Positions 1 to 64,000 of a DNA stretch of 64,000 bases are shown piece after piece. Each line of letters starts with the position of its first letter. Positions within the stretch are counted from its first letter, which is position 1. The stretch is taken from assembly GCF_002197845.1 (NCBI RefSeq), contig NZ_NIDE01000017.1, positions 248,001 through 312,000 on the forward strand, read 5' to 3'. Made by a program: the position numbers and the translations under genes. The notes below the pieces were generated by a model that saw only the letters and a program-made list of their open reading frames with translations, was not told the DNA's origin and made no database searches. This stretch comes from Fimbriiglobus ruber (GTDB lineage Bacteria; Planctomycetota; Planctomycetia; Gemmatales; Gemmataceae).

Positions 1-3000
1 GCAGGACAGCGACCTCGGCGTCAGCCGCGGGCACAGCCGCATTCCGGTTCGCGTGACGACTGAACCAGGCGGTGACGAAGAGACCATTTACCTCCTCTCG
101 GGCGGCGCCGGCAAAGGGCTCTTCCGCGCGGACCTGGAAACCCGGCTCGGGACGGCGGCCAAGAACGACCGCGTGCTGCAACTCACCGGCAAGGACGTGA
201 TCCGCGTCGACTACCCGCCCGAGTTCAAGAAGGAATTCAAAGACGCCCCCTTGCCCGACGCCGAGATCAAAATCGCCTCCGACGGGAAACTGGAGATCGG
301 CTCCGGCAAGATCGTGGACGAGGACGAGGAGACCTTCAGCCAGCGGCTCGCCCGCGAGAACCGCGGCGGCGCGGACGAAGATGACAAGCGGAAGGGTCTG
401 GTCCGGCCGAAGGATCAGGTCAAGCCGGGCAACACGATCTACCTCCGCGTCAAGGACGCCGACCGGGACGTGAGCGACCAGCCGGACGTGGTGACCGTCA
501 AGCTGACGGCCGCCAGCGGCGACCAGGTGACGGCGACGCTCAAGGAGACCGGCCCGCACACTGGCATTTTCGAGGGGACGGCCAAGACGGGCGAGCTCCC
601 GGCCGGCGCCCTGGCGACCAACACCGCCATCGACCACAGCCCGCTCATGGCGATCGACAAGGACAAGAAGAGCGCGTGGCTGAGCGAGCCGGACGGGGTG
701 ACGCCGAAATTCCTTAGTATCGACATGAAAGACCTCAAGCGGACCGACCGCGTGACGGTCTGGACGCCGGACCCGAAGCAGAACGCCCCGATCCGCATGA
801 CCTTAGAAGGGAGCGACGACGGCCGCCTCTGGTTCCGCCTCGCCGGCACCCATCCGGACGCCAAGACCGCGCCCCTCGCGATCGACTCCGGCCGGATGAC
901 CACGCGGATCTACTCGGGCACGAACGCCACCGGCTTCGGTAACTGGGACCAGGTGGTCGCCCTGACCAAGAACACGAAGCCGACGACCGAGGGCAAGGCG
1001 GCCGACCTCTTCTGGACGCGGACGCCGGACGAAAAAGAAAAGCCGGCCGTCGCCATCGTCTGGCACGGCAAGGTCGTGCAACCGCGGGCCGGGGCCGCCC
1101 GTATCGCCGTGACCGGCGAAGCCACCGGAATCATGGTCGACGGCCGGCTCGAACTCCCGGTCGGGCCGAACGGCCGCTACGCCGACGTTTACCTCGACGC
1201 CGGCACGCACGACGTGACCATCTTCGCGGCCGCCGGCCCCGGCACGAACGCCCTCGAAGCGCGGTGGGCCCGCGGCGAGGCGGCGTCCGAGACGGTCGAC
1301 CCGGTTCCGTTCCGCGAGTCCGATTTCGACCTCGACCGCCCCGAGGCCAAGACAGTTGGCACCGCCCGCAAGCTCGGCGAGGCCGTGGCCGACAAGGACG
1401 GCACCTCGTGGGACTTCAAGTTCCCGCCGGTGAGCGTGCGGCACGTCCGCACGGTGATCCACGAGTACCGTGGCGAGGCGGTCGCCATCAGCCACGTCGA
1501 GATCCGCGACAGCGAAAAGAACGTCCTGCACATTCCGACCGAGGCCGACCTGCTCTCGCTGGCCACGAACGATACCCTGGAAATCGCCGGCGGCGACGTG
1601 GTCACGGGCACGTACATCGACGACGTGAACCAGACCGGCAGTTCCCGCCTGCTCACGGCAAAGCTCACCGCCACGTACCACAACGCGACGATCACGGCCA
1701 TCGCCTACGACTTCGTGAAGACGCAAGCCGGCGACGTGCAGCCGATCCGCAAACAACTCCTGCGGATCGACCCGGGCGAGCGGATCGTCCTCGAAGTCAC
1801 CGACTTCGACCAGGACGTGACCGCCGGGCCGGACAAGATAGCAGTGCAGGTGGCCGTCAACGAAGGCTCGCCGGTCGACCTGGAAGCGACCGAGACGATG
1901 GAAACGAGCGGCGTCTTCACGAAAGAAATCGACACGGCCGGCGCCCCGGCCGAAGGCAAGCTGGTGGTCAAGCCGGGGGACCGCATCTTCCTCCGCTACC
2001 TCGACAAGCAGAACACCGTCCCCGGTCACGCGACGGTCCGCGAAGCCGTCGTCTACGTCAACGAGCCGACGCCCGGCCGCGTCCGCGTGATCGAGACCCG
2101 GGCGATTCGCCCGCCCGCCCCGCCGGCCGGCACCACCGCCCCGATCGACGTCGCGCCCACCACCCGTTACCTCCCGGCCCCGACGACCGAGCCCGATCCG
2201 AAAGGCACAGCCGGGGTCGCGTTCGAGGCGCCATTCACCGTGGAAGTGATCGACCGCGACGCGGCCAAGGACAGCCGGAGCAAGGTCATCGTCAAGCTGA
2301 AAACGTCGACCGGGTCCGAGGTCGAAGTCGAATGCGTGCTGGACGACCGCCGGCTCGGCACCAACGACGGCCAGTACGACCAACCGGGAACGGCCCTCCA
2401 AGAAGGCCGGTTCACCGGGCAGGTGGTGATGCAACTCGGCGGCAAGGACAGCGCCTCGCTCGTCCCGCTCACGGCATCGATGCCGCGCGACCTGGTCGGC
2501 GGCCCGAAGGTGCCGAAGGAAGAGGGGGCCGCCGAGGGCTCGGCCCGAGACAAGGCGCTCGTCACCCGCGTCCTGAACCTGACCGGGGCGGACGTGATCG
2601 AGGCCACGTACCACGACGAGCGGCGGCCCGGCGGCCCGGCGCTGGACCTGACGGCGAGCGGCCGACTCCTGACCGACGGCAAGCTCACCGTCACCGACGG
2701 CGAATACCTCCGCGACGTGACGGCCGTCCACGTCGGCGAGCGGCTATTCCTCAAGGTTGTCGACGCCGACCTCGACCGGACGCCCGACCGGGACAAAGCC
2801 AAGGTCCGCGTTCGGACCAAGCGTGGCGAAGACGAAATCGTCGAACTGATCGAGACCCTGTCGCACAGCGGCGTCTTCACCGGCTCAGTGTTGCTGAAGC
2901 CGGTCGAGAAGCCGACGCCGGGCAACCTCAAGCCGGACGCCCCCGAAATCGAGTGCTACTTCGGCGACACCCTGGAAGTGACGTACTCCGACGAGCGAGC

Positions 3001-3901
3001 GAGTTCGTCCGAGGGCCGGCTCGATTCGACGGTGACGGTCCTGGTGGTGATCGGGACGGACGGCAAGCTCCAGGCGTTCAGCAAAATCTTCGGCGACGAG
3101 GCGCTGGCAGTCGAGACGCAGTTCCACATCGCCGAAAGCCACTTCGAGCTGTTCAAGAGCCACAAGAGCATCGGCCGCGAGACCGAGGCCCGGGCCGACC
3201 TTGAGGCGGGCCGCCGCGTCCTCCGCGAGGTGATGGAAGACTACCCGAACCCGAAGTACACGCCCCGCGTGTCGTACCTGCTCGGGCAGTTCGCTCAGGA
3301 GTTGAAGCAGTACGGCGAGGCGGTCCAGGCGTACCAGACGATCGTCAAGTTGTACGCAGACCACCCGCTCGCCCCGGACGCGCAGTTCAAGCTGGCCCAG
3401 TGCTTCGAGGAGGCCGGCGAGTTCAACCAGGCGCTCGAGGCTTATGTCACCCTGGCCGCCACATACCCGAAGAACCCGCTGATCGCGAACGTGATGGTGC
3501 GGATCAGCGAGCACTTCTACAAGGCGGAGAACTTCAAGGTGGCCGCCCAGGTGGGCGAGAAGTTCCAGGAGAAGTTCGAGGGCCACAAGTGGGGCCCGAA
3601 GATGGCGTTCCGGGTCGGCCAGTGTTACTTCAAGGACAAGCAGTACACCAAGGCGGCCGAGGCGTTCGACAAGTTCGCCAAGCAGTTCCGCGAAGACCCG
3701 CTCGGCCCGGACGCGATGTTCTGGGCCGGCGAGAGCTACCGGACGGCCGGGAACAACAAGAAGGCGTTCGAGAGCTACAACAAGTGCCGCTGGGACTACC
3801 CCGCGACCGAGGCCGCGAAGTACGCCCGCGGCCGCCTCGCGCTGCCGGAAATGCTCCAGCAGTTCGAGGCGGCGTCGAGCGACTTGGAGACGAACAAGTA
3901 G
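1..3901 (+). CDS. Large surface protein with C-terminal TPRs, 5' end outside window
   Basis: The frame is open from base 2, so the gene starts upstream; at least 1,299 residues are visible and it ends at TAG 3899-3901. Most of the protein is beta-rich and carries at least four copies of a module with aspartates (for example KDADRDVSDQPD, TDFDQDVTAG, VDADLDRTPD) followed by a V-x-V strand and an E-T-x-x-x-x-G-x-F-x-G motif, as in Ig-like repeats of bacterial surface proteins. The last ~260 residues are tetratricopeptide repeats of the BamD/YbgF kind (YADHPLAPDAQFKLAQCF, YPKNPLIANVMVRISEHFY). It is followed by one exbB and two exbD genes on the same strand. I infer an envelope protein working with that proton-driven complex, possibly a YbgF-like partner; the substrate is unknown. 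Confidence 0.8.
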   Translation, partial: QDSDLGVSRGHSRIPVRVTTEPGGDEETIYLLSGGAGKGLFRADLETRLGTAAKNDRVLQLTGKDVIRVDYPPEFKKEFKDAPLPDAEIKIASDGKLEIGSGKIVDEDEETFSQRLARENRGGADEDDKRKGLVRPKDQVKPGNTIYLRVKDADRDVSDQPDVVTVKLTAASGDQVTATLKETGPHTGIFEGTAKTGELPAGALATNTAIDHSPLMAIDKDKKSAWLSEPDGVTPKFLSIDMKDLKRTDRVTVWTPDPKQNAPIRMTLEGSDDGRLWFRLAGTHPDAKTAPLAIDSGRMTTRIYSGTNATGFGNWDQVVALTKNTKPTTEGKAADLFWTRTPDEKEKPAVAIVWHGKVVQPRAGAARIAVTGEATGIMVDGRLELPVGPNGRYADVYLDAGTHDVTIFAAAGPGTNALEARWARGEAASETVDPVPFRESDFDLDRPEAKTVGTARKLGEAVADKDGTSWDFKFPPVSVRHVRTVIHEYRGEAVAISHVEIRDSEKNVLHIPTEADLLSLATNDTLEIAGGDVVTGTYIDDVNQTGSSRLLTAKLTATYHNATITAIAYDFVKTQAGDVQPIRKQLLRIDPGERIVLEVTDFDQDVTAGPDKIAVQVAVNEGSPVDLEATETMETSGVFTKEIDTAGAPAEGKLVVKPGDRIFLRYLDKQNTVPGHATVREAVVYVNEPTPGRVRVIETRAIRPPAPPAGTTAPIDVAPTTRYLPAPTTEPDPKGTAGVAFEAPFTVEVIDRDAAKDSRSKVIVKLKTSTGSEVEVECVLDDRRLGTNDGQYDQPGTALQEGRFTGQVVMQLGGKDSASLVPLTASMPRDLVGGPKVPKEEGAAEGSARDKALVTRVLNLTGADVIEATYHDERRPGGPALDLTASGRLLTDGKLTVTDGEYLRDVTAVHVGERLFLKVVDADLDRTPDRDKAKVRVRTKRGEDEIVELIETLSHSGVFTGSVLLKPVEKPTPGNLKPDAPEIECYFGDTLEVTYSDERASSSEGRLDSTVTVLVVIGTDGKLQAFSKIFGDEALAVETQFHIAESHFELFKSHKSIGRETEARADLEAGRRVLREVMEDYPNPKYTPRVSYLLGQFAQELKQYGEAVQAYQTIVKLYADHPLAPDAQFKLAQCFEEAGEFNQALEAYVTLAATYPKNPLIANVMVRISEHFYKAENFKVAAQVGEKFQEKFEGHKWGPKMAFRVGQCYFKDKQYTKAAEAFDKFAKQFREDPLGPDAMFWAGESYRTAGNNKKAFESYNKCRWDYPATEAAKYARGRLALPEMLQQFEAASSDLETNK

Positions 3902-3924
3902 GTGGGCAGAAGAGGGCGGACCTG

Positions 3925-4230
3925 ATGGAAGCGATCGCGGACGCATTAGTCTATGCGGTGTCGTACATCAACTGCCGCTCACTCGAAGACCACGAGTCGC
4001 AGTACGACGATGGTGACGTAGGAGCCCTTGAGAGCATTGCGGGGTGTCTGGTAAACGCCACCCCAGCTGAACAGGACGCCCTTGCGGCTGCGGCTGAGCG
4101 GGCACTTGCGGCCGAGAAAGCATCCCCTCGGCCGCGACCCGAATTCGTGGAGGACTACTCACGGTGGATGCATGACCTGTTTGGCGACGAGTGGGAGGGA
4201 AAACGCCGAGTTGCTACCCCCGAGGTATGA
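3925..4230 (+). CDS. Hypothetical acidic protein, 101 aa
   Basis: This begins 23 bases after the TPR gene stop, with ATG at 3925 and a purine-rich stretch (GGGCGGA) before it. The 101-residue product is acidic, has an alanine-rich helix near residues 45-65 (AEQDALAAAAERALAAEK) and aromatic residues near the end (DYSRWMHDLFGDEW). No signal peptide or membrane segment is seen. I do not recognise the family. Its codon use is less GC-biased than its neighbours, so it may be a recent arrival or a small immunity- or chaperone-like protein; this is only inference. Confidence 0.55.
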   Translation: MEAIADALVYAVSYINCRSLEDHESQYDDGDVGALESIAGCLVNATPAEQDALAAAAERALAAEKASPRPRPEFVEDYSRWMHDLFGDEWEGKRRVATPEV

Positions 4231-4451
4231 TGAATCAAACTAGGTCGCCCTACAACGGGTGGCGAGGCATAACGGCATTGCCATATTCATAGCTTCAGCG
4301 GCATGATCGTAGGTCTGCCAGCTGAAAGGTACGGGTGCAGGTAACCGCGTTCGCGCGGAACAAAACGCTGCAGCAGCCCCCGCCGCATGACGGCTCTTTA
4401 TGGGCAATGTTGTTCGAGCGGCGGTGTTGCTGAGCTTTGGCTGGGGGTGAA

Positions 4452-4572
4452 GTCGCGCGACCTCACCCCCCAGCCCCTCTCCGACGCGGAGAGGGGAGTA
4501 CGAGGTTTCGATCGCGGTTCGGTTCCCCCTCTCCGCATCGGAGATGGGGCTGGGGGGTGAGGTCGCGGCCCC
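4452..4572. repeat. Long inverted repeat in a gene-free stretch
   Basis: This lies in the 383-bp gap between 4230 and the exbB start at 4614. The left arm (4461-4483, starting CCTCACCCCCCAGCCCCTCT) pairs with the right arm (about 4539-4562) with one extra base. The pairing extends outward into GTCGCG. Palindromes of this kind are often dispersed in GC-rich genomes. The rest of the gap shows no gene. Confidence 0.75.
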
Positions 4573-4613
4573 ACCCCGCAGTTGACTGGTTTTTGTTTCA
4601 CCAGGGTTTGCTC

Positions 4614-5384
4614 ATGCTGACCGTGTTCGCGCAAGCCGCCGCTGCCGCCCCACCCGCGCAGCCCGACGTCCTCCACTCGGGGGCGCTCCGGCTGATGCTG
4701 GACGGCGGGCCGTTCATGTGGCCGATCCTGTTCATGGCCGTGATCGCCACGGGCGTCATCATCGAACGGCTGCGGTCGCTCAAGCTGATCGCCAGCAACA
4801 CTCACGCGCTCCGGGCCAAGGTATTGGACCTACTGCACGCGGACCGGGTAGAGGAGGCGATCGCCCTCTGCGCCGAATCCCGCGGGCCGGTGCCGGCGGT
4901 CCTCGCGGTCGGGCTCCAGCGGTACGAACTGCTCCGCCGGTCGGGGGCCACGCCGGACCGGATCGAGGAGCAGGTCACGAAGGCGATGGACGACTACGGC
5001 GTCCACATCACCGCCGCCCTGGAGCGGCACCTGCCGATCCTGGCGACCATCTCGAACGTGGCCCCGATGGTCGGGTCGGTCGGGACGGTCGTGGGGATGG
5101 TGGTCCTCTTCGGCGACATTGTGGCCAAGGTCGGTGGGAGCGAAAGTATCATCAAGGTGGCCGCGGCCGGCATCCAGATGAAGCTGCTCGTGACCGCCTT
5201 CGGCCTCCTGGTCGGGATTCCGGCCTACATTTTTCACAACTACTTCAATAGCGTCATCAACCGCTTCATCCTCGACGTCGAGGCGACCGCCACCCAGACG
5301 CTCGAAGCCCTGACGCTGCGGTTGGCGACGGCCGAGGGGGCGCAAGCCGGTCCCAACCGTCCCGCCCCGGCCAAGATCTCGTAA
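4614..5384 (+). CDS. exbB: ExbB/TolQ/MotA-type proton channel subunit
   Basis: This 256-residue inner-membrane protein belongs to the ExbB/TolQ family, which forms the proton channel that powers outer-membrane processes together with ExbD/TolR. It has a first membrane segment (about residues 33-50, PFMWPILFMAVIATGVII), a long cytoplasmic region (VEEAIALCAESRGPVPAVL), and the family core near residues 140-205 (ATISNVAPMVGSVGTVVGMV and AFGLLVGIPAYIFHNYF). I chose ATG 4614 because upstream codons run into the inverted repeat. The start MLTVFAQAAAAAPPAQP looks like a leader. The exbD gene follows 13 bases downstream, so the two are probably co-transcribed. Confidence 0.92.
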   Translation: MLTVFAQAAAAAPPAQPDVLHSGALRLMLDGGPFMWPILFMAVIATGVIIERLRSLKLIASNTHALRAKVLDLLHADRVEEAIALCAESRGPVPAVLAVGLQRYELLRRSGATPDRIEEQVTKAMDDYGVHITAALERHLPILATISNVAPMVGSVGTVVGMVVLFGDIVAKVGGSESIIKVAAAGIQMKLLVTAFGLLVGIPAYIFHNYFNSVINRFILDVEATATQTLEALTLRLATAEGAQAGPNRPAPAKIS

Positions 5385-5397
5385 GTGAGGATCCGAG

Positions 5398-5862
5398 ATG
5401 GCCGGCGGACCGATGCTCAGTGGCGGGGGAGGCGGACGGCGCGGCGCGGTGGGCCAGACGGCCGCCGTGCTGAACCTGCTGACCGACCTCGCGTTTAACA
5501 TCCTGATCTTCTTTGTGGTGCTGGCGTCGAGCGAGCCGGAAAAGGGCCGCCCGCAAAAAGTGCCCAGCGCCAACAAGGACAAGGCGACCGATAACCAGCC
5601 CCAGAACATCGAGGTGACGCTAACGCGGACGACGGTGGCGGTGAACGGGACGAACGTCCCGGTCGACGACGTAGCCGCGAAGCTGAAGCCGCTCCTGGCC
5701 GGCAAGACGAAGCCCGAAGACCGGATCGTCGTCGTCCGCGTCGCCCCCGGGTCGAAGGACACGCCCTACCAGCACTGGATTCGGGTGACGGGGCAGGTCG
5801 AACGGGCGGGCGGTGTCGTCACCGTGCAGCTGGAAGAGGAGCAGACGGTCGGGGTGAAGTAG
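5398..5862 (+). CDS. exbD: ExbD/TolR-type protein, first copy
   Basis: This 154-residue protein has one N-terminal membrane helix (about residues 25-45, LNLLTDLAFNILIFFVVLAS) with the aspartate expected of ExbD/TolR, then a periplasmic domain. It starts 13 bases after exbB, with GAGG just before the ATG. The N-terminus is unusually glycine-rich (LSGGGGGRRG). ExbD couples proton flow in ExbB to conformational change in the periplasm. A second exbD follows after a long palindrome, so the complex may contain two different ExbD chains, or the two may serve different partners. Confidence 0.9.
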   Translation: MAGGPMLSGGGGGRRGAVGQTAAVLNLLTDLAFNILIFFVVLASSEPEKGRPQKVPSANKDKATDNQPQNIEVTLTRTTVAVNGTNVPVDDVAAKLKPLLAGKTKPEDRIVVVRVAPGSKDTPYQHWIRVTGQVERAGGVVTVQLEEEQTVGVK

Positions 5863-5897
5863 GGACGTTCCCGGGATGTCGCGGATGGTGGGTGCGA

Positions 5898-6068
5898 TTG
5901 CTGCCCGGTGTCCCCGGGCTCCCGCCCGGGTCTACGTTAGGCCGCCCCGGAGAGGCGGAAAGCGGCGTAGATTGACAGAGGTTGTCAGCGAAATGCTCTT
6001 GGTTTTCCGCCCCTCCGGGGCGGCCTAACGTAGACCCGGGCGGGAGCCCGGGGACACCGGGCGGCGGT
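5898..6068. repeat. Near-perfect inverted repeat between the two exbD genes
   Basis: The left arm, about 5906-5960 (CGGTGTCCCCGGGCTCCCGC...), is repeated in reverse complement at about 6003-6061. Each arm is ~55 bp and the spacer is ~42 bp. Only a few mismatches are seen. The arms fill the gap between the two exbD genes, so the transcript would form a very stable hairpin. Confidence 0.85.
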
Positions 6069-6122
6069 AGCAATCCCGCTTCCACGACTTCCAGGGATCT
6101 GTTTCGGACCGAGGACCGGCTC

Positions 6123-6524
6123 GTGAAACTCAAGCGGCGAACGACCGAACTCGCGCCCCCGTTCGTGCCGATGGCCGACCTGGTGTTCAACCTCGTGCTG
6201 TTCTTCATCATCCTGGCCAAGACCCAGGACGACGCGAACATCACTTGGACGCCCGCGAAGGGGACCGGCCTCCAACAGGTCGCGAACGCCCGCGTGACCA
6301 TCAAGGTCAGCGGAGACAACAAGATTTACCTGAACGGCTTCGAGACCGGCGTCCGCGACTTGGCCGATCGGGTGTCCGCGCAACTCGGGAACGCGCCCAC
6401 GGACGACCGGCTCGTGCTATTGAAGATTCACAAGGACACGCCGGCCGCCACGTTCGAGCCGATCATCGAGGCGGTCAGTCAGGCCGGCGGCGAAGTGGCC
6501 CACGTAGTCGACGAGGAGCGGTAG
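6123..6524 (+). CDS. exbD: ExbD/TolR-type protein, second copy
   Basis: This 133-residue protein has the same plan as the first ExbD: a short basic N-terminus (KLKRRTTELAPPFVP), one membrane helix with the conserved aspartate (MADLVFNLVLFFIILAK), and a periplasmic domain ending GGEVAHVVDEER. GTG 6123 is chosen because the peptide from there matches family length; the reading frame is open further up through the palindrome, but that part is not protein-like. The two ExbD copies share architecture but little sequence, so they are old paralogues and not a recent duplication. Confidence 0.85.
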   Translation: MKLKRRTTELAPPFVPMADLVFNLVLFFIILAKTQDDANITWTPAKGTGLQQVANARVTIKVSGDNKIYLNGFETGVRDLADRVSAQLGNAPTDDRLVLLKIHKDTPAATFEPIIEAVSQAGGEVAHVVDEER

Positions 6525-6585
6525 CCCCGGGCTCCGCGACCGGACCTTAACCGGCCCCGTGTGGGGCAGCCCAAGAGGAGGGACC

Positions 6586-8730
6586 ATGGTAATGGCTCGC
6601 TTGTTCTCGGTGCCCCTGACGGTCACAGCGGTCGCGGTGGTCGCCTTCGCGGCGGCCCCCGCGCTCGCGGTCCCGCCCGGGCCGGACCCCGCGGCCACCG
6701 CCGCGGCCGTCGACAAACAACTCGCCGCGGAAAACGCCGCCGGGCCGAAGACGCAGTCGGCCGACGCGGTCGGCGACCTGGCGTTCCTCCGCCGGCTGAC
6801 GGTCGACCTGACCGGTCGCATCCCGACCGAAGCGGAAATGCAAAAATACCTCGCGTGGCCGGCGGCCGATCGGCGGACGAAGGCGGTCGAGGAGTTCATG
6901 GGCCGCGACCAGTTCGCCGACCGCTGGGCGGTCTTCTTCGGTGACGTCCTCCGCGTCCGGTACACGATCGACGGCGGCGCCGCCTATCAGGCGTTCATCC
7001 ACGAAGCCGTCCGCAGCAACATGCCCTATGACCAACTCGCCCGCAAGTTGATCGCCGCCTCCGGGCGGGCCGGGAGCCAGCCGGAGACCGGGTTCGTCCT
7101 CGGGGACGAGGCCGACCCGATGGCCCTGACCGGCGTGATCTCGCAGGTGTTCATGGGCGTCCGCATCTCGTGCGCCCAGTGCCACGACCACCCGTTCGAC
7201 TCGTGGACCCGGCAAGAGTTCTACGACCTCGCCGCCTTCTTCGGGAAAACCCGCCGGGTCGAACACCGCGTGAAAATGCAGATCCTCGGCGTGTTCCTGA
7301 ACGAGACGCAACAGACCTCGATCATGTGGCCGCCGGAAGACAAGGCCAAGGGGAAGACGCGCAAAGAGGTGAAGGCCGAGTTCCCGTTCAAGCTCGACGA
7401 GGGCGACGGACCGAACAAGCACCTCGCCCGGCTGACCGCCCTCCGCAAAGCCCGGGATGCCGAAGCCAAGGCTAAGATCGCGAAGGCCGGCACGTCGGTC
7501 GACGACCTGCTCGACGGCGCGACCACCAAGGGCGGCAAGAAGGACGAACTCGACGTGACCACCGAGGCGAAGGCGGCCGTCCGCAAGATCGACCTCGAAG
7601 GCGACCTCTACCGGGCCAGCGACCTCCGCCGGCGACTGGCGGAACACGTCACCAACCCGCGGAATCGCTTCTTCTCCCGGGCCATCGTCAACCGCACCTG
7701 GGCCGAGCTGGTCGGCCGCGGGTTCGTGAACCCGGTCGACGACTTCCGCGCCGACAATCCGCCCAGCCACCCGAAGACTCTCGACTACCTGGCCGACGAG
7801 TTTGTAGCCAGCGGGTACGACTTCCGCTTCCTGGTCAAAACGATCGTCAACACAGCCGCGTACCGGCGGGGCCACCTGCCGGGCACGGTCCCGGTGCCCG
7901 AGCGGATGGCGGCCGAGAAGGCGTTCACGGCCGCCCCGGTCCGCCGGATGGTGAGCGAGGCCCTCTTCGACAGCATCGTCCTCGCCGGCCACCTGTTCGA
8001 GCCGAAGCACCGTCCGGGCGACAACATGACCACAGTGGTCAACTACGTCCAGGTGGCGGCCGGGGTGAAGGAAGACCCGACCAAGCCGGGCGCGATGAAG
8101 GGGCCGGAGATGATGGCGGCCAAGCCCGCGATGGCCGGCGGCGGGTACGACCTGGAGAAGGGCATCGAGGTCGATTTCAAGAACGCGCTCAAGAAGAAAG
8201 ACGACCTCGAAGTCGACAAAATGTCCGCAAAGTCGTCCGAGGAACTCGAAGCCGAAATGATGATGAAGAACGGGTCGATGAAGGGCAAGCGGGTCCGGTA
8301 CGTGACCAAGGAAGTGAAGACCCTGGTCGACGACAACCCGAAGTTCAACAGCTCACTGCGGATGGCCGCCCCGGCCCCGGTCGGGCATTTCCTCCGCGTC
8401 TTCGGCCAGACCGACCGCGTGGCCCTGGACGAGCGGCGGGACCACAGCCCGTCGATGCGGCAGGCGCTGATGATGCTGAACGGCAAGCTGTCGAACGAGG
8501 CCGCCCGCGTCGGCCCGCTGGAACCGCTGTACCCCCTGGTTGCGGGCGAGAAGGCCGACCTGGACGCCGCGATCAAGCTCGTCTACCGCGAAGCCCTCAC
8601 CCGCGAACCGTCGCCGGACGAAGTGACGGACGCGAAGGCCGTCGTGAAAGACGCGGCCACCCCGCTCGACGGCATCGCCGACCTACGCTGGGCCCTGTTC
8701 AACAGCAACGAGTTCCGGTTCATTCCGTAA
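6586..8730 (+). CDS. DUF1549/DUF1553 secreted protein
   Basis: This 714-residue protein starts at ATG 6586, with a strong ribosome binding site (AAGAGGAGGG) just upstream. A signal peptide covers about residues 1-27 (LFSVPLTVTAVAVVAFAAAPALA). DUF1549 follows (DLAFLRRLTVDLTGRIPTEA ... FADRWAVFFGDVLR) with a CAQCH motif near residue 200 that resembles a haem-binding CxxCH. DUF1553 comes after (NRFFSRAIVNRTWAELVGRG; DFRFLVKTIVNTAAYRR). A charged insert near residues 500-590 (KNALKKKDDLEVDK) is not typical. These proteins are abundant in planctomycetes and are nearly always paired with a DUF1501 gene, as here. Their biochemical role is not established. Confidence 0.93.
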   Translation: MVMARLFSVPLTVTAVAVVAFAAAPALAVPPGPDPAATAAAVDKQLAAENAAGPKTQSADAVGDLAFLRRLTVDLTGRIPTEAEMQKYLAWPAADRRTKAVEEFMGRDQFADRWAVFFGDVLRVRYTIDGGAAYQAFIHEAVRSNMPYDQLARKLIAASGRAGSQPETGFVLGDEADPMALTGVISQVFMGVRISCAQCHDHPFDSWTRQEFYDLAAFFGKTRRVEHRVKMQILGVFLNETQQTSIMWPPEDKAKGKTRKEVKAEFPFKLDEGDGPNKHLARLTALRKARDAEAKAKIAKAGTSVDDLLDGATTKGGKKDELDVTTEAKAAVRKIDLEGDLYRASDLRRRLAEHVTNPRNRFFSRAIVNRTWAELVGRGFVNPVDDFRADNPPSHPKTLDYLADEFVASGYDFRFLVKTIVNTAAYRRGHLPGTVPVPERMAAEKAFTAAPVRRMVSEALFDSIVLAGHLFEPKHRPGDNMTTVVNYVQVAAGVKEDPTKPGAMKGPEMMAAKPAMAGGGYDLEKGIEVDFKNALKKKDDLEVDKMSAKSSEELEAEMMMKNGSMKGKRVRYVTKEVKTLVDDNPKFNSSLRMAAPAPVGHFLRVFGQTDRVALDERRDHSPSMRQALMMLNGKLSNEAARVGPLEPLYPLVAGEKADLDAAIKLVYREALTREPSPDEVTDAKAVVKDAATPLDGIADLRWALFNSNEFRFIP

Positions 8731-8818
8731 ACACGCCGATTGATCGCCCGGTGATTTACCGGGCGGTAACTTGATACACCCAGTACCCGACCACAAACTT
8801 TTACACAGGACCCCGACC

Positions 8819-10087
8819 ATGACAGCCGATTCGATCGCCTGCCCCGGATACCGAATGAACCGCCGGATGTTCGTCGGCGCGGCCGCGGGCACGTTCCTCG
8901 GGATGAACGTCAAAACCCTGGTCGCCCGCGCGGGTACCGAGGGCAAGACGACCGCCGAACACGTCATTCTGTTCTGGAATGGCGGCGGCATGAGCCACAT
9001 CGACACGTTCGATCCCAAGCCGGGCCGCGAGGTGCAGGGCGAGTTCGACCCGATCAAGACGAGCGTCACCGGCATCCAGATCTCCGAGATTTTCCCGGAA
9101 CTGGCCAAGCAGATGAAGCACGTCGCCCTCGTCCGGTCGATCGCCGGGACGAACGGCGACCACGGCCGGGCGACCTACCAGCTCCAGACGAGCTTTGCCC
9201 AGAGCAGCAATCTCCAGCACCCTGGCATCGGCTCGGTGGTGGTCAGCGAGAAGACGGCCCTCGGCGACCTCCCGGCCTACGTGACGGTCGGCGGGCTGGC
9301 CCCGAAGGCCGGCTACCTGGGCCAGCGGTGTGAAGCGTACTTCGTCGGCCGCCCTGGTGAGAAAGACCCGTACCTGGCGTTCCCGGCGTCGATCGGTGAG
9401 ACCCGCGGCAACAAGCGGTTGGACGTCCTCCAGCGGATGAACGCCAAGCAAGCCGGCCACCTGCCGACGGGCGAGACCGAGGGCGCGCAGACGGCCCTGA
9501 CGGACGCCGTCCGGCTGATGCGGAGTCCGGCGCTGGAGGCGTTCGAGGTCCGCAAGGAGAAGCCGGAAGTCGTCGAGAAGTACGGCGACAGCGAGTTCGG
9601 CCGGTCCGCGCTCCTGGCCCGCCGGCTGGTCGAGAAGGGCGTCCGCTTCGTGCAGGTGAACCGCGGCGGGTTCGACACCCACTCGAACAACTTCCCGGCC
9701 ATGCGCGACCACGGCGACGCGATGGACCCGGCCCTGGCGGCCCTGATCGAGGACCTGGCCCAGAGCGGCCTGCTCCAGAAGACGATGATCGTGATGCTGA
9801 GCGAGTTCGGCCGGACGCCGAAGATCAACATGACCAAGGGCCGCGACCACCACCCGTCGGTCTTCACCGGCCTGTTCGCGGGCGGCGGGATCAAGGGCGG
9901 CCAGGTGATCGGCTCGTCCGACGCGGACGGGTTCGGCCCGAAGGACCGGCCGGTCAAGGTGAGTGACCTGCACGCCTCGATTTGCCATGCCCTGGGCATC
10001 AACCCGAACAAGGAAGTGATGACCCCGCTCCAGCGGCCGATGAAGCTGGTCGACAACGGCAAGCCGGTGGCCGAACTCTTCTCGTGA
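8819..10087 (+). CDS. DUF1501 family protein
   Basis: This 422-residue protein carries an N-terminal twin-arginine-like signal (MNRRMFVGAAAG), then a sulfatase-like alkaline-phosphatase-superfamily fold typical of DUF1501: FWNGGGMSHIDTFDPKPG, DHGRATYQLQ, GGFDTHSNNF, MLSEFGRTPKIN and GRDHHP. ATG 8819 gives a Tat-type leader; a TTG 48 bases upstream is an alternative. It follows the DUF1549/DUF1553 gene, its usual partner. The last ~145 bp are repeated twice downstream (11926-12075 and 14354-14504), each copy next to a repeat-protein gene. Confidence 0.92.
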   Translation: MTADSIACPGYRMNRRMFVGAAAGTFLGMNVKTLVARAGTEGKTTAEHVILFWNGGGMSHIDTFDPKPGREVQGEFDPIKTSVTGIQISEIFPELAKQMKHVALVRSIAGTNGDHGRATYQLQTSFAQSSNLQHPGIGSVVVSEKTALGDLPAYVTVGGLAPKAGYLGQRCEAYFVGRPGEKDPYLAFPASIGETRGNKRLDVLQRMNAKQAGHLPTGETEGAQTALTDAVRLMRSPALEAFEVRKEKPEVVEKYGDSEFGRSALLARRLVEKGVRFVQVNRGGFDTHSNNFPAMRDHGDAMDPALAALIEDLAQSGLLQKTMIVMLSEFGRTPKINMTKGRDHHPSVFTGLFAGGGIKGGQVIGSSDADGFGPKDRPVKVSDLHASICHALGINPNKEVMTPLQRPMKLVDNGKPVAELFS

Positions 10088-10117
10088 GCCGGTGAGCGGC
10101 GGCGAATGACGTGCGGA

Positions 10118-10137
10118 CCGCGGGGTAATTCCCGCGG
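10118..10137 (+). terminator. GC-rich hairpin after DUF1501 gene
   Basis: A 7-bp stem CCGCGGG / CCCGCGG with a six-base loop lies 30 bp after the stop. There is no T-run, so termination is only possible, not certain. A diverged version of this downstream sequence is found after the third copy of the gene tail (to about 14565). Confidence 0.4.
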
Positions 10138-10220
10138 CCCGCGGTCGTTGCGGGCCAGAAGACAACTGGCTATTAAGATCAAACCTGCTTCGCTGCCTTG
10201 CCGTATGACAGGGCCTCATA

Positions 10221-11792
10221 TCAGTCATTACGCCCGGCTCGTCGGGCTGGCTCGCCATCGAGTTCGCGCACCACCTGAGACAGCGATGACATGGTCAGCC
10301 CTCGCCCGCCGCGCCGGAGGGCGAAATGGACCGCTTGCCACGTCTCGCCAAAAGCTTCGGGAATCGGTCCCGAGTTGCGCCCGGGCCACGTTCCCGTCCG
10401 TTGATGGTGAGCCCGAGCCCACGCCCGAATCTGTTCGATCGACAACGGGGGTAAGGCCGAACGATTTCTGGCGCCGCGGCACCGCGCCAGAAATTGGGCG
10501 AGCGACTCGCCGCCGGTCAGTCCGCGAACGCCAACGAACAGGGCCGCGTCCACGGCGGACCACCCCTCGCCCGGGGCATCGGGGATCGCTCCGGAATTGC
10601 GGTTCGGCCAGCGTCCCGTGCGGGCGTGGTGGGCGTCGGCCCAGGCCAACACCCGTTCCGGCGTCAACCGCGGTAGAGCCTTGTGGTTCCGCTTGCCGCG
10701 GTGTTGTGCGAGGAATTGGGCCAGTGATCCGCCTTCGGGTAATCCGCGGTTGCCGTTGGTCAGGGCCGCGTTCACGGCGGACCAGACCTCGCCCGGGGCT
10801 TCGGGGATCGAACCGGACCCGGAGTTCGGCCAGTTCCCCGTGCGGGCGCGGTGGGCGTCGGCCCACGCCAAGATCTGCTCAGGCGTCAGTCGGTCCAACG
10901 CCATGCGATTCCGCACGCCCCGGTGTTCCGCCAGGAGCTGGATCAATGATCCGCCGCCGGGTAGCCCGCGGCACCCATTAGTCAAAGCCGCATCCACGGC
11001 GGACCAGGTCTCGTCCGGGGTGCCGAAGATCGGGCCGGACGTGCCCGTCGGCCAGTTCCCCGTGCGGGCGCGGTGGGCGTCGGCCCAGGCCAACACCTGC
11101 TCGTAGGAAAGTGGGGACAGATCGCCCAGGTTGCGGACCCCGCGGTGTTCGGCGAGCAGTTGGGCCAGTGTGGTGCCCCCAGAAAAACCGCGGCTGCCGT
11201 CGTACAAAGCCCCGCCCACGGCGGACCAGTCTTCGCCCGGGGCCTCGGGAATGGGGCCCGATTTCTTCGCCGGCCAGTCCCCCGTGCGGGCGCGGTGGGC
11301 GTCGGCCCAGGCCAACACCTGCTCGTGGGAAAGTGGGGGCAGATCGCCCAGGTTGCGGACCCCACGGTGTTCGGCGAGGAGGCGAGCCAGCGAGGACCCA
11401 CCCGACAGCGTCCGTAGGCCGTCGCGCAGCGCCGTTTCGACCCGCAGCCATGTCTCCCCGGGGGCTTCGGGGATGTGCCCGGACGTGGCGATCGGCCACG
11501 TCCCCGTCCGCTGGTGATACTCGTCGGCCCAGGAGAGGATGAGTTCCGCGGTCAGGGGCACCAGATAGTGCAAGTGCCGCTTCTGCCGGAACGCGTGCAG
11601 CACCTTGGCCAAGGACTGCCCGCCCGGCAGACCGCGGAGCCCCTTTCGGAGGGCCATGTCCACGGCCATCCACGTCAGGCCCGGTCCGTCGAACACTCGA
11701 CCGTCGAGCGCGTCCGGCCATCGCCCGGTGCGGCGACGGTGGAGTTCGGCCCAGGCCAGGATTTGGCCGATGTAGATGACGGGTTTGGCCAC
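10221..11792 (-). CDS. Protein of seven 74-residue repeats (copy A)
   Basis: This is 523 residues from GTG 11792 (VAKPVIYIGQILAWAEL); the frame is open further upstream, but that part is antisense to a DUF1501 tail copy. It is built almost entirely of seven tandem repeats of about 74 residues (222 bp). The consensus is L-T-x-E-Q-I-L-A-W-A-D-A-H-x-A-R-T-G-x-W-P, then S-G-x-I-P-x-A-P-G-E-x-W-x-x-V-x-x-A-L, then G-x-R-G-L-x-G-G-x-S-L-x-x-L-L-A-x-H-R-G-x-R-N. Each unit looks like three helices with two conserved tryptophans. The layout slightly resembles the helicase-associated (HA) domain, but I cannot confirm kinship. It could bind DNA or protein as an array. There is no signal peptide. Repeats 1-2 are nearly identical to those of copy B. 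Confidence 0.75.
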   Translation of the reverse strand: MAKPVIYIGQILAWAELHRRRTGRWPDALDGRVFDGPGLTWMAVDMALRKGLRGLPGGQSLAKVLHAFRQKRHLHYLVPLTAELILSWADEYHQRTGTWPIATSGHIPEAPGETWLRVETALRDGLRTLSGGSSLARLLAEHRGVRNLGDLPPLSHEQVLAWADAHRARTGDWPAKKSGPIPEAPGEDWSAVGGALYDGSRGFSGGTTLAQLLAEHRGVRNLGDLSPLSYEQVLAWADAHRARTGNWPTGTSGPIFGTPDETWSAVDAALTNGCRGLPGGGSLIQLLAEHRGVRNRMALDRLTPEQILAWADAHRARTGNWPNSGSGSIPEAPGEVWSAVNAALTNGNRGLPEGGSLAQFLAQHRGKRNHKALPRLTPERVLAWADAHHARTGRWPNRNSGAIPDAPGEGWSAVDAALFVGVRGLTGGESLAQFLARCRGARNRSALPPLSIEQIRAWARAHHQRTGTWPGRNSGPIPEAFGETWQAVHFALRRGGRGLTMSSLSQVVRELDGEPARRAGRND

Positions 11793-12078
11793 GGCGGTTC
11801 CACTCGCCAACGGTCGAGGTGAAGACTCTGCGGATAGCGTACCCGTGCGGCCCCCAGTTCTCCAGACCGGAGCGGCGGGAAACCTGTGCCCCCGTCGAAG
11901 TCGCCGCCGCGATCCCGACCGAACCCCGAAGAATCGGCCGGTCACGGTGAGCGACCTGCACGCCTCGATCTGCCACGCCCCGGGCATCAACCCGAACAAG
12001 GAAGTGATGACCCCGCTCCAGCGACCGATCAAGCTGGTCGACAACGGCAAGCCGGTCGCCGAACTGTTCTCGTGAGTT
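11522..12078. repeat. Direct repeat unit, first copy (560 bp)
   Basis: This stretch matches 13951-14507 with only scattered substitutions and no gaps; three landmarks I aligned all give an offset of 2,429 bp. It contains the 5' part of the repeat-protein gene, its upstream region, and the copied DUF1501 tail. A tandem duplication of a unit containing gene plus tail explains this best. Confidence 0.85.
11926..12075 (+). pseudogene. Copied 3' end of the DUF1501 gene (tail copy 2)
   Basis: In one plus-strand frame this encodes a peptide ending KLVDNGKPVAELFS and a stop, the same as the C-terminus of the DUF1501 protein ending at 10087. It has about 92% nucleotide identity to the original. There is no start codon or upstream part of the gene, so it is a fragment. 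It sits just upstream of repeat-protein gene A, on the opposite strand. Confidence 0.85.
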
Positions 12079-12181
12079 GGTGAGTAGATACAATCACGCG
12101 AGCCGCGTGGCCTTTCCTGCAGCTCGCGGCCGCTGGGGGAAGTGGCGTGAGGAAATCGGGCCGGGTTTGAGGCCGGGCCGC

Positions 12182-14221
12182 TCAGTCCTCACGCGGGCCG
12201 AGTTCGGACACGTCGGCGGCCCCCTGACTCCGGACCTCGGGGTGTCGCGCCAGGAGTTTGGCGAGCGACGTGCCCCCCGCCAGCCCGCGAAGGCCGGCGG
12301 ATAAGGCCGTGTTCACGGCGGACCACGTCTCGCCCGGGGCGTCGAGAATGGCGCCGGAATCGTGCTTCGGCCAGTGTCCCGTCCGGGTGCGGTGGGCGGC
12401 GGCCCAGGCCAGGATCTGGTCCGGTGTTAGCCCCGGACAATCCATGTGGTTCCGCCGCCCGCGGTGTCGGGCGAGGAGCCGGGCCAGTGACTCGCCCCCA
12501 GGCAGTCCGCGGCGCCCCATGGCCAGGGCCGCGTCCACGGTGAGCCAGGTTTCGCCCGGGGCGTCGGGGATCGGCCCCGATGTCCGCACGGGCCAGCGTC
12601 CCGTCCGGGCGTGGTGGGCGTCGGCCCAGGCTAAAATCTGTTCGTGGGTAAACGGAGGCAGAGCTTTCGGGTTCCGGATCCCGCGGCGCTCGGCGAGCAA
12701 CTGGGTCAACGAGCTGTCCCCGAGTAACCCGCGGGAGCCGGTGTACAAGGCACGGTCCACGGTGAGCCAGGTTTCGCCCGGGGCCTCGGGGATCGGCCCC
12801 GATGTCCGCGCGGGCCAGTCGCCCGTCCGGGCGTGGTGGGCGTCGGCCCAGGCCAAGATCTGGTCCGGTGTTAGCCGCGGACAACCCACGCGATTCCGCC
12901 GCCCGCGATGTTCGGCGAAGAGCCGGGCCAGCGACTCGCCCCCGGGCAGTCCGCGGCGCCCGTTGGCCAGGGCCGCGTCCACGGCGGCCCACGTCTCGCC
13001 CGGGGCGTCGGGGATCGGGCCGGCCACGCGGGTCGGCCAGTCACCCGCGCGGGCGTGGTGGGCGTCGGCCCAGACCAGGATCTGGGCCGGCGTCAGTCGG
13101 TCCAACGCCATGTGGTTCCGCACGCCCCGGTATTCGGCCAGGAGTCGGGGCAGCGTTTCGCCCCCGGTCAGTCCGCGGCACCCGGTGGCCAGGGCTGCGT
13201 CCACGGCGGCCCACGTCTCGCCCGGGGCGTCGGGGATCGGGCCCGATGTCTTCGCGGGCCAGTCGCCCGCCCGGGCGTGGTGGGCGTCGGCCCAGACTAG
13301 AATCTGCTCGCGGGTGAGCGGGGGCAGACCCTTCCGGTTCCGGACCCCGCGATGTTCGGCGAGCAACTGGGCCAGCGAGATGCTCTCGGGCAACCCGCGG
13401 GAGCTTCTGCGCAAGGCCGCGTCCACGCTCAGCCATGTTTCGCCCGGGGCATCGGGGATCGGACCCGACGCCTTCGCGGGCCAGTCGCCCGTCCGGGCAT
13501 GGTGGGCGTCGGCCCAGATTAAAATCTGCTCGAGAGTAAACGGAGGCAGAGCTTTCGGGTTCCGGACCCCGCGGCGTTCGACGAGCAGCTGGACCAGCGA
13601 GCTGTCCCCGAGTAACCCGCGGCCCCCGGTGTACAAGGCACTGTCCACGGTGAGCCAGGTTTCGCCCGGGGCGTCGGGGATCGGGCCCGATGTCCTCGCG
13701 GGCCAGTCGCCCGTCCGGGCGTGGTGGGCGTCGGCCCAGGCTAAAATCTGTTCGAGAGTAAACGGAGGCAGAGCTCCCAGGTTCCGGGTTCCGCGGTACT
13801 CGGCGAAGAGGCGAGCCAGCGAGGACTCACCCGGCAGCGTCCGTAGGCCGTCGCGGAGCGCCGACTCCACCCCACTCCACGTCTCCCCGGCGACTTCGGG
13901 GATGGGTCCGGACGTGGCGATCGGCCACGCCCCGGTCCGCCGGTGGTAACCGTCGGCCCAGGAGAGGATGAGTTCCGCGGTCAGGGGCACCAGGTAGTGC
14001 AAGTGCCGCTTCTGCCGGAAGGCGTGCAACACCTTGGCCAAGGACTGACCGCCCGGCAGACCGCGGAGCCCTTTTCGGAGGGCCATGTCCACGGCCATCC
14101 ACGTCAGGCCCGGTCCGTCGAACACTCGACCGTCGAGCGCGTCCGGCCATCGCCCGGTGCGGCGACGGTGGAGTTCGGCCCAGGCCAGGATTTGGCCGAT
14201 GTAGATGACGGGTTTGGCCAC
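12182..14221 (-). CDS. Protein of nine 74-residue repeats (copy B)
   Basis: This is 679 residues from GTG 14221, the same relative start as copy A. It contains nine tandem 74-residue units with the same W-A-D-A-H-H-A-R-T-G-D-W-P and P-G-E-T-W signature. The first two units are nearly identical to those of copy A, while internal units differ in number and order, as expected from unequal recombination within the array. Units 3 and 7 share the motif LYTGxRGLLGDSSL, which points to internal duplication. Function is unknown; no enzyme motif, signal peptide or membrane segment is seen. Confidence 0.75.
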   Translation of the reverse strand: MAKPVIYIGQILAWAELHRRRTGRWPDALDGRVFDGPGLTWMAVDMALRKGLRGLPGGQSLAKVLHAFRQKRHLHYLVPLTAELILSWADGYHRRTGAWPIATSGPIPEVAGETWSGVESALRDGLRTLPGESSLARLFAEYRGTRNLGALPPFTLEQILAWADAHHARTGDWPARTSGPIPDAPGETWLTVDSALYTGGRGLLGDSSLVQLLVERRGVRNPKALPPFTLEQILIWADAHHARTGDWPAKASGPIPDAPGETWLSVDAALRRSSRGLPESISLAQLLAEHRGVRNRKGLPPLTREQILVWADAHHARAGDWPAKTSGPIPDAPGETWAAVDAALATGCRGLTGGETLPRLLAEYRGVRNHMALDRLTPAQILVWADAHHARAGDWPTRVAGPIPDAPGETWAAVDAALANGRRGLPGGESLARLFAEHRGRRNRVGCPRLTPDQILAWADAHHARTGDWPARTSGPIPEAPGETWLTVDRALYTGSRGLLGDSSLTQLLAERRGIRNPKALPPFTHEQILAWADAHHARTGRWPVRTSGPIPDAPGETWLTVDAALAMGRRGLPGGESLARLLARHRGRRNHMDCPGLTPDQILAWAAAHRTRTGHWPKHDSGAILDAPGETWSAVNTALSAGLRGLAGGTSLAKLLARHPEVRSQGAADVSELGPRED

Positions 14222-14507
14222 GGCGGTTCCACTCGCCAACGGTCGAGGTGAAGACTCTGCGGATAGCGTACCCGTGCGGCCCCCAGTTCTCCAGGCCGGA
14301 GCGGCGGGAAACCTGTGCCCTCGTCGAAGTCGCCGCCGCGATCCCGACCGAACCCCGAAGGACCGGCCGGTCAAGGTGAGCGACCTGCACGCCTCGATCT
14401 GCCACGCCCTGGGCATCAACCCGAACAAGGAAGCGATGACCCCGCTCCGGCGGCCGATGAAGTTGGTCGACAACGGCAAGCCGGTCGCCGAACGGTTCTC
14501 GTGAGTT
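13951..14507. repeat. Direct repeat unit, second copy (560 bp)
   Basis: This is the partner of 11522-12078. It holds the 5' part of gene B, its promoter region and DUF1501 tail copy 3. Differences between the copies are single substitutions spread through the unit. Confidence 0.85.
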
Positions 14508-14565
14508 GGTGGCGACGGCGAAGTACGCGCGGGCCGCCGGGATGTTCCCGGTGGCCCGAAGCGCT
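14354..14565 (+). pseudogene. Copied 3' end of the DUF1501 gene (tail copy 3)
   Basis: The coding part (to 14504) ends NGKPVAERFS, against NGKPVAELFS in the intact gene. Similarity continues about 60 bp past the stop into the sequence that follows the intact DUF1501 gene, including its hairpin region. The original downstream flank may therefore lie here, with the two repeat-gene units inserted or duplicated between it and the gene. Confidence 0.8.
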
Positions 14566-14612
14566 CGGTGTTCCTGCGATCGCCGACGCGGAAAGTGATC
14601 ACTCGACAAGTC

Positions 14613-14717
14613 TCAAGTGCGAACTTCGCTCGCGTATGTGTCGACGACGTGTTGAAAGAGCGGGTCGGCCGCCCGCGGTATCTCGTTCGCGGGGATCGCC
14701 ACCCATTCGTATCGCAT
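14613..14717 (-). pseudogene. Possible 5' fragment of a DinB-like gene
   Basis: ATG 14717 begins a 34-residue frame, MRYEWVAIPANEIPRAADPL onward to a stop. The opening resembles the N-terminus of DinB-family proteins of planctomycetes, from memory. Only this stub remains; the rest would have been lost where the DUF1501 tail region joins. The family call is uncertain. Confidence 0.3.
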
Positions 14718-14752
14718 CCCAAAACTCCTGATGGGCGGCGATCGTCCCGACG

Positions 14753-15199
14753 TCACACCGCCGGTTGCATGGAGACCGCCGAGTGACGGCCTTCGTTCGT
14801 CGTGCCCGTGCGGAACCACCGCGGCGGGTACATCAACGCAGCCTGCACGACCAGGATGGCACACGCCACGTGCATGACGGCGATCGACTGGGACGAGAAC
14901 GTGCCGTCGATGAACAGCATATCGTGCAGGAAGCGTCCGAGGAACGTCCCTTCGTGGACCGACTGCCCGGCGAGCAGGCGGAGCTTTTCTTCCCACACGG
15001 TCAGCGGGCACCGCATGCCGATGAATTCCTCGAACGCGACGAAGCCGATGGCCGCGAGGTGCGTGAACCGGAACCACGGGTTCCGCCCCCACGCCCACCG
15101 GGCCGTCCCGGCGACCATCACCACCAGTTGCCCGAGAACGACGTAAGCCACGTACAGGACGTGAAAAAACACTACCGCGTCGGCCAAATAGCCGTACAT
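14753..15199 (-). CDS. DUF2784 membrane protein
   Basis: This 148-residue protein has four predicted membrane helices: residues ~5-30 (LADAVVFFHVLYVAYVVLGQ), ~47-62 (THLAAIGFVAFEEFIG), ~82-105 and ~108-125 (AVMHVACAILVVQAALMYPP). The pattern of a hydrophobic start, R-N-P-W-F-R-x-T-H and F-I-G-x-x-C-P-L-T-x-W-E matches DUF2784, a small inner-membrane family of unknown role. It stands alone on this strand beyond the DUF1501 copies and is intact. Confidence 0.85.
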   Translation of the reverse strand: MYGYLADAVVFFHVLYVAYVVLGQLVVMVAGTARWAWGRNPWFRFTHLAAIGFVAFEEFIGMRCPLTVWEEKLRLLAGQSVHEGTFLGRFLHDMLFIDGTFSSQSIAVMHVACAILVVQAALMYPPRWFRTGTTNEGRHSAVSMQPAV

Positions 15200-15416
15200 G
15201 GGACCGCCTCACACAATTTTATCGTTAGGGGACTACACCCGGAGTTGTCCTGCTAATACTTCGATCCCGCCCGTCGGGGATTTATTCCCGGGGAATTTTG
15301 AGAGTCCTCTTGCTGAACGCAACAACTCGGGATTTGGAGCCCGGCGTTTGATCGCCGCTTTGGCTCACGAGGTGGCAGGGCGTAACCACCCCGTCGCAAT
15401 GACCGCCCCTCGCACC

Positions 15417-15573
15417 GGCGCTCGGTGCGGGTCTCCGACCCCGCCGTTCGGCGACCGCAGGTCTCCCGTCCCACCGCGCGTGCCCCTCCAGTCGGTACTC
15501 CGTGCGGCGAGCGGCGGGCGGGGAGACCTGCGGTCGGGCCGAACGGCGGGGTCGGAGACCCGCGCCGAGCGCC
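15417..15573. repeat. Inverted repeat with ~50-bp arms
   Basis: The left arm is 15417-15467 and the right arm 15521-15573; the arm contains GGGTCTCCGACCCCGCCGTT. It occupies most of the 460-bp gap between the DUF2784 gene and psuG. No gene is seen in the gap; one or both neighbours may end here. The sequence differs from the palindromes near exbB and exbD. Confidence 0.85.
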
Positions 15574-15660
15574 AGGTGGCTGCCGTTCGACCGGGGCCGC
15601 CGTGTCAAAAACGAAAAACAAAAGCGGCGGAATAGCGCCGCACTCCAAATTTCGCCCTCC

Positions 15661-16572
<912 letters not shown>

Positions 16573-16730
16573 GAGTTACCCCGTATTCGGACGGACGACA
16601 CAGTCTGACAATTCACGCGGAGAGCGGGCCGAATCGATCAGCCGGAGAGCCGGATTTGAGAGGTGCGAGGACGCAATGACCGGGCCGCGAGCGCCAGCCG
16701 ATCGCGCTCCAGGGCAATCGGCCGCGCGAG

Positions 16731-17816
16731 TCACTTCCCTTTCTTTTTCTCCATCCCCTTTAGAAGTTCTATCACGGCCTTTTCGAGGTCGTCGCCGATC
16801 AGGCCCTGGTGCCGGATCACGCCCCGGGCGTCGATGACGAAAACGGTCGGGAAATATTCGATGTTCCAGTCCTCGGCCAGCTCACTATGGTCGCCCACCC
16901 ACCACTGTGGCCAGGGCATTTTGGTCGTGGCGAGGAAGTCGGTCAGCGTCTCCTTTTGGGTGTCCATGCTGATTGAAACGATCGCGAACGGCTTGTCCTT
17001 CAGGCGCTCGACCATCGCCCGCTCGTGCGGGATCATCGCCCGGCAGTGTGGGCACCAGGTCGCCCAGATGTCGAGGACGACCACTTTCCCCCGGAAGTCA
17101 CTCAGCTTGACGTCTTTGTCGTGGACGTTCTTGGCCGCGATTTCTGGGACCGGCTTGCCTTCGGACAGGTCCGGGAAGAGGTCGGCGTACTTCCCCTTCA
17201 GCAGTTTTTCCAGGCGGTCCTTCTCGCCCGTTCGCGTCGTCACGGCGAGCAGCGCCTTGCAGGCGTGGCCCTGAATCCGGTGGTCGGGGTTCTTCGCCAG
17301 CACCTCGCGCAGCAGCGCCTCGCCCGCGGGGCCCTTGCTGGCCTCGAACGTGCGCACCACCTGTTTGATCTGCGGCTTGCTCGCGTAATTGTCCTGAAGG
17401 TAGGCCAGCGCCTTGCCCAGGGTGTTGTCCCTGGTCGCCGGCCGGGCACTGTACCGGAACGCCATCACCGCCGCGTCGAAGGCCATCGGGTCTTTGGCGT
17501 GCGTTTCGGCGAATTCGAGGAAACGGGCGGCGTACTTCGGCCCGGGCAAGTCTTTCGTGACGTCCCCGAGGTGCTGCTGCGCTTCCTGCTTCTCCGCGTC
17601 CGTCTTGGCACCGCCGACGGCTTTCTGGGCTTCCTTCAGTTCCCTGGCGTGCTTCGCCCGTGCTTGCGTGAATTCCTTCTTCAGGGCGTCAAAAACCGGC
17701 GAACTCTTCGCCGCCGGCACGTCGTCGTAAACCGACGATTTTTTCGGCTGATCGTCGGCACGGCCCGCCAGGACCAGGAATCCGAGCACCGTCAGACTTG
17801 CGGCCAGTCGTCGCAT
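16731..17816 (-). CDS. TlpA/ResA-like thioredoxin protein, exported
   Basis: This 361-residue protein starts at ATG 17816 with a signal peptide (LAASLTVLGFLVLAGRA). Residues 40-215 form a lysine- and alanine-rich helical region, probably HEAT/TPR-like. Residues ~220-361 are a thioredoxin domain of the TlpA/ResA type with the redox pair CPHC at 255-258 (DIWATWCPHCRAMIPHE) and the cis-proline region YFPTVFVID. Such proteins reduce disulfides outside the cytoplasm. A long helical region ahead of the thioredoxin domain is common in planctomycetes. It is not in an obvious operon. Confidence 0.88.
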   Translation of the reverse strand: MRRLAASLTVLGFLVLAGRADDQPKKSSVYDDVPAAKSSPVFDALKKEFTQARAKHARELKEAQKAVGGAKTDAEKQEAQQHLGDVTKDLPGPKYAARFLEFAETHAKDPMAFDAAVMAFRYSARPATRDNTLGKALAYLQDNYASKPQIKQVVRTFEASKGPAGEALLREVLAKNPDHRIQGHACKALLAVTTRTGEKDRLEKLLKGKYADLFPDLSEGKPVPEIAAKNVHDKDVKLSDFRGKVVVLDIWATWCPHCRAMIPHERAMVERLKDKPFAIVSISMDTQKETLTDFLATTKMPWPQWWVGDHSELAEDWNIEYFPTVFVIDARGVIRHQGLIGDDLEKAVIELLKGMEKKKGK

Positions 17817-18282
17817 GTTCTTCGTCCTCTCTGTCTGGTACCGGGGGAAATGGGAGCGCGGGCTCCGCGTTCCGGCCGGACACAATTTCGAGAGTCGGGG
17901 CTGAAGATCACGGTAGAGTTTACGCCAACATCAGGGCGGTCACAACCAAATGGCGGGCTCCGTATCCACCCGCCTGGGAGCCGGGTTTGACTCGGGCGGG
18001 CGAGACGTTTCCGCCTCCGCCTACCAGGCTCCCGGGCCGGATCGCGAGTGGAACGACTTCTCGAACCAGTGCGGGTAGAGGTTCGGCAAATGCCGAGACT
18101 CGGGGCTGATGAGACTGCCGGCCAGTTGTGGCGGAGTTGTATCGGGCGCGGGTCGTGCGGGCGGACGACTGGCAGTTTTGGGCCGAGAAAGTGACCGGAT
18201 GACCTGATCCATTTGCGTCGCAGCGATAGTATCATTGTAACGGATGTTTGGCCAGATCCAGAGTTTCTAAGGGGTACACGCG
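17817..18282. other. Gene-free stretch with a possible promoter
   Basis: I see no convincing gene in these 466 bases. Near the right end TTGCGT (18213-18218), 17 bases and TGTAAC (18236-18241) form a weak sigma-70-like promoter pointing at the small basic protein gene at 18283. Confidence 0.4.
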
Positions 18283-18387
18283 ATGGGCAAGGGTAACAAC
18301 TCTCAGGGCAAGGAAAAGAAGAAGCCGAAGAAGGACGCGAAAGCCGCCCCGGTCAAGACGCCGCCAGCGACGACGAAGAAGAAGTAA
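18283..18387 (+). CDS. Short lysine-rich protein, 34 aa
   Basis: ATG 18283 has AAGGGG upstream. The product begins MGKGNNSQGKEKKKPKK and ends TTKKK; over a third of residues are lysine. Very short proteins with a GNNSQ-then-lysine start are seen in many bacteria, from memory. It may bind nucleic acid. It ends eight bases before the tRNA-like gene, so the two could share a transcript. Confidence 0.55.
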   Translation: MGKGNNSQGKEKKKPKKDAKAAPVKTPPATTKKK

Positions 18388-18395
18388 GGGTCTCC

Positions 18396-18467
18396 GCAGG
18401 GGTGGAGTAGCAGACAACTCGTCGGGCTAATCCCCCGAAGCCGTGGGTGCGAATCCCACCCCCTGCG
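18396..18467 (+). tRNA. tRNA-like gene, diverged initiator type, anticodon AAT
   Basis: Every stem pairs perfectly: acceptor GCAGGGG/CCCCTGC, D GAGT/ACTC, anticodon TCGGG/CCCGA, T GTGGG/CCCAC. Most invariant positions are present (T8, A14, G15 with C48, G18, A21, T33, G53, T54, C56, A58, C61). Departures are A for G19, G for T55 and C at 37. The anticodon loop CTAATCC gives AAT. Three G-C pairs in the anticodon stem and A11:T24 are hallmarks of bacterial initiator tRNA, and TGGAG, CTCGTCGGGCT and CCCGAAG match initiator tRNA closely. The initiator C1/A72 mismatch is absent (G1-C72), and CCA is not encoded. It may be a special tRNA or a decayed copy. Confidence 0.7.
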
Positions 18468-18573
18468 CTCGGCACCTTACGGGCTACCACTTTAGAAGTG
18501 CGTACCGGCCGCCCGCCAACGCCATCTCCATCCAAGCGGATGGCGGCGCGGGAATCATGACCGTCATCGGTGC

Positions 18574-18598
18574 GCTCGCCGGTTCTCTGCCGGCGAGC
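18574..18598. repeat. Small perfect hairpin
   Basis: GCTCGCCGG and CCGGCGAGC form a 9-bp stem around a seven-base loop. It lies between the tRNA-like gene and the terminator below, and could end the tRNA-like transcript, but no T-run follows. Confidence 0.5.
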
Positions 18599-18637
18599 CC
18601 GCACTTTGGTGTGTGAAGCCCACGCGAAACGAAATAA

Positions 18638-18659
18638 CCCGCTCCGAAATGGGAGCGGG
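18638..18659 (-). terminator. Terminator for the LEA-like gene
   Basis: The stem CCCGCTCC/GGGAGCGGG is followed on the minus strand by TTATTTCGTTTCG. It lies 28 bp after the stop of the gene at 18687. Confidence 0.6.
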
Positions 18660-18686
18660 CCATTATTGAGCAACCGGCGGCGCGGA

Positions 18687-18875
18687 TCACGCCCCACTTT
18701 TGTCCTTTAATTTCTGTCCGGCGTCTTTGGCCGCCTGACCGGCGCTGTGGGCCGCGTCGGCCGCTTTCTGGGCGACCTTGTCGGCCCCATCTTGGATCTT
18801 TTCGCCCGCCTTTTTGGCCGCGTCCTTCGCGGCCTGACCGGCGTCTTCGATTTTCCCTTTGATGGTATCTGCCAT
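18687..18875 (-). CDS. Small LEA-like amphipathic helical protein, 62 aa
   Basis: The product is made of alanine-, lysine- and aspartate-rich 11-residue-like repeats (AGQAAKDAAKKAGEKIQDGA and KAADAAHSAGQAAKDAGQK). This is the composition of late-embryogenesis-abundant and CsbD-like stress proteins, which fold into amphipathic helices and protect during drying or osmotic stress. The start has a GGAGA upstream. It is probably expressed alone. Confidence 0.7.
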   Translation of the reverse strand: MADTIKGKIEDAGQAAKDAAKKAGEKIQDGADKVAQKAADAAHSAGQAAKDAGQKLKDKSGA

Positions 18876-19794
18876 GATCGGTCTCCTTGGGGATGCCGGG
18901 GTTGTCCGGCCTCAAAACAATAAGCAAACCCTGCGCCGGCCTGTGGGCATTCTCCTTGACGTCGAACGCGGCGGCGCATTGCCGGACTCGTTTTCATCCC
19001 CCGCAGACGGTGGCCACTCTTTGCCGTGTCAGGTGGGCGGTCTGCCGTGTCGGTCTCGTGGGCAGATCAAGAAATGTCGCCGCCCGCGCCAGGGAGGCAC
19101 GGGCACCTCAAACCTAACGCGGGCGGTGTCCCCGGGTGAACAGGGACTCGAGCAAAACGAATGAGAACGTCCGACCTATGAATAGGTCAGGTCGACTCCA
19201 CGGATTAAAAAGGCTGGGCAGGCAGATTGAGATAAACAGCATAGCAGACGAGGATTGGGTCGGGAGCAATTTCAGATTAATTTCACAATCACAGTAAAAA
19301 TCAGCAATCACGAAACTCTGATACTCGTCCTGTTTTTGTAGGCTTCTTTTCAATGTCGGGAAACTCGGCAGGCATCGGCCACGAGTCGGAGTTTTTCACT
19401 TCGCCCTGTTGCCTTCCATGTGTGTTGTGGGATACAGTTCTATCAGACCGGCCGCGATTCCTTGACTGATTGGGCGACAGTCAGGGGATCTGTGGCCGGT
19501 CTTTTTTTGCGCACCTTGCATCTCTTGTGTTCCGGCTTTACCGATTCGTGTGAACTGCGGGTTTCAATCTGCTCAGGTTCTCCATCAAAATCAGCACATT
19601 CCGCTGTAATTCCCCATTCTTTGGCGACGGCTCCTGAATTGCTACTCCCCTGGTGATCATTCGGACTTCCATCCGGTGGGCCTGGGCTTCGCGACAGCGA
19701 GGACGTACAGCGTACCGCCGGGGTCGGGATGATCACCACGCCAGCTGGGGACGAGGCTGGCGGTTAAGCTCGATGATCGATCCAGGAGTTTTTG
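18876..19794. other. Gene-poor, AT-richer stretch
   Basis: No supported protein gene lies in these 919 bases. It contains a short palindrome GACCTAT/ATAGGTC near 19175, the hairpin at 19445-19508, and a 10-bp inverted repeat TGGTGATCAT (19651-19660) with ATGATCACCA (19729-19738). Composition is clearly less GC-rich than the flanks, which suggests regulatory RNA or foreign DNA. Confidence 0.5.
19445..19508 (+). ncRNA. Large hairpin with T-run: small RNA or terminator
   Basis: The outer stem AGACCGGCC/GGCCGGTCT encloses an inner stem CCTTGACTG/CAGTCAGGG with one wobble pair, and seven T residues follow at 19502-19508. No gene precedes it on this strand, so a short self-standing RNA ending here is possible. 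TTGCCT upstream with a weak -10 (ATACAG, 17-base spacing) may be its promoter. Confidence 0.45.
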
Positions 19795-20268
19795 ATGTTT
19801 AACTACTTGCTCGGCACCGCGGTCGTTTTCTCGGCGTTCGTGGCAACGGCTTCCGCCGAGGACGCCAAAGCCCCGACCGCCAAATGCCTTGACGGCGCGT
19901 GGACGGTGGTGTGCTTCGAGAAGAACGGCCAACCGCAGGCCGACGCCAAAGGGATGACCGTCAAGGCGGACGGCGGGGTCATTACCTGCTCCGGCCGTGA
20001 CGGCAAGCCGGCCATGACCCTGAAACTCGCGTTCGGACCGAATGGGACGATTCAGGTCACCGAAGGATCGAGTGATGCAGCCGCGACCCCGTTGGCGGCC
20101 AAAGCCGGTGTGTACGTCCTGACCGAAGGCTACCTGGCGATTTGCGTCCACGCCGACGCCACGGCGGCCGGCGCGGACCAGAAAACGGCGGCCGACGCCC
20201 CAAACGCCAAATCGCACTGCAGTGTGATCCTGAAGCGCGAAGGCGCGCAGCCGAACAACGAGAAATAA
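19795..20268 (+). CDS. Small secreted protein, TIGR03067-like
   Basis: ATG 19795 follows AGGAG by eight bases. The 157-residue product has a signal peptide (YLLGTAVVFSAFVATASAED) and then a beta-rich domain beginning DGAWTVVCFEKNGQPQADAK, which is the opening of the planctomycete TIGR03067 family (a lipocalin-like fold of unknown role). Two cysteine pairs are possible (C34, C42 and later ones). It has its own strong terminator at 20303 and is probably a single-gene unit. Confidence 0.7.
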   Translation: MFNYLLGTAVVFSAFVATASAEDAKAPTAKCLDGAWTVVCFEKNGQPQADAKGMTVKADGGVITCSGRDGKPAMTLKLAFGPNGTIQVTEGSSDAAATPLAAKAGVYVLTEGYLAICVHADATAAGADQKTAADAPNAKSHCSVILKREGAQPNNEK

Positions 20269-20302
20269 TACGACCGACTGAATCGCAGATTAATCGCAGA
20301 AG

Positions 20303-20331
20303 CAGCCCGGGAGAAATCCCGGGCTGTTTTT
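20303..20331 (+). terminator. Strong intrinsic terminator
   Basis: The ten-bp stem CAGCCCGGGA/TCCCGGGCTG with a GAAA loop is followed by TTTTT. It lies 35 bp after the TIGR03067-like gene. About 390 bp without a gene follows before the histidine kinase. Confidence 0.9.
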
Positions 20332-20722
20332 GTAGTGTGCCAGGCATGTTGTGATTGAGATGGTCGTTGGCTTTGTTGATCGCGGCCGAGACATCGCCAG
20401 TGGGCAAATTTCTGGCCACACAAATTCGCCCACGTTCGCTATTGGTGGTGAAAGAATCAGACGCCGTAGTGGGGGAAAATAAAGGAAATCATTCGGTCCC
20501 CGAGGTGTCGGGGGTTCCGACCAATCAGTCTTTGGGGAGCCCGAGTCAGGCAAAAAATGCAAAATTCATCGCGCGGGCCAAATTTCAATCGCTTAGGCGG
20601 TGCTAAAGGTTATAATGTCGGCTTTGTTGCCTGGCCGGGCGGGTGTTCGTCCGACTCGCCCGCGCCCTCGAACAATGAATTCCCGCCCTATTCGGTCGCC
20701 TCCACCGAATCCGCGGCCCGCC

Positions 20723-22402
<1,680 letters not shown>

Positions 22403-22544
22403 GTGCGATTCGGACGAGAGCGATCCGTGCTGAAGCGGAGAGACGTGTGATCGCTTTCAATGGGGCCGCGTCGTGCGGCACCTTTCTCTCACCCCATCCC
22501 CAGAACGCCTATCGCTGAACTCTTTTGGGGTGGCTTGTGACACC

Positions 22545-23006
22545 TCATCGAGTCAAGACAGGTGTTCCTGTCGGCAGCTTGCTCTCATTCGGAATACCAG
22601 GAATAGAAAGCTGATTGGCAGTGACGGGCGCTTCCTTTGGTGCTTCGGCCTTCGCGGGTGCGTTCTGGGTGAGCTTTTCGATCCGCTGTTTCTGCTTCTC
22701 GGCCTTGGTCTGGAGGATTTTGAGCATCGCCTGCTCTTTCTTCTCCAACTCGGCCTTTTGAACGCGGATGCCGTCGATCGCATCGAGCAACTGGTCGATG
22801 GTCAAGTCGTCTGGTTTGGGTGCAGCCGGCGGTGCAGGCGGTACCGAGGCAGTCGGAGGTGCAGGATCCACCCGGGGTTCGTGACGAGGGAGAAACACAG
22901 GGGCGGGAGGAGACGGTGCCTGTACGTTCACCTGTGCGAAAGCCAGCCCGCATACGGCGAAAGCGGCACAACTCACAACCATCGCGATCAGCTTCTTGCT
23001 CTTCAT
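22545..23006 (-). CDS. Secreted proline-rich/coiled-coil protein
   Basis: ATG 23006 is preceded by GAGGAGGG. The 153-residue product has a signal peptide (LIAMVVSCAAFAVCGLAFA), a proline-rich linker (PSPPAPVFLPRHEP and PPAPPAAPKP), a predicted coiled coil at ~75-115 (LELEKKEQAMLKIL-type lysine/glutamate pattern) and a short tail. I do not recognise the family. It could be a periplasmic spacer or adaptor. It is followed on the same strand by no close gene. Confidence 0.65.
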   Translation of the reverse strand: MKSKKLIAMVVSCAAFAVCGLAFAQVNVQAPSPPAPVFLPRHEPRVDPAPPTASVPPAPPAAPKPDDLTIDQLLDAIDGIRVQKAELEKKEQAMLKILQTKAEKQKQRIEKLTQNAPAKAEAPKEAPVTANQLSIPGIPNESKLPTGTPVLTR

Positions 23007-23156
23007 GTGGCCCTCCTCAAAACGGATTCGGGACACACGAGCGTAAATCCGCCCGTCGCCGGACGCAAGCCCGGCTCCTTGAGCTTCCGCGCCTCCGCGT
23101 CTCGGTCCGTCGGAACCGCGACACCAGATCGTCAGTTCGGTTACGCATCCTGCCAG

Positions 23157-23627
23157 TCAGCGAATGTCGATGTCGAACACCACCGGTTGCGCGCCGATGG
23201 TCGCGCGGAGCGGGGTGTTGTTGATGCTGCCGTAGTTGGGCGGGATGCGCAGGGCCTTCCGCGCTTCCTCTTCCAGACGTCTGGCCTGCTCGGGCGAGAC
23301 CGGCATCGTCCCCTTGCCACGTGGCGCCATCTGTTTGGCCGCGTTGAGGTCGAGAACGAGTACCCGGTGCGTACCCGGCACGGCTCCCGGGCTCCCGCCC
23401 TCGATTTGCAGCCGATAGCGGCCCGCCGCGTCGGTCTTGCCCGTGGCCCGCGGCCCGACCGTCTTGCTGTCCGGGTCCGCCAGGAAAACGACTTCGATGT
23501 CGTTTTGCGGTTTCCCGTTCTTGGTGACAGTTCCTTCGACCGGGATCGTGGGAAACTTCTGTTCGCAACCGGCGGCCACGAGCAGACCGGCCCCGAAAAG
23601 TATGACGCAAGCGGCGCTGCGGGCCAT
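23157..23627 (-). CDS. Lipoprotein with carboxypeptidase-regulatory-like fold
   Basis: This 156-residue protein has a lipobox near residue 21 (LLVAAGC), so it is probably lipid-anchored. The mature part begins PVEGTVTKNGKPQNDIEVVF and contains GKTDAAGRYRL, the pattern of small transthyretin-like/CarboxypepD_reg domains that occur in great numbers in planctomycetes next to DUF1559 genes. The prepilin-like gene lies 149 bp upstream on the same strand, in the usual arrangement. The role of the pair is unknown. Confidence 0.85.
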   Translation of the reverse strand: MARSAACVILFGAGLLVAAGCEQKFPTIPVEGTVTKNGKPQNDIEVVFLADPDSKTVGPRATGKTDAAGRYRLQIEGGSPGAVPGTHRVLVLDLNAAKQMAPRGKGTMPVSPEQARRLEEEARKALRIPPNYGSINNTPLRATIGAQPVVFDIDIR

Positions 23628-23776
23628 TTCATTCCCTTTCTTGTTCTCGGCGGGGCACGGCTATGTAGTGTCAAACCCGGCCTTGCGAGGTGTCGTTCGC
23701 CTTTCGGGTGGGTTGCGGCCGCCCCCGGGAACACCGGGGGTCGACCACATCCGACGCCGGGGATGCGTGTCCGGAA

Positions 23777-24724
23777 TCAGAACGCGGACCCGGGAATCAC
23801 CTCGCCGCCCGAGATCGTACTCAGGGCGGGCAGCAGTGTCGGTGTGCTGTTGACGGAGTTCGAGATGAAGCGGCCCGACCCGTCGCAGAACAGGAAATTC
23901 GCTCCCTGAGGGTGGCCGCTCCCGTAAGCCCATCCCTTCGACGCGACCTGGCTGATGTCGCAGGAAGATGTGCATGCGGGGAGTTGCAGATTCAGGGGGT
24001 AAAATCCGTCCCCCCAGGGCCCGTCGAAATTCGTCATGAGCGATGTCGAATAGAGCGCGTAGAACGGGCACCCCGCATAGCTCGGCCCGAGGAGGCCGAC
24101 GATCGTGGCGACGTACGCGTTCCAGTTGGGGTCGGTGTTATACCGTTCGCCGAACATAATCGTGTTGGACGTGCCGTCGGTGATGCGGACGACCGTCACC
24201 GGCGACGAGGGGAGGAACGTGACGGGCGAAGGGTTCGGGACGAAGACGCCGTCGGTGCCCTGGGCCGTTACCCCGAAGGCCAGCGCCCCGAAGTTCCCCA
24301 TGTAACTCGTCAAGCCCGTGTAGTAACCCTGGAAACCGACGGTCGCCGGATTGGGGAGCGCGTCCGACGGGCAAACCAGCACGGAGAGCGGCGTCGAGAT
24401 CGGCCCGTTGGGGACCGTCGGGTCGGGGTTCGTCAGCAACTGGTTGTAGAGGGCCGTTTGCTCCAGGAATGGCAACAGGGCGACGAATTGGTTGGAATAG
24501 GTGGAACTCGCGAACGGGAAACCGTTGTTGGCATCGTGGTAATTGTGCGCAGCCAGGCCGAGTTGCTTGAGGTTGTTCATGCACTTGGCCCGGCTCGCCG
24601 CCTCCCGCACCTTCTGGACGGCGGGCAGGAGCAAGCCGATCAGGATCGCGATGATCGCGATCACCACCAGCAGCTCGATGAGCGTGAACCCGCCCCTACC
24701 GATGTTGGCTTTCCAACGTCGCAT
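23777..24724 (-). CDS. DUF1559 prepilin-like protein
   Basis: The 315-residue product begins with a type IV pilin-like signal: short basic leader, [20 protein letters not shown] cleaved before F, then [20 protein letters not shown], which are the DUF1559 (SBP_bac_10) hallmarks. The C-terminal end carries [18 protein letters not shown], the conserved H-x(9)-D-G region. ATG 24724 is chosen because it gives a short leader before the processing site. Length is normal. It would be secreted and processed by a prepilin peptidase. The paired lipoprotein lies just downstream. Confidence 0.95.
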
Positions 24725-24970
24725 GGTTGTCTCCGATGAATCGCCGAGGAATGAAAAACCGTCTCGCTGCTGACCAGATCGTCCTCTGTCGAGGTCGTCC
24801 CCGACGAGAACGTGATCGCGCGACACCCGCGAGCAGGTGTCGTCAATACAACGGCCAGGAAACGATGAGGAGAGAGGAGTTTCCAGACCGCGTGCCCCGT
24901 TCGGGGGCACGGCCGAGTACCTTCGCGTTTTCCTTTTGAACCCCGAGTCGGGGTTCGCCGCTTCCGCCAT

Positions 24971-27900
24971 TTACTTTTCCGTTCGCAGGCGCTCGAGTGC
25001 CGCCCGGGTGTCCCGCGTCACGGAGGAGCCGGCCGCACCGGCCGCCAGATCCTTGAGTATTTTCCGGGCGTCGGGGGTGCCGATTTGTTCCAGCACTTCG
25101 ACGGCCCGCACCCCACGCAGCGATAGACCGGACGGATTCTTATTGTGTGCGTCCAGCGCCAGGAGGAGGTCTTCGATCCGCCTTTGCACTTCCGGGGATG
25201 CGGCATCCTTCAGGGCCGCACGCAAGGCCGGCTCCGCGATCTCCCCAAGCAGTTTCAACTCCGAGTACGCCTTCTCGCGGGTCGTGAATACCTGATCGTC
25301 CAGATCACGAATGTGTTTGGCGATGACCTCGGGTTCGACCCGCTTGACAGTCGCTTGCAACTGCTTCGCGAGGAACGGCACCGTGCCCAACGGGTCGGCG
25401 GCCAGCGCCCAAAGCGATCGCTGGGCGCGCGCCGCGCCGTCGCTCGCCAGCTCGGCCCAGAGTTCTTCTCGCTCCCGGGCGGCCAATTCGGCCGGGCGGA
25501 GTTGCCCGTTCTGGAGTCTGCCGGTCACGTCCCAGACGAGAACCGTGGTATCGCTACTCCCCGTCGCCAGGCGCCGGCAGTCGGCCGAAAACGCCAGCGA
25601 CCACACCGGCCCCGTGTGGCCGGCAAAGGCGACCCGTTCCTTACCCGTGGCCGTTTCCACCACCCGCACCGACCCGTCGTCCCCGGGCAGCGCAAACGTC
25701 CGGCCGTCTGGGGAAAAGGCCAGAGTCCGTACCCCGCGTTGGGCGTCGTCGACCAACACCCGGGGGGGCCCGACCCGCGGGCCCGACGCGGCCGGTTCGC
25801 CGGGGGAGAGCGGCCAGAAGTGAACCGTATTTTTCAGGCCACTCTCGCTCAGCGAAATCAGCGCGTTGTTTTGAGGGGAAAACGCCAGTCGTGTGAAGGC
25901 ACTGCCCTGCGGCGCCGGCGCGGAGCAGACTTCCTTGCCCGTTGCGGCGTCCCGGATCGAGAGGATCTGTTGTTCGCGGTTGCCGAGGACGGTGGCCAGG
26001 AATTTGCCGTCGGGAGAAAAAGCCGGATAAAGCCCCGCGGCTTTGGCGATCAGATTGCCCGTCGCCGCGTCCCAGAGGTGAACTTCGTTGCCGGGCAGTT
26101 GTCCGCCGGCACACCCCACGACCTTACCATCCGGCGACACGACCAACGATTGCGGCGGTGCGTCGCCGAGTTGCTTGACGTGTCGACCGCGTTCGCGGTC
26201 GGCGCCCCGGTCCCACGTGCGGACGACCGCGACGAAGTTCTCCTGGCCGGTCGGCCAGAACAGGTCGAGCAGGGTCAGGGTCTTGCCGTCCCCGGCGGCC
26301 GCACTCGCCTCGCCAACCGGGACATAACCGTCCATCGTTGCGGTCGGCGGAATTTGCTGCCGTTCTTCCCCCGAGGTCGCGTCCCAGAGCCGCGCGACGC
26401 CGTCCCAGCCGTTGGAGACCAGGGTGCCGTCCGGCAGGAATGTGAGCGAGGTCACCGCCTGGTCGTGTCCCACCAGATTCGAAAGCGCTTCTTTGCCGGT
26501 GGCGGTATCCCACACGCGGACTCGGCCCCGGTCCAGCCCCACGAGTGATTTGCCGTCGGCGGAAAAGGCCATCGTGTCGACGAAGCAGCGGTCGCCCTGG
26601 CAGCGCCGCAGTACCTGGCCCGTGCCCGCATCCCACAGCCGCACCTCGCCCCCGCCGTTCGCTTCGGCGAGTACCTTCCCCCCCGAGGCGACGGCGAGTG
26701 CCTGGATGGGATTCACCTGAAACCGCCGGCCCTTGTTCGGGACCAGTTGCCGCACGATCTGGAACGTGGCCAGGTCGAGGATCGCGACGTCGGTTTCATA
26801 GTCTCGGTCTTTGCGGATCACCTCCCGCTCGAGCACCATTGTGCGGCCGTCCGGGGAGACCGAGGTCGACACGACGGCGCGTTCCAGGTCTAGCTGTCCC
26901 GGTCTCTGGTCGCCCGTCGCGGCGTCCCAGAACGACAGCACATGGCCCTCGACGACCGCTTTGCCCTCGACGACCGCCAGCGTCTTGTCTTCCGCGCCGA
27001 ATGCGATTGTGGAGACGTGCCTGTTCCGGGTGACCACCCACCGCGGCAGCCCGAGGGTCGTGTCCCAGACGTACAACTTGTTATTCACCGCCGATGCCGC
27101 GATTCGCGTCCCGTCGGCCGAGAACACCAGACGGCTCAGGTCTCCGAGTTTCACGTCGGTCGCGGTCAGGACCTTGCCGGTGGCGATCTCCCAGAGGTGC
27201 AGATGCCCACTCACCCCGTCGATGCCCGCCAGTGTTTTCCCGTCCGGGGATATGGCGATCGGCTGCCCCTGCCGTTGGGCGACTCCGAACCGGCGGACGA
27301 GTTTGCCAGACTGCCCGTCCCACAGGCTCGGGGCACTCATCGGACCGGCCGTGACGTACCCTTGACCGCCGCCCGCGATACGAACGGATCGGTATCCGCC
27401 CCCGCCGGGGGAATTGCGAAAGCGGACCGTTCCCAACCGCGCGACCGCGCCCGGCGGTAGCGCGTCGCCATACCGGTCGACGAGTTCGGTCTTGTTGGCT
27501 TGCGGCTTGTGTTCCACGACCGCGGCGGCCGGCGGCTGGTCGCCGTCGGCTTTCTTGTCCGGCACGGCCAGCAGCGTTTGGCAGGCGATCACCCCGGCCG
27601 CCAGCAGTGCCGCCGTACCCGCGAATATGAAACCCATGCCCGTCGAATTTTTGGGCATGTTCGTTAGACCGATTTTGACCAACTGGGCGACGGTCCCCGA
27701 GACCGTCCCGCTGGTTTGTTCCGCAAAAATCATCACCGCCTCGATACTGTGAACGAACAATTTCGCCGGCACCACGGCCCCGTTCGCCGCGGCGCCGAGG
27801 TGCGCAGCCAGCAGCGGCACCGACAGGACGACGCCCCGCCGGGCCAGCCGGTCCGCCAGCAACGCCTTGGCTTTTTCGAGCCGCCCGGCCACGGAGCCGA

Positions 27901-28450
27901 GCGGCACCCCCAGTGCGGCGGCCGTTTCCGCGTGGGTCTTGCTTTGCAAATAGCAGGCGATCAACAGGCGCCGCGGCTCGTCGGGCAGCGCGTCCAGTTC
28001 GGCGTCGATGATGGGCCGAACCTCGTTCCAGCTGGCTTCCATTTCCGGGTCGACGTGGAGAGGATTCATGTTGGCAGCGTGTCGTTCGTGATTCTTGCGG
28101 CGGACCGATTGAGCCATGGCGTTCAGGGCGGTCCGGTAGGCGACCCGGTGCAGCCATCCGCCCAGGGACAGCGGCCCCCCGGCCTCGCCTCGCAACTGGG
28201 CCGCCTTGCGTGCCAGCAAGAGGAAGGTGGCCTGGAAGGCGTCTTCGGCGTCTTGTCCGCGACCCAGGACGCGCCGGCAGATCCGCAGGACCATCGGCCC
28301 GTGCCGGCGCATCAGCTCGGTGAACGCCGGCTCGGACTGCCCCGCCTCGTAGAGGGACAGCAGGTCTTTATCACTGGCATCGCCCAGACAGCCGACTTCG
28401 TCCGACAGGGCCAGGTGATGGAGGTACAAGCCGAGTGTGTGCGTACTCAT
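24971..28450 (-). CDS. ECF sigma factor fused to a WD40 propeller
   Basis: This 1,159-residue protein has three parts. Residues 1-200 are an ECF sigma factor: region 2 (LMRRHGPMVLRICRRVLGRG then DAEDAFQATFLLLARKA) and region 4 (LPDEPRRLLIACYLQSKTHA then TAAALGVPLGSVAGRL). One membrane helix spans ~272-292 (MGFIFAGTAALLAAGVIACQ). Residues ~330-1020 form a WD40 propeller with many SPDGK and LWDAATG repeats. The last ~130 residues look like helical repeats (EKAYSELKLLGEIAEPALR). The sigma part would be in the cytoplasm and the propeller outside. Such fusions are known in planctomycetes and are thought to sense the envelope. Confidence 0.92.
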   Translation of the reverse strand: MSTHTLGLYLHHLALSDEVGCLGDASDKDLLSLYEAGQSEPAFTELMRRHGPMVLRICRRVLGRGQDAEDAFQATFLLLARKAAQLRGEAGGPLSLGGWLHRVAYRTALNAMAQSVRRKNHERHAANMNPLHVDPEMEASWNEVRPIIDAELDALPDEPRRLLIACYLQSKTHAETAAALGVPLGSVAGRLEKAKALLADRLARRGVVLSVPLLAAHLGAAANGAVVPAKLFVHSIEAVMIFAEQTSGTVSGTVAQLVKIGLTNMPKNSTGMGFIFAGTAALLAAGVIACQTLLAVPDKKADGDQPPAAAVVEHKPQANKTELVDRYGDALPPGAVARLGTVRFRNSPGGGGYRSVRIAGGGQGYVTAGPMSAPSLWDGQSGKLVRRFGVAQRQGQPIAISPDGKTLAGIDGVSGHLHLWEIATGKVLTATDVKLGDLSRLVFSADGTRIAASAVNNKLYVWDTTLGLPRWVVTRNRHVSTIAFGAEDKTLAVVEGKAVVEGHVLSFWDAATGDQRPGQLDLERAVVSTSVSPDGRTMVLEREVIRKDRDYETDVAILDLATFQIVRQLVPNKGRRFQVNPIQALAVASGGKVLAEANGGGEVRLWDAGTGQVLRRCQGDRCFVDTMAFSADGKSLVGLDRGRVRVWDTATGKEALSNLVGHDQAVTSLTFLPDGTLVSNGWDGVARLWDATSGEERQQIPPTATMDGYVPVGEASAAAGDGKTLTLLDLFWPTGQENFVAVVRTWDRGADRERGRHVKQLGDAPPQSLVVSPDGKVVGCAGGQLPGNEVHLWDAATGNLIAKAAGLYPAFSPDGKFLATVLGNREQQILSIRDAATGKEVCSAPAPQGSAFTRLAFSPQNNALISLSESGLKNTVHFWPLSPGEPAASGPRVGPPRVLVDDAQRGVRTLAFSPDGRTFALPGDDGSVRVVETATGKERVAFAGHTGPVWSLAFSADCRRLATGSSDTTVLVWDVTGRLQNGQLRPAELAAREREELWAELASDGAARAQRSLWALAADPLGTVPFLAKQLQATVKRVEPEVIAKHIRDLDDQVFTTREKAYSELKLLGEIAEPALRAALKDAASPEVQRRIEDLLLALDAHNKNPSGLSLRGVRAVEVLEQIGTPDARKILKDLAAGAAGSSVTRDTRAALERLRTEK

Positions 28451-29081
28451 GGCTTCCAGGGTTCTCTTGGGATCATCACAGGAGATAACAATCGCCGGCC
28501 GGGTTCAACTTTTACTTTGTGCAAAAAAAGTGGAGATCATGAAGCGGCAGAGGTGGCGACCGCTCATAATTCGTTGGCTGCGTTGATAATCGGTCCCGTC
28601 GTTCCCTTTGCCGCCGCATGAGCTAATTTTTCAATCGGCCACCCGCGGGAATCACGGAGGCTACGTCACCGGCCAGGTACTCGACGTACGTACGGGCGAA
28701 GGAGTAACCGCGCGCTCCGGCCAGCCCGTTAACACCGCCGCGTTTTGCGGCGGCGACGGTGCAATCGATACCAAACCGGGATCACATGTGGCCAACTGAT
28801 CAAAAAGAGTTGATCTCAAACGCGATATGAGTTCTGAAATGTGTAGATACTGTCCACCGGCCGCGGGGCGACGTTGACCGGCCTCTGAACTCGGGCCTAA
28901 TAGCGTCTCCCGCAGCGCGCGATTCGGAACGACCTTACTGCCCCGCGGGGCACCTGTGCCGGGGTGCGACGCGACCCCGATGTCCGCGACCGGGGGCCAC
29001 TCGCGGCGAACCTGGCGGACGTCCGCCGCGGGTGACGGGGCGCTTCGGAAACCCCGGACGATCTGACTCCGGCGTCGAAGA
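28451..29081. other. Gene-free stretch
   Basis: I see no supported gene in these 631 bases. It holds the start region of the sigma-WD40 gene (minus strand) and a small hairpin GATCAA/TTGATC near 28800. A 63-codon frame at 28608-28799 on the plus strand has mixed codon use and no clear ribosome binding site. Confidence 0.4.
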
Positions 29082-29768
29082 TCAAGCCGGCTTCATTTTC
29101 TCGAAACCGCTCGCGGGGATCGCACCGTAGCATCGAAGAGCGGCCCCAAGGAAGTCGCAGACGAAATCGCCGCCCAGTTTTGCACAGTGCGCGAACTTTG
29201 TCCACGGAGTGATCGGAGGAAGAATCCGAAGTAGTTGGAGGGCATTCGACCCCAAGAGCAATCCGTTGCCGATCTTATATGAAGTGAATTCCTTGGGGTT
29301 GTACGCACACTCGAACGCGTAGGTGATATAGTTTGCGAGACCGAGCGCACCGGTAAGCCCCGCGCCGATGCTGGGCCCGTTGTCCGACAGCGTGACGCCT
29401 CTTAACAGTTTCTTGAGCTTAAAGGCCGTGAATACATTCGTCCCCGTAATTCCGGCCGAGACGAACCAGTTGGCCCACTGGGTTATCATGGCGCCGTCCC
29501 AGGTGCCAAAGTTCGCGACGACATTGCCCTTTCCGTCGCCCTGCCAGGAAGGCATGGTAAATACCAGAGGGAGTAATGAATAAACCGCCGTAAACTTGTT
29601 AAACGTCTCGGAATTTGTTTTGTCGTACACGGTCTCTATGTCTGCCGCAATGTCCAAAATGCCGTAGATGCCTTGCAGGATTCCCACGACCGCCGCGAGG
29701 CCCGCGGCCCCTCCGCCCGCGTCGACCGACGGGTCGACCGTCCCGCCCGCGGGCGGCTTGGGCGGCAC
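29082..29768 (-). CDS. C-terminal part of the long unknown protein (frame-shifted)
   Basis: This 228-residue frame overlaps the end of the long protein and continues it. The long frame reads to ...AVPFPG and would carry on as GVVPPKPPAGGTVDPSVDAG in this frame if one G were added in the G-run at 29773-29777. It has several hydrophobic helices (AAGLAAVVGILQGIYGILDI, GLTGALGLANYITYAFECAY). I think both frames encode one protein of about 1,250 residues. The break may be a sequencing error or a mutation. A GTG at 29768 could also start it independently. Confidence 0.6.
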   Translation of the reverse strand: MPPKPPAGGTVDPSVDAGGGAAGLAAVVGILQGIYGILDIAADIETVYDKTNSETFNKFTAVYSLLPLVFTMPSWQGDGKGNVVANFGTWDGAMITQWANWFVSAGITGTNVFTAFKLKKLLRGVTLSDNGPSIGAGLTGALGLANYITYAFECAYNPKEFTSYKIGNGLLLGSNALQLLRILPPITPWTKFAHCAKLGGDFVCDFLGAALRCYGAIPASGFEKMKPA

Positions 29769-32683
29769 AACTCCCCCGGGAACGGTACCGCGTCGGTCCC
29801 GAAAATGAGCTTGTAGAACACGGTCGTCGGGAACGCGGCGGTCAAACAGACCAGGCCGCCGAGGGTGAGTTCTTCGGGCTCGGCGGGCGGGTGCGCAGGA
29901 TTACTTTGGATCCACTTGTACAGGACGGTGAGCGGGCTCGGGGGGAGCGGGGTCCAAAGGACTTCGTTCAGCAATTCGGTCGCGCTCTGGATGATCGCGA
30001 GGAGCGATTGCACGACGGCGTCGGCCGTCTTGAGAAGCATCTCGGTGACGCTCTCGAGGAACGTAAAGAGCGCGTCGAACTCGCGCTGGTCGAGCGGCTT
30101 CGGATTGTTGAAGTCCACGAGCTCCGTGAACATCCTGGCGAACGACTGGGCCGCCCGAACGAACTCTTTCGCCGGGGCGGCGTCCTCCCATATTTGCGCG
30201 AACTGGTCCCACAGGCCGTCGGTGTCCGCGCGCAACTTCGGACTCAGCGCGTGAAGGGCGGGCGGGTTTGCGGTCACCCGCCCCAGCATCCAGTTGGCTT
30301 GCGGGTTGTTCGCGAAGGACTGGGCGTGGATGGGAACCTTCGAGGCCGTCGGGATGCCGCCGCCGGCCTTCTGAATTCCCATCGCCAACTGGCCGCCCGC
30401 GTACTGCGCTTTCAAGTCCGAAAAGTTCGCGCGGACCGCTTGCTCTTGTTCAATGAACCAGCCGTGAGAGATCGCGCCGAGCTTCTGCCGAACCGTCGAG
30501 ATTAGTTCCGGCGCCTGCTTGAGCACACCCTCGAGGGCCTTTTTCGTGTCCCAGATGTCCTGGAAGTTGAACAGCGACTTCAGCCAGTCGACCACGCGGG
30601 ACACGGCCGCGCCGACCTGTTGAAAGATCGCCTCGACGACCCGCGCGGCGGCGTCCAGGGTGCCGAGGATGAACTTCCCGAGTTCGACGAGTTTGTTGCC
30701 GATGTAGATGACGACGGACGCGATCTTCTTGGCGACGTCGACGACGACCTTCGCGACCTTGATCACGCCTTGTTTGATGCCCTGCCAGACGTCCGCGCCC
30801 CATTGCAAGATGTCGTCCCAGATGCCGCCGAAGGCGGGGTGCGTGCGGTGCAGCGCCTCGTCCCGCCGGATTTCGTCGTCCGAGAAGAATTCCTGGTACG
30901 CCGGGCGCCCGGCGTCCCACGTCTGGACCGCGAACCCTTTGATCGGTTGTGCCCGCCCCCCGACCAGTCGGGTCGTGACGGGTTTGCCAGACGCCACCGC
31001 GAAGCTGTTCTTGAAGGTCGCGACGGCGTCGCCGGGGGTGATCTTCCAATCCCGCACCAGCGGTTGGCCATCGGCTTTGGCGTTTTCGAGCGCCGGCCCG
31101 TCGAGGATCCGCTGGTGCGTCGGGAGGATGCCCTCGCCGGCGAGGTAGGCGTGGACGTCCGCGGCCGGCCGGATGACGGCCCCCTTCGCGAGGTTGATCG
31201 CGTTCAGGTATAACACGGGCGGCGTCAGTCCGTCGGCGGCGATCGAAAAGCTGACCTTGCCGAACGCGTCGGTCCGCATCGCGGCCGACTTGTTCGGCGC
31301 GATCAGGTACGAGACGTCGTTCGCGAACATCTCGACCCTCGAACTGGCCGACACGACGACCTCGTAGTCGACGACCGGTGCCCCGTAGACGTTCAATAAT
31401 CGCGCCTCGCACGCGTACCGGGAGACGACGTGCGGGGTGCCCGACGACGGCAGCCGGATCTTCTCGTCCGACCACCACGTGGTGGTCACGTCCTGCCGGT
31501 ACAGCCGGAACGCTTCGCTCGGCCGCGCGCCGTCGACCTTGATGAGGTGCGTCGGGCGGAAGGTGGGGTACGAATCCGTCGCGACGGCCGCGACGTTCGC
31601 GTGCAGTTCGACGGCCGCGGGCGTCTTTTTCCCGTCCTCGGTCACCGCCTGCGCCCAAACCGGCCAGTTGGGCCCGATGCCGCTGGGAGCGGTTCCCGTT
31701 TGGTGAAGTACCTTGAACACTTTGTCGTCCGTGACGCCGTAGACGTGGAGCCGCTCGTCGGCGTCCTGCCACACCGTCGCCGTTGCGAACCCGAGCCCTG
31801 CCCACCGGGCCCGGAAGAACTCCGTAATCGTGTACGGCCATCCGGCGAGTACGAAGTCGCGGTTGGTGGCGAGGTACGCCACGCCGAGGCCGTTGTTTAA
31901 CGTATCCCACGCGCCCGCCAGCGATTGCGCGTCCGTCGCGATTTCCTTGGTCCCCACGAGGGCGTTGTTGGAATCGAACGACCAATCCGTAATGACCTCG
32001 CCGCACCGGCCGAAGACGACCGTCGTGCCGCTTTGCTGCCCGTCCTCGGCGTACGCCGCCACGAACTCGTCGGGTTTCGCGGGCAGGGAAAACGTGCGCC
32101 CCAGCCCCCACTGGTAGTTGGCGACGACGTTACTCTGATGGATCTGCCGGAGCCGCGCGGTCTGTGGATCGAGGCCAAAGAGTACGGGCCTGGTCGGGCG
32201 CTGTTTTGAATAGTGCACGTACAGTTGTGACCACCCGCCCTGCTGGCCGGCTACGAGATCGGACCGGTCCGTCCACGAATTATTTGCGTCTAACTTGAGC
32301 AGCATGATCTTATTAGTTGCGGCATCAACGCAGGCGGCCCAGATTTGCCGGGCGACCGTCTGAACGAGCGAGACCACTTCGGTGACGTTCCCTGGGACCG
32401 CCGCAACCGGCTCCTGCTTCCACCCGGTCGGCGACTCGTCCGACCGGTGAAGGTATGTGAGCCGCCCGGACTCGCTCACGATCAGCGCTTCTTCGTCCCC
32501 GTTTCTGAACGGGTTGGAAAACAGCGCCACCTGATTCTTCTTTCCGGCGCCGACCGATAAGACGTCCGCGGAAACCGCGTCTTGCATGAGAAGGCATTTC
32601 ACCGACGTCGAAACGGGTGCGGCGAAATCGATGGGCGGCGGCGACGGTTCGTCGAGATCGGGCAAGGTCGCAGTGGCATTCAT
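29636..32683 (-). CDS. Very long protein of unknown function
   Basis: The start is ATG 32683 (MNATATLPDLDEPSPPP), giving 1,015 residues. The N-terminal ~400 residues are beta-rich, perhaps a propeller (NGDEEALIVSESGRLTYLHR; VVSLVQTVARQIWAACVDA). The C-terminal half has long amphipathic and hydrophobic helices, including VWQGIKQGVIKVAKVVVDVA and KKIASVVIYIGNKLVELGKF, which could insert into or coat membranes. There is no signal peptide. I do not recognise the family. A toxin-like or scaffold role is only a guess. The upstream part of the open frame is antisense to the kinase gene and is not used. Confidence 0.65.
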   Translation of the reverse strand: MNATATLPDLDEPSPPPIDFAAPVSTSVKCLLMQDAVSADVLSVGAGKKNQVALFSNPFRNGDEEALIVSESGRLTYLHRSDESPTGWKQEPVAAVPGNVTEVVSLVQTVARQIWAACVDAATNKIMLLKLDANNSWTDRSDLVAGQQGGWSQLYVHYSKQRPTRPVLFGLDPQTARLRQIHQSNVVANYQWGLGRTFSLPAKPDEFVAAYAEDGQQSGTTVVFGRCGEVITDWSFDSNNALVGTKEIATDAQSLAGAWDTLNNGLGVAYLATNRDFVLAGWPYTITEFFRARWAGLGFATATVWQDADERLHVYGVTDDKVFKVLHQTGTAPSGIGPNWPVWAQAVTEDGKKTPAAVELHANVAAVATDSYPTFRPTHLIKVDGARPSEAFRLYRQDVTTTWWSDEKIRLPSSGTPHVVSRYACEARLLNVYGAPVVDYEVVVSASSRVEMFANDVSYLIAPNKSAAMRTDAFGKVSFSIAADGLTPPVLYLNAINLAKGAVIRPAADVHAYLAGEGILPTHQRILDGPALENAKADGQPLVRDWKITPGDAVATFKNSFAVASGKPVTTRLVGGRAQPIKGFAVQTWDAGRPAYQEFFSDDEIRRDEALHRTHPAFGGIWDDILQWGADVWQGIKQGVIKVAKVVVDVAKKIASVVIYIGNKLVELGKFILGTLDAAARVVEAIFQQVGAAVSRVVDWLKSLFNFQDIWDTKKALEGVLKQAPELISTVRQKLGAISHGWFIEQEQAVRANFSDLKAQYAGGQLAMGIQKAGGGIPTASKVPIHAQSFANNPQANWMLGRVTANPPALHALSPKLRADTDGLWDQFAQIWEDAAPAKEFVRAAQSFARMFTELVDFNNPKPLDQREFDALFTFLESVTEMLLKTADAVVQSLLAIIQSATELLNEVLWTPLPPSPLTVLYKWIQSNPAHPPAEPEELTLGGLVCLTAAFPTTVFYKLIFGTDAVPFPGELCRPSRPRAGRSTRRSTRAEGPRASRRSWESCKASTAFWTLRQT

Positions 32684-32972
32684 GACGGGCTCCCGGGTAC
32701 CAAAATAAATGGAAGTTGCCAGAGTTCGCGTCTCCCGGTCGGATCGAAGACGCGACTTGTCTCCTGGCGGGTGGGACACCGCCCACAAGTCCTTCCCTCC
32801 GGGGAGGCCCGGTTTCTGGACACAAAAAAGAATGTTTTGTCTGCGCGGTTCGATGTGCTTCGGAGAAATGCGTCGGGAACGAAGGTGGCAGACGCCCGGG
32901 CCGGCAAACGTGTCCCGGGCCTGCCCGCGGCCGGTGCTCCGGACCCGCGGCGGTTCGCCCCGTGTGCCCGGC

Positions 32973-34655
32973 TTACTGAGACCGGATGGGAACCCGAACG
33001 AGGCGGAAGCCGCGGTCGATGTAGCGAACCTGTGGCATAATTGAGCCGCGGAGGCTGGCGCGGCAAGAAGCCCCGGGGACGGCGAAGCCGCCGCCCCGGT
33101 TCGCCCGACCCGGCCCCCCCTCAAACAGGTCTTCACACCACTGCCACACGTTGCCGTGCATGTCGCACAACCCCAACGTGTTCGACGGGTAGGCGCCGAC
33201 ACGTGTCGTCTGCCCCAGGTACTTCCCCTTCGGGGCCTTCCCGAACGGGTCGGTGCCGTCGAAGTTGGCCTGGTCGGAGGACAAATCATTCGTCGGCGTG
33301 GCGAAGTAAAAATGATACGAACAGTCTTCTTCCGACGTGGCCCCTCCCCGGCACGCGTATTCCCATTCCGCTTCCGTCGGCAGGCGGTACCAATAGCCCC
33401 GCCCGCGCTCCCGTAAATTCAGTTTCTTGATAAACTCCTGGGCGTCGTACCAGGACACGTTTTCGACCGGAAACAGTTTCAATTCCTCGTCGGAGACGTT
33501 CAGCACCCTGGACCGGTCGCCGTTGCGAGAAAAGTGGCTCGGGTTGTTTCCCATGACCGCGGTCCACTGCCCCTGTGTGACCAGGTGGGCGGCGATCTCG
33601 AAGTCCTCCTTGATCTCCGTCTTCACGCCCTTCTGCTCGCCGTCCCGGCCCGCGTAGAACGTCCCCTTCGGGAGGCGCGCGAACGTCATCAGAACGCCGT
33701 CGTCGCGCTCCAGGACCGCGTCGCCCGGTTCGCCGCCGTTCTCGCCGACGGTCACCTCCCGGCCCGGTCGGAACCGCTCCTTGTGAAAGTCCGACAGGAA
33801 AACGAGCCGGACCCGACCGTCGGCCGACAGTGTCAGGCGGTCGTCGAGATTCACGAGAGTCTGGGGGACCGCCGCCTTGGTCGCGCCGTCGGCCGACCGC
33901 AATTGCACCGCCCCGCTCGCCTCCAGAATCATGGCCTGGGGGACCCGCCGCGCGATGCCGCGCTTCACCCGCCCGATGGCCGCGATCAGCTCGCCGCGGA
34001 GTTCCGGCTGGTCCGCGAACTCGGCCGGGATGCGCTTCTCCGCGTCCGCCAGGATTTGCCGGGCGGTGACGCTCCCGCCGCGAACGTCCCTCTCCGAGAT
34101 CTGGAAGATGCTTACCAGAAAGTCACGGGCCTTCTTTGCCTTCTCGGCTTCTTGAATCGCCTCCCGTTCCCGCGCCAGGGCAATCCCCGTCTGCTTCTCG
34201 GCGACGCCCTTCTGTTGCTCCGCGTCGAGATATTTCAGGTAGCTCACCGTCGCGCCCAGCGACAGGGCGAGCCCCACGGCGACCGCCGCCCCGGTCACCA
34301 CCGGATTGCGCTTCACCCACTTGACGGCCCGCTCGGCGAGCCCCACCGGGCGGGCTGCGATCGGCCGGCCGTCGAGGAACCGTTGGAAGTCGACGGCCAG
34401 CGCCGCGGCGGTCTGGTACCGCCGGCCCGGGTCCTTCTCGATCGCCATCTCGACGATCGTCACCAGGTCCCGCGGGGCGTCCCCGCGGAGCTTCCGCAAC
34501 CGCGGCGGGGCACCGGTCGTCACCTGCTTGATCAGCTTGTTGCGGTCCCGCTCCTCGTACGCCGGGCGGAGCGCCACCATCTCGAACAAGGTCAGCCCGA
34601 GAGCATAGACGTCGCTCCGGGCGTCGGACTTCCCCTCGAACGCCTCCGGCGGCAT
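32973..34655 (-). CDS. Kinase C-terminal half with FGE-sulfatase domain (frame-shifted)
   Basis: This frame starts MPPEAFEGKSDARSDVYALG, the APE-to-subdomain IX region of a Ser/Thr kinase, so it continues the frame that ends at 34592. Kinase helices run to ~120, then a membrane helix (PVVTGAAVAVGLALSLGATV), a helical region, and a formylglycine-generating-enzyme/sulfatase-modifying domain: VTQGQWTAVMGNNPSHFSRN, NVSWYDAQEFIKKLN, YRLPTEAEWEYACRGG, LGLCDMHGNVWQWCEDLF, GFRLVR. The adjoining ECF sigma factor suggests a signalling module. The break lies at a C/G-run near 34661. Confidence 0.85.
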   Translation of the reverse strand: MPPEAFEGKSDARSDVYALGLTLFEMVALRPAYEERDRNKLIKQVTTGAPPRLRKLRGDAPRDLVTIVEMAIEKDPGRRYQTAAALAVDFQRFLDGRPIAARPVGLAERAVKWVKRNPVVTGAAVAVGLALSLGATVSYLKYLDAEQQKGVAEKQTGIALAREREAIQEAEKAKKARDFLVSIFQISERDVRGGSVTARQILADAEKRIPAEFADQPELRGELIAAIGRVKRGIARRVPQAMILEASGAVQLRSADGATKAAVPQTLVNLDDRLTLSADGRVRLVFLSDFHKERFRPGREVTVGENGGEPGDAVLERDDGVLMTFARLPKGTFYAGRDGEQKGVKTEIKEDFEIAAHLVTQGQWTAVMGNNPSHFSRNGDRSRVLNVSDEELKLFPVENVSWYDAQEFIKKLNLRERGRGYWYRLPTEAEWEYACRGGATSEEDCSYHFYFATPTNDLSSDQANFDGTDPFGKAPKGKYLGQTTRVGAYPSNTLGLCDMHGNVWQWCEDLFEGGPGRANRGGGFAVPGASCRASLRGSIMPQVRYIDRGFRLVRVPIRSQ

Positions 34656-35683
34656 GTACCGGAGGTGCCGAGCAGGTCGCCGGTGTGCGTCAGGTTGTCC
34701 GAGTCGTCCGCCTTGGCCAGCCCGAAGTCGGTGACCCAGACGGTCCCGTTCAGGTCCAGCAGCAGGTTGCCCGGCTTGACGTCGCGGTGCAAAACGCCCT
34801 GCTTGTGGGCGTACGCCAGAGCCCCGGCCACCTGTACCCCGATCCGGGCCACGCTTTCCCAGTATGTAGTCCTCTTCCCGTCCGAGCCGCCGACGCCCGG
34901 TCCGGGCTGACCGGGCAGGTGGACGCCCGAGCTACTGACGGAAGCCGACGAACCGCGGTCGGGCCGGGAGGCCGGTGCCGGGTCCGGGGTTGTCCCGTCG
35001 GCCGCCGCCGGCGGGGCGCCGGCGGCCGGGTCTGGCCGGCCCGCCGGACCGGGGCCGTCCCCTCCGACGAGGGAGTCGGCGAGTACGGCGCTCAGCGCCG
35101 CCTGCTCGCCGGTCGGCTGCCTGGTCGTTTCGGGGGTGCGGCCGGTCGCGGGCGAGCGATTGAGTTCTTCGATGACGGCGTCCAACCCCAGCCCGGGGAT
35201 GAACTGCATGACGTAATACGGGGTGCCGTCGTGTTCCCCGAACCCGTGGACGGGGACGATGTTCGTGTGGTGGAGTTTGGCCGCCGCTCGCGCCTCCCGT
35301 TCGAACCGCCGCCGTTTGGTCGGGTCGCGGAAGACCGTGGCCGGCAGGAGTTTGATGGCGACCCGCCGGCCGAGGGAGATCTGCTCGGCCTCGTACACGA
35401 CCCCCATCCCGCCCCGCCCGACCTCGCGGAGCAGGCGGAAGTCGCCCAGGTCGGTGATCGGCGGGGCGTTCGCGACCTCCGCGGCCAACTCGGGACCGGC
35501 GTCCGCCTTGGCCCGCTCCAGATCGACCATCGCGGGGAACAGCGACCGGATGTCGTCGGCCAGGTCCGGGTGCCGGTCGCAGTACTCCTCCAGGCGGGGC
35601 CGCTCCCCGGCCCGCTGGCGGACGGCGAACTCGTCGGCGAGCTGGTTCAGCAGCACGTCGTAGGCCTCGCTCGACTTGATCAT
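34592..35683 (-). CDS. Kinase N-terminal half (frame-shifted)
   Basis: Residues 1-60 are the RHPDLADDIRSLFPAM region found ahead of planctomycete kinases. The kinase domain has the glycine loop (GRGGMGVVYEAE), lysine 111 in RRVAIK, an insert of ~95 Pro/Gly/Ala-rich residues (about 175-270), HRD at 299-301 and DFG at 319-321. The frame then ends TGDLLGTSGTCRRR. Adding one C gives GTLRYMPPEAFEGK, which joins it to the next frame. With that fixed, the protein would be a receptor-type kinase of about 900 residues with an FGE domain outside the membrane. If the deletion is real, the gene is inactive. Confidence 0.88.
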   Translation of the reverse strand: MIKSSEAYDVLLNQLADEFAVRQRAGERPRLEEYCDRHPDLADDIRSLFPAMVDLERAKADAGPELAAEVANAPPITDLGDFRLLREVGRGGMGVVYEAEQISLGRRVAIKLLPATVFRDPTKRRRFEREARAAAKLHHTNIVPVHGFGEHDGTPYYVMQFIPGLGLDAVIEELNRSPATGRTPETTRQPTGEQAALSAVLADSLVGGDGPGPAGRPDPAAGAPPAAADGTTPDPAPASRPDRGSSASVSSSGVHLPGQPGPGVGGSDGKRTTYWESVARIGVQVAGALAYAHKQGVLHRDVKPGNLLLDLNGTVWVTDFGLAKADDSDNLTHTGDLLGTSGTCRRRRSRGSPTPGATSMLSG

Positions 35684-35713
35684 GTCGATCTCCCAATCAG
35701 AGTCCGAGCGGAA

Positions 35714-36328
35714 CTACAGAGCAGAGAGTACGTCTTTGAGCCGTTTCAGGGCGCGGACGTAGCGCTTGGCCGCGGCCGCCTCCTGAATCTCGAGTACCCG
35801 GGCGGCCTCGACGTGGGTCAACTCTTCAAAGTGCCGCAGCGACAGAATCTCCCGGTCGAGCGGGTCGAGGGCGTTGAGCGCCTCCTGCAACCGCAGTAGT
35901 CGTTCGGCCCGGACGGCGGCTTGAGTGGGAGAGGTCTCCTTCCCGAGCAGGTGGGCGGCGAGGGCGGCACTGGACGCGGCCGGCATCGGCCCGAGGTAGA
36001 GCGACACTTCGCGGGCGGCGTCCCGGACCTGGGCCCCGAGGTGGTCCCGGTGAATCTTGGACAACCGCTCCCCGACCACCAGGCGCAACCACAAGAACAG
36101 CGGGAGCTTCGGGTCGGCCAGGTATCCGGGGAACTTGGCGATGGCGTCCACGAACCCGTCCTGGAGGACGTCGGACGGGTCGACGCGGCCCCGGATCCGG
36201 CGGTCGAGCCGGGCCTCGACCATTCGCCGGAGCCGGGCGCGGTGCCGGACCAACATCTCGCCGGCGGCCGCGTCGTCACCGCCCCGCGCCCGTTCGATCA
36301 ACCGCAGGTCGTCGTCCAACTCGTTCAT
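35714..36328 (-). CDS. ECF sigma factor next to the kinase
   Basis: This 204-residue protein has region 2 (RRIRGRVDPSDVLQDGFVDA) and region 4 (LDPLDREILSLRHFEELTHV then EAARVLEIQEAAAAKRYVRA). The motif VDPSDVLQD is typical of planctomycete ECF sigma factors encoded beside Ser/Thr kinases. It lies 30 bp upstream of the kinase gene on the same strand, so it is probably the first gene of that operon and the kinase probably controls it. No anti-sigma gene is seen. Starts at ATG 36328. Confidence 0.93.
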   Translation of the reverse strand: MNELDDDLRLIERARGGDDAAAGEMLVRHRARLRRMVEARLDRRIRGRVDPSDVLQDGFVDAIAKFPGYLADPKLPLFLWLRLVVGERLSKIHRDHLGAQVRDAAREVSLYLGPMPAASSAALAAHLLGKETSPTQAAVRAERLLRLQEALNALDPLDREILSLRHFEELTHVEAARVLEIQEAAAAKRYVRALKRLKDVLSAL

Positions 36329-36691
36329 GATCGCGGATCCTGAGCCATAAAGTATAACCTCCCGAAACCTTCCCGGGCTGGACAGGAAAAATGGGAAATT
36401 GTTTTTCGCGGGCGCGCCACAGCCCGCCCGAGCAGTCTCACACGCCGGGCGTGCCGACTACCACTTGACCTCGGCGGGGGCGGCCCCGCGGTATTGCCGC
36501 CTCCGCTGTGCGAGCGGGGCGCAAAGCACGGGAAGCGGATCGGTAAAGCAGCTTCGCGCGAAGATGAGAGCCAGAGGAAAGCTGATGACAGGCAAATTGC
36601 GGCACATCCGTTATTCGGTTAACGTGAGTCCGCGAGACGACAGCGGGTCTCGTTCCCCTTGCGGAGTTCCTCTTCCGGAGATCACGGCTCC
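36329..36691. other. Gene-free stretch between divergent genes
   Basis: These 363 bp separate the ECF sigma factor and the secretin-like gene, which point away from each other. It should hold both promoters. I cannot assign them with confidence. Confidence 0.4.
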
Positions 36692-37801
36692 ATGATCAAG
36701 CGCATCGCAGCCCTGGCCACCCTCAGCGCCCTGCTGGCTCAGCCGGCGGTGGGCCACGCCCAGCGGCCCAAACCCGACGCCCCCGCGTCTTCCACGCCCA
36801 GCAGCCTGTACACGGTCCGGAACGTCGACCCGGCCGTCCTGGCCGAAGCCGTCGGCGCCCACTTCCAGGGCCGCGCCAAAATCTCAGTGGTCCCGGGCAG
36901 CAACCACCTGCTCATCAGCGGCAACAACCCGGGCGCCGTCGCTGACCTGAGTAAACTCCTCGGCGAACTCGACCAGCGGCCGAAAACGATCGAGATCGAA
37001 GTCGTCCTGGCCGAGATCGTTCAGAAGAAGGGCGACGGCGGCGATCAGGCGGCTCCCGACCTCACGGGGCCGACCGCGGACCTGACGGCGAAACTGGACG
37101 CGCTGGGCAAAGGCGCGTCCGTCCAGCGGTTCAAATTGACCACCACCGAAGGCCTGCCGACTTCGGTGACCAGCGGCGGTAACAAGCCGTACGTCACCGG
37201 CACCACGATCCTGGCGGGCAATCCCTTCACCGGAGGCGAACGGGGGGGCGACGGACCGGCGAGTATCAATCCCGACGGCTCCGTGACGCGGGGAGCGGGC
37301 GCCGGAACGGCCGGGCCAGGGAATCGCGCGGGGGCGGGAGCCGGCGGTCGGGGTGGGGCCGGTGGGGGTGGGCTCGGCGGTGGCGCCGCCGGAGCGGCGG
37401 GGGGCGGACCCCCGCCGAAAGACGGCTTCGCGGGACCGGGCGGGGGTGGCCGGGCGGCGGGCGGCGGACCCGGGATCGGCGCCCGCGTCCAGCGGTCGAT
37501 TTCCTACCATCAGTCCGGAACGACGATTAAAGCGACCGCCCGCGCCGTGACGGACAACGCCGTCGTCGTGGATTTGAATCTGAACGACTCCGGGCTCAAA
37601 ACGCCCGAAAGCGGGGACGAACACCCGTCGTTTGACAACTCGACCCTGACCACGACGTTGACCATCCCGCCGGGCCGGGTCGTCACCGCCCAGACCGTGA
37701 ACAAGGACGGCAAAGCGGGGCGGACGGTAACACTCGTTCTCGTCACTGCCCGAGTCGTCGAACCGGGCGCCAAGACGGACAAGACCCCCGGGGTCAGATA
37801 A
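36692..37801 (+). CDS. Secreted protein with secretin N-like domain and Gly-rich insert
   Basis: This 369-residue protein has a signal peptide (IKRIAALATLSALLAQPAVG). Residues ~38-105 look like a secretin/NolW short domain (VRNVDPAVLAEAVGAHFQGR and VVPGSNHLLISGNNPGAVAD). A strand-rich part follows to ~175 (EIEVVLAEIVQ). Residues ~185-270 are a Gly/Ala-rich, low-complexity insert (GGRGGAGGGGLGGGAAGAAG). The end returns to beta strands (TLTTTLTIPPGRVVTAQTVN). It lacks the length and pore-forming core expected of a full secretin, so it may be a partial secretin or a binding protein. It stands alone beside an insertion sequence. Confidence 0.65.
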   Translation: MIKRIAALATLSALLAQPAVGHAQRPKPDAPASSTPSSLYTVRNVDPAVLAEAVGAHFQGRAKISVVPGSNHLLISGNNPGAVADLSKLLGELDQRPKTIEIEVVLAEIVQKKGDGGDQAAPDLTGPTADLTAKLDALGKGASVQRFKLTTTEGLPTSVTSGGNKPYVTGTTILAGNPFTGGERGGDGPASINPDGSVTRGAGAGTAGPGNRAGAGAGGRGGAGGGGLGGGAAGAAGGGPPPKDGFAGPGGGGRAAGGGPGIGARVQRSISYHQSGTTIKATARAVTDNAVVVDLNLNDSGLKTPESGDEHPSFDNSTLTTTLTIPPGRVVTAQTVNKDGKAGRTVTLVLVTARVVEPGAKTDKTPGVR

Positions 37802-37856
37802 GGCTCCGCAACATCCTGTCAGTCAGAATGATGCGGAATTGTTGTTGGTAGATCTC

Positions 37857-39667
37857 ACGGTTCGCTCGTGTTTTGGGGCAGTTTCAACTTCGGGCTCACG
37901 GAGAGTAGGGGATTTGGGTAAATGGGCACATGAGCACCACCCAACCCCGCTTGGCCCGTGCCGAATGCGTCTCGGACCTGCCCGTCCTGTGGGCACACGT
38001 CCAACGGCTCGACCTGTTGACCCACTTGCAGCGGCACTTTCCCACTCCCCTCCACTGGCAGGGGCCGCTCACACCTGCGGACGTTCTGGCCGTCGGGCTT
38101 CTCTTTATCCTGTCCCACTCCGATCCCTGTCTCAACCACGTCGAACCCGGGGTCGCACAACACCAAGGGGTCCTCCGTGCGCTGCTGGGCGAACCCATTG
38201 TCCCCACGGACGTCCACGATGATCGGCTGGCCGCCGGGCTGAGTCGGTTGAGTGCCGACGACGCCGGGGCCGCCTTTGAGCCGGATCTCAACCGACACAC
38301 CATTCGCGCCTACCAACTTCCGACCGCGACGATCCGCATCGCTACGACCACGGCCAATTCGTAGGCCGCTGTCCTCTCCGAGCAAGGCCTGTTGCCGTTC
38401 GGGCACAGCACGGATGACCCCACACGCCCCCAACGCACGATCGCCGCGGCGATCCTCGACCCGCTGGGCCTGCCTCTGATCACCACCGTCGTCCCGGGCA
38501 ACAGACCCGATGACCCCCTTTACCTTCCGGCGCTCCGCGCCGCCAAGAACGCGGGCGGTGTCCGCGGCCGGACCTTCGTGGGGGGCGGTCAAATGGCGGC
38601 CCATGAGACGCGGGGCGCCGTGGCGTCCGGTGACGATTTCTATCTCGGCCCGCTGTCCGAATCCCAGCTCCGTCGTGCCGATCGCGACACGCTCTTGCGG
38701 CCGGTGTGGGATGGCGCCCGACCGTTGCACCGTGTGGAGCGGCCCGGACCCGAGGGCCAGGGCACCGATTTGGTCGCCGAGGGGTTTTCGATCGACATCG
38801 CGTTGACGGCCGACGTCGCGGGGAAGGAGGTGTCGTGGACGGGACGGCGTTGGCTGGTGCGTTCGGTCGCGTACGCCCCGGCGCGGGGAGCCACCGCGGA
38901 CCGACATCTGGCCACGGCCGAAGCGGGGCCCGGCGAACGGGCGACGCGCAAACAGGGGAGGAAGAGGTTGTCGGAGACGGAACTCACGGCGGCGGATGCC
39001 ATTCTGACGCGCGAAGGCGTCACCGGATTGCTGACGTACACCGTGACGGCGACGCCGACGACGCGCCACAAGCGAGGATACGCCGGGCGTCCGGAGTCGG
39101 ACGAGACAACGATGTCGTTGGCGGTTCAGGTCCGGCGGAACGAGGGCGCCATCCAGGAGAAGAAGCGCGCGTTGGGGTGGCAGGTCTATGCCAGCAATGA
39201 CCTGACGCGGGGGTTGGCGCACGGGGTGTGGGCGTACCGCGGGCAAGATCGGATGGAAAACGACCGGTCGCGGCTCACGGGTCGGCCACCGGGTTTGACG
39301 CCGATCGACTTGCAAGACGAGCAGCGGATTGCGGGCCTGGTGTATTTGTTGAGTGTCGCGTTACGGATCTTGACGCTAACCGAGTGGGTGGTGCGGGAGC
39401 GGTTGCGGCAAACGGGTGAGAAACTGCACGGGGCGTACGCCGGTCAGGCGGGTCGAAAGACGGCGACGCCGAGCGCGGAGTTGCTGTTGGAGGTGATGAA
39501 AACGATCGGCATGCGTGCGATTGAGGTAGATGGTCAGCAATATGTACTATTGTCACCGCTAACGGAGGTACAGAAAAAACTCCTGACGCGTTGGGGCCTC
39601 CCAGCAGATCTGTACGAAAACGTCGTCCGCAATTTCCCAAAACCACCCCGAAACACGAGCGAACCGT
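37857..39667 (+). mobile_element. IS1634-like element, copy 1
   Basis: The terminal inverted repeat starts ACGGTTCGCTCGTGTTT at both ends (37857 and, reversed, 39667), with 24 of 28 positions matching over a longer span. No clear target duplication is seen. The element sits beside a recombinase gene that it seems to cut off. Confidence 0.8.
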
Positions 39668-39669
39668 AA
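37930..39669 (+). pseudogene. IS1634-like transposase with one amber stop
   Basis: The protein begins MSTTQPRLARAECVSDLPVL and reads to TAG at 38362-38364, then continues in the same frame through GLLPFGHSTDDPTRPQ, VVPGNRPDDPLYLPALR and EWVVRERLRQTGEKL to the TAA at 39667, whose first T is the last base of the element. Copy 2 has tyrosine (TAC) at the TAG position. A single base change therefore interrupts an otherwise complete ~579-residue transposase. Unless TAG is read through, transposition is disabled. Confidence 0.85.
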
Positions 39670-41278
39670 GCTTCGGGGCCTTGGTCAAAAGGGCGGGGGT
39701 CCACCTTGTATACGATCTTCACAGCATCCGTTCCGACCTCGACCCGCTTCACCAGCGCCCGCAGAATCTCCCGCCGAGCATTCCAGTCGGCCGACTGGAG
39801 TCCACTCCGCACGCGGTCCGCGAACCCCTCTAGTTGCCCGATCGCGGCCGCCACTTCGGCGTCCTCCGATTCCCGCTTCGCCGCCGTTTCGGCCTCCCCC
39901 TGCAACTTCGTCAGGCGGCCCTTGGCCTCCCGGACGCGGGGCTCGAACTCGGCCTTATCCAGTAGCCCCTCCTCGTACGCATCGATCAACCGCCCGATCC
40001 CTCGCTTCACCTGGGCGATCAACTGGCCGACCCGGTCACTCGCCCGGGTTCCCTTCGCGCGCGTCTGCGATCGCCGCACCTCGTATTCCCGCCGGACCCG
40101 ATCCGGGTCGGCCAACAGGGCGCACACGTCGTCCCAGACGACCTTGTCCAACACGTCGGCCCGGCGCTGCTTGTTCTCACACACCCGTGTGCCGCCGAAC
40201 CGGTACGCATCCGTCCCGATGCACCGGTCGTACGCATCCTGCCGGGTCGTGCCCTTCCGCGACCGGCTCAACGGCTTGCCGTAGAACGCATACCCGCACC
40301 CGCCACACACCACAAGACCTTGGAGCAGGTACGTCGCCCCGCGGTGGCTCTCCCGCCGCCGCTTGCGGTTCGCGGCCAGTTGCTCGGCGACGGCCGCGAA
40401 CACGGCTTCGTCCACGACCGCCGGGACGGGGATCGGCACCCGCTCGTCGGCCGCGGCCTGGTCCGTGGAACCCGTCCGCCGGGCGTGGGCGGCTCGGCCC
40501 CGCTGCGGGCGCAGCTTGGGGCGGGCCGCCCCGACCCGGGTTTTGCCGAACTCGGCCCGCCCGACGTAGGCCGGATTCCGTAGCATGCCCCACACCGTCG
40601 TTCGGTCCCAGAACGCCTTGCCTTTCGGGCTCGGCACCTTCTGCTCCTGCAACCGCCGGCACACGTCCCCAATCGAGTGCCCGTCCACCCCGACCCAGGC
40701 AAAGATCTGCCGAACCACCGCGGCATGCTCGTCGTGAACCTCGAACCGCGCCTGGCCGCCGCCCGCGAGTTTGCCGACGTAACGGTATCCATACGGCGCG
40801 CCGCTGAGCACGTTCACCGACCCGCCCGGGCCGCGTGCCGTTTCCCCCGCCGGCTCCGCTCGGCGATCTTGGCCCGCTCGTACTCGGCCATCATCCCCTG
40901 CACCTGGAGGAGCAGATCCTCCTCCGGGGCCGCCCGATCGGGCGGTTCAGGAATACGACCTCGATCCCGTCGCGGCGGAATTCTTCCTAACAGCACTTGG
41001 TAGGCGTAGCTCCGTGCCAGTTGGTCGGGCGAGTGAACGTAGAGGCGGTCCAGAACGCCCGCCGCGGCCTGATCGCGGAGCCGCTCCAGGGCCGGCCGCA
41101 GCAGCGTCGCCCCGCTGTGCCCGTCGTCGCGGAAACAGAACTCCTCGTCGCGTTTCAGGCCGTCCGAACGGACGCGCTCACGAAGAGCCTCGACTTGACT
41201 CGCGATGGTGTTCGCGTCGGCTTGTTGCTGGGACGAGACGCGGGCGTAAAGGGCCGCCCGCAGTGGCGACGTGGTCAT
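39668..41278 (-). pseudogene. Large serine recombinase 1, decayed
   Basis: The N-terminal frame (from ATG 41278) has the catalytic pattern AALYARVSSQQQADANTIAS with the serine present, and ends early at 40814. The next frame (from 40817) gives the recombinase domain (YGYRYVGKLAGGGQ), a zinc ribbon (VVCGGCGYAFYGK ... VCENK) and a coiled coil. Two or more internal shifts exist near 41000, 40935 and 40825; the correct reading would be LLxEEFRRDGIEVVFLNRPI and RHAARGGSVNVLSGAPYGYR. The C-terminus stops at the IS1634 copy at 39667. It would integrate or excise DNA if intact. A gene overlaps its start at 41275. Confidence 0.8.
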
Positions 41279-41520
41279 CGGCCTCGACCTCCTGTCGGGG
41301 TGGAAACGGTCACGGTGGTTCGCCGGCCACTCGGCCGGGCCGCCGGTTTCGCCGGGCCGGCGGGTTCGGTCGCGGCGAGGAGCCGGTCGTCGGCCGCGGC
41401 GAGCACGTCGTCCGCGAGGCGGGTCGCCTCGAACGCCCGTGTGACGGGCGGCCTCAATGATCGGGTTGGGGGATCAGGACCATCCATGGTGTGGTGCCTC
41501 CGAGCCGGTTCGGAAGACAC
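41275..41520 (-). CDS. Small protein overlapping recombinase 1 start
   Basis: Its stop codon overlaps the recombinase start (ATGA, 41275-41278), so the two are translationally coupled. Up to 81 residues; the start is uncertain (a second Met is 11 codons in). The product contains EATRLADDVLAAADDRLLAA and is otherwise proline/arginine-rich. I do not recognise it. Its position suggests a helper of the recombinase. Confidence 0.5.
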   Translation of the reverse strand: MSSEPARRHHTMDGPDPPTRSLRPPVTRAFEATRLADDVLAAADDRLLAATEPAGPAKPAARPSGRRTTVTVSTPTGGRGR

Positions 41521-41586
41521 CCCCGCGGTCGCTCACATCCCACCCGGACGCCAGTCCGATCCGCGGGCCGGCCGGAGCCGCGCCCG

Positions 41587-43128
41587 GTCGATTATTGTCT
41601 CGATCAGGACCGAGTTCGCAACATTGTGAGCGGGGTGATGTCCGCCCTCCTCGGCAAACCCGTCCGTCCGACCTCCCGGACGATCGACGGGCCGATTGGC
41701 TCACCCGGCTGGCGGCCGGCGATGCCTGGGCCGCGTTCGAGGCCGACCTTAACCGGCACACCATCCGCGTCGATCACCTGCCCACCACTCGGGTTCGGAT
41801 CGACACCACCACGGCCAACTCGTACGCGGACGTCGTGTCGGACCGCGGACTCCTCCCGTTCGGGCACAGCAAGGACGATCCGACCCGCCCGCAGTTGAAG
41901 ATTGCCGCGGCCGTCCTCGACCCGCTCGGTATGCCCGTGGTCACGGCCGTCCTTCCCGGGAACACGGCCGACGATCCGGTGTACCTCCCCACCATCCGGT
42001 CGGCTCAGCAGGCCGTCGGCATGGGCGGACGAATGTACGTCGGGGACTGCAAGATGGGGCCCTGGGGACGCGGGCGTTCGTGGCCGCGCACGCCGACGTC
42101 TCCCTGTGCCCACGGGCCGACGTGCAGGTCGGGCGGGCCGAGCGGGCCGACCTGCTGCGGCCCGTGTGGGACGGGTCTCGGGAGTTGCGCCGGGTCGAGC
42201 GCCCGGGACCGCCCGGAACCCCGGCCGAGTTGGTCGCCGGAGGGGTTCGGTCGACGTCCGGTTGACCGCCCAGGTCGACGGGCGGGACGTGCCGTGGGTC
42301 GAGCGGCGGTGGCTGGTGCGGTCCCCGGCGTACGCCGCGGCCCAGGAGGAGGGATTGGAGCGGCGGTTGGCGAGGGCCGTGGCGGCGATCCACGCGTTGC
42401 CGGTCTGGAAGCGCGGCAAGAAGCGGTTGTCGGAGACCGCGTTAGCGGCCGCGGCGGCGGCCGTGGTGGGGCGTGAGGGCGTCGGCGATCTACTGCGGGG
42501 ACGGTCCAGGCCACCCCCACGACGCGTCCGAAGCGGGGGTATGGGGGCCGACCCGGATCGGCGGAGACGACGGTGTCATTGGCGGTCGAGGTGTATCGGG
42601 ACGACGAGGCGGTGGCGGCCCGGAAGCGGGAATTGGGGTGGCAGGTGTACGCGTGCAACGACGTGGGGCTGGGGTTGGCGGACGTGGTGTGGGCGTACCG
42701 CGGCCCGTACCGGATCGAGAACGACTGGTCGCGGCGGAAGGGCCGGCCGCTGGGCCTGACGCCGATGTCCTTACAGGACGAGCAACGGATGCAGGGGTTG
42801 GTACACGTGTTGAGCCTGGGGTTGCGGGTGCTGACGTTGGTGGAGTGGGTGGTCCGCGAGCGGTTGAAGCCGACGGGAGCGGTGTTGCGCGGGGTGTACG
42901 CCAGCCAGGCCGGGCGGAAGACCTCGACCCCGAGTGCGGAGTTGTTGCTGGACGCGATGAAGACGGTCCACATCAGCGTGGTCGAGGCCGGCGGCCAGGA
43001 GTACGCATTGCTGTCGCCCCTGACGGATGTGCAGGCTAAACTCCTGGAACTGTGAGGGCTCCCGGCTGACACCTACGACATCGTGTGCCGTAACTTCCCT
43101 AAAACGCCTCCAAACACGAGCGAACCGT
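41587..43128 (+). pseudogene. IS1634-like copy 2, degenerate and 5'-truncated
   Basis: The transposase sequence resembles copy 1 but is broken into five frames: about 41587-41680, to ~42060, to ~42245, to ~42550, then to a stop at ~43055 and beyond. Each shift equals the loss of one base. Key pieces are RVRIDTTTANSYADVVSDRG, GDCKMG, RRWLVRSPAYAAAQEEGLER and EWVVRERLKPTGAVL. The right end carries the terminal repeat (CACGAGCGAACCGT to 43128). The left part is missing and joins the recombinase region. It is a remnant. Confidence 0.85.
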
Positions 43129-43176
43129 AGGCTCCTACTAGGCTGATCGGAAGTCGGTCTTTTGAGGTGCGAGGGT

Positions 43177-44741
43177 TCATCCCGGATTTGGTTCGCCGTT
43201 AGTCGTGCATGGGCCCGGATTCACGAATCGGCGACGGAGCCATTGCACGGTTTTCCCGAAGGTTCGGGCGGCCCAGTTGTTCACGGCTTTCTCCGGGACG
43301 CGATCGATCTCGGCCCGCATCTGCTCCGGCGTCACCTCCCCCAGCAATGCGCCCAGACCGGCACTCAATACCGTCAGGCCGCTCTGGGATTGGTCCCGGG
43401 ACAGCCGCTTCTGGACTCCGAACGCGGATTCCAACACGTCCGTCGATCCGACCAGGCGTTCCCCGACCGGCAACCCACGGCCGTACCGCCCCACGTACGC
43501 CCGCAACCGATTCCGCAAGGCCGCGGTCGTCGGGTGGTCGCTGACGCCCAACCGGTCCCACGTGTCGTCGAGCGCGGCTTCGCCCCGGGTGAACAGTCCG
43601 TCCACCCGCACCTGATCCAGCATCGCGCGGACGAGGTCGTGCTGCTCGCCCCACGCCTGCACGGCGTTCGCGTACTCCGACACCCAGGCGTAATGCCGGA
43701 CCACGTCGGCGTCCGGGGCCGCATCCCGTAACCTCCGCAGCACGAGCCGGCCGAAGCGGACGAACGTCCCGGCGCTCAGGAACCGCGCCTTGTTGCGCAG
43801 CTTGGGGGCCAGCAGATGCGCCGCACGGGTCTGGCGGATGGTCGCGGCCGTCTCGGTCATCCGCCGGGTGAACGCGGCCCACTGGGGGTCGTTCGCCCAG
43901 TAGTACTTCAGCAGGTTGGCCGCATGGTGGGCGGCATCCGGGACGGACACCGTCTGCGGATGCTGGTCCCGGAAGCGGTCGATCCCCCGTTGCAAATCCG
44001 ACCCGCCGTCGGCCACGATCTGGTGGGGCACCCCGGTCCGGGCGACGGCCACCTCCAACGCGTCGGCCACCCGCTCCTGGTTCGACGTCGCCATCGGCAC
44101 CATCGCGACGAGGTGGAGGTCGGCGAGTTGCAGGGGGCGGACGCCGAACGGGACGTGGTCGAGCGGTACCCCGACGATGACGAACAGCTTGGTCGCGCCG
44201 ATTGGCAGCGTGTGGTCGATCAACCACACCCAGCGGTGGTCGTGGGACAGCGGTCGGGTCAGGTGGGCGTAGCCCAACCGCAGGACCCACGCGCGAACGG
44301 TGGTGGCGGAGGGGGTCCGATCGGGGGTCCGGTCGGTGTCACCCGCGGTCGCGAAGACGGCGAGAGCGGCCGCCGTCCCGCGGAACGACAAGCCGGCCTG
44401 CCGCACTAACGTTACGGCGAGGGCGATGACCGCGACGTCGTACTGCCCACCCCGGGGCCGGTCCTGTTTTTTTGAGGCGCCGGCGGTGGGCCCGCCGGTG
44501 GTTCCGAAGTCGGGCGGCGGGCGGCGGCGAGTTGCTGCTCGAGCTGGGTGACGCGCTCCTGGAGTTGCTCGGCCCGCGCCCGGTGTCCGGCGCGGGAGGC
44601 CTCCAGATCGCGGACGCGAATGGTCAGGGCTTTCCGCTCGGCCTTGCGGGCGGTCGCTTTCGCCTTCCAGGCGTCCCGCGAGCGGACCAGTTTGGGGATC
44701 AGAATCCGGGGTGGGGTATGGAATGCCGTTGCGGTCGCCAT
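43177..44741 (-). CDS. DDE-type transposase made by likely -1 frameshift
   Basis: The first frame begins at ATG 44741 (MATATAFHTPPRILIPKLVR), has a leucine-zipper-like coiled coil (ARAEQLQERVTQLEQQLAAA), and ends at 44412. The second frame carries the catalytic domain: IDHTLPIGATKLFVIVGVP, IVADGGSDLQRGIDRF and DVLESAFG fit a D-D-E triad. The two overlap at CAA AAA AAC, where a -1 slip gives a smooth join (PQKKQDRPRGGQYDVAV). The same arrangement makes OrfAB fusions in many insertion sequences. If slip occurs, the element is active; the short product would then be a DNA-binding regulator. Confidence 0.75.
44466..44474 (-). promoter_or_regulatory. Slippery site A AAA AAC for -1 frameshifting
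   Basis: On the minus strand the zero-frame codons are CAA AAA AAC (44474 to 44466). A one-base backward slip changes frame exactly to the catalytic ORF. A AAA AAC is an established slippery heptamer. I did not identify a downstream hairpin. Confidence 0.65.
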
Positions 44742-45042
44742 GCCCGCCTCGTGCCCGACCAACGGGAAACAATTCCCGGAAGTAGAACCGCAAGAATAAT
44801 CCACGACAAGCCCAACTTCCGATCAGCCTAGGCTCCTACTCTACCAAAAACCGATGGCCGGAGTGATCGCCGCCCAATTTAGGCCGCCTAACGACAGCTA
44901 CCAATTGTGATCTTTTGCACATCGTTGTTCGTATTTCATGGTCCGCCAAAGAGATGCGATTATACTGTGCGTGTAACCACTGTGTTCGTTGGTAACAGAC
45001 CAGATTTGCGGGGCGGAAGCCCTGGGCCGCACCCGGTGCCTC

Positions 45043-45966
45043 GTGTCTCTCTCCACGTGCGTCATTTACAACCCCGCGGCCGGACGCGGGAAAGCCCTGC
45101 GGGAACTCGAAGACGCCCGAAAGCGGTTCGGCGGCGACATCGAGCTGCGGCCCACGTCGGCCGCGGGTCACGCGGTCGAGCTGGCACGGCAGGCGGCCCA
45201 GGAAGGGTTCTCGCGGGTCGTCGCGGCCGGCGGCGACGGGACGGTTCACGAGGTCGCCAACGGCCTGTTAACTAGCGGCCGGGACGATGTCCTTCTCTCC
45301 ACCTGGCCGGTCGGCTCCTCGTGCGACTATGCGTACTCGCTGGGGATGCTCCGCTGGTGGCGCGAGCGGTCTACCGACATCCCACTCGACACGATGCGGG
45401 TCGACGTCGGCCTCGTCCGCGCGGGCGGCCGCGAGCGGTATTGCGTGAACTCGTTCGGGGTCGGGTTCAACGGGATGGTGACGGTCGAAGCCCACAAGAT
45501 TCGGTGGCTCCGCGGGCTCCCCCTTTACGCACTGGCGTTCCTCCGCGCGATGGTCGAGCACTTCCAGACGCCCCCGATGACCGTTCGCTTCGACGACGCG
45601 GAGGGCGAGTCGCCGACCCTGGCGGTGTCGGTCAACCTCGCCCAGCGCGAGGGCGGGTTCCCGATCACGTCGGCGGCCCGGCTCGACGACGGCCGGTTCG
45701 ACTACCTCCACGCCGCCGCCATGCGCCGGTGGGAGCTACTCCGCTACCTCCCGGCGATGATCGCCGGCAACCTTCCCACGAATCACCCGCAACTGCGGAC
45801 CGGCCGCTGCACGCGCGCGGCCGTCCGCGCGGGCGTGCCGCTGTGCGTCCACGCCGACGGCGAATTCGTCTGCCGGCCCGAAGACGGCATCCGCGAGGTC
45901 GAAATCGAGCTGCTACCGGGGCGATTACTCGTCGAGGTCTGCCGGCCGTTCCTGTACGGGGCGTAA
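45043..45966 (+). CDS. Diacylglycerol/lipid kinase family protein
   Basis: Counting from GTG 45043 (307 aa), the catalytic domain has VIYNPAAGRGKA at 7-18 and the nucleotide-binding GGDGT at 63-67 (AAGGDGTVHEVANG). C-terminal domain signatures are FGVGFNG and HADGEF. The family phosphorylates diacylglycerol or related lipids. A GTG at 44989 is an alternative start. It lies in a block of intact genes between two groups of insertion sequences. It precedes the membrane methyltransferase by 220 bp. Confidence 0.9.
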   Translation: MSLSTCVIYNPAAGRGKALRELEDARKRFGGDIELRPTSAAGHAVELARQAAQEGFSRVVAAGGDGTVHEVANGLLTSGRDDVLLSTWPVGSSCDYAYSLGMLRWWRERSTDIPLDTMRVDVGLVRAGGRERYCVNSFGVGFNGMVTVEAHKIRWLRGLPLYALAFLRAMVEHFQTPPMTVRFDDAEGESPTLAVSVNLAQREGGFPITSAARLDDGRFDYLHAAAMRRWELLRYLPAMIAGNLPTNHPQLRTGRCTRAAVRAGVPLCVHADGEFVCRPEDGIREVEIELLPGRLLVEVCRPFLYGA

Positions 45967-46186
45967 CCCGAAAACGTGAATCCGTGTGGGTTGCATAAGC
46001 CAGGTCGAGATTCCGGCCGCCCCGGAGCCGCCGGGACGATCTCTCGGGATCGATTCATCAACCGGAATCTCCGGCCCGTGCTACAGTTCCGTTGGCCGGT
46101 TATGGGTTTGCCCCGCCCATTTTTCGACCGGCCAGGATAATTCGCCACCGCGATCAACGGTTCCTTCTGGTGGGAGTGCACTTCGG

Positions 46187-48535
46187 ATGTCTCGACCACG
46201 TCCCGGATTGGATTTGTTCCTCATCAGTGGTCTCATTCTGTTCCTCGAGCTGGCGTGTATCCGCTGGTTCCCCGCCCACGTCCTGTTCCTGACGTTCTTC
46301 ACCAATACCGTACTCCTCGCGTGCTTCGTCGGCATGTCGGTCGGGTGCCTGACCGCCCGGTCCGACCGCCGGCACCTGCAACAGATGCCGGTCTGGCTGT
46401 TCGTCGCGCTCGCCGCCGGCATCCTGCTCAACCTCTACCGCTCGCGACTCGAACACATCGTCGACGTCGCCAGCCAGAGTCAGCCGGACGTCGTGTTCTT
46501 CGGCGCGGAAGCCAACGTCCAGCAAGCCCCCGAGTTCGTCGTGCCCGTCGAACTCGTGGCCGGGTTGATGTTCGTCCTGATCGCCGCCGTCATGGTCGGC
46601 CCGGGCCAGGAAATGGGGCGGGCGTTCAACCGGGTGCCGGGCCGGATCGCCGCCTACGCTTACAACATCGCCGGCAGTCTGGTCGGGATCGTTCTGTTCG
46701 CGGCCTGCTCGTGGTACCACGTCCCGCCCGTGGCCTGGTTCACGCTGGTCGCCCTCGGCGTTTTGTACTTCCTGCTCCGGCCGACCGTGGATGCCACCGG
46801 TCCCCGCCCGGTGAAATTGATCACCGTCATGCTGCTCCTGGCTGGCGTGCTGTTAACGGTTCGGACCTCCGGCGTGCTGCCGATTTTCGGCGACCAGGTC
46901 GAAACCACCTGGTCGCCGTACTACCGCGTGGACTACCAGCCGAAAGACGGCGTGATCGTCACGAACCTGATCGGGCACCAGGTCATCCGATCCCGGGAGA
47001 AGCCGGGCGAGGTGGCGTACCACCTGCCGTACCTGTTCAACCAGGCGGTCGCCCGCCCGCCCTACCGCCGCATCCTGGTCATCGGGGCCGGGTCCGGCAA
47101 CGACGTCAGCCGGGCCCTCCTGTGGGCCGCCCCGGACGCCCGGATCGACGCGGTCGACATCGAGCCGGTGATCCAGCAGATCGGCCGCGACCACCACCCG
47201 GACCGGCCCTACGACGACCCGCGGGTCACCACCCACCTGGACGACGGCCGCAACTTCCTCCGGCGGGCCCCGGCCGAGGAATACGACCTGGTCGTTTACG
47301 CGCTGGTCGACTCGCTGGTCCTCCACTCCGGGTACGGCAGCATCCGCCTGGAAAGTTACCTGTTCACGCGGGAGGCGTTCGCGGACGTGCGGCGGGTGCT
47401 GAAACCGACCGGGGCGTTCGCGCTGTACAACTATTTCCGCCAGGGGTGGTTGGTGGCCCGGCTCCGGGAGTCGCTCCGACACACCTTCGGCGCCGACCCC
47501 GTCGCCCTGACCGACCCGCCCAATACGGAACTGAGCCTGAACCAGTTCGTGGACGCGCACACGTTTTTCCTGGCCGGCCGCGAGGACGTGGTCGGACCGG
47601 TCCGACAGGCGTTCGTCGACAATGGCAACCTGTTCTGGGTGCCGACCGTTCGACCGGTCACCCCGGACAACCGGGGGGGATTCAGTAAGGACAAGCCGAC
47701 CGGAGCCGGTGAGAAGTGGTCGGCCCTGCGGATGGCCCAAATCGAAGACTCCGGCGGCTCGCTTCCCCCGGCCACGGACGAATGGCCGTTCTTGTACACC
47801 CATCAGCCGTCGATCCCGGAGTACATCCTCCGCGGCATCGGCCTGATGATCGTGCTATCGGGCGTGGTCTGGTTCGCGTTTCGCCCGCGAACCGGCGGCA
47901 GCGCGATCACGACCGGGACGGTCTCTCTGCCCGAGAACGGGTCGACTCAGACGGGCGCGGAAGCGCTGCCGGCCGTCGTCGGCGCGCCGTCCCCCGCGAC
48001 CGCCGGCGATCAAGCCGCGGCCCGATCCGAGACCGGACTCCTCGTCCGGATGTTTTTCCTCGGGGCCGGGTTCATGTTGGTCGAAACCAAGGCCGTGGTC
48101 CACATGGCCCTCTTGTTCGGCGGCACGTGGGTGGTGAACACGGTCGTGTTCTTCGCGATTCTGATGACCGCCCTGCTGGGCAACTTGTTTGTGGCGTGGG
48201 TCCGCCCGGAGCGGTTGTGGTGGGCTTACATCGGTCTCATCGCCGCCCTGGCGGCCAACCTACTCGTCCCGTTGGACGCCTTCCTCGGTCTGGACCGCAC
48301 CGTCCAAGTGATCGCGGCCTGTTCGCTGGTCTTCGCGCCGGTCGTCTTCGCTGGCGTGATCTTCCCGGTATCCTTCAAACGTGCGGCAGCCCCCGACCGC
48401 GCGTTCGGGACGAACGCGGCCGGTGCCCTCCTGGGCGGAATCGCCGAGAACGCGTCGATGCTCGTCGGGTTCCAGTATTTGTTGGTGGTGGCCGTCGCGT
48501 TCTACCTGGCGAGTAGCGTGAGGACCAAAAAGTAA
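46187..48535 (+). CDS. Multi-pass membrane protein with spermidine-synthase-like domain
   Basis: ATG 46187 gives 782 residues. About seven membrane helices form the N-terminal 250 residues (LFLISGLILFLELACIRWF first). Residues ~300-520 form a SAM-binding domain like spermidine synthases, with the glycine motif ILVIGAGSGNDVSRALLWAA and acidic residues in AVDIEPVIQQIGRDHHP. Five or six helices follow (FFLGAGFMLVETKAVVHM). Such fused proteins occur in planctomycetes and myxobacteria; whether they make polyamines is not known. The signature D-D-G-R-N-F in THLDDGRNFLRR matches the family. Confidence 0.88.
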   Translation: MSRPRPGLDLFLISGLILFLELACIRWFPAHVLFLTFFTNTVLLACFVGMSVGCLTARSDRRHLQQMPVWLFVALAAGILLNLYRSRLEHIVDVASQSQPDVVFFGAEANVQQAPEFVVPVELVAGLMFVLIAAVMVGPGQEMGRAFNRVPGRIAAYAYNIAGSLVGIVLFAACSWYHVPPVAWFTLVALGVLYFLLRPTVDATGPRPVKLITVMLLLAGVLLTVRTSGVLPIFGDQVETTWSPYYRVDYQPKDGVIVTNLIGHQVIRSREKPGEVAYHLPYLFNQAVARPPYRRILVIGAGSGNDVSRALLWAAPDARIDAVDIEPVIQQIGRDHHPDRPYDDPRVTTHLDDGRNFLRRAPAEEYDLVVYALVDSLVLHSGYGSIRLESYLFTREAFADVRRVLKPTGAFALYNYFRQGWLVARLRESLRHTFGADPVALTDPPNTELSLNQFVDAHTFFLAGREDVVGPVRQAFVDNGNLFWVPTVRPVTPDNRGGFSKDKPTGAGEKWSALRMAQIEDSGGSLPPATDEWPFLYTHQPSIPEYILRGIGLMIVLSGVVWFAFRPRTGGSAITTGTVSLPENGSTQTGAEALPAVVGAPSPATAGDQAAARSETGLLVRMFFLGAGFMLVETKAVVHMALLFGGTWVVNTVVFFAILMTALLGNLFVAWVRPERLWWAYIGLIAALAANLLVPLDAFLGLDRTVQVIAACSLVFAPVVFAGVIFPVSFKRAAAPDRAFGTNAAGALLGGIAENASMLVGFQYLLVVAVAFYLASSVRTKK

Positions 48536-48647
48536 CGCCGGGGTCGGTGCCAGTGGGTGCTACGATTTCGCACCGGCACCGCCGCCGGACTCCGACCGCA
48601 TCCCGGGAGGTTCCGCGGCGAGTCCTCCCGCTTCGCGAGGTCCGAGC

Positions 48648-50075
48648 ATGCGGCGTCCCCCCACTCACCGGCCCGGCAACACGCGGCGGTCCGCACTGGT
48701 CGTCGTCGCGTTCTTCGCCTTCGTGGGCGTCGGCGGGTATTTCTTCGCCAGACAGTACAAGCCGCACTGGTTCGATTCCGAAGGCGAGAGCGCGACCGAA
48801 CTCGCCGCGCTGAAGACGGCCGCACTGGCACCCGCCCCGCCTGCGGCTCCGGACGCCGGCTGGCCCCAGTGGTTCGGCCCGAACCGCGACGGCCGCGCCC
48901 CGGTCGGACCGCTGCAAACCGATTGGGACGCCCACCCGCCCCAAAAAGTCTGGTCTGTCCCGTGCGGCGGCGGGTACTCGTCTGTGTCCGTCGCGAACGA
49001 CCGCGCTTACGTCACGGACTACCAGGCGGCCGAAGGTGTCGAGCGAGTCGTCTGCCTCGACGCCGCGACCGGCGATACGCGGTGGACGTACAGCGCCGCG
49101 GCCGACTACTCGGCCATGAAAACGGGGTACGCAGCCGGCCCGCGCGCCGCCCCGCTCGTCCACGCCGGCCGCGTCTACGCGCTCGGGGCGGCCGGCGCGC
49201 TCGTCTGCCTCGAAGAACCGACCGGGGCGGGTGCCGAGCCGCGGGCCGTCTGGGCGAAGCACTTCGTTCGCGACTTCGGCGCGTCCGTCCCGACCTGGGG
49301 CTTCGCGTCGTCGCCGTTACTCGAAGGAGACACAATCATCGTCCAGCCGGGCGGGAAGGCCGGCAGTGTGGTCGCGTTCGACCGCGACACGGGCGACATC
49401 CGCTGGAAGGCCGGCACGGACCCGACCGGCTACAGTTCGCCGGTCGCGATGACGGGCGCCGGGGTGCGGCAGATCATCGCCATGACGGGTCGGTCAGTCT
49501 TCGGCCTCCGGCCCGCGGACGGCAAGGTCATCTGGTCGGCACCGTGGGCCACGCAGTTCGACGGCAACATCGCCACGCCCGTCGTCGCGGGCGATTACGT
49601 GTTCCTCTCGTCGGGGTATGCCAAGGGGTGCGCGCTGTGGCACCTGACGCCGGCCGGCGAGGGCGGCGTGGCAGCCAGCCAGGTTTATTTCCGCAAGGCG
49701 CGGGTCATGCAGAACCACCACTCGACCTGCGTGACCCAAGACGGCTTCCTGTACGGCTTCGACAGCAGCCTCCTGCGGTGCGTCGAACTGCGGCAAGGGG
49801 AAGTGAAGGAAGACTGGATCGCCCGCGACGCCGCCGGCGCGGCAATCCAGAAGGGTTGCCTCATCCTCGCGGACAAGCACCTCATCGGCCTGACCGAGTC
49901 CGGCACCCTCTTCCTGGCCGACGCCGACCCCGAGGAGTTCCACTTCCGCGGGGCCGTGCGCCACGCGCTGGCCGACCCCGAGTGTTGGGCTCTGCCGGTC
50001 CTGGTAGACGGGCGGATCTATCTACGGGACAAGGAAAAAATCGTCTGCTACGACGCGCGGCCGGAAGGGAAGTGA
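48648..50075 (+). CDS. PQQ-like beta-propeller protein with membrane anchor
   Basis: This 475-residue protein starts with a basic segment and one membrane helix (ALVVVAFFAFVGVGGYFFA), so it is anchored with the propeller outside. Blades are seen at VVCLDAATGDTRWTYS, VVAFDRDTGDIRWKAG and FGLRPADGKVIWSA, which are PQQ-enzyme-type WxxG motifs. The opening WPQWFGPNRDGRAP is common in planctomycete PQQ-like proteins. PQQ binding itself is not shown. The gene follows the membrane methyltransferase by 112 bp. Confidence 0.92.
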   Translation: MRRPPTHRPGNTRRSALVVVAFFAFVGVGGYFFARQYKPHWFDSEGESATELAALKTAALAPAPPAAPDAGWPQWFGPNRDGRAPVGPLQTDWDAHPPQKVWSVPCGGGYSSVSVANDRAYVTDYQAAEGVERVVCLDAATGDTRWTYSAAADYSAMKTGYAAGPRAAPLVHAGRVYALGAAGALVCLEEPTGAGAEPRAVWAKHFVRDFGASVPTWGFASSPLLEGDTIIVQPGGKAGSVVAFDRDTGDIRWKAGTDPTGYSSPVAMTGAGVRQIIAMTGRSVFGLRPADGKVIWSAPWATQFDGNIATPVVAGDYVFLSSGYAKGCALWHLTPAGEGGVAASQVYFRKARVMQNHHSTCVTQDGFLYGFDSSLLRCVELRQGEVKEDWIARDAAGAAIQKGCLILADKHLIGLTESGTLFLADADPEEFHFRGAVRHALADPECWALPVLVDGRIYLRDKEKIVCYDARPEGK

Positions 50076-50819
50076 CTACGTCGCCGTTTTCATCGCCCGT
50101 TCGATATAGGCCCTCATCTCCTTGAGCGGCCCGGTGTCCGTCCCGGCGACGACGGGCTCCGACTCGTACATATTGCGGACGGCCGCGGCGATGCCAGGGT
50201 TGCCGCCGGTGAACTCGTGGACCAGCGCCATCCACTTCTTGGCAAGAGCTTGCACCCGCGGGTCGGCCGGGTCGGCCCCCTGGTCCATCTCGGTTCGGAC
50301 CGCGGCCATGAGTTCTTTCCACTCGTCGCCGACCTGGCGCATGCGGTCCTCGCCGACTTGCTCCCGGCGGGCCTTCAACTCGTCCAGTTGTTCCGGTGTG
50401 TAGTACTTCTCGAACATGACAGTGGCCTCGATGGTTTGAAGGAACAGTTCGGCGGACACGGGGACCGTCCGGCCGAGGGCGTCCGCGAGCGTTTCGAGCC
50501 GCGAACAGATCTGGTGCTGGGTCCGGAGCTGGTCGCGCACCCGGGCGAGGTGGAGGCGAACCACGGTGAGCGCGTCGAATCCCGGGCGGGTGAGGCAGTC
50601 GCGGATCTCGTCCAGGCCGAACCCGAGGTGCCGGAGGGAGAGAATCTGCTGCAGCCGGGCGAGGTCGGCGGCCGTGTAGAGCCGGTGCCCGCCGGCCGCC
50701 CGGTGGGTCGGGACGAGTAAGCCGATCTCGTCGTAGTGGTGCAGCGTGCGGACCGTTACGCCGGTCCGCCGGGCCACATCCCCGACCTTAAAAAGCTCCG
50801 CGTCTGACGCCTCGCTCAT
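50076..50819 (-). CDS. MerR-family regulator with TipA-type C-terminal domain
   Basis: This 247-residue protein has an N-terminal MerR helix-turn-helix (FKVGDVARRTGVTVRTLHHY) and the wing pattern GGHRLYTAADLARLQQILSL, then a dimerising helix. Residues ~130-245 match the TipAS antibiotic-recognition domain (MFEKYYTPEQLDELKARREQ; EFTGGNPGIAAAVRNMYESE). TipA-like proteins respond to thiopeptides or other hydrophobic drugs. It is convergent with the PQQ-like gene. Its promoter lies at the edge of the next insertion sequence. Confidence 0.93.
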   Translation of the reverse strand: MSEASDAELFKVGDVARRTGVTVRTLHHYDEIGLLVPTHRAAGGHRLYTAADLARLQQILSLRHLGFGLDEIRDCLTRPGFDALTVVRLHLARVRDQLRTQHQICSRLETLADALGRTVPVSAELFLQTIEATVMFEKYYTPEQLDELKARREQVGEDRMRQVGDEWKELMAAVRTEMDQGADPADPRVQALAKKWMALVHEFTGGNPGIAAAVRNMYESEPVVAGTDTGPLKEMRAYIERAMKTAT

Positions 50820-50938
50820 CGCCGTTTCCCCGTCGGATGTCGCCAGTCCACCGGCATGGTACGACCTCCCGTGGCGTGAGGTTCAAGGGGGAATTCGGAA
50901 ATTAGCCACGGATGAACACGGACAAACACGGATTAAGA

Positions 50939-52266
50939 CAGAACTGTCCGGCTATAAGTCGAACAGGGAAGGCTGGTTATGGCCGGGCGTTTCGCGATTT
51001 CGCGAATTTTCATCAGAAAACGCTTGAAATAGGGGCATTTTCTCGAACAGCGTCAGGCTGAGAATTTGTAAAATGTCACTCATGCTCCGCTCCGTCTTCG
51101 TCTGCTTCCGCACGATCGCGATCAGCACGTACACGCTGATCACAATCCAGATTTGCGTCTTCACCGCGTTCTCCGTGGTGCCATAAAACGCCTTGATCCG
51201 CAAATTCTGTTTGATCCATTTGAAGAATAACTCGACCTGCCAGCGGCTGCGGTACATTTGGGCCACGGTCCATGCGGGCAACAGGAACGGATTGGTCAGA
51301 AACACCAGTCGTCGGTCGTGTTCGGTGTCGTGGAAGGCGATACGTCGCAGCCGATCGGGATAACGAGCCACCGAACGGGGACTGTTGAACCGTATGGACA
51401 GATCGCTTCGCAGACCGGTCGCTTTGTCGACCGCCCGCTGTTGGGTCCGGCGATAATCCCGGTTGCGTTTGCTACGAATGACGAAGAAGGCTCCCGCGGT
51501 GGTGAAACGGTACAGGCGGGCCAAGTCGAGGTAACCGCGATCCATCACGTAGTACGCGCCGGGTTCGATCGGCAGGGTGTCGAGAATCTTGACGTCGTGT
51601 AATTTGCCCGCGGAAATGTGGACAAAGCACGGGATGTGGCCGTGAAGATCGAGCAGCGTGTGGAGCGTGATGGCCGCTTTGCGGCGGCGAAATTCGGCCC
51701 ACGGGAAGAGGCTCAGGCACAGGTCAATCGTGGTGGAATCGAGGGCGTATGCCGTCTGATTCAGGGTCGCGCCGAATGGCTCGTCGGCATAGAGTTGACG
51801 TGCTTGGCGAATGAGGATCTGAGCAAAGTCGGCATAGATCCGCCAGTCGTGGACACGATTGGCGTCGGCCAGTGTGTTGCGCGAAACGCGTCCGCGGAAG
51901 CCGGCGTGATAGAGTTTCGGACCGAGCGCACGCAGGCACGTTTCGATGTCGCGGAGGCTTTCGCGGTAGGTGAGTTGAGCAAAGGCCAGGGTGAGGAATT
52001 GGTCGCGGCAGGAGAATCCGCGGAGGCGTTGGTCGCCGTGGTAGCGTCGGACGCAGTCTTGGAACGCTCGACGCGGAAGATACTCGAGGAGTTGGCAGAA
52101 GACGAACTGGCCAGCAAACATGACGGGGTTCCTGCATGGGGTACGAATGACCGGATGCAGGATTCTGGGCACGAACGCGGAAGTCGTGTACAACAAAATC
52201 GCGACGAAACATCAGCATAATCATAGGGTTGCGCCAAACTAGCTCAGCATTAGCCGGACAGTACTG
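50939..52266 (-). mobile_element. IS4-family element with 9-bp target duplication
   Basis: The terminal repeats CAGAACTGTCCGGCTA (50939) and CAGTACTGTCCGGCTA (reversed, ending 52266) differ at one position. Flanks carry the exact 9-bp repeat GGATTAAGA at 50930-50938 and 52267-52275. The left flank falls in a tract ACACGGA/ACACGGAT that resembles a dispersed repeat. Confidence 0.92.
50952..52121 (-). CDS. IS4-family transposase
   Basis: This 389-residue protein starts at ATG 52121 (MFAGQFVFCQLLEYLPRRAF), has an N-terminal DUF4372-like region (YHGDQRLRGFSCRDQFLTLA) and a DDE domain with ALDSTTIDLCLSLFPWAEFR, VMDRGYLDLARLYR and the YREK-like motif YRSRWQVELFFKWIKQNLRI. Length is normal, and I see no frame break. 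With intact ends and a perfect target duplication it looks like a recent, possibly active copy. Confidence 0.92.
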   Translation of the reverse strand: MFAGQFVFCQLLEYLPRRAFQDCVRRYHGDQRLRGFSCRDQFLTLAFAQLTYRESLRDIETCLRALGPKLYHAGFRGRVSRNTLADANRVHDWRIYADFAQILIRQARQLYADEPFGATLNQTAYALDSTTIDLCLSLFPWAEFRRRKAAITLHTLLDLHGHIPCFVHISAGKLHDVKILDTLPIEPGAYYVMDRGYLDLARLYRFTTAGAFFVIRSKRNRDYRRTQQRAVDKATGLRSDLSIRFNSPRSVARYPDRLRRIAFHDTEHDRRLVFLTNPFLLPAWTVAQMYRSRWQVELFFKWIKQNLRIKAFYGTTENAVKTQIWIVISVYVLIAIVRKQTKTERSMSDILQILSLTLFEKMPLFQAFSDENSRNRETPGHNQPSLFDL

Positions 52267-52374
52267 GGATTAAGAAAGAGATTAAAGAACCAACCTTGAT
52301 GCCTCCGACAAAACTCTCTCCTGACATAACTCCATACGATATGTATTTTTAATTCATTTTGCTCTTGTTGTCGT

Positions 52375-53899
52375 CCATTTGTAACCCATCAGCCCGGTGA
52401 AGTTGGTTTGTCGGGGAGTTTGGAAAGGGTGCCGGTTTTCGTCAGCGTTTCCAGAGCCTTCCGCGTTTCGGCCAGCGGGTCCAGGCCACGCGTTTTCAGC
52501 GTGCGATAGATGCTCATCAGGATCGCCCAGGTCTCCGCGCCCTGGGAACTCCCGTTGCCGTAACTCGCTTTCCGCATCAACACGGCCGGACGAATCTCCC
52601 GCTCGGCCCGGTTGTTCGTCGCCGGCACCCCGGGGATCTCGGCGAACGTCAGCAGATCGGCCCCGTCCTGAATCAACCGCTTGGCCAGGCGCCGGGCGTC
52701 CGGGTGCGTCCACGTCCCGCACGCCAGGTCGGTCATCCGCGCGTGCAGGCGGCACACCTTCGCGTCCCGTTCGGACGCGGGCATGGTGTCGCCGGCCGCC
52801 GCCAGTCGCACGGCGTCGGTGTCGATCCGCCGCAATTTCTTCGCGAACTCGACCCAGTCGTCCCGCGGCCCGTTCGGCCGTTCGTCGACCGCCTTCAACT
52901 CCCGGAGCAAATGCGCCCAGCACTTCTGATTCATCCGGGCGTCGACCACATCGTCCGCCCGCCAGAAGTCGGTCACCAGGGTGCCGTGGAAGTCGTCGAC
53001 GAAGAACCGGTTCCGGACCGCGTGCCCGCGGGAGGCGTCGATCGCGTAGAACGTCGACCGGTCCGTGTAGAAGCACCACAGCCAGACCAGAGCCCCGTTC
53101 AGGTGCCATCCGGTCTCGTCCCCGTTGAGGACGGCAGACCCCAGGCAATCGTCCCAGATCTGCTCGTACCACGGCTTCAACGTCTGGGCGAGGCGGTGCC
53201 ACATCTGGGTCAGACCACCGTCCGTAATCTTCAACTGGAGGTGGGCGTTGAAGACATCCACGACCTGCCGGGTGGTGGTCCCGATCCCGTAGTGGAGGAA
53301 CGCCGACAGGGTCACCGCGTGGTTCCCGAGGGTGCAGGCCGGCAGGGCATCCGGAACCCGGGGTTCGACCTGCGTCCGACAGCACGGACACCAGTCGCGG
53401 TGGATCGTGTGTTCGGTGGCTTCGGCCTTCAGATCCGCGGGGATGTCTTCGATGATGCGGGTGCGGGTGCGGCCGGTGCGGACGAGTTCGCCGCCGCAGT
53501 CCGGGCAGTGGGGGAGTTGGTGCTCGACGTGGCGGTCGATCCGCCCGGGCGTCGGTCGGGAATGGCCCTTGTGGCCGACTTTGGCCCCGGACTTACCGCG
53601 ACGTTTTTTCGGCGGCGGTTTCTCGAACGGGGGGACGCTGCTGGGCGGGGCGTGCGGCGCTGTCTTGGCGGCGATCGCGGCCGACAGTTGCCGGAGTAGG
53701 AAGCAGGTTTCGATCGGATTGCGGTCGAGGAATTCGTGGGCTTGAGCTTCGGTCAGTGTGCTGGTTCGGAAGGCGCGAAGGAACCCGGGATCGAGTTCGA
53801 CGGCGGACGGTGATGAGACGGCGGCGGCCATGCGTCAGTGTTAGCAAGACGGCGAACTTCGCGCAAGCCCAGTTCAACGGGCTGATGGGTTACAAATGG
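52375..53899 (-). mobile_element. IS66-type element, single gene
   Basis: Inverted repeats CCATTTGTAACCCATCAGCC (52375) and its complement (ending 53899) extend for about 27 bp with one mismatch. It lies just upstream of the IS1182-type transposase start at 53913. No clear target duplication is seen. Confidence 0.85.
52389..53831 (-). CDS. IS66-family transposase (TnpC-like)
   Basis: This 480-residue protein carries the zinc-binding CPDCGGELVRTGRTRTR near residue 115, the N-terminal Pro/Lys-rich linker (KPPPKKRRGKSGAKVGHKGH) and the DDE region (LNGDETGWHLNGALVWLWCF; GTLVTDFWRADDVV; ATNNRAEREIRPAVLMRKAS). No tnpA or tnpB partner is present, which is usual for single-gene IS66 elements. The reading frame is intact. 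Confidence 0.92.
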   Translation of the reverse strand: MAAAVSSPSAVELDPGFLRAFRTSTLTEAQAHEFLDRNPIETCFLLRQLSAAIAAKTAPHAPPSSVPPFEKPPPKKRRGKSGAKVGHKGHSRPTPGRIDRHVEHQLPHCPDCGGELVRTGRTRTRIIEDIPADLKAEATEHTIHRDWCPCCRTQVEPRVPDALPACTLGNHAVTLSAFLHYGIGTTTRQVVDVFNAHLQLKITDGGLTQMWHRLAQTLKPWYEQIWDDCLGSAVLNGDETGWHLNGALVWLWCFYTDRSTFYAIDASRGHAVRNRFFVDDFHGTLVTDFWRADDVVDARMNQKCWAHLLRELKAVDERPNGPRDDWVEFAKKLRRIDTDAVRLAAAGDTMPASERDAKVCRLHARMTDLACGTWTHPDARRLAKRLIQDGADLLTFAEIPGVPATNNRAEREIRPAVLMRKASYGNGSSQGAETWAILMSIYRTLKTRGLDPLAETRKALETLTKTGTLSKLPDKPTSPG

Positions 53900-53912
53900 A
53901 GTTGCGACCACA

Positions 53913-55547
53913 ATGCGACACGCCGTCGATCCGCGACAAGGACGTCTCTTTGACCCCTCCGACGGAATCATCCCACCACTCGGACGCAAGCGAATCGAAG
54001 ACGGATGGCAAGCCATCTTCCGTCATTCACTCCTCCAACTCATGCCCGTTCGCCAACTCGGCAAACACTGCGATCCCGCCGTCGGACGTCCCACCAAGGA
54101 ACGCTATCCCGTCGCCGGCTTGCTCTTCCTCCAAGAGATGAACAACTGGACCACGGCCGAAGCCGTCGATGCCTACCTCTTTCGGACCGACGTCCCGTAC
54201 GCCCTCAATCTCGAACCCGGCAGCGATGAGATGTGCGATCGCACACTCGAACGCGACCGCGCCCTCTTTATCGATGACGAACTGGCCGCCAAGGTCATGG
54301 ACGCCGTCACCGGCCAGCTGATCGAGCACCTTCAACTGGCCATCGATCGGCAACGGCTCGATTCCACGCACACCTTCAGCCACATGGGCCGCTTCGGCCG
54401 CACCCGCTTGATGGGCGTGGCCATCGAGCGGTTTCTCACGCAAGTCCAGCGTCATCACGAGGCGGATTACACGGCGTTGCCGGCGAAGTTGCGTCAGCGC
54501 TCCGCACCTTCGCCGGCCCGACTCTTCGCGGTCACGGGTCCGTCGGCGGAAGATCGAGACCGGACCCGGCAGCACGTGGCGGACGATCTGCAGGGGTTGA
54601 TCGAGCGTTTCGCCGACCATGCGGGCCGGCGTGAGCGGTCCCGCTACAAGACCCGCGTGACGATCTTCGCGCAGCCGTGCGAGATCGTGGATGACCGGGT
54701 GCAGGTGCGTGCCAAGGCGGGCGGATCGTGTCGGCAGAATCCTTCCGATCCGGACGCGACGTACGATGCGCACAAGGGACCGGGGTACCAGGTGCAGTTG
54801 TCGGAAACGTGTTCGGAGGACAACGACGTCCAGCGGATCGTGGCGACGTTGCCGCAGACGGCGGCGAGTCCGGACGCCGAGGCTTTGGCCGAGGTGCTGC
54901 GCGATTCGGAGAAGAACGACCGTTGGCCGGATTCGATGCTGGCGGACACATCATTCGGGGCGACGAGAAGGTGCGAATGGCGGCGGAGAAGGGTGTCGCG
55001 TTGGTGCGTCCGGTGGCGGGCCCGAAAGGAGAAGCTCACGCCGAGGCCGCGGCCGCGGCGGCCGCGGCGGTGTCCGCGAGGGCGCCTTTGACGATCGACG
55101 ATTTCGCGGTGGACGAGCGCACCGGGCAAGCGACGGCAGGTCCGGCCGGTCGGATTCCGTTGCAAACGGTTTACGATCGCGATGCGTGCGACGGATGGCG
55201 TGACGTGTTCGTTCCGATCGTCGCGTCCGATTAAGAAATCGGGTGAAGTGTATCGGTTGCGGCACACAGACAAGCAACGACGTCTGGAGGGACGTCGTCA
55301 GGAAGAGGAGGCCGATGTGTTCAAAGAGAGGTATGCCAAACGATCAGGTATTGAGTCGACGAACCGTGGCTTGGAGCGTCGGCTGGGGCTGGGGAGGCTG
55401 CGCGTGCGTGGTCGAAAAGCGATGTTCCATGCGATTTATATGAAGGTGGCGGGTTGGAACCTGTTGCGCGCGGTTGCGTCGGGAAGGTGGAAGAGGATCG
55501 CGGAGGCCGGTGAAGGTCCAGCGCGATGGTTTGGCTGTTATGTGTAG
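53913..55547 (+). pseudogene. IS1182-type transposase, frame-shifted twice
   Basis: The first frame starts at ATG 53913 and reads to ~54950 (CRQNPSDPDATYDAHKGPGY) where one G is missing; the second runs to ~55195 (DEKVRMAAEKGVALVRPVAG) and the third to a stop at 55547 (DVFKERYAKRSGIESTNRGL then ERRLGLGRLRVRGRKAMFHA). Together they form a complete IS1182-like transposase (DUF772 start, DDE core). IS66 lies 13 bp upstream and IS701 begins right after the stop. It is inactive. Confidence 0.85.
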
Positions 55548-55733
55548 TTGGACAGCGCCACTTTTTCAGTGGCAACGTCATTATGCCAGTAAAGACAAGG
55601 CATTGAGTACAAATTAGCCATCCGATGGAGGCAGGCAACTTCGGATCCTGTCGGGGTCGATGCCCAGCTCTTTCAACCGCTTCTTTCGCGTTTTCGTGTG
55701 CGACAGACACGCCTGCTTCCGGCGTTTTTCGTA

Positions 55734-56612
55734 GGTCGTGTGGACAAGTTCTGGGTGCTTTGGGTATAGGGCGGCCTCCAACGTTATCGAGGATGGCCGA
55801 TTATGCCGGAACAACATGCAATCAGTGATGAGAATTGGGAGCGGATCCAAGATCTGCTGCCAGGTCGCCCGGACCAACCGGGGTGGACATCACCCGACAA
55901 CCGTTTGTTCATGGACGCCATCCTGTGGGTGGCCAAGACCGGTGCCCCGTGGCGTGATCTGCCGGAGCGTTTCGGGAAGTGGAACAGTGTCTGGCGACGG
56001 TTCGACCGGTGGTGCCGCAAGGGAACGTGGCCGGCCGTTTTTGAGACCCTGCAGGATCCCGATCTGGAGTGGTTGATCATGGACTCGACGATCATCCGAG
56101 CCCATCCGTCCGCCGCGGGAGCGAAGAAGAACCCGGATGGCTCGGGCGGGCAAGACGAGCAGGCATTCGGCCGCAGTCGCGGGGGTTTTGGGACCAAGAT
56201 CCACGGTGCCGTGAACGGGTTGGGCTTGCCCGTCCGGTGGATCCTGACTCCGGGTCAAGATGCCGACGTGACGCAGGCCAAGAAGTTGATCGACGGGATT
56301 CCGTTCGCGTTTGGGATTGGCGATCAGGGGTACGACAGCCAGACCGTGGTCAATGACATCCGGAACCAGGGCGGGACGGCCGTGATTCCATCCCGAAAGA
56401 ATAGCAAGACGCCGCGGGTCATTGATGGCCATCTGTACAAAGAGCGAAACCTCGTGGAGCGGTTCTGGTCGAAAGTCAAACAATATCGGCGGGTTGCTAC
56501 ATGATATGAAAAGACCGCCCGTAATTTACTCGGTTTTATCCACGTTTCTTCGATCATGATTATGTTAAAATAACTCACCCCCCAAGATTACCCAGACCTT
56601 GTCCACACGACC
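55734..56612 (+). mobile_element. IS5-family (IS427-like) element inside IS701
   Basis: Inverted repeats beginning GGTCGTGTGGACAAG (55734) and its complement (ending 56612) are flanked by TA on both sides (55732-55733 and 56613-56614). This fits a TA target duplication. It is the youngest insertion here, since it interrupts the IS701 element. Confidence 0.9.
55803..56571 (+). pseudogene. IS5-family transposase with one opal stop
   Basis: The frame begins at ATG 55803 (MPEQHAISDENWERIQDLLP) and includes MDSTIIRAHPSAAGAKK, GGFGTKIHGAVNGLGL, DQGYDS and RNLVERFWSKVKQYRRVAT, then TGA at 56502-56504. Past the TGA the same frame gives YEKTARNLLGFIHVSSIMIM to TAA at 56571. The normal sequence has an arginine (CGA) there, so the stop is one substitution. 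The protein would lose its last ~22 residues, which may or may not abolish activity. Confidence 0.85.
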
Positions 56613-56639
56613 TAAGTACCGCTGCTCGTTCAGTTCCTT

Positions 56640-57963
56640 TTACAGACGCTCGGTTTTGCTCGTCGGCGTCGTTGTGGCTTGCAACCACGCGTTGACCGCT
56701 CGCCGCACGGCCTCCAGCGAGAGCGGTTCCAACGAATCGTCACGGGCGTTCTGAGCCGCGAACGTCTGCCGTAACCGGGCACAGAACAACTGACTCAGTT
56801 GCGTCAGGTAAAAATGACGATGCACGCACCGCCAACCGCGCACCTCGTAATGATCCAAGCCCAATTCCTCCTTGGCCTGACGAAAGCAATCCTCCACTGA
56901 CCACCGACTAACAGCCACCCGCAGCAGGAACCGCAAGGAAATCCCCGGGTCTCCCGGCACGCGGTTCGACACGAAGTATTTCACGTCCCCGGTCACGACG
57001 TTCCGGATCACCATCAGGCACTGCCGACGACTCGGTAAGCCGTCGTCGGCTTTCCGCCCGAACGCCGCCCATTTCACCTCCCAGACTTCCGGGCCACGGG
57101 TGGTATCCTTGACCCGATAACGCCGCCAGGCCTGTCGGCGAAACACCGGCGAATACCGCAGCAGATTTCCCACCTCGCACGACGAGGCCTTCGCCGCCAA
57201 CCGCGGGTACGTTTTCGGGCGGCCCCGACGTGGGCGGGTCGGTCCCTTCCGAAGCACCCGCGGTTTCGTCAGCCAACCGTGGAAATTCGTCGGCACTTCG
57301 GCCACGAACACCTGACCGCGTTGGTCCAGGCCATCCAGAAACGCCGACGTGCGTCCGTACAACTCATCACACGTCCAGGCGCGGACGCGGACGCCGTTGG
57401 CCCGCGCGCGGTCGACCAGAGCGAGGGCGATTTCCGGTTTGGTGCGAAAGACCACCGCGTCCGGGACGTAGTGTTTTTTCGGCCCGTGGGATCCTCCGCC
57501 CAGTCCTGGGGAGATAGAGTTCGCCATCGAGCAAGCAGCGAAACCCGGGGGTGGTGTAGCTCAGATGAACCCCGACCACTCCGTTCTCGACCTTGCCACG
57601 ACTTCCCAACCACTGTCGCGTTACGCCGACGGTGTGATGACCGCTCTTGGCGGTTCCCGATTCATCAATGCAGCCAATCGCTTCGGGATGCGCATGTTCG
57701 TGGGCGATGAGTTGTTGGCAGCGGTCGCGAAGAGCGGGGCCGTCCCACCGGATCGATTCGAGCAAACGCTGAAGCGTTCGCGGTTTCGTACCGAATTTCA
57801 GGGCCATGGTTTCCGCGGTCTTGCGCCCCAGATCCGAGAGTAATCCCTGGACATAGACGCATCCCAGAGCGAACCCTGGCCGGGAACGAAAGCAGTCGCG
57901 GAAGAGCCCGAGAAAGGCGTGGAGTTCCTTGCCGATCCGTCGGATTTGGGGGAATGTCATCAT
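56640..57963 (-). pseudogene. IS701-family transposase, frame-shifted twice
   Basis: The first frame (ATG 57963, MMTFPQIRRIGKELHAFLGL) runs to ~57515, passes through a short middle frame and continues from ~57480 to the stop at 56640 (ending TTPTSKTERL). The joined reading would be LYLPQDWAEDPTGRKKHYVP; each break is one lost base, at CCCC and at an A-run (57475-57480). Conserved parts are IGCIDESGTAKSGHHTVGVT, WTCDELYGRTSAFLDGL and WSVEDCFRQAKEELGLDHYE, which give the D-D-E triad of IS701/DDE_5 transposases. Confidence 0.85.
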
Positions 57964-58095
57964 AACGATCCTTCGTGGTTCCGTGAGGAACTTTTAGCAC
58001 ACGGAGGATCGTCACCTTTTCGATTCTTTGCAAGCCGAACTACATATTCCGCAACAGCCTGCCTCGATTACTACCCAAAAAGTGGCGCTGTCCAA

Positions 58096-58452
58096 GTAGT
58101 CAAGGTGATCCAAATGGGGCGGAGCAGGTTCCGGGAGTGGAGCAAGTCAAGATTTGACTCCGCCACCCTCGGGATAAACTAAGAGAAGCGGTTCCATTTT
58201 GTCGGGCGCGTCTTAAATAAACACCGCCATATCACGTTTCCGGCGTTCGGCCCACGCGGTGGGTGTCCGAGAGACCGGCACGGGCGAAGCCGTAACCTGG
58301 ATGTCAGGGAATCACCCTGACCGGATGGGACAGCGACAAAGCCCGTTAGATTTGTCGGCCGGGCGGCCTCCGGTGGTGGGTCCGCGACCGCCGGACGGGA
58401 CCGTCGCGGCGGGTCACGCAACCCGAGCGAGGCCAGTCCGGCCGCGATGCCC
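58096..58452. other. Gene-free stretch after the IS cluster
   Basis: I see no supported gene in these ~357 bases. It would contain the right part of the IS1182 element if that survives (GTCAAGATTTGACTC near 58146 is a short palindrome). Confidence 0.35.
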
Positions 58453-58647
58453 CTACCGTGTCACCCGAACGCGGACGCCATCGAGGTCCGGATATGCGTG
58501 AACGGTCGCCCGGACGGCTCTCCGCAACCGGGCCAGAAACGTGGCCGCATCCAGCGCCGCGCGGACCCGTGCGGACCACTCGTCGCTCTCCTCCGCGGGG
58601 ACGAGTACGGTCACATGGAACTCGTCCATGATCAGATGGTCCGACAT
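58453..58647 (-). CDS. Small protein, 64 aa, in the recombinase block
   Basis: ATG 58647 is preceded by AAGGGAGC. The product (MSDHLIMDEFHVTVLVPAEE at the start) has alternating strands and helices and ends VHAYPDLDGVRVRVTR. I do not recognise it. It is the last gene of the minus-strand block 58.4-62.9 kb, which includes the exonuclease and recombinase 2. Codon use agrees with a real gene. Confidence 0.6.
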   Translation of the reverse strand: MSDHLIMDEFHVTVLVPAEESDEWSARVRAALDAATFLARLRRAVRATVHAYPDLDGVRVRVTR

Positions 58648-58844
58648 TACTTGCTCCCTTTAGTAAACGGCGACCGCGGCCGCCGTGATCCTCGAACCCG
58701 GGCGAGATAACCGGCCACCGCGTGAAAACCGGCCTTCGCAACCGAAGGCCGGCTCGCTTACCTCGGTCTCGGTGGGACCAAGCCTCGAAACCATTGGTCG
58801 GGCGTCCCGGCACGAGCGGGGACGCCCGACCCCGAACGTCGTCC

Positions 58845-59623
58845 TCAACAGGCGCCGACCCCGCTCGTCGGTTGCCCGGCCAACGCCCGCTGGACCAGGC
58901 ACCGGACGTCATCCAGGAACGACTGCCGGAGCATCCAGTCCAGGTATCCGGGATCCCTCCCGCCCACCTCGTCCAGCGGTTGCCCCGCATACTTGCCGAA
59001 CGCGAACACGATTCGCTGGCGGTCGTCCCGCCGGAACCGCCGGGCCACGTCGACGTCGGTCAGAGTGGCGTACAAGGCGGCCGGGGTCGCGGGCAGTTGG
59101 TACGCCCCGACCTGGCGGTCGAGTACCTCGGCCGCGGCCCGCACGTCGGTCACGGCCGAGTGGGCCCCGGTGTGGTCCCGGCCGACGTAGAACCGGACCG
59201 CGCTGGCCAGATCCCGGGGCTCCTTTCGGCGGTACACGTCGAGGGCATCAAGGACGGCCCGTCCGGCCACCTTGAACCGGAGGCCAACTCGGGCGAACTC
59301 GGCGGTCAAGAGCGGGAGATCGAACCCGGCAACGCCGAACCCGGCGAGATCGACGTCCTTCAGGCGGGCGAACAGGTCGTGGGCGAGGGCGCGGAAGGGC
59401 GGGGCGGTGGCCACGTCCGCGTCCCCGATCCCGTGGACGGCAGTAGCCGCCGGTGGAATCGGGACGCCGGGGTTGATTCGCCGCCGGTACCCGTCGGCCA
59501 AACCGCCCGGGCGAAGGGTCAGGACCGCGATCTCGACGACCGGTCGGCCGCCGGGTCGACCCCGGTGGTTTCGACGTCGAGGACGGCCAGCGGGCGGGTC
59601 AGGTGGGACAGCTTGAACTTCAT
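58845..59623 (-). pseudogene. DnaQ-like 3'-5' exonuclease, frame-shifted
   Basis: The first frame starts at ATG 59623 (MKFKLSHLTRPLAVLDVETT, exonuclease motif I with DxE) and shifts near 59542; adding one base gives GVDPAADRVVEIAVLTLRPG and joins the second frame (ADGYRRRINPGVPIPPAATA ... VHGIGDADVA). Motif II is DLAGFGVAGFDLPLL, motif III HTGAHSAVTDVRAAAEVL. The C-terminal part (RRFRRDDRQRIVFAFGKYAG) is like the domain seen after exonucleases of the same type. If intact it would degrade DNA 3'-5' or proofread. It sits between the recombinase and a small gene, as in a mobile element. Confidence 0.82.
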
Positions 59624-59870
59624 GATGATCTCCGAGGAGGGAATACGCGGTCGTCGTCTCCTCGCGGTACTCGCGGGAGAACGGGCGTTGGGGACGGGAC
59701 GAACGGTTCTGGGGAAAACAGGGGTGTGCCCGAACGGACCATCACCGAGGTGTCGGTGGTCGGTCGTGGGCGACGACAACGGCTCGAACGGAACGGCGGG
59801 GTGGCGACCGGGCGATTGATCTCACGCGGCCGTAGGACCGAGCGAGCCAGATGGGTGATGTCGGACAGGG

Positions 59871-60062
59871 TTATCCATCCCGATTTCGAGCGTTCGACTG
59901 TGACGGCGGGACCGGAGGCACGTCCCGGGAATCCTTCCGGCGGGCGCGGTCGGTGATCAACCGGGCCAGCAGGTCGAGGAGGGCCTGGACGGCGCGGGCG
60001 TCCGGCGAGGGGCGGTCGGCACCGGCCGACGGGACGGGTGGCGGGGCCCGGCGGAGCGACAT
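59871..60062 (-). CDS. Small arginine-rich protein, 63 aa
   Basis: ATG 60062 has AAAGGA upstream. The product begins MSLRRAPPPVPSAGADRPSP, has a likely helix AVQALLDLLARLITDRARRK, and ends charged. I do not recognise the family. It lies downstream of recombinase 2 on the same strand, and its helix could bind DNA or another protein. Similar short frames occur in this block only, so a role tied to the element is plausible. Confidence 0.55.
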   Translation of the reverse strand: MSLRRAPPPVPSAGADRPSPDARAVQALLDLLARLITDRARRKDSRDVPPVPPSQSNARNRDG

Positions 60063-60279
60063 GGGCAGTCCTTTCGTAGTAGCGGGGCCGAAACGACAGC
60101 CGGCCGGGCCGCCGCCGCACTCGTGTACGACGACGCTCCGGCCGGCGGAAATCGATGCGGGTCCGTTGCGGCCCCAGGGAAACGGCTAACGCGCCTCACA
60201 GGTTATGCCGGTATTCCGGGCAATATTTAGCCGACTGCGCGAGGTCAGCCGGCGCCGCCCGCCGCACCCCTGGAAACGC

Positions 60280-62849
60280 CTATTGTTCGCCGCCCGCCGT
60301 CTCAGCCGCGACCCGGTAGACCGTGTTCACCGAACACTCGACGGCGACCGCGATGTCCGCCGGGCGTTCGCCCCGGGCGAGTCGGGCCGCGATGTCCCGG
60401 CGAACGTCCATCCCGACGTACACGAACCGGCCTCGGGGTGGCTTCTTCCCGGCCCGTGCCGCCGCTTCCATGTCGGCCCGATGAGCGTGATCATACGCTC
60501 GCCGGACGGTCGCCTCCCCGACCCCGAACCGGGCCGCGATCGTCGTGAACGGCAGGCACTCGTCGTCCCGCAACCGGCCGACCTCGGCCGCGTGGGCGAC
60601 GTACCACGGGATGCCCCCGCCCGTGCCAGTCCGCGTCCCGGCCACTTTCGTCTTCGGCTTCGCCCCGGTGGTCGCGAACCGAAGGGCGTCCCGGGCGAGG
60701 GAATACTCGATGTCCAAAGCGGCCGCGATACCGCCGAGCGTTGCCCCGGCGTCGCTCATGCCCTTCGCGCACGGAGCCAGTTCGGCGTACCGCGGGACGA
60801 AGTCCACCCGCATCTCGACCGGCACGGCCGTTGTCCAATCGCGGGTCCGCAGGTACTCCCACGTATCCGCGGTTGGACAATCCGCCGGACCGCCCAACTG
60901 GGCCAGAACGAGCCCCACGGTCAGGGCGAATTTCGCGACCCAGACGGCCCCGCGCTTCCCGGGCGTCTTCTCCTGGGTCACCTCGACCGGGCCGGTCAGG
61001 GCGTGGAGAACGGGGGCGGCCGCCGCGATGTCGCCTGCCAGCAACCTGTGGAGGTCGGTCAGCCAGTGCGTCACGTCGGCTTCGGTCAACGACGGCAACG
61101 GGGTCGGCCGCCGGGTCTCGATCTCGTGCAGTTGGGCGCGCAACTCCCGCAGTCGCTTCTCGTGCCCAGCGATCTGGGCCGCGACCGCATCCAGTCCGCC
61201 GGTCCCCGCCCCGCGCTCGCACAGCGCGATCAGCCGGTCCCGCTTCCGCTCGACCTCCCGGATCAGGGTCCGCACCGGGTCCGGATCCTCAACCGGGCGG
61301 GCGGCGTCCGCGGCCAGAACCGCGTTGGCCGCGGACGTCAGTGCGGTAACGAACGCCGGGTCGACCAACCGCCCCCGGACGACCTCGACCACGGAACGCT
61401 CGACGTGACGAATCGACTTGTACGTGGTCAACTGGCAACCGTGCTTGGCATCCTTGCCGTTCCCACAGAAGAAGCTGGCGTACTTCCCGGATCGGCCGAG
61501 GATGAGCGAGGACTTGCAGTACCCGCAGTCCGGGCGGACCAGGACGGTCGGGTAGACCGACGTCCGGGTCGGGTTCTCGTCGGCCGGGCCGCCGGCCGAC
61601 TTCCGGTGGGCGGCCTTAATCTCGGACAACCGCTGCTGGGCCTTGGCCCACAGTTCGTCCGAGATGATCCGCAGGTGCGGCACGTCCCGCCGCTTCCACT
61701 CGTCCTGCGGCCGAGCCTTGACCTCGACCCGACCGGTCTCCGGATCCCGGACCTGATACGTCATCCCGTACCACTCGACCCCGATGTACGTCTCGCGGGT
61801 CAGCATCTTGACGACCTTTCGGCGGGTCCACATCCCCCCGTCAACGCCCGCCTGGTTGAACGTCCGGGCGATTCGGCCCGGACTCCAGTTGGCCTCGGCG
61901 AACCTGCGGAACCCTTCCCGGATCTGTTCGGCCGCCTCGGGGGCGATGACCTTTTCCCGAATGAGCCGTCCGTCGTCGTCCCGCCGGATTTCCCCGTTGG
62001 GGTCCGTGGCGCCCACCAGCGTGTATCCGAACGCCGCCGGGCCCAGGTTTTTGCCTCGCCCGAACCCGTCGGCCATCTCCCGGCGGACCTTGGCCCGGAG
62101 TTGATCGACGAACCACTCGTGGAGCATGGCGAAGACGTGAAGCATCATCTTCGACTGCGGGTTCTCGGTGTCGAACCCATCGCTCGCCCCAACGATCCGC
62201 CGACGGGCGTCGGCGGCCAACTTCCCGAGTTTGAGCGACTCGATGGCGTCCCGGCTGGCCCGTCCGAGTTCGTCGATGTACAGACAGGTGAGAGCCCCCC
62301 GGGACCGGATTTCAGGACGGCCTTGGCCATCCGGTACCCGCGGCGGGCGGCGGTGGTGCCGGACACGGCCGCGTCCGCGAACACGTACGCCCACGGGACG
62401 AACACCCGGTCCTGGGCGGCCCGTTCGAGGACGTTCTTGAGCTGCTGGTCGAGGGACCGGGGGTTGGAGTGGTCGCACAAGTACCGCAGGTAGACGGCCC
62501 CGAGTCGAACCCCCGCGGGCCCACCGACCGGGGTGACGTCGGTTCGCTCGTCGGTGAACCGGTCGCAGAACGCGGCGGCCAGTTCGATGGCCTTGGCACG
62601 GGTCGGTTTGGGCACGACCCAGGCCCGCACCAGGTCGGGCCACAACCGAGCCTGAAAGCTAAGGTAGGTCGTGGCCAATTCGATGCGGGCGGTCTCGTCG
62701 GGCAACCCCCGCGCGTCGGACGCCGCGGAGGGCGGACCGACGTCGGGGGCGTGCGGGGGATCCGTCTTGCGGCCGGTGCCGCGGGGGTCCGCGTTGTTGT
62801 CGTGGTCGGGCGACCGTTCCGTTCGGCCGTCTGACTTGTTCCGAGCCAT
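60280..62849 (-). pseudogene. Large serine recombinase 2, frame-shifted, catalytic serine absent
   Basis: ATG 62849 is preceded by GAGGTG. The first frame reaches ~62303; adding one G to a G-run restores AVLKSGPGGALTCLYIDELG and the frame to 60280. The catalytic domain has the motif GAVYLRYLCDHSNPRSLDQQ where a serine is expected after R-Y; here the residues are L-C. The recombinase domain (GKNLGPAAFGYTLVGA), a zinc ribbon (PDCGYCKSSLILG, FFCGNGKDAKHGC), a coiled coil and a C-terminal HTH-like segment (RPADIAVAVECSVNTVYRVA) follow. At about 855 residues it is larger than many of the family. It may be inactive or use another residue. Confidence 0.85.
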
Positions 62850-62910
62850 GAGACACCTCACCAGTGGAGGTGCCGGGTGTCACCGCTCTTGACCCAGTGG
62901 GCCAAAATCG

Positions 62911-62950
62911 GTGACTATTCGTGAGAAGTCGTGAGTACGGGTGACCATTC
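62911..62950. repeat. Four GTGA motifs phased at 10 bp upstream of recombinase 2
   Basis: GTGA begins at 62911, 62921, 62931 and 62941, and the units GTGACTATTC and GTGACCATTC bracket the group. They lie 62-101 bp upstream of the recombinase 2 start. Phasing by one helical turn places them on one face of DNA. They may be an operator or an attachment-site arm. Confidence 0.6.
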
Positions 62951-62999
62951 CTGATCCGTCGCAACAGCCACACGGCAGGATAGTTATGGACGAAACGCT

Positions 63000-64000
63000 G
63001 TAAGCATTCGGTAAACCCATCTCCTGCATTTTACGTCCGTTCGGTGCGTACGTGCCCGTCTTCGGAGGCATGAGCCTCGAAGGACGACGGTCGGATGGCC
63101 TACCGGGATGATGTCACGACGTGTCCGTCGGGCGGGGTTCGCGATCCTGCGACCACGCGCGTTTCTGCTCGTCCGACAGGTTCCAGGGGAGATCCCGTTC
63201 GGCGTCCGCGGGTACTTCCCCTCCGGCCTCCGCGCAGGCCGTCAGGTACGCCGTCAGCCACGCGTGCGGGTTGAGATTCGCCAGGGACAGGGTCTGAAAC
63301 AGGCGGAACAGCATGGCCGCGAGTCGGCCACTCCACTCGGCCCCGGACCCGTAATAATTCTTGCGACCGACGACCGGCCCCCGTTGCGCCCGCTCGGCCG
63401 TGTTGTGATCCAACGGCACGTCCGGTTGGTCGAGGAACACGGTCAATCCGGCCCAGTGGTTCGCCAGGCTCTGCAGGACTTTCCTCCGGGCGGGTGGCAA
63501 CTGGGGGTCGGCTAACTCGTCGTCGCGTTGGGTCCGCATGGCCTCGACGTGGTCGCGCACCCGCTGGTCGGCCTCCGTCCGGGGCCGCGGAACGGCCGCC
63601 GGGAGGGGGGTCGCGTTCCGTCGCTCGTCGCTCCGGTGATACAGGCGACCGATGCGGGCGACCCAGCCGTCGGCCCACGCGGTGTGTTCCGGGCGTCCCT
63701 TCCGGACGCGGAGGAAATCTCGACGGACGTGGGCCCAACAGAACGCCAGGACGAGGGTCCCGCTCTGGACGGCCGCCATCGCCTGGTAAGCCGAGTACCG
63801 ATCGACGACCCGGGTGCCCTCGGCGTCGTCCCCGAAGTGCGCGTCCGGGGTCTCGCGGCCCCGCGTCGGTGAGAGTACGAACACGACCACGTCGGCCGCA
63901 GGAAACACCCACAGATACCAGCGGTGACCGGCGTTCCCCTCAACCGTGACGAACACCTGCCACCGCGTCTCGTCGGCGTGCCAGAACGTCTGCTCCTGCG
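63000..64000 (-). mobile_element. IS66-type element, cut by window end
   Basis: The end starts GTAAGCATTCGG at 63000, typical of IS66 terminal repeats beginning GTAA. The transposase reads from beyond 64000 to 63114. Only one end is visible. Confidence 0.65.
63114..64000 (-). CDS. IS66-family transposase, partial
   Basis: The frame is open to the window edge with FWHADETRWQVFV, the first catalytic aspartate region of IS66 transposases, then TRVVDRYSAYQAM, FCWAHVRRDFLRV and the C-terminal TAERAQRGPVVGRKNYYGSG. The N-terminal part lies outside the window, so intactness cannot be judged. It differs in sequence from the IS66 copy at 52.4 kb, so these are two distinct elements. Confidence 0.88.
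   Translation of the reverse strand, partial: QEQTFWHADETRWQVFVTVEGNAGHRWYLWVFPAADVVVFVLSPTRGRETPDAHFGDDAEGTRVVDRYSAYQAMAAVQSGTLVLAFCWAHVRRDFLRVRKGRPEHTAWADGWVARIGRLYHRSDERRNATPLPAAVPRPRTEADQRVRDHVEAMRTQRDDELADPQLPPARRKVLQSLANHWAGLTVFLDQPDVPLDHNTAERAQRGPVVGRKNYYGSGAEWSGRLAAMLFRLFQTLSLANLNPHAWLTAYLTACAEAGGEVPADAERDLPWNLSDEQKRAWSQDREPRPTDTS

What the first reader, a model, noticed from the sequence alone, without database searches (positions are those of the whole stretch)
18396..18467. tRNA-like gene related to initiator tRNA with anticodon AAT
All four stems pair perfectly and most conserved tRNA positions are kept, so this is not random. It keeps the three G-C anticodon-stem pairs and A11:T24 of initiators but has G1-C72, A19, G55, C37 and anticodon AAT, which would read AUU. 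Perfect stems argue against simple decay. It could be a specialised tRNA (for example for AUU start codons or a non-ribosomal use) or a recently diverged copy.
Basis: partly seen in the sequence, partly recalled or inferred. Interest (0 to 1): 0.75.

Follow-up and report, generated by a model that had tools for sequence, protein, structure and literature searches.

The report
Conserved initiator-derived tRNA with AAU anticodon
One family of planctomycete bacteria carries an extra transfer RNA that descends from the start-codon tRNA but has lost the marks of a methionine starter, keeps its shape and odd anticodon under selection, and often sits beside the gene for initiation factor IF-1, so it looks like a tRNA turned to another job.

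Summary
In detail: 18396-18467 encodes a complete tRNA with anticodon AAU (Rfam tRNA 51.6 bits). It is not a lone decayed copy. Twenty-five copies above 67 bits occur in 19 of 95 Gemmataceae genomes; none were seen outside the family. All four stems are kept through compensatory changes, and the anticodon loop CUAAUCC is nearly invariant. Its nearest relative is the initiator tRNA (69-72% identity against 59% or less for others). It has lost initiator identity: anticodon CAU, the weak 1:72 pair (19 of 19 are G1-C72) and A37. Its discriminator varies between G and A, so charging by a strict synthetase is unlikely. Seventeen of 24 copies lie within 260 nt of infA (IF-1) or of a 31-35-residue basic ORF, which in this window ends 8 nt upstream. 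Seven copies have a -10 box exactly 12 nt upstream. infC starts at AUC with or without this tRNA, and no AUU start excess was seen. Best reading: an initiator-derived, probably uncharged tRNA acting on translation initiation; the mechanism is inferred only.

The parts
18396..18467 (+). tRNA gene, cloverleaf complete, anticodon AAU, no encoded CCA
   Evidence: ARAGORN, Rfam 51.6 bits, 101.7 bits with family model R1, which was built with this sequence included
18429..18431 (+). anticodon AAU; 18427-18433 is the loop CUAAUCC with C37 and C38
   Evidence: A34, A35 and C37 in 24 of 25 copies, U33 and U36 in 25 of 25
18412..18413 (+). A18 G19 in the D loop
   Evidence: invariant in 25 of 25 copies; A18 goes with G55, G18 goes with U55
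18448..18454 (+). T loop UGCGAAU with G55 in place of psi55 and C56 kept
   Evidence: G55, C56, G57, A58 invariant in 25 of 25
18283..18387 (+). small basic ORF MGKGNNSQGKEKKKPKKDAKAAPVKTPPATTKKK, stop 8 nt before the tRNA, probably co-transcribed
   Evidence: read; orthologues in 20 of 95 family genomes, next to this tRNA in several of them; no Pfam or NCBIfam match
18227..18232 (+). candidate -10 box TAGTAT for a transcript of small ORF and tRNA (weak)
   Evidence: sequence only; the consensus scan found no full sigma-70 promoter here

Best explanation
A real, selected tRNA gene of a Gemmataceae-specific family descended from initiator tRNA. Shown: tRNA fold kept by compensation, initiator ancestry, loss of CAU and of a weak 1:72 pair, A18-G55 elbow, near-invariant CUAAUCC loop, linkage to infA and a small basic ORF. 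Inferred: it folds as an L, matures with an added CCA, and is not efficiently charged because the discriminator varies. With the initiator's anticodon-stem G-C pairs it would bind the 30S P site or another partner of initiator tRNA, and tune translation initiation as an initiator mimic rather than decode AUU.
For: 25 copies in 19 of 95 family genomes, none elsewhere with the patterns used. Seven stem pairs changed on both sides, 99.1% of cells paired, 0 of 500 shuffles. Initiator is the nearest tRNA, 0.69-0.72 against 0.59 or less. A11-U24 and G30-C40, G31-C39 kept, with G29-C41 or A29-U41. G1-C72 in 19 of 19 parsed copies, while phage CAU relatives mostly have weak or mismatched 1:72. Discriminator G in 18 and A in 7, differing between copies of one genome. 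Located 5-9 nt behind infA in 7 copies, next to the small ORF in 9, and between infA and the small ORF in G077. -10-like box at exactly -12 in 7 copies, so transcription would start at tRNA base 1.
Against: No RNA, charging or binding data. The linkage to infA and the small ORF may reflect shared mobility or duplication, not shared function. The gene is patchy and decayed copies exist: L148 and L149 behind the small ORF, L234, and probably L074. One relative (G077) has a changed 6-nt anticodon loop. Most family genomes lack the gene, so it is not generally essential. P-site binding was not tested.
Confidence: 0.38

Rival explanations
1. A mobile, phage-derived tRNA gene that spreads and decays with little host function. 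Phages and prophages carry initiator-like tRNAs with the same elbow; the AAU branch is a chromosomal remnant that keeps its stems because it is young or often transmitted.
For: CAU initiator-like tRNAs with A18-G55 sit inside a prophage with capsid and cement genes in G061 and beside an integrase in G067; 113 IMG/VR contigs have the pattern. One AAU copy lies 83 nt from an integrase gene, one on an IMG/VR contig, one near phage-like genes in Zavarzinella. Multiple copies per genome and decayed copies.
Against: The anticodon loop is as conserved as the stems while other loop positions drift. Compensatory changes show selection for the RNA. Most copies sit beside infA or the small ORF rather than in phage regions. 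Outside the elbow and anticodon loop the AAU family is no closer to phage-type G55 tRNAs (mean 0.61) than to U55 initiators (mean 0.70).
Confidence: 0.22
2. A second initiator tRNA that starts translation at AUU (or, if A34 became inosine, also AUC and AUA), for example on infC, which has such a start.
For: Anticodon and initiator ancestry; proximity to infA; infC starts AUC in most genomes examined, AUU in G003 and probably in the second G000 copy.
Against: infC starts at AUC also in relatives in which the tRNA was not found (G001, G002, G018). No SD-spaced ATT starts in the window and no clear excess near other copies. G1-C72 lacks the formylation determinant, and C37 is a pyrimidine where initiators and Ile tRNAs have A37 (established knowledge). 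The discriminator varies.
Confidence: 0.14
3. An aminoacyl donor for a non-ribosomal reaction, in the manner of the Staphylococcus tRNA-Gly used for cell-wall bridges, with its T arm changed so that EF-Tu lets it go.
For: Non-canonical T loop and an anticodon loop poor for decoding; dedicated non-proteinogenic tRNAs that escape EF-Tu are known (PMC9976931; PMC4810233).
Against: No transferase was seen next to it; the neighbours are infA and a lysine-rich peptide ORF. Variable discriminator. A18-G55 also occurs in phage tRNAs of many isotypes that are presumed to decode, so the elbow alone does not mark a non-ribosomal role.
Confidence: 0.1
4. A 3'-end processing or stabilising element for infA or small-ORF transcripts: RNase P and RNase Z cut at the tRNA and define the mRNA end.
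For: 5-9 nt behind the stop codon in many loci; G19-C56, part of the elbow surface that RNase P recognises, is kept.
Against: Seven copies have their own -10-like box at -12 and need no upstream gene; the conserved anticodon loop is not needed for this.
Confidence: 0.08
5. An ordinary elongator tRNA-Ile reading AUU.
For: Anticodon AAU; ARAGORN label.
Against: The genome has tRNA-Ile(GAU). C37 cannot carry t6A, the discriminator is G here, the body is initiator-type, and most relatives lack the gene.
Confidence: 0.05

Closest known systems
Bacterial initiator tRNA (tRNA-fMet)
   Same: Nearest tRNA by sequence (69-72%); A11-U24; G-C pairs at 30-40 and 31-39; G-C or A-U at 29-41 (the host's own initiator has AGG/CCU).
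   Different: Anticodon AAU instead of CAU, C37 and C38, G1-C72 instead of a weak or mismatched 1:72 pair, A18-G55 elbow, 4-nt instead of 5-nt variable loop, discriminator G or A.
Phage-borne initiator-like tRNA-Met(CAU) with A18-G55 elbow
   Same: Initiator-type body and the same elbow swap; found in Gemmataceae prophages too.
   Different: Keeps the CUCAUAA loop, usually a weak 1:72 pair, a 5-nt variable loop, mostly A73 and often an encoded CCA.
Non-proteinogenic tRNA-Gly of Staphylococcus aureus
   Same: Specialised tRNA with T-arm changes thought to evade EF-Tu (PMC9976931).
   Different: Not glycine, no cell-wall ligase linked, initiator ancestry, charging unknown.
Bacterial tRNA-Ile (GAU or lysidine-CAU)
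   Same: Anticodon ends in AU.
   Different: No A37, no fixed A73, different body; a normal tRNA-Ile(GAU) is present in the genome.

Membership tests
tRNA (canonical cloverleaf) | Four stems with standard lengths and conserved U8, A14, U33, C56, A58 | tested here: met
tRNA (canonical cloverleaf) | G18-psi55 elbow pair | tested here: not met
   A18 and G55 in 25 of 25
Initiator tRNA | Anticodon CAU | tested here: not met
   AAU; conserved in 24 of 25 copies
Initiator tRNA | Mismatched or weak 1:72 pair for formylation | tested here: not met
   G1-C72 in 19 of 19 parsed AAU copies
Initiator tRNA | A11-U24 (purine 11, pyrimidine 24) | tested here: met
   (20 of 22 distinct rows A-U, one G-U, one unpaired)
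Initiator tRNA | G-C pairs at 29-41, 30-40, 31-39 | tested here: met
   GGG/CCC in the window and in 19 of 22 distinct rows; A29-U41 in 3, which is also what the host initiator has
Initiator tRNA | Charged with Met, formylated, enters the P site | not testable with these tools
   needs biochemistry
tRNA-Ile | Anticodon NAU with A37 (t6A) and A73 | tested here: not met
   AAU but C37 and G73 in the window; discriminator varies in the family
Non-proteinogenic aminoacyl-donor tRNA | Charged but excluded from EF-Tu, with a linked or known transferase | not testable with these tools
   no transferase recognised by eye next to the copies listed; charging cannot be tested
Pseudo-tRNA | Stem changes without compensation, no orthologues | tested here: not met
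   truly decayed copies exist elsewhere

The most novel reading that the evidence does not exclude
Gemmataceae domesticated an initiator tRNA, stripped it of methionine and formylation identity, and use it as a trans-acting RNA that binds the initiation machinery (30S P site, IF2) or a toxin aimed at initiator tRNA, in concert with IF-1 and a lysine-rich micropeptide.
Probability: 0.3. Interest if true: 0.88.

Novelty: new variant of a known kind. Interest (0 to 1): 0.62.

Why it matters
A tRNA whose shape and anticodon loop are under selection but which lacks the marks for charging as a known isotype would be a rare case of a tRNA turned into a regulator. It occurs in genomes of named isolates (Limnoglobus roseus, Zavarzinella formosa), so it can be tested. 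The A18-G55 swap shows that the supposedly universal tRNA elbow pair has a natural alternative, frequent in phage tRNAs, which matters for tRNA gene finding, for psi55 modification and for how phage tRNAs may escape host enzymes.

Tried and rejected
DNA similarity in phages returned only ordinary U55 initiator-type tRNAs. Pattern hits L061, L064, L094 and L095 were rejected as chance matches: L061 and L064 give no tRNA in ARAGORN, and L094 and L095 were judged from their sequence, which lacks the arms. Other-anticodon search in viral contigs gave three hits and no relative with AAU. AUU start use was tested on infC and on SD-spaced ATT codons and not supported. Small ORF: no Pfam or NCBIfam family and no plasmid match. 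Papers on Gemmata tRNAs or phage initiator tRNAs with this elbow: none found in the held library, which does not prove that none exist. MFE folding does not return the cloverleaf as the minimum, as is common for tRNAs; the covariation evidence was used instead.

Full report
OBSERVATION. The only tRNA in the window is tRNA-Ile(AAT) at 18396-18468. Rfam scores 18396-18467 at 51.6 bits with no broken pair. Sequence: GCAGGGG TG GAGT AGCAGACA ACTC G TCGGG CTAATCC CCCGA AGCC GTGGG TGCGAAT CCCAC CCCCTGC G. G1-C72, A11-U24, GGG/CCC in the anticodon stem, C37, C38 and G55 are present. CCA is not encoded.

RELATIVES. The DNA search found close copies in other genera, all with anticodon AAT. A pattern from the anticodon arm to the T loop hit 20 of 95 family genomes (a few hits are chance or decayed). 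It hit nothing convincing in 392 genomes spread over the phylum. A degenerate exact pattern over the 84,980-species collection gave 16 loci, each the same locus as one already found in the family genomes, among them Limnoglobus roseus, Zavarzinella formosa and Gemmata sp. IIL30. A covariance model over the 95 genomes gave 25 copies above 67 bits in 19 genomes. Two further hits, 59 and 57 bits, are initiator-like CAU tRNAs.

SELECTION. On the 25-row alignment (22 distinct rows), 99.1% of cells pair, 7 pairs have changes on both sides, and no shuffle of 500 reached either value. Sliding the partner destroys the pairing (six-sequence version). The alignment was fitted to the model, which favours it somewhat, and shuffles do not correct for relatedness. 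Anticodon-loop columns are almost invariant (U33 and U36 25 of 25; A34, A35 and C37 24 of 25), while D-loop and T-loop linker positions drift. The discriminator is G in 18 and A in 7, and differs between copies in one genome. That argues against a synthetase that depends on base 73; this step is inference.

ANCESTRY. In a tree and by identity, the nearest tRNAs are initiators of the same family of bacteria (0.66-0.72), and all other tRNAs compared are at 0.59 or less. The host's own initiator has A29-U41, G30-C40, G31-C39. So the AAU family keeps initiator P-site marks but has lost CAU and the weak 1:72 pair.

THE ELBOW. Position 18 is A and 55 is G in all 25 copies. A search for CAU initiator-like tRNAs with G55 found them in Gemmataceae: next to a capsid gene and a cement gene (L236, L241) and beside an integrase (L237). 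The matching pattern occurs in 113 viral contigs. The 80 fetched were selected for G55, not for A18, yet by inspection they have A18. Over 754 distinct tRNAs in fetched loci, U55 goes with GG in 568, and G55 goes with AG in 119; the few others are mostly parsing cases, such as AGTAGGA, which is also A18-G19. Among strictly parsed CAU and AAU tRNAs, 94 have A18/G55, 16 have G18/U55, and 3 are listed as G18/G55. So A18-G55 is a natural alternative to G18-psi55. Outside the elbow and anticodon loop, the AAU family is not closer to phage-type G55 tRNAs than to U55 initiators, so common descent with the phage type is open.

NEIGHBOURS. In seven copies the tRNA starts 5-9 nt after a stop codon preceded by DLTKGRITFRIRG, the C terminus of IF-1 (IF-1 genes confirmed with PF01176 at those places). 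In seven copies, the window among them, it follows a 31-35-residue ORF M[GA]KGNN[SA]Q..EKKKPKK.. by 4-44 nt, and in two the ORF is downstream within 260 nt. In G077 the order is infA, tRNA-like gene, small ORF. In G066 a small ORF directly follows infA. By my count the ORF and the tRNA co-occur in about 17 genomes, against 2 with the tRNA alone and 4 with the ORF alone, without correction for relatedness. Two small ORFs are followed by decayed tRNA remnants. Seven copies have TAnnnT or a near match exactly 12 nt upstream (TAGACT twice, TACAAT, TAGAAT, TACACT, TAAGTC, TAAGAC, two of them read by eye), so transcription would begin at base 1; in the control for -10 likeness over all copies, 0 of 200 shuffles scored as high.

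FUNCTION. Decoding of AUU in elongation is unlikely: tRNA-Ile(GAU) is present, C37 cannot carry t6A, and most relatives lack the gene. Start at AUU is not supported: infC begins at AUC with AGGAG spacing in genomes with and without the tRNA, and SD-spaced ATT starts are absent in the window (a crude test on 64 kb). A role as aminoacyl donor is possible, but nothing links it to a ligase. Known precedent for specialised tRNAs escaping EF-Tu is the Staphylococcus tRNA-Gly (PMC9976931). Phage tRNAs are proposed to resist host anticodon nucleases such as VapC (PMC10264068), and enteric VapC cuts initiator tRNA (cited in PMC12482277). An initiator mimic as decoy for such a toxin is one form of the reading preferred here. 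The preferred reading, an uncharged initiator mimic acting on initiation, rests on ancestry, lost identity marks, retained P-site marks and the infA neighbourhood. Every functional step is inference.

VERDICT. Real and conserved gene family, unusual, not a pseudogene; function open.

Noticed in passing
L170:58-143 (- strand), own genome G000:C5:584738-584821: A leucine-type tRNA with long variable arm and anticodon UUA, which would read the stop codon UAA (ARAGORN tRNA-Stop, Rfam 58.3 bits).
   Followed up: partly
L156:83-155 and L156:2137-2211 (G000:C4 tRNA array of 20 genes): A compact array of 20 tRNA genes; two of them (Glu-UUC, Thr-CGU) also have the UGC T loop with A18-type D loops.
   Followed up: partly
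G000:C19:480692-480898 and G000:C1:458805-459011; G000:C13:38079-38270 and G000:C3:403850-404038: The genome has two infC-like and two infA-like genes; infC starts at AUC, the second infC probably at AUU.
   Followed up: partly
L244-L323 (viral contigs): Initiator-like tRNA-Met(CAU) genes with an A18-G55 elbow are common in phages; a UGC T loop also occurs in phage tRNAs for His, Thr, Ser, Leu, Cys, Tyr, Val and Ile.
   Followed up: partly
G113:C52, C549, C613: One genome carries four infA genes, three of them each followed by this tRNA.
   Followed up: no
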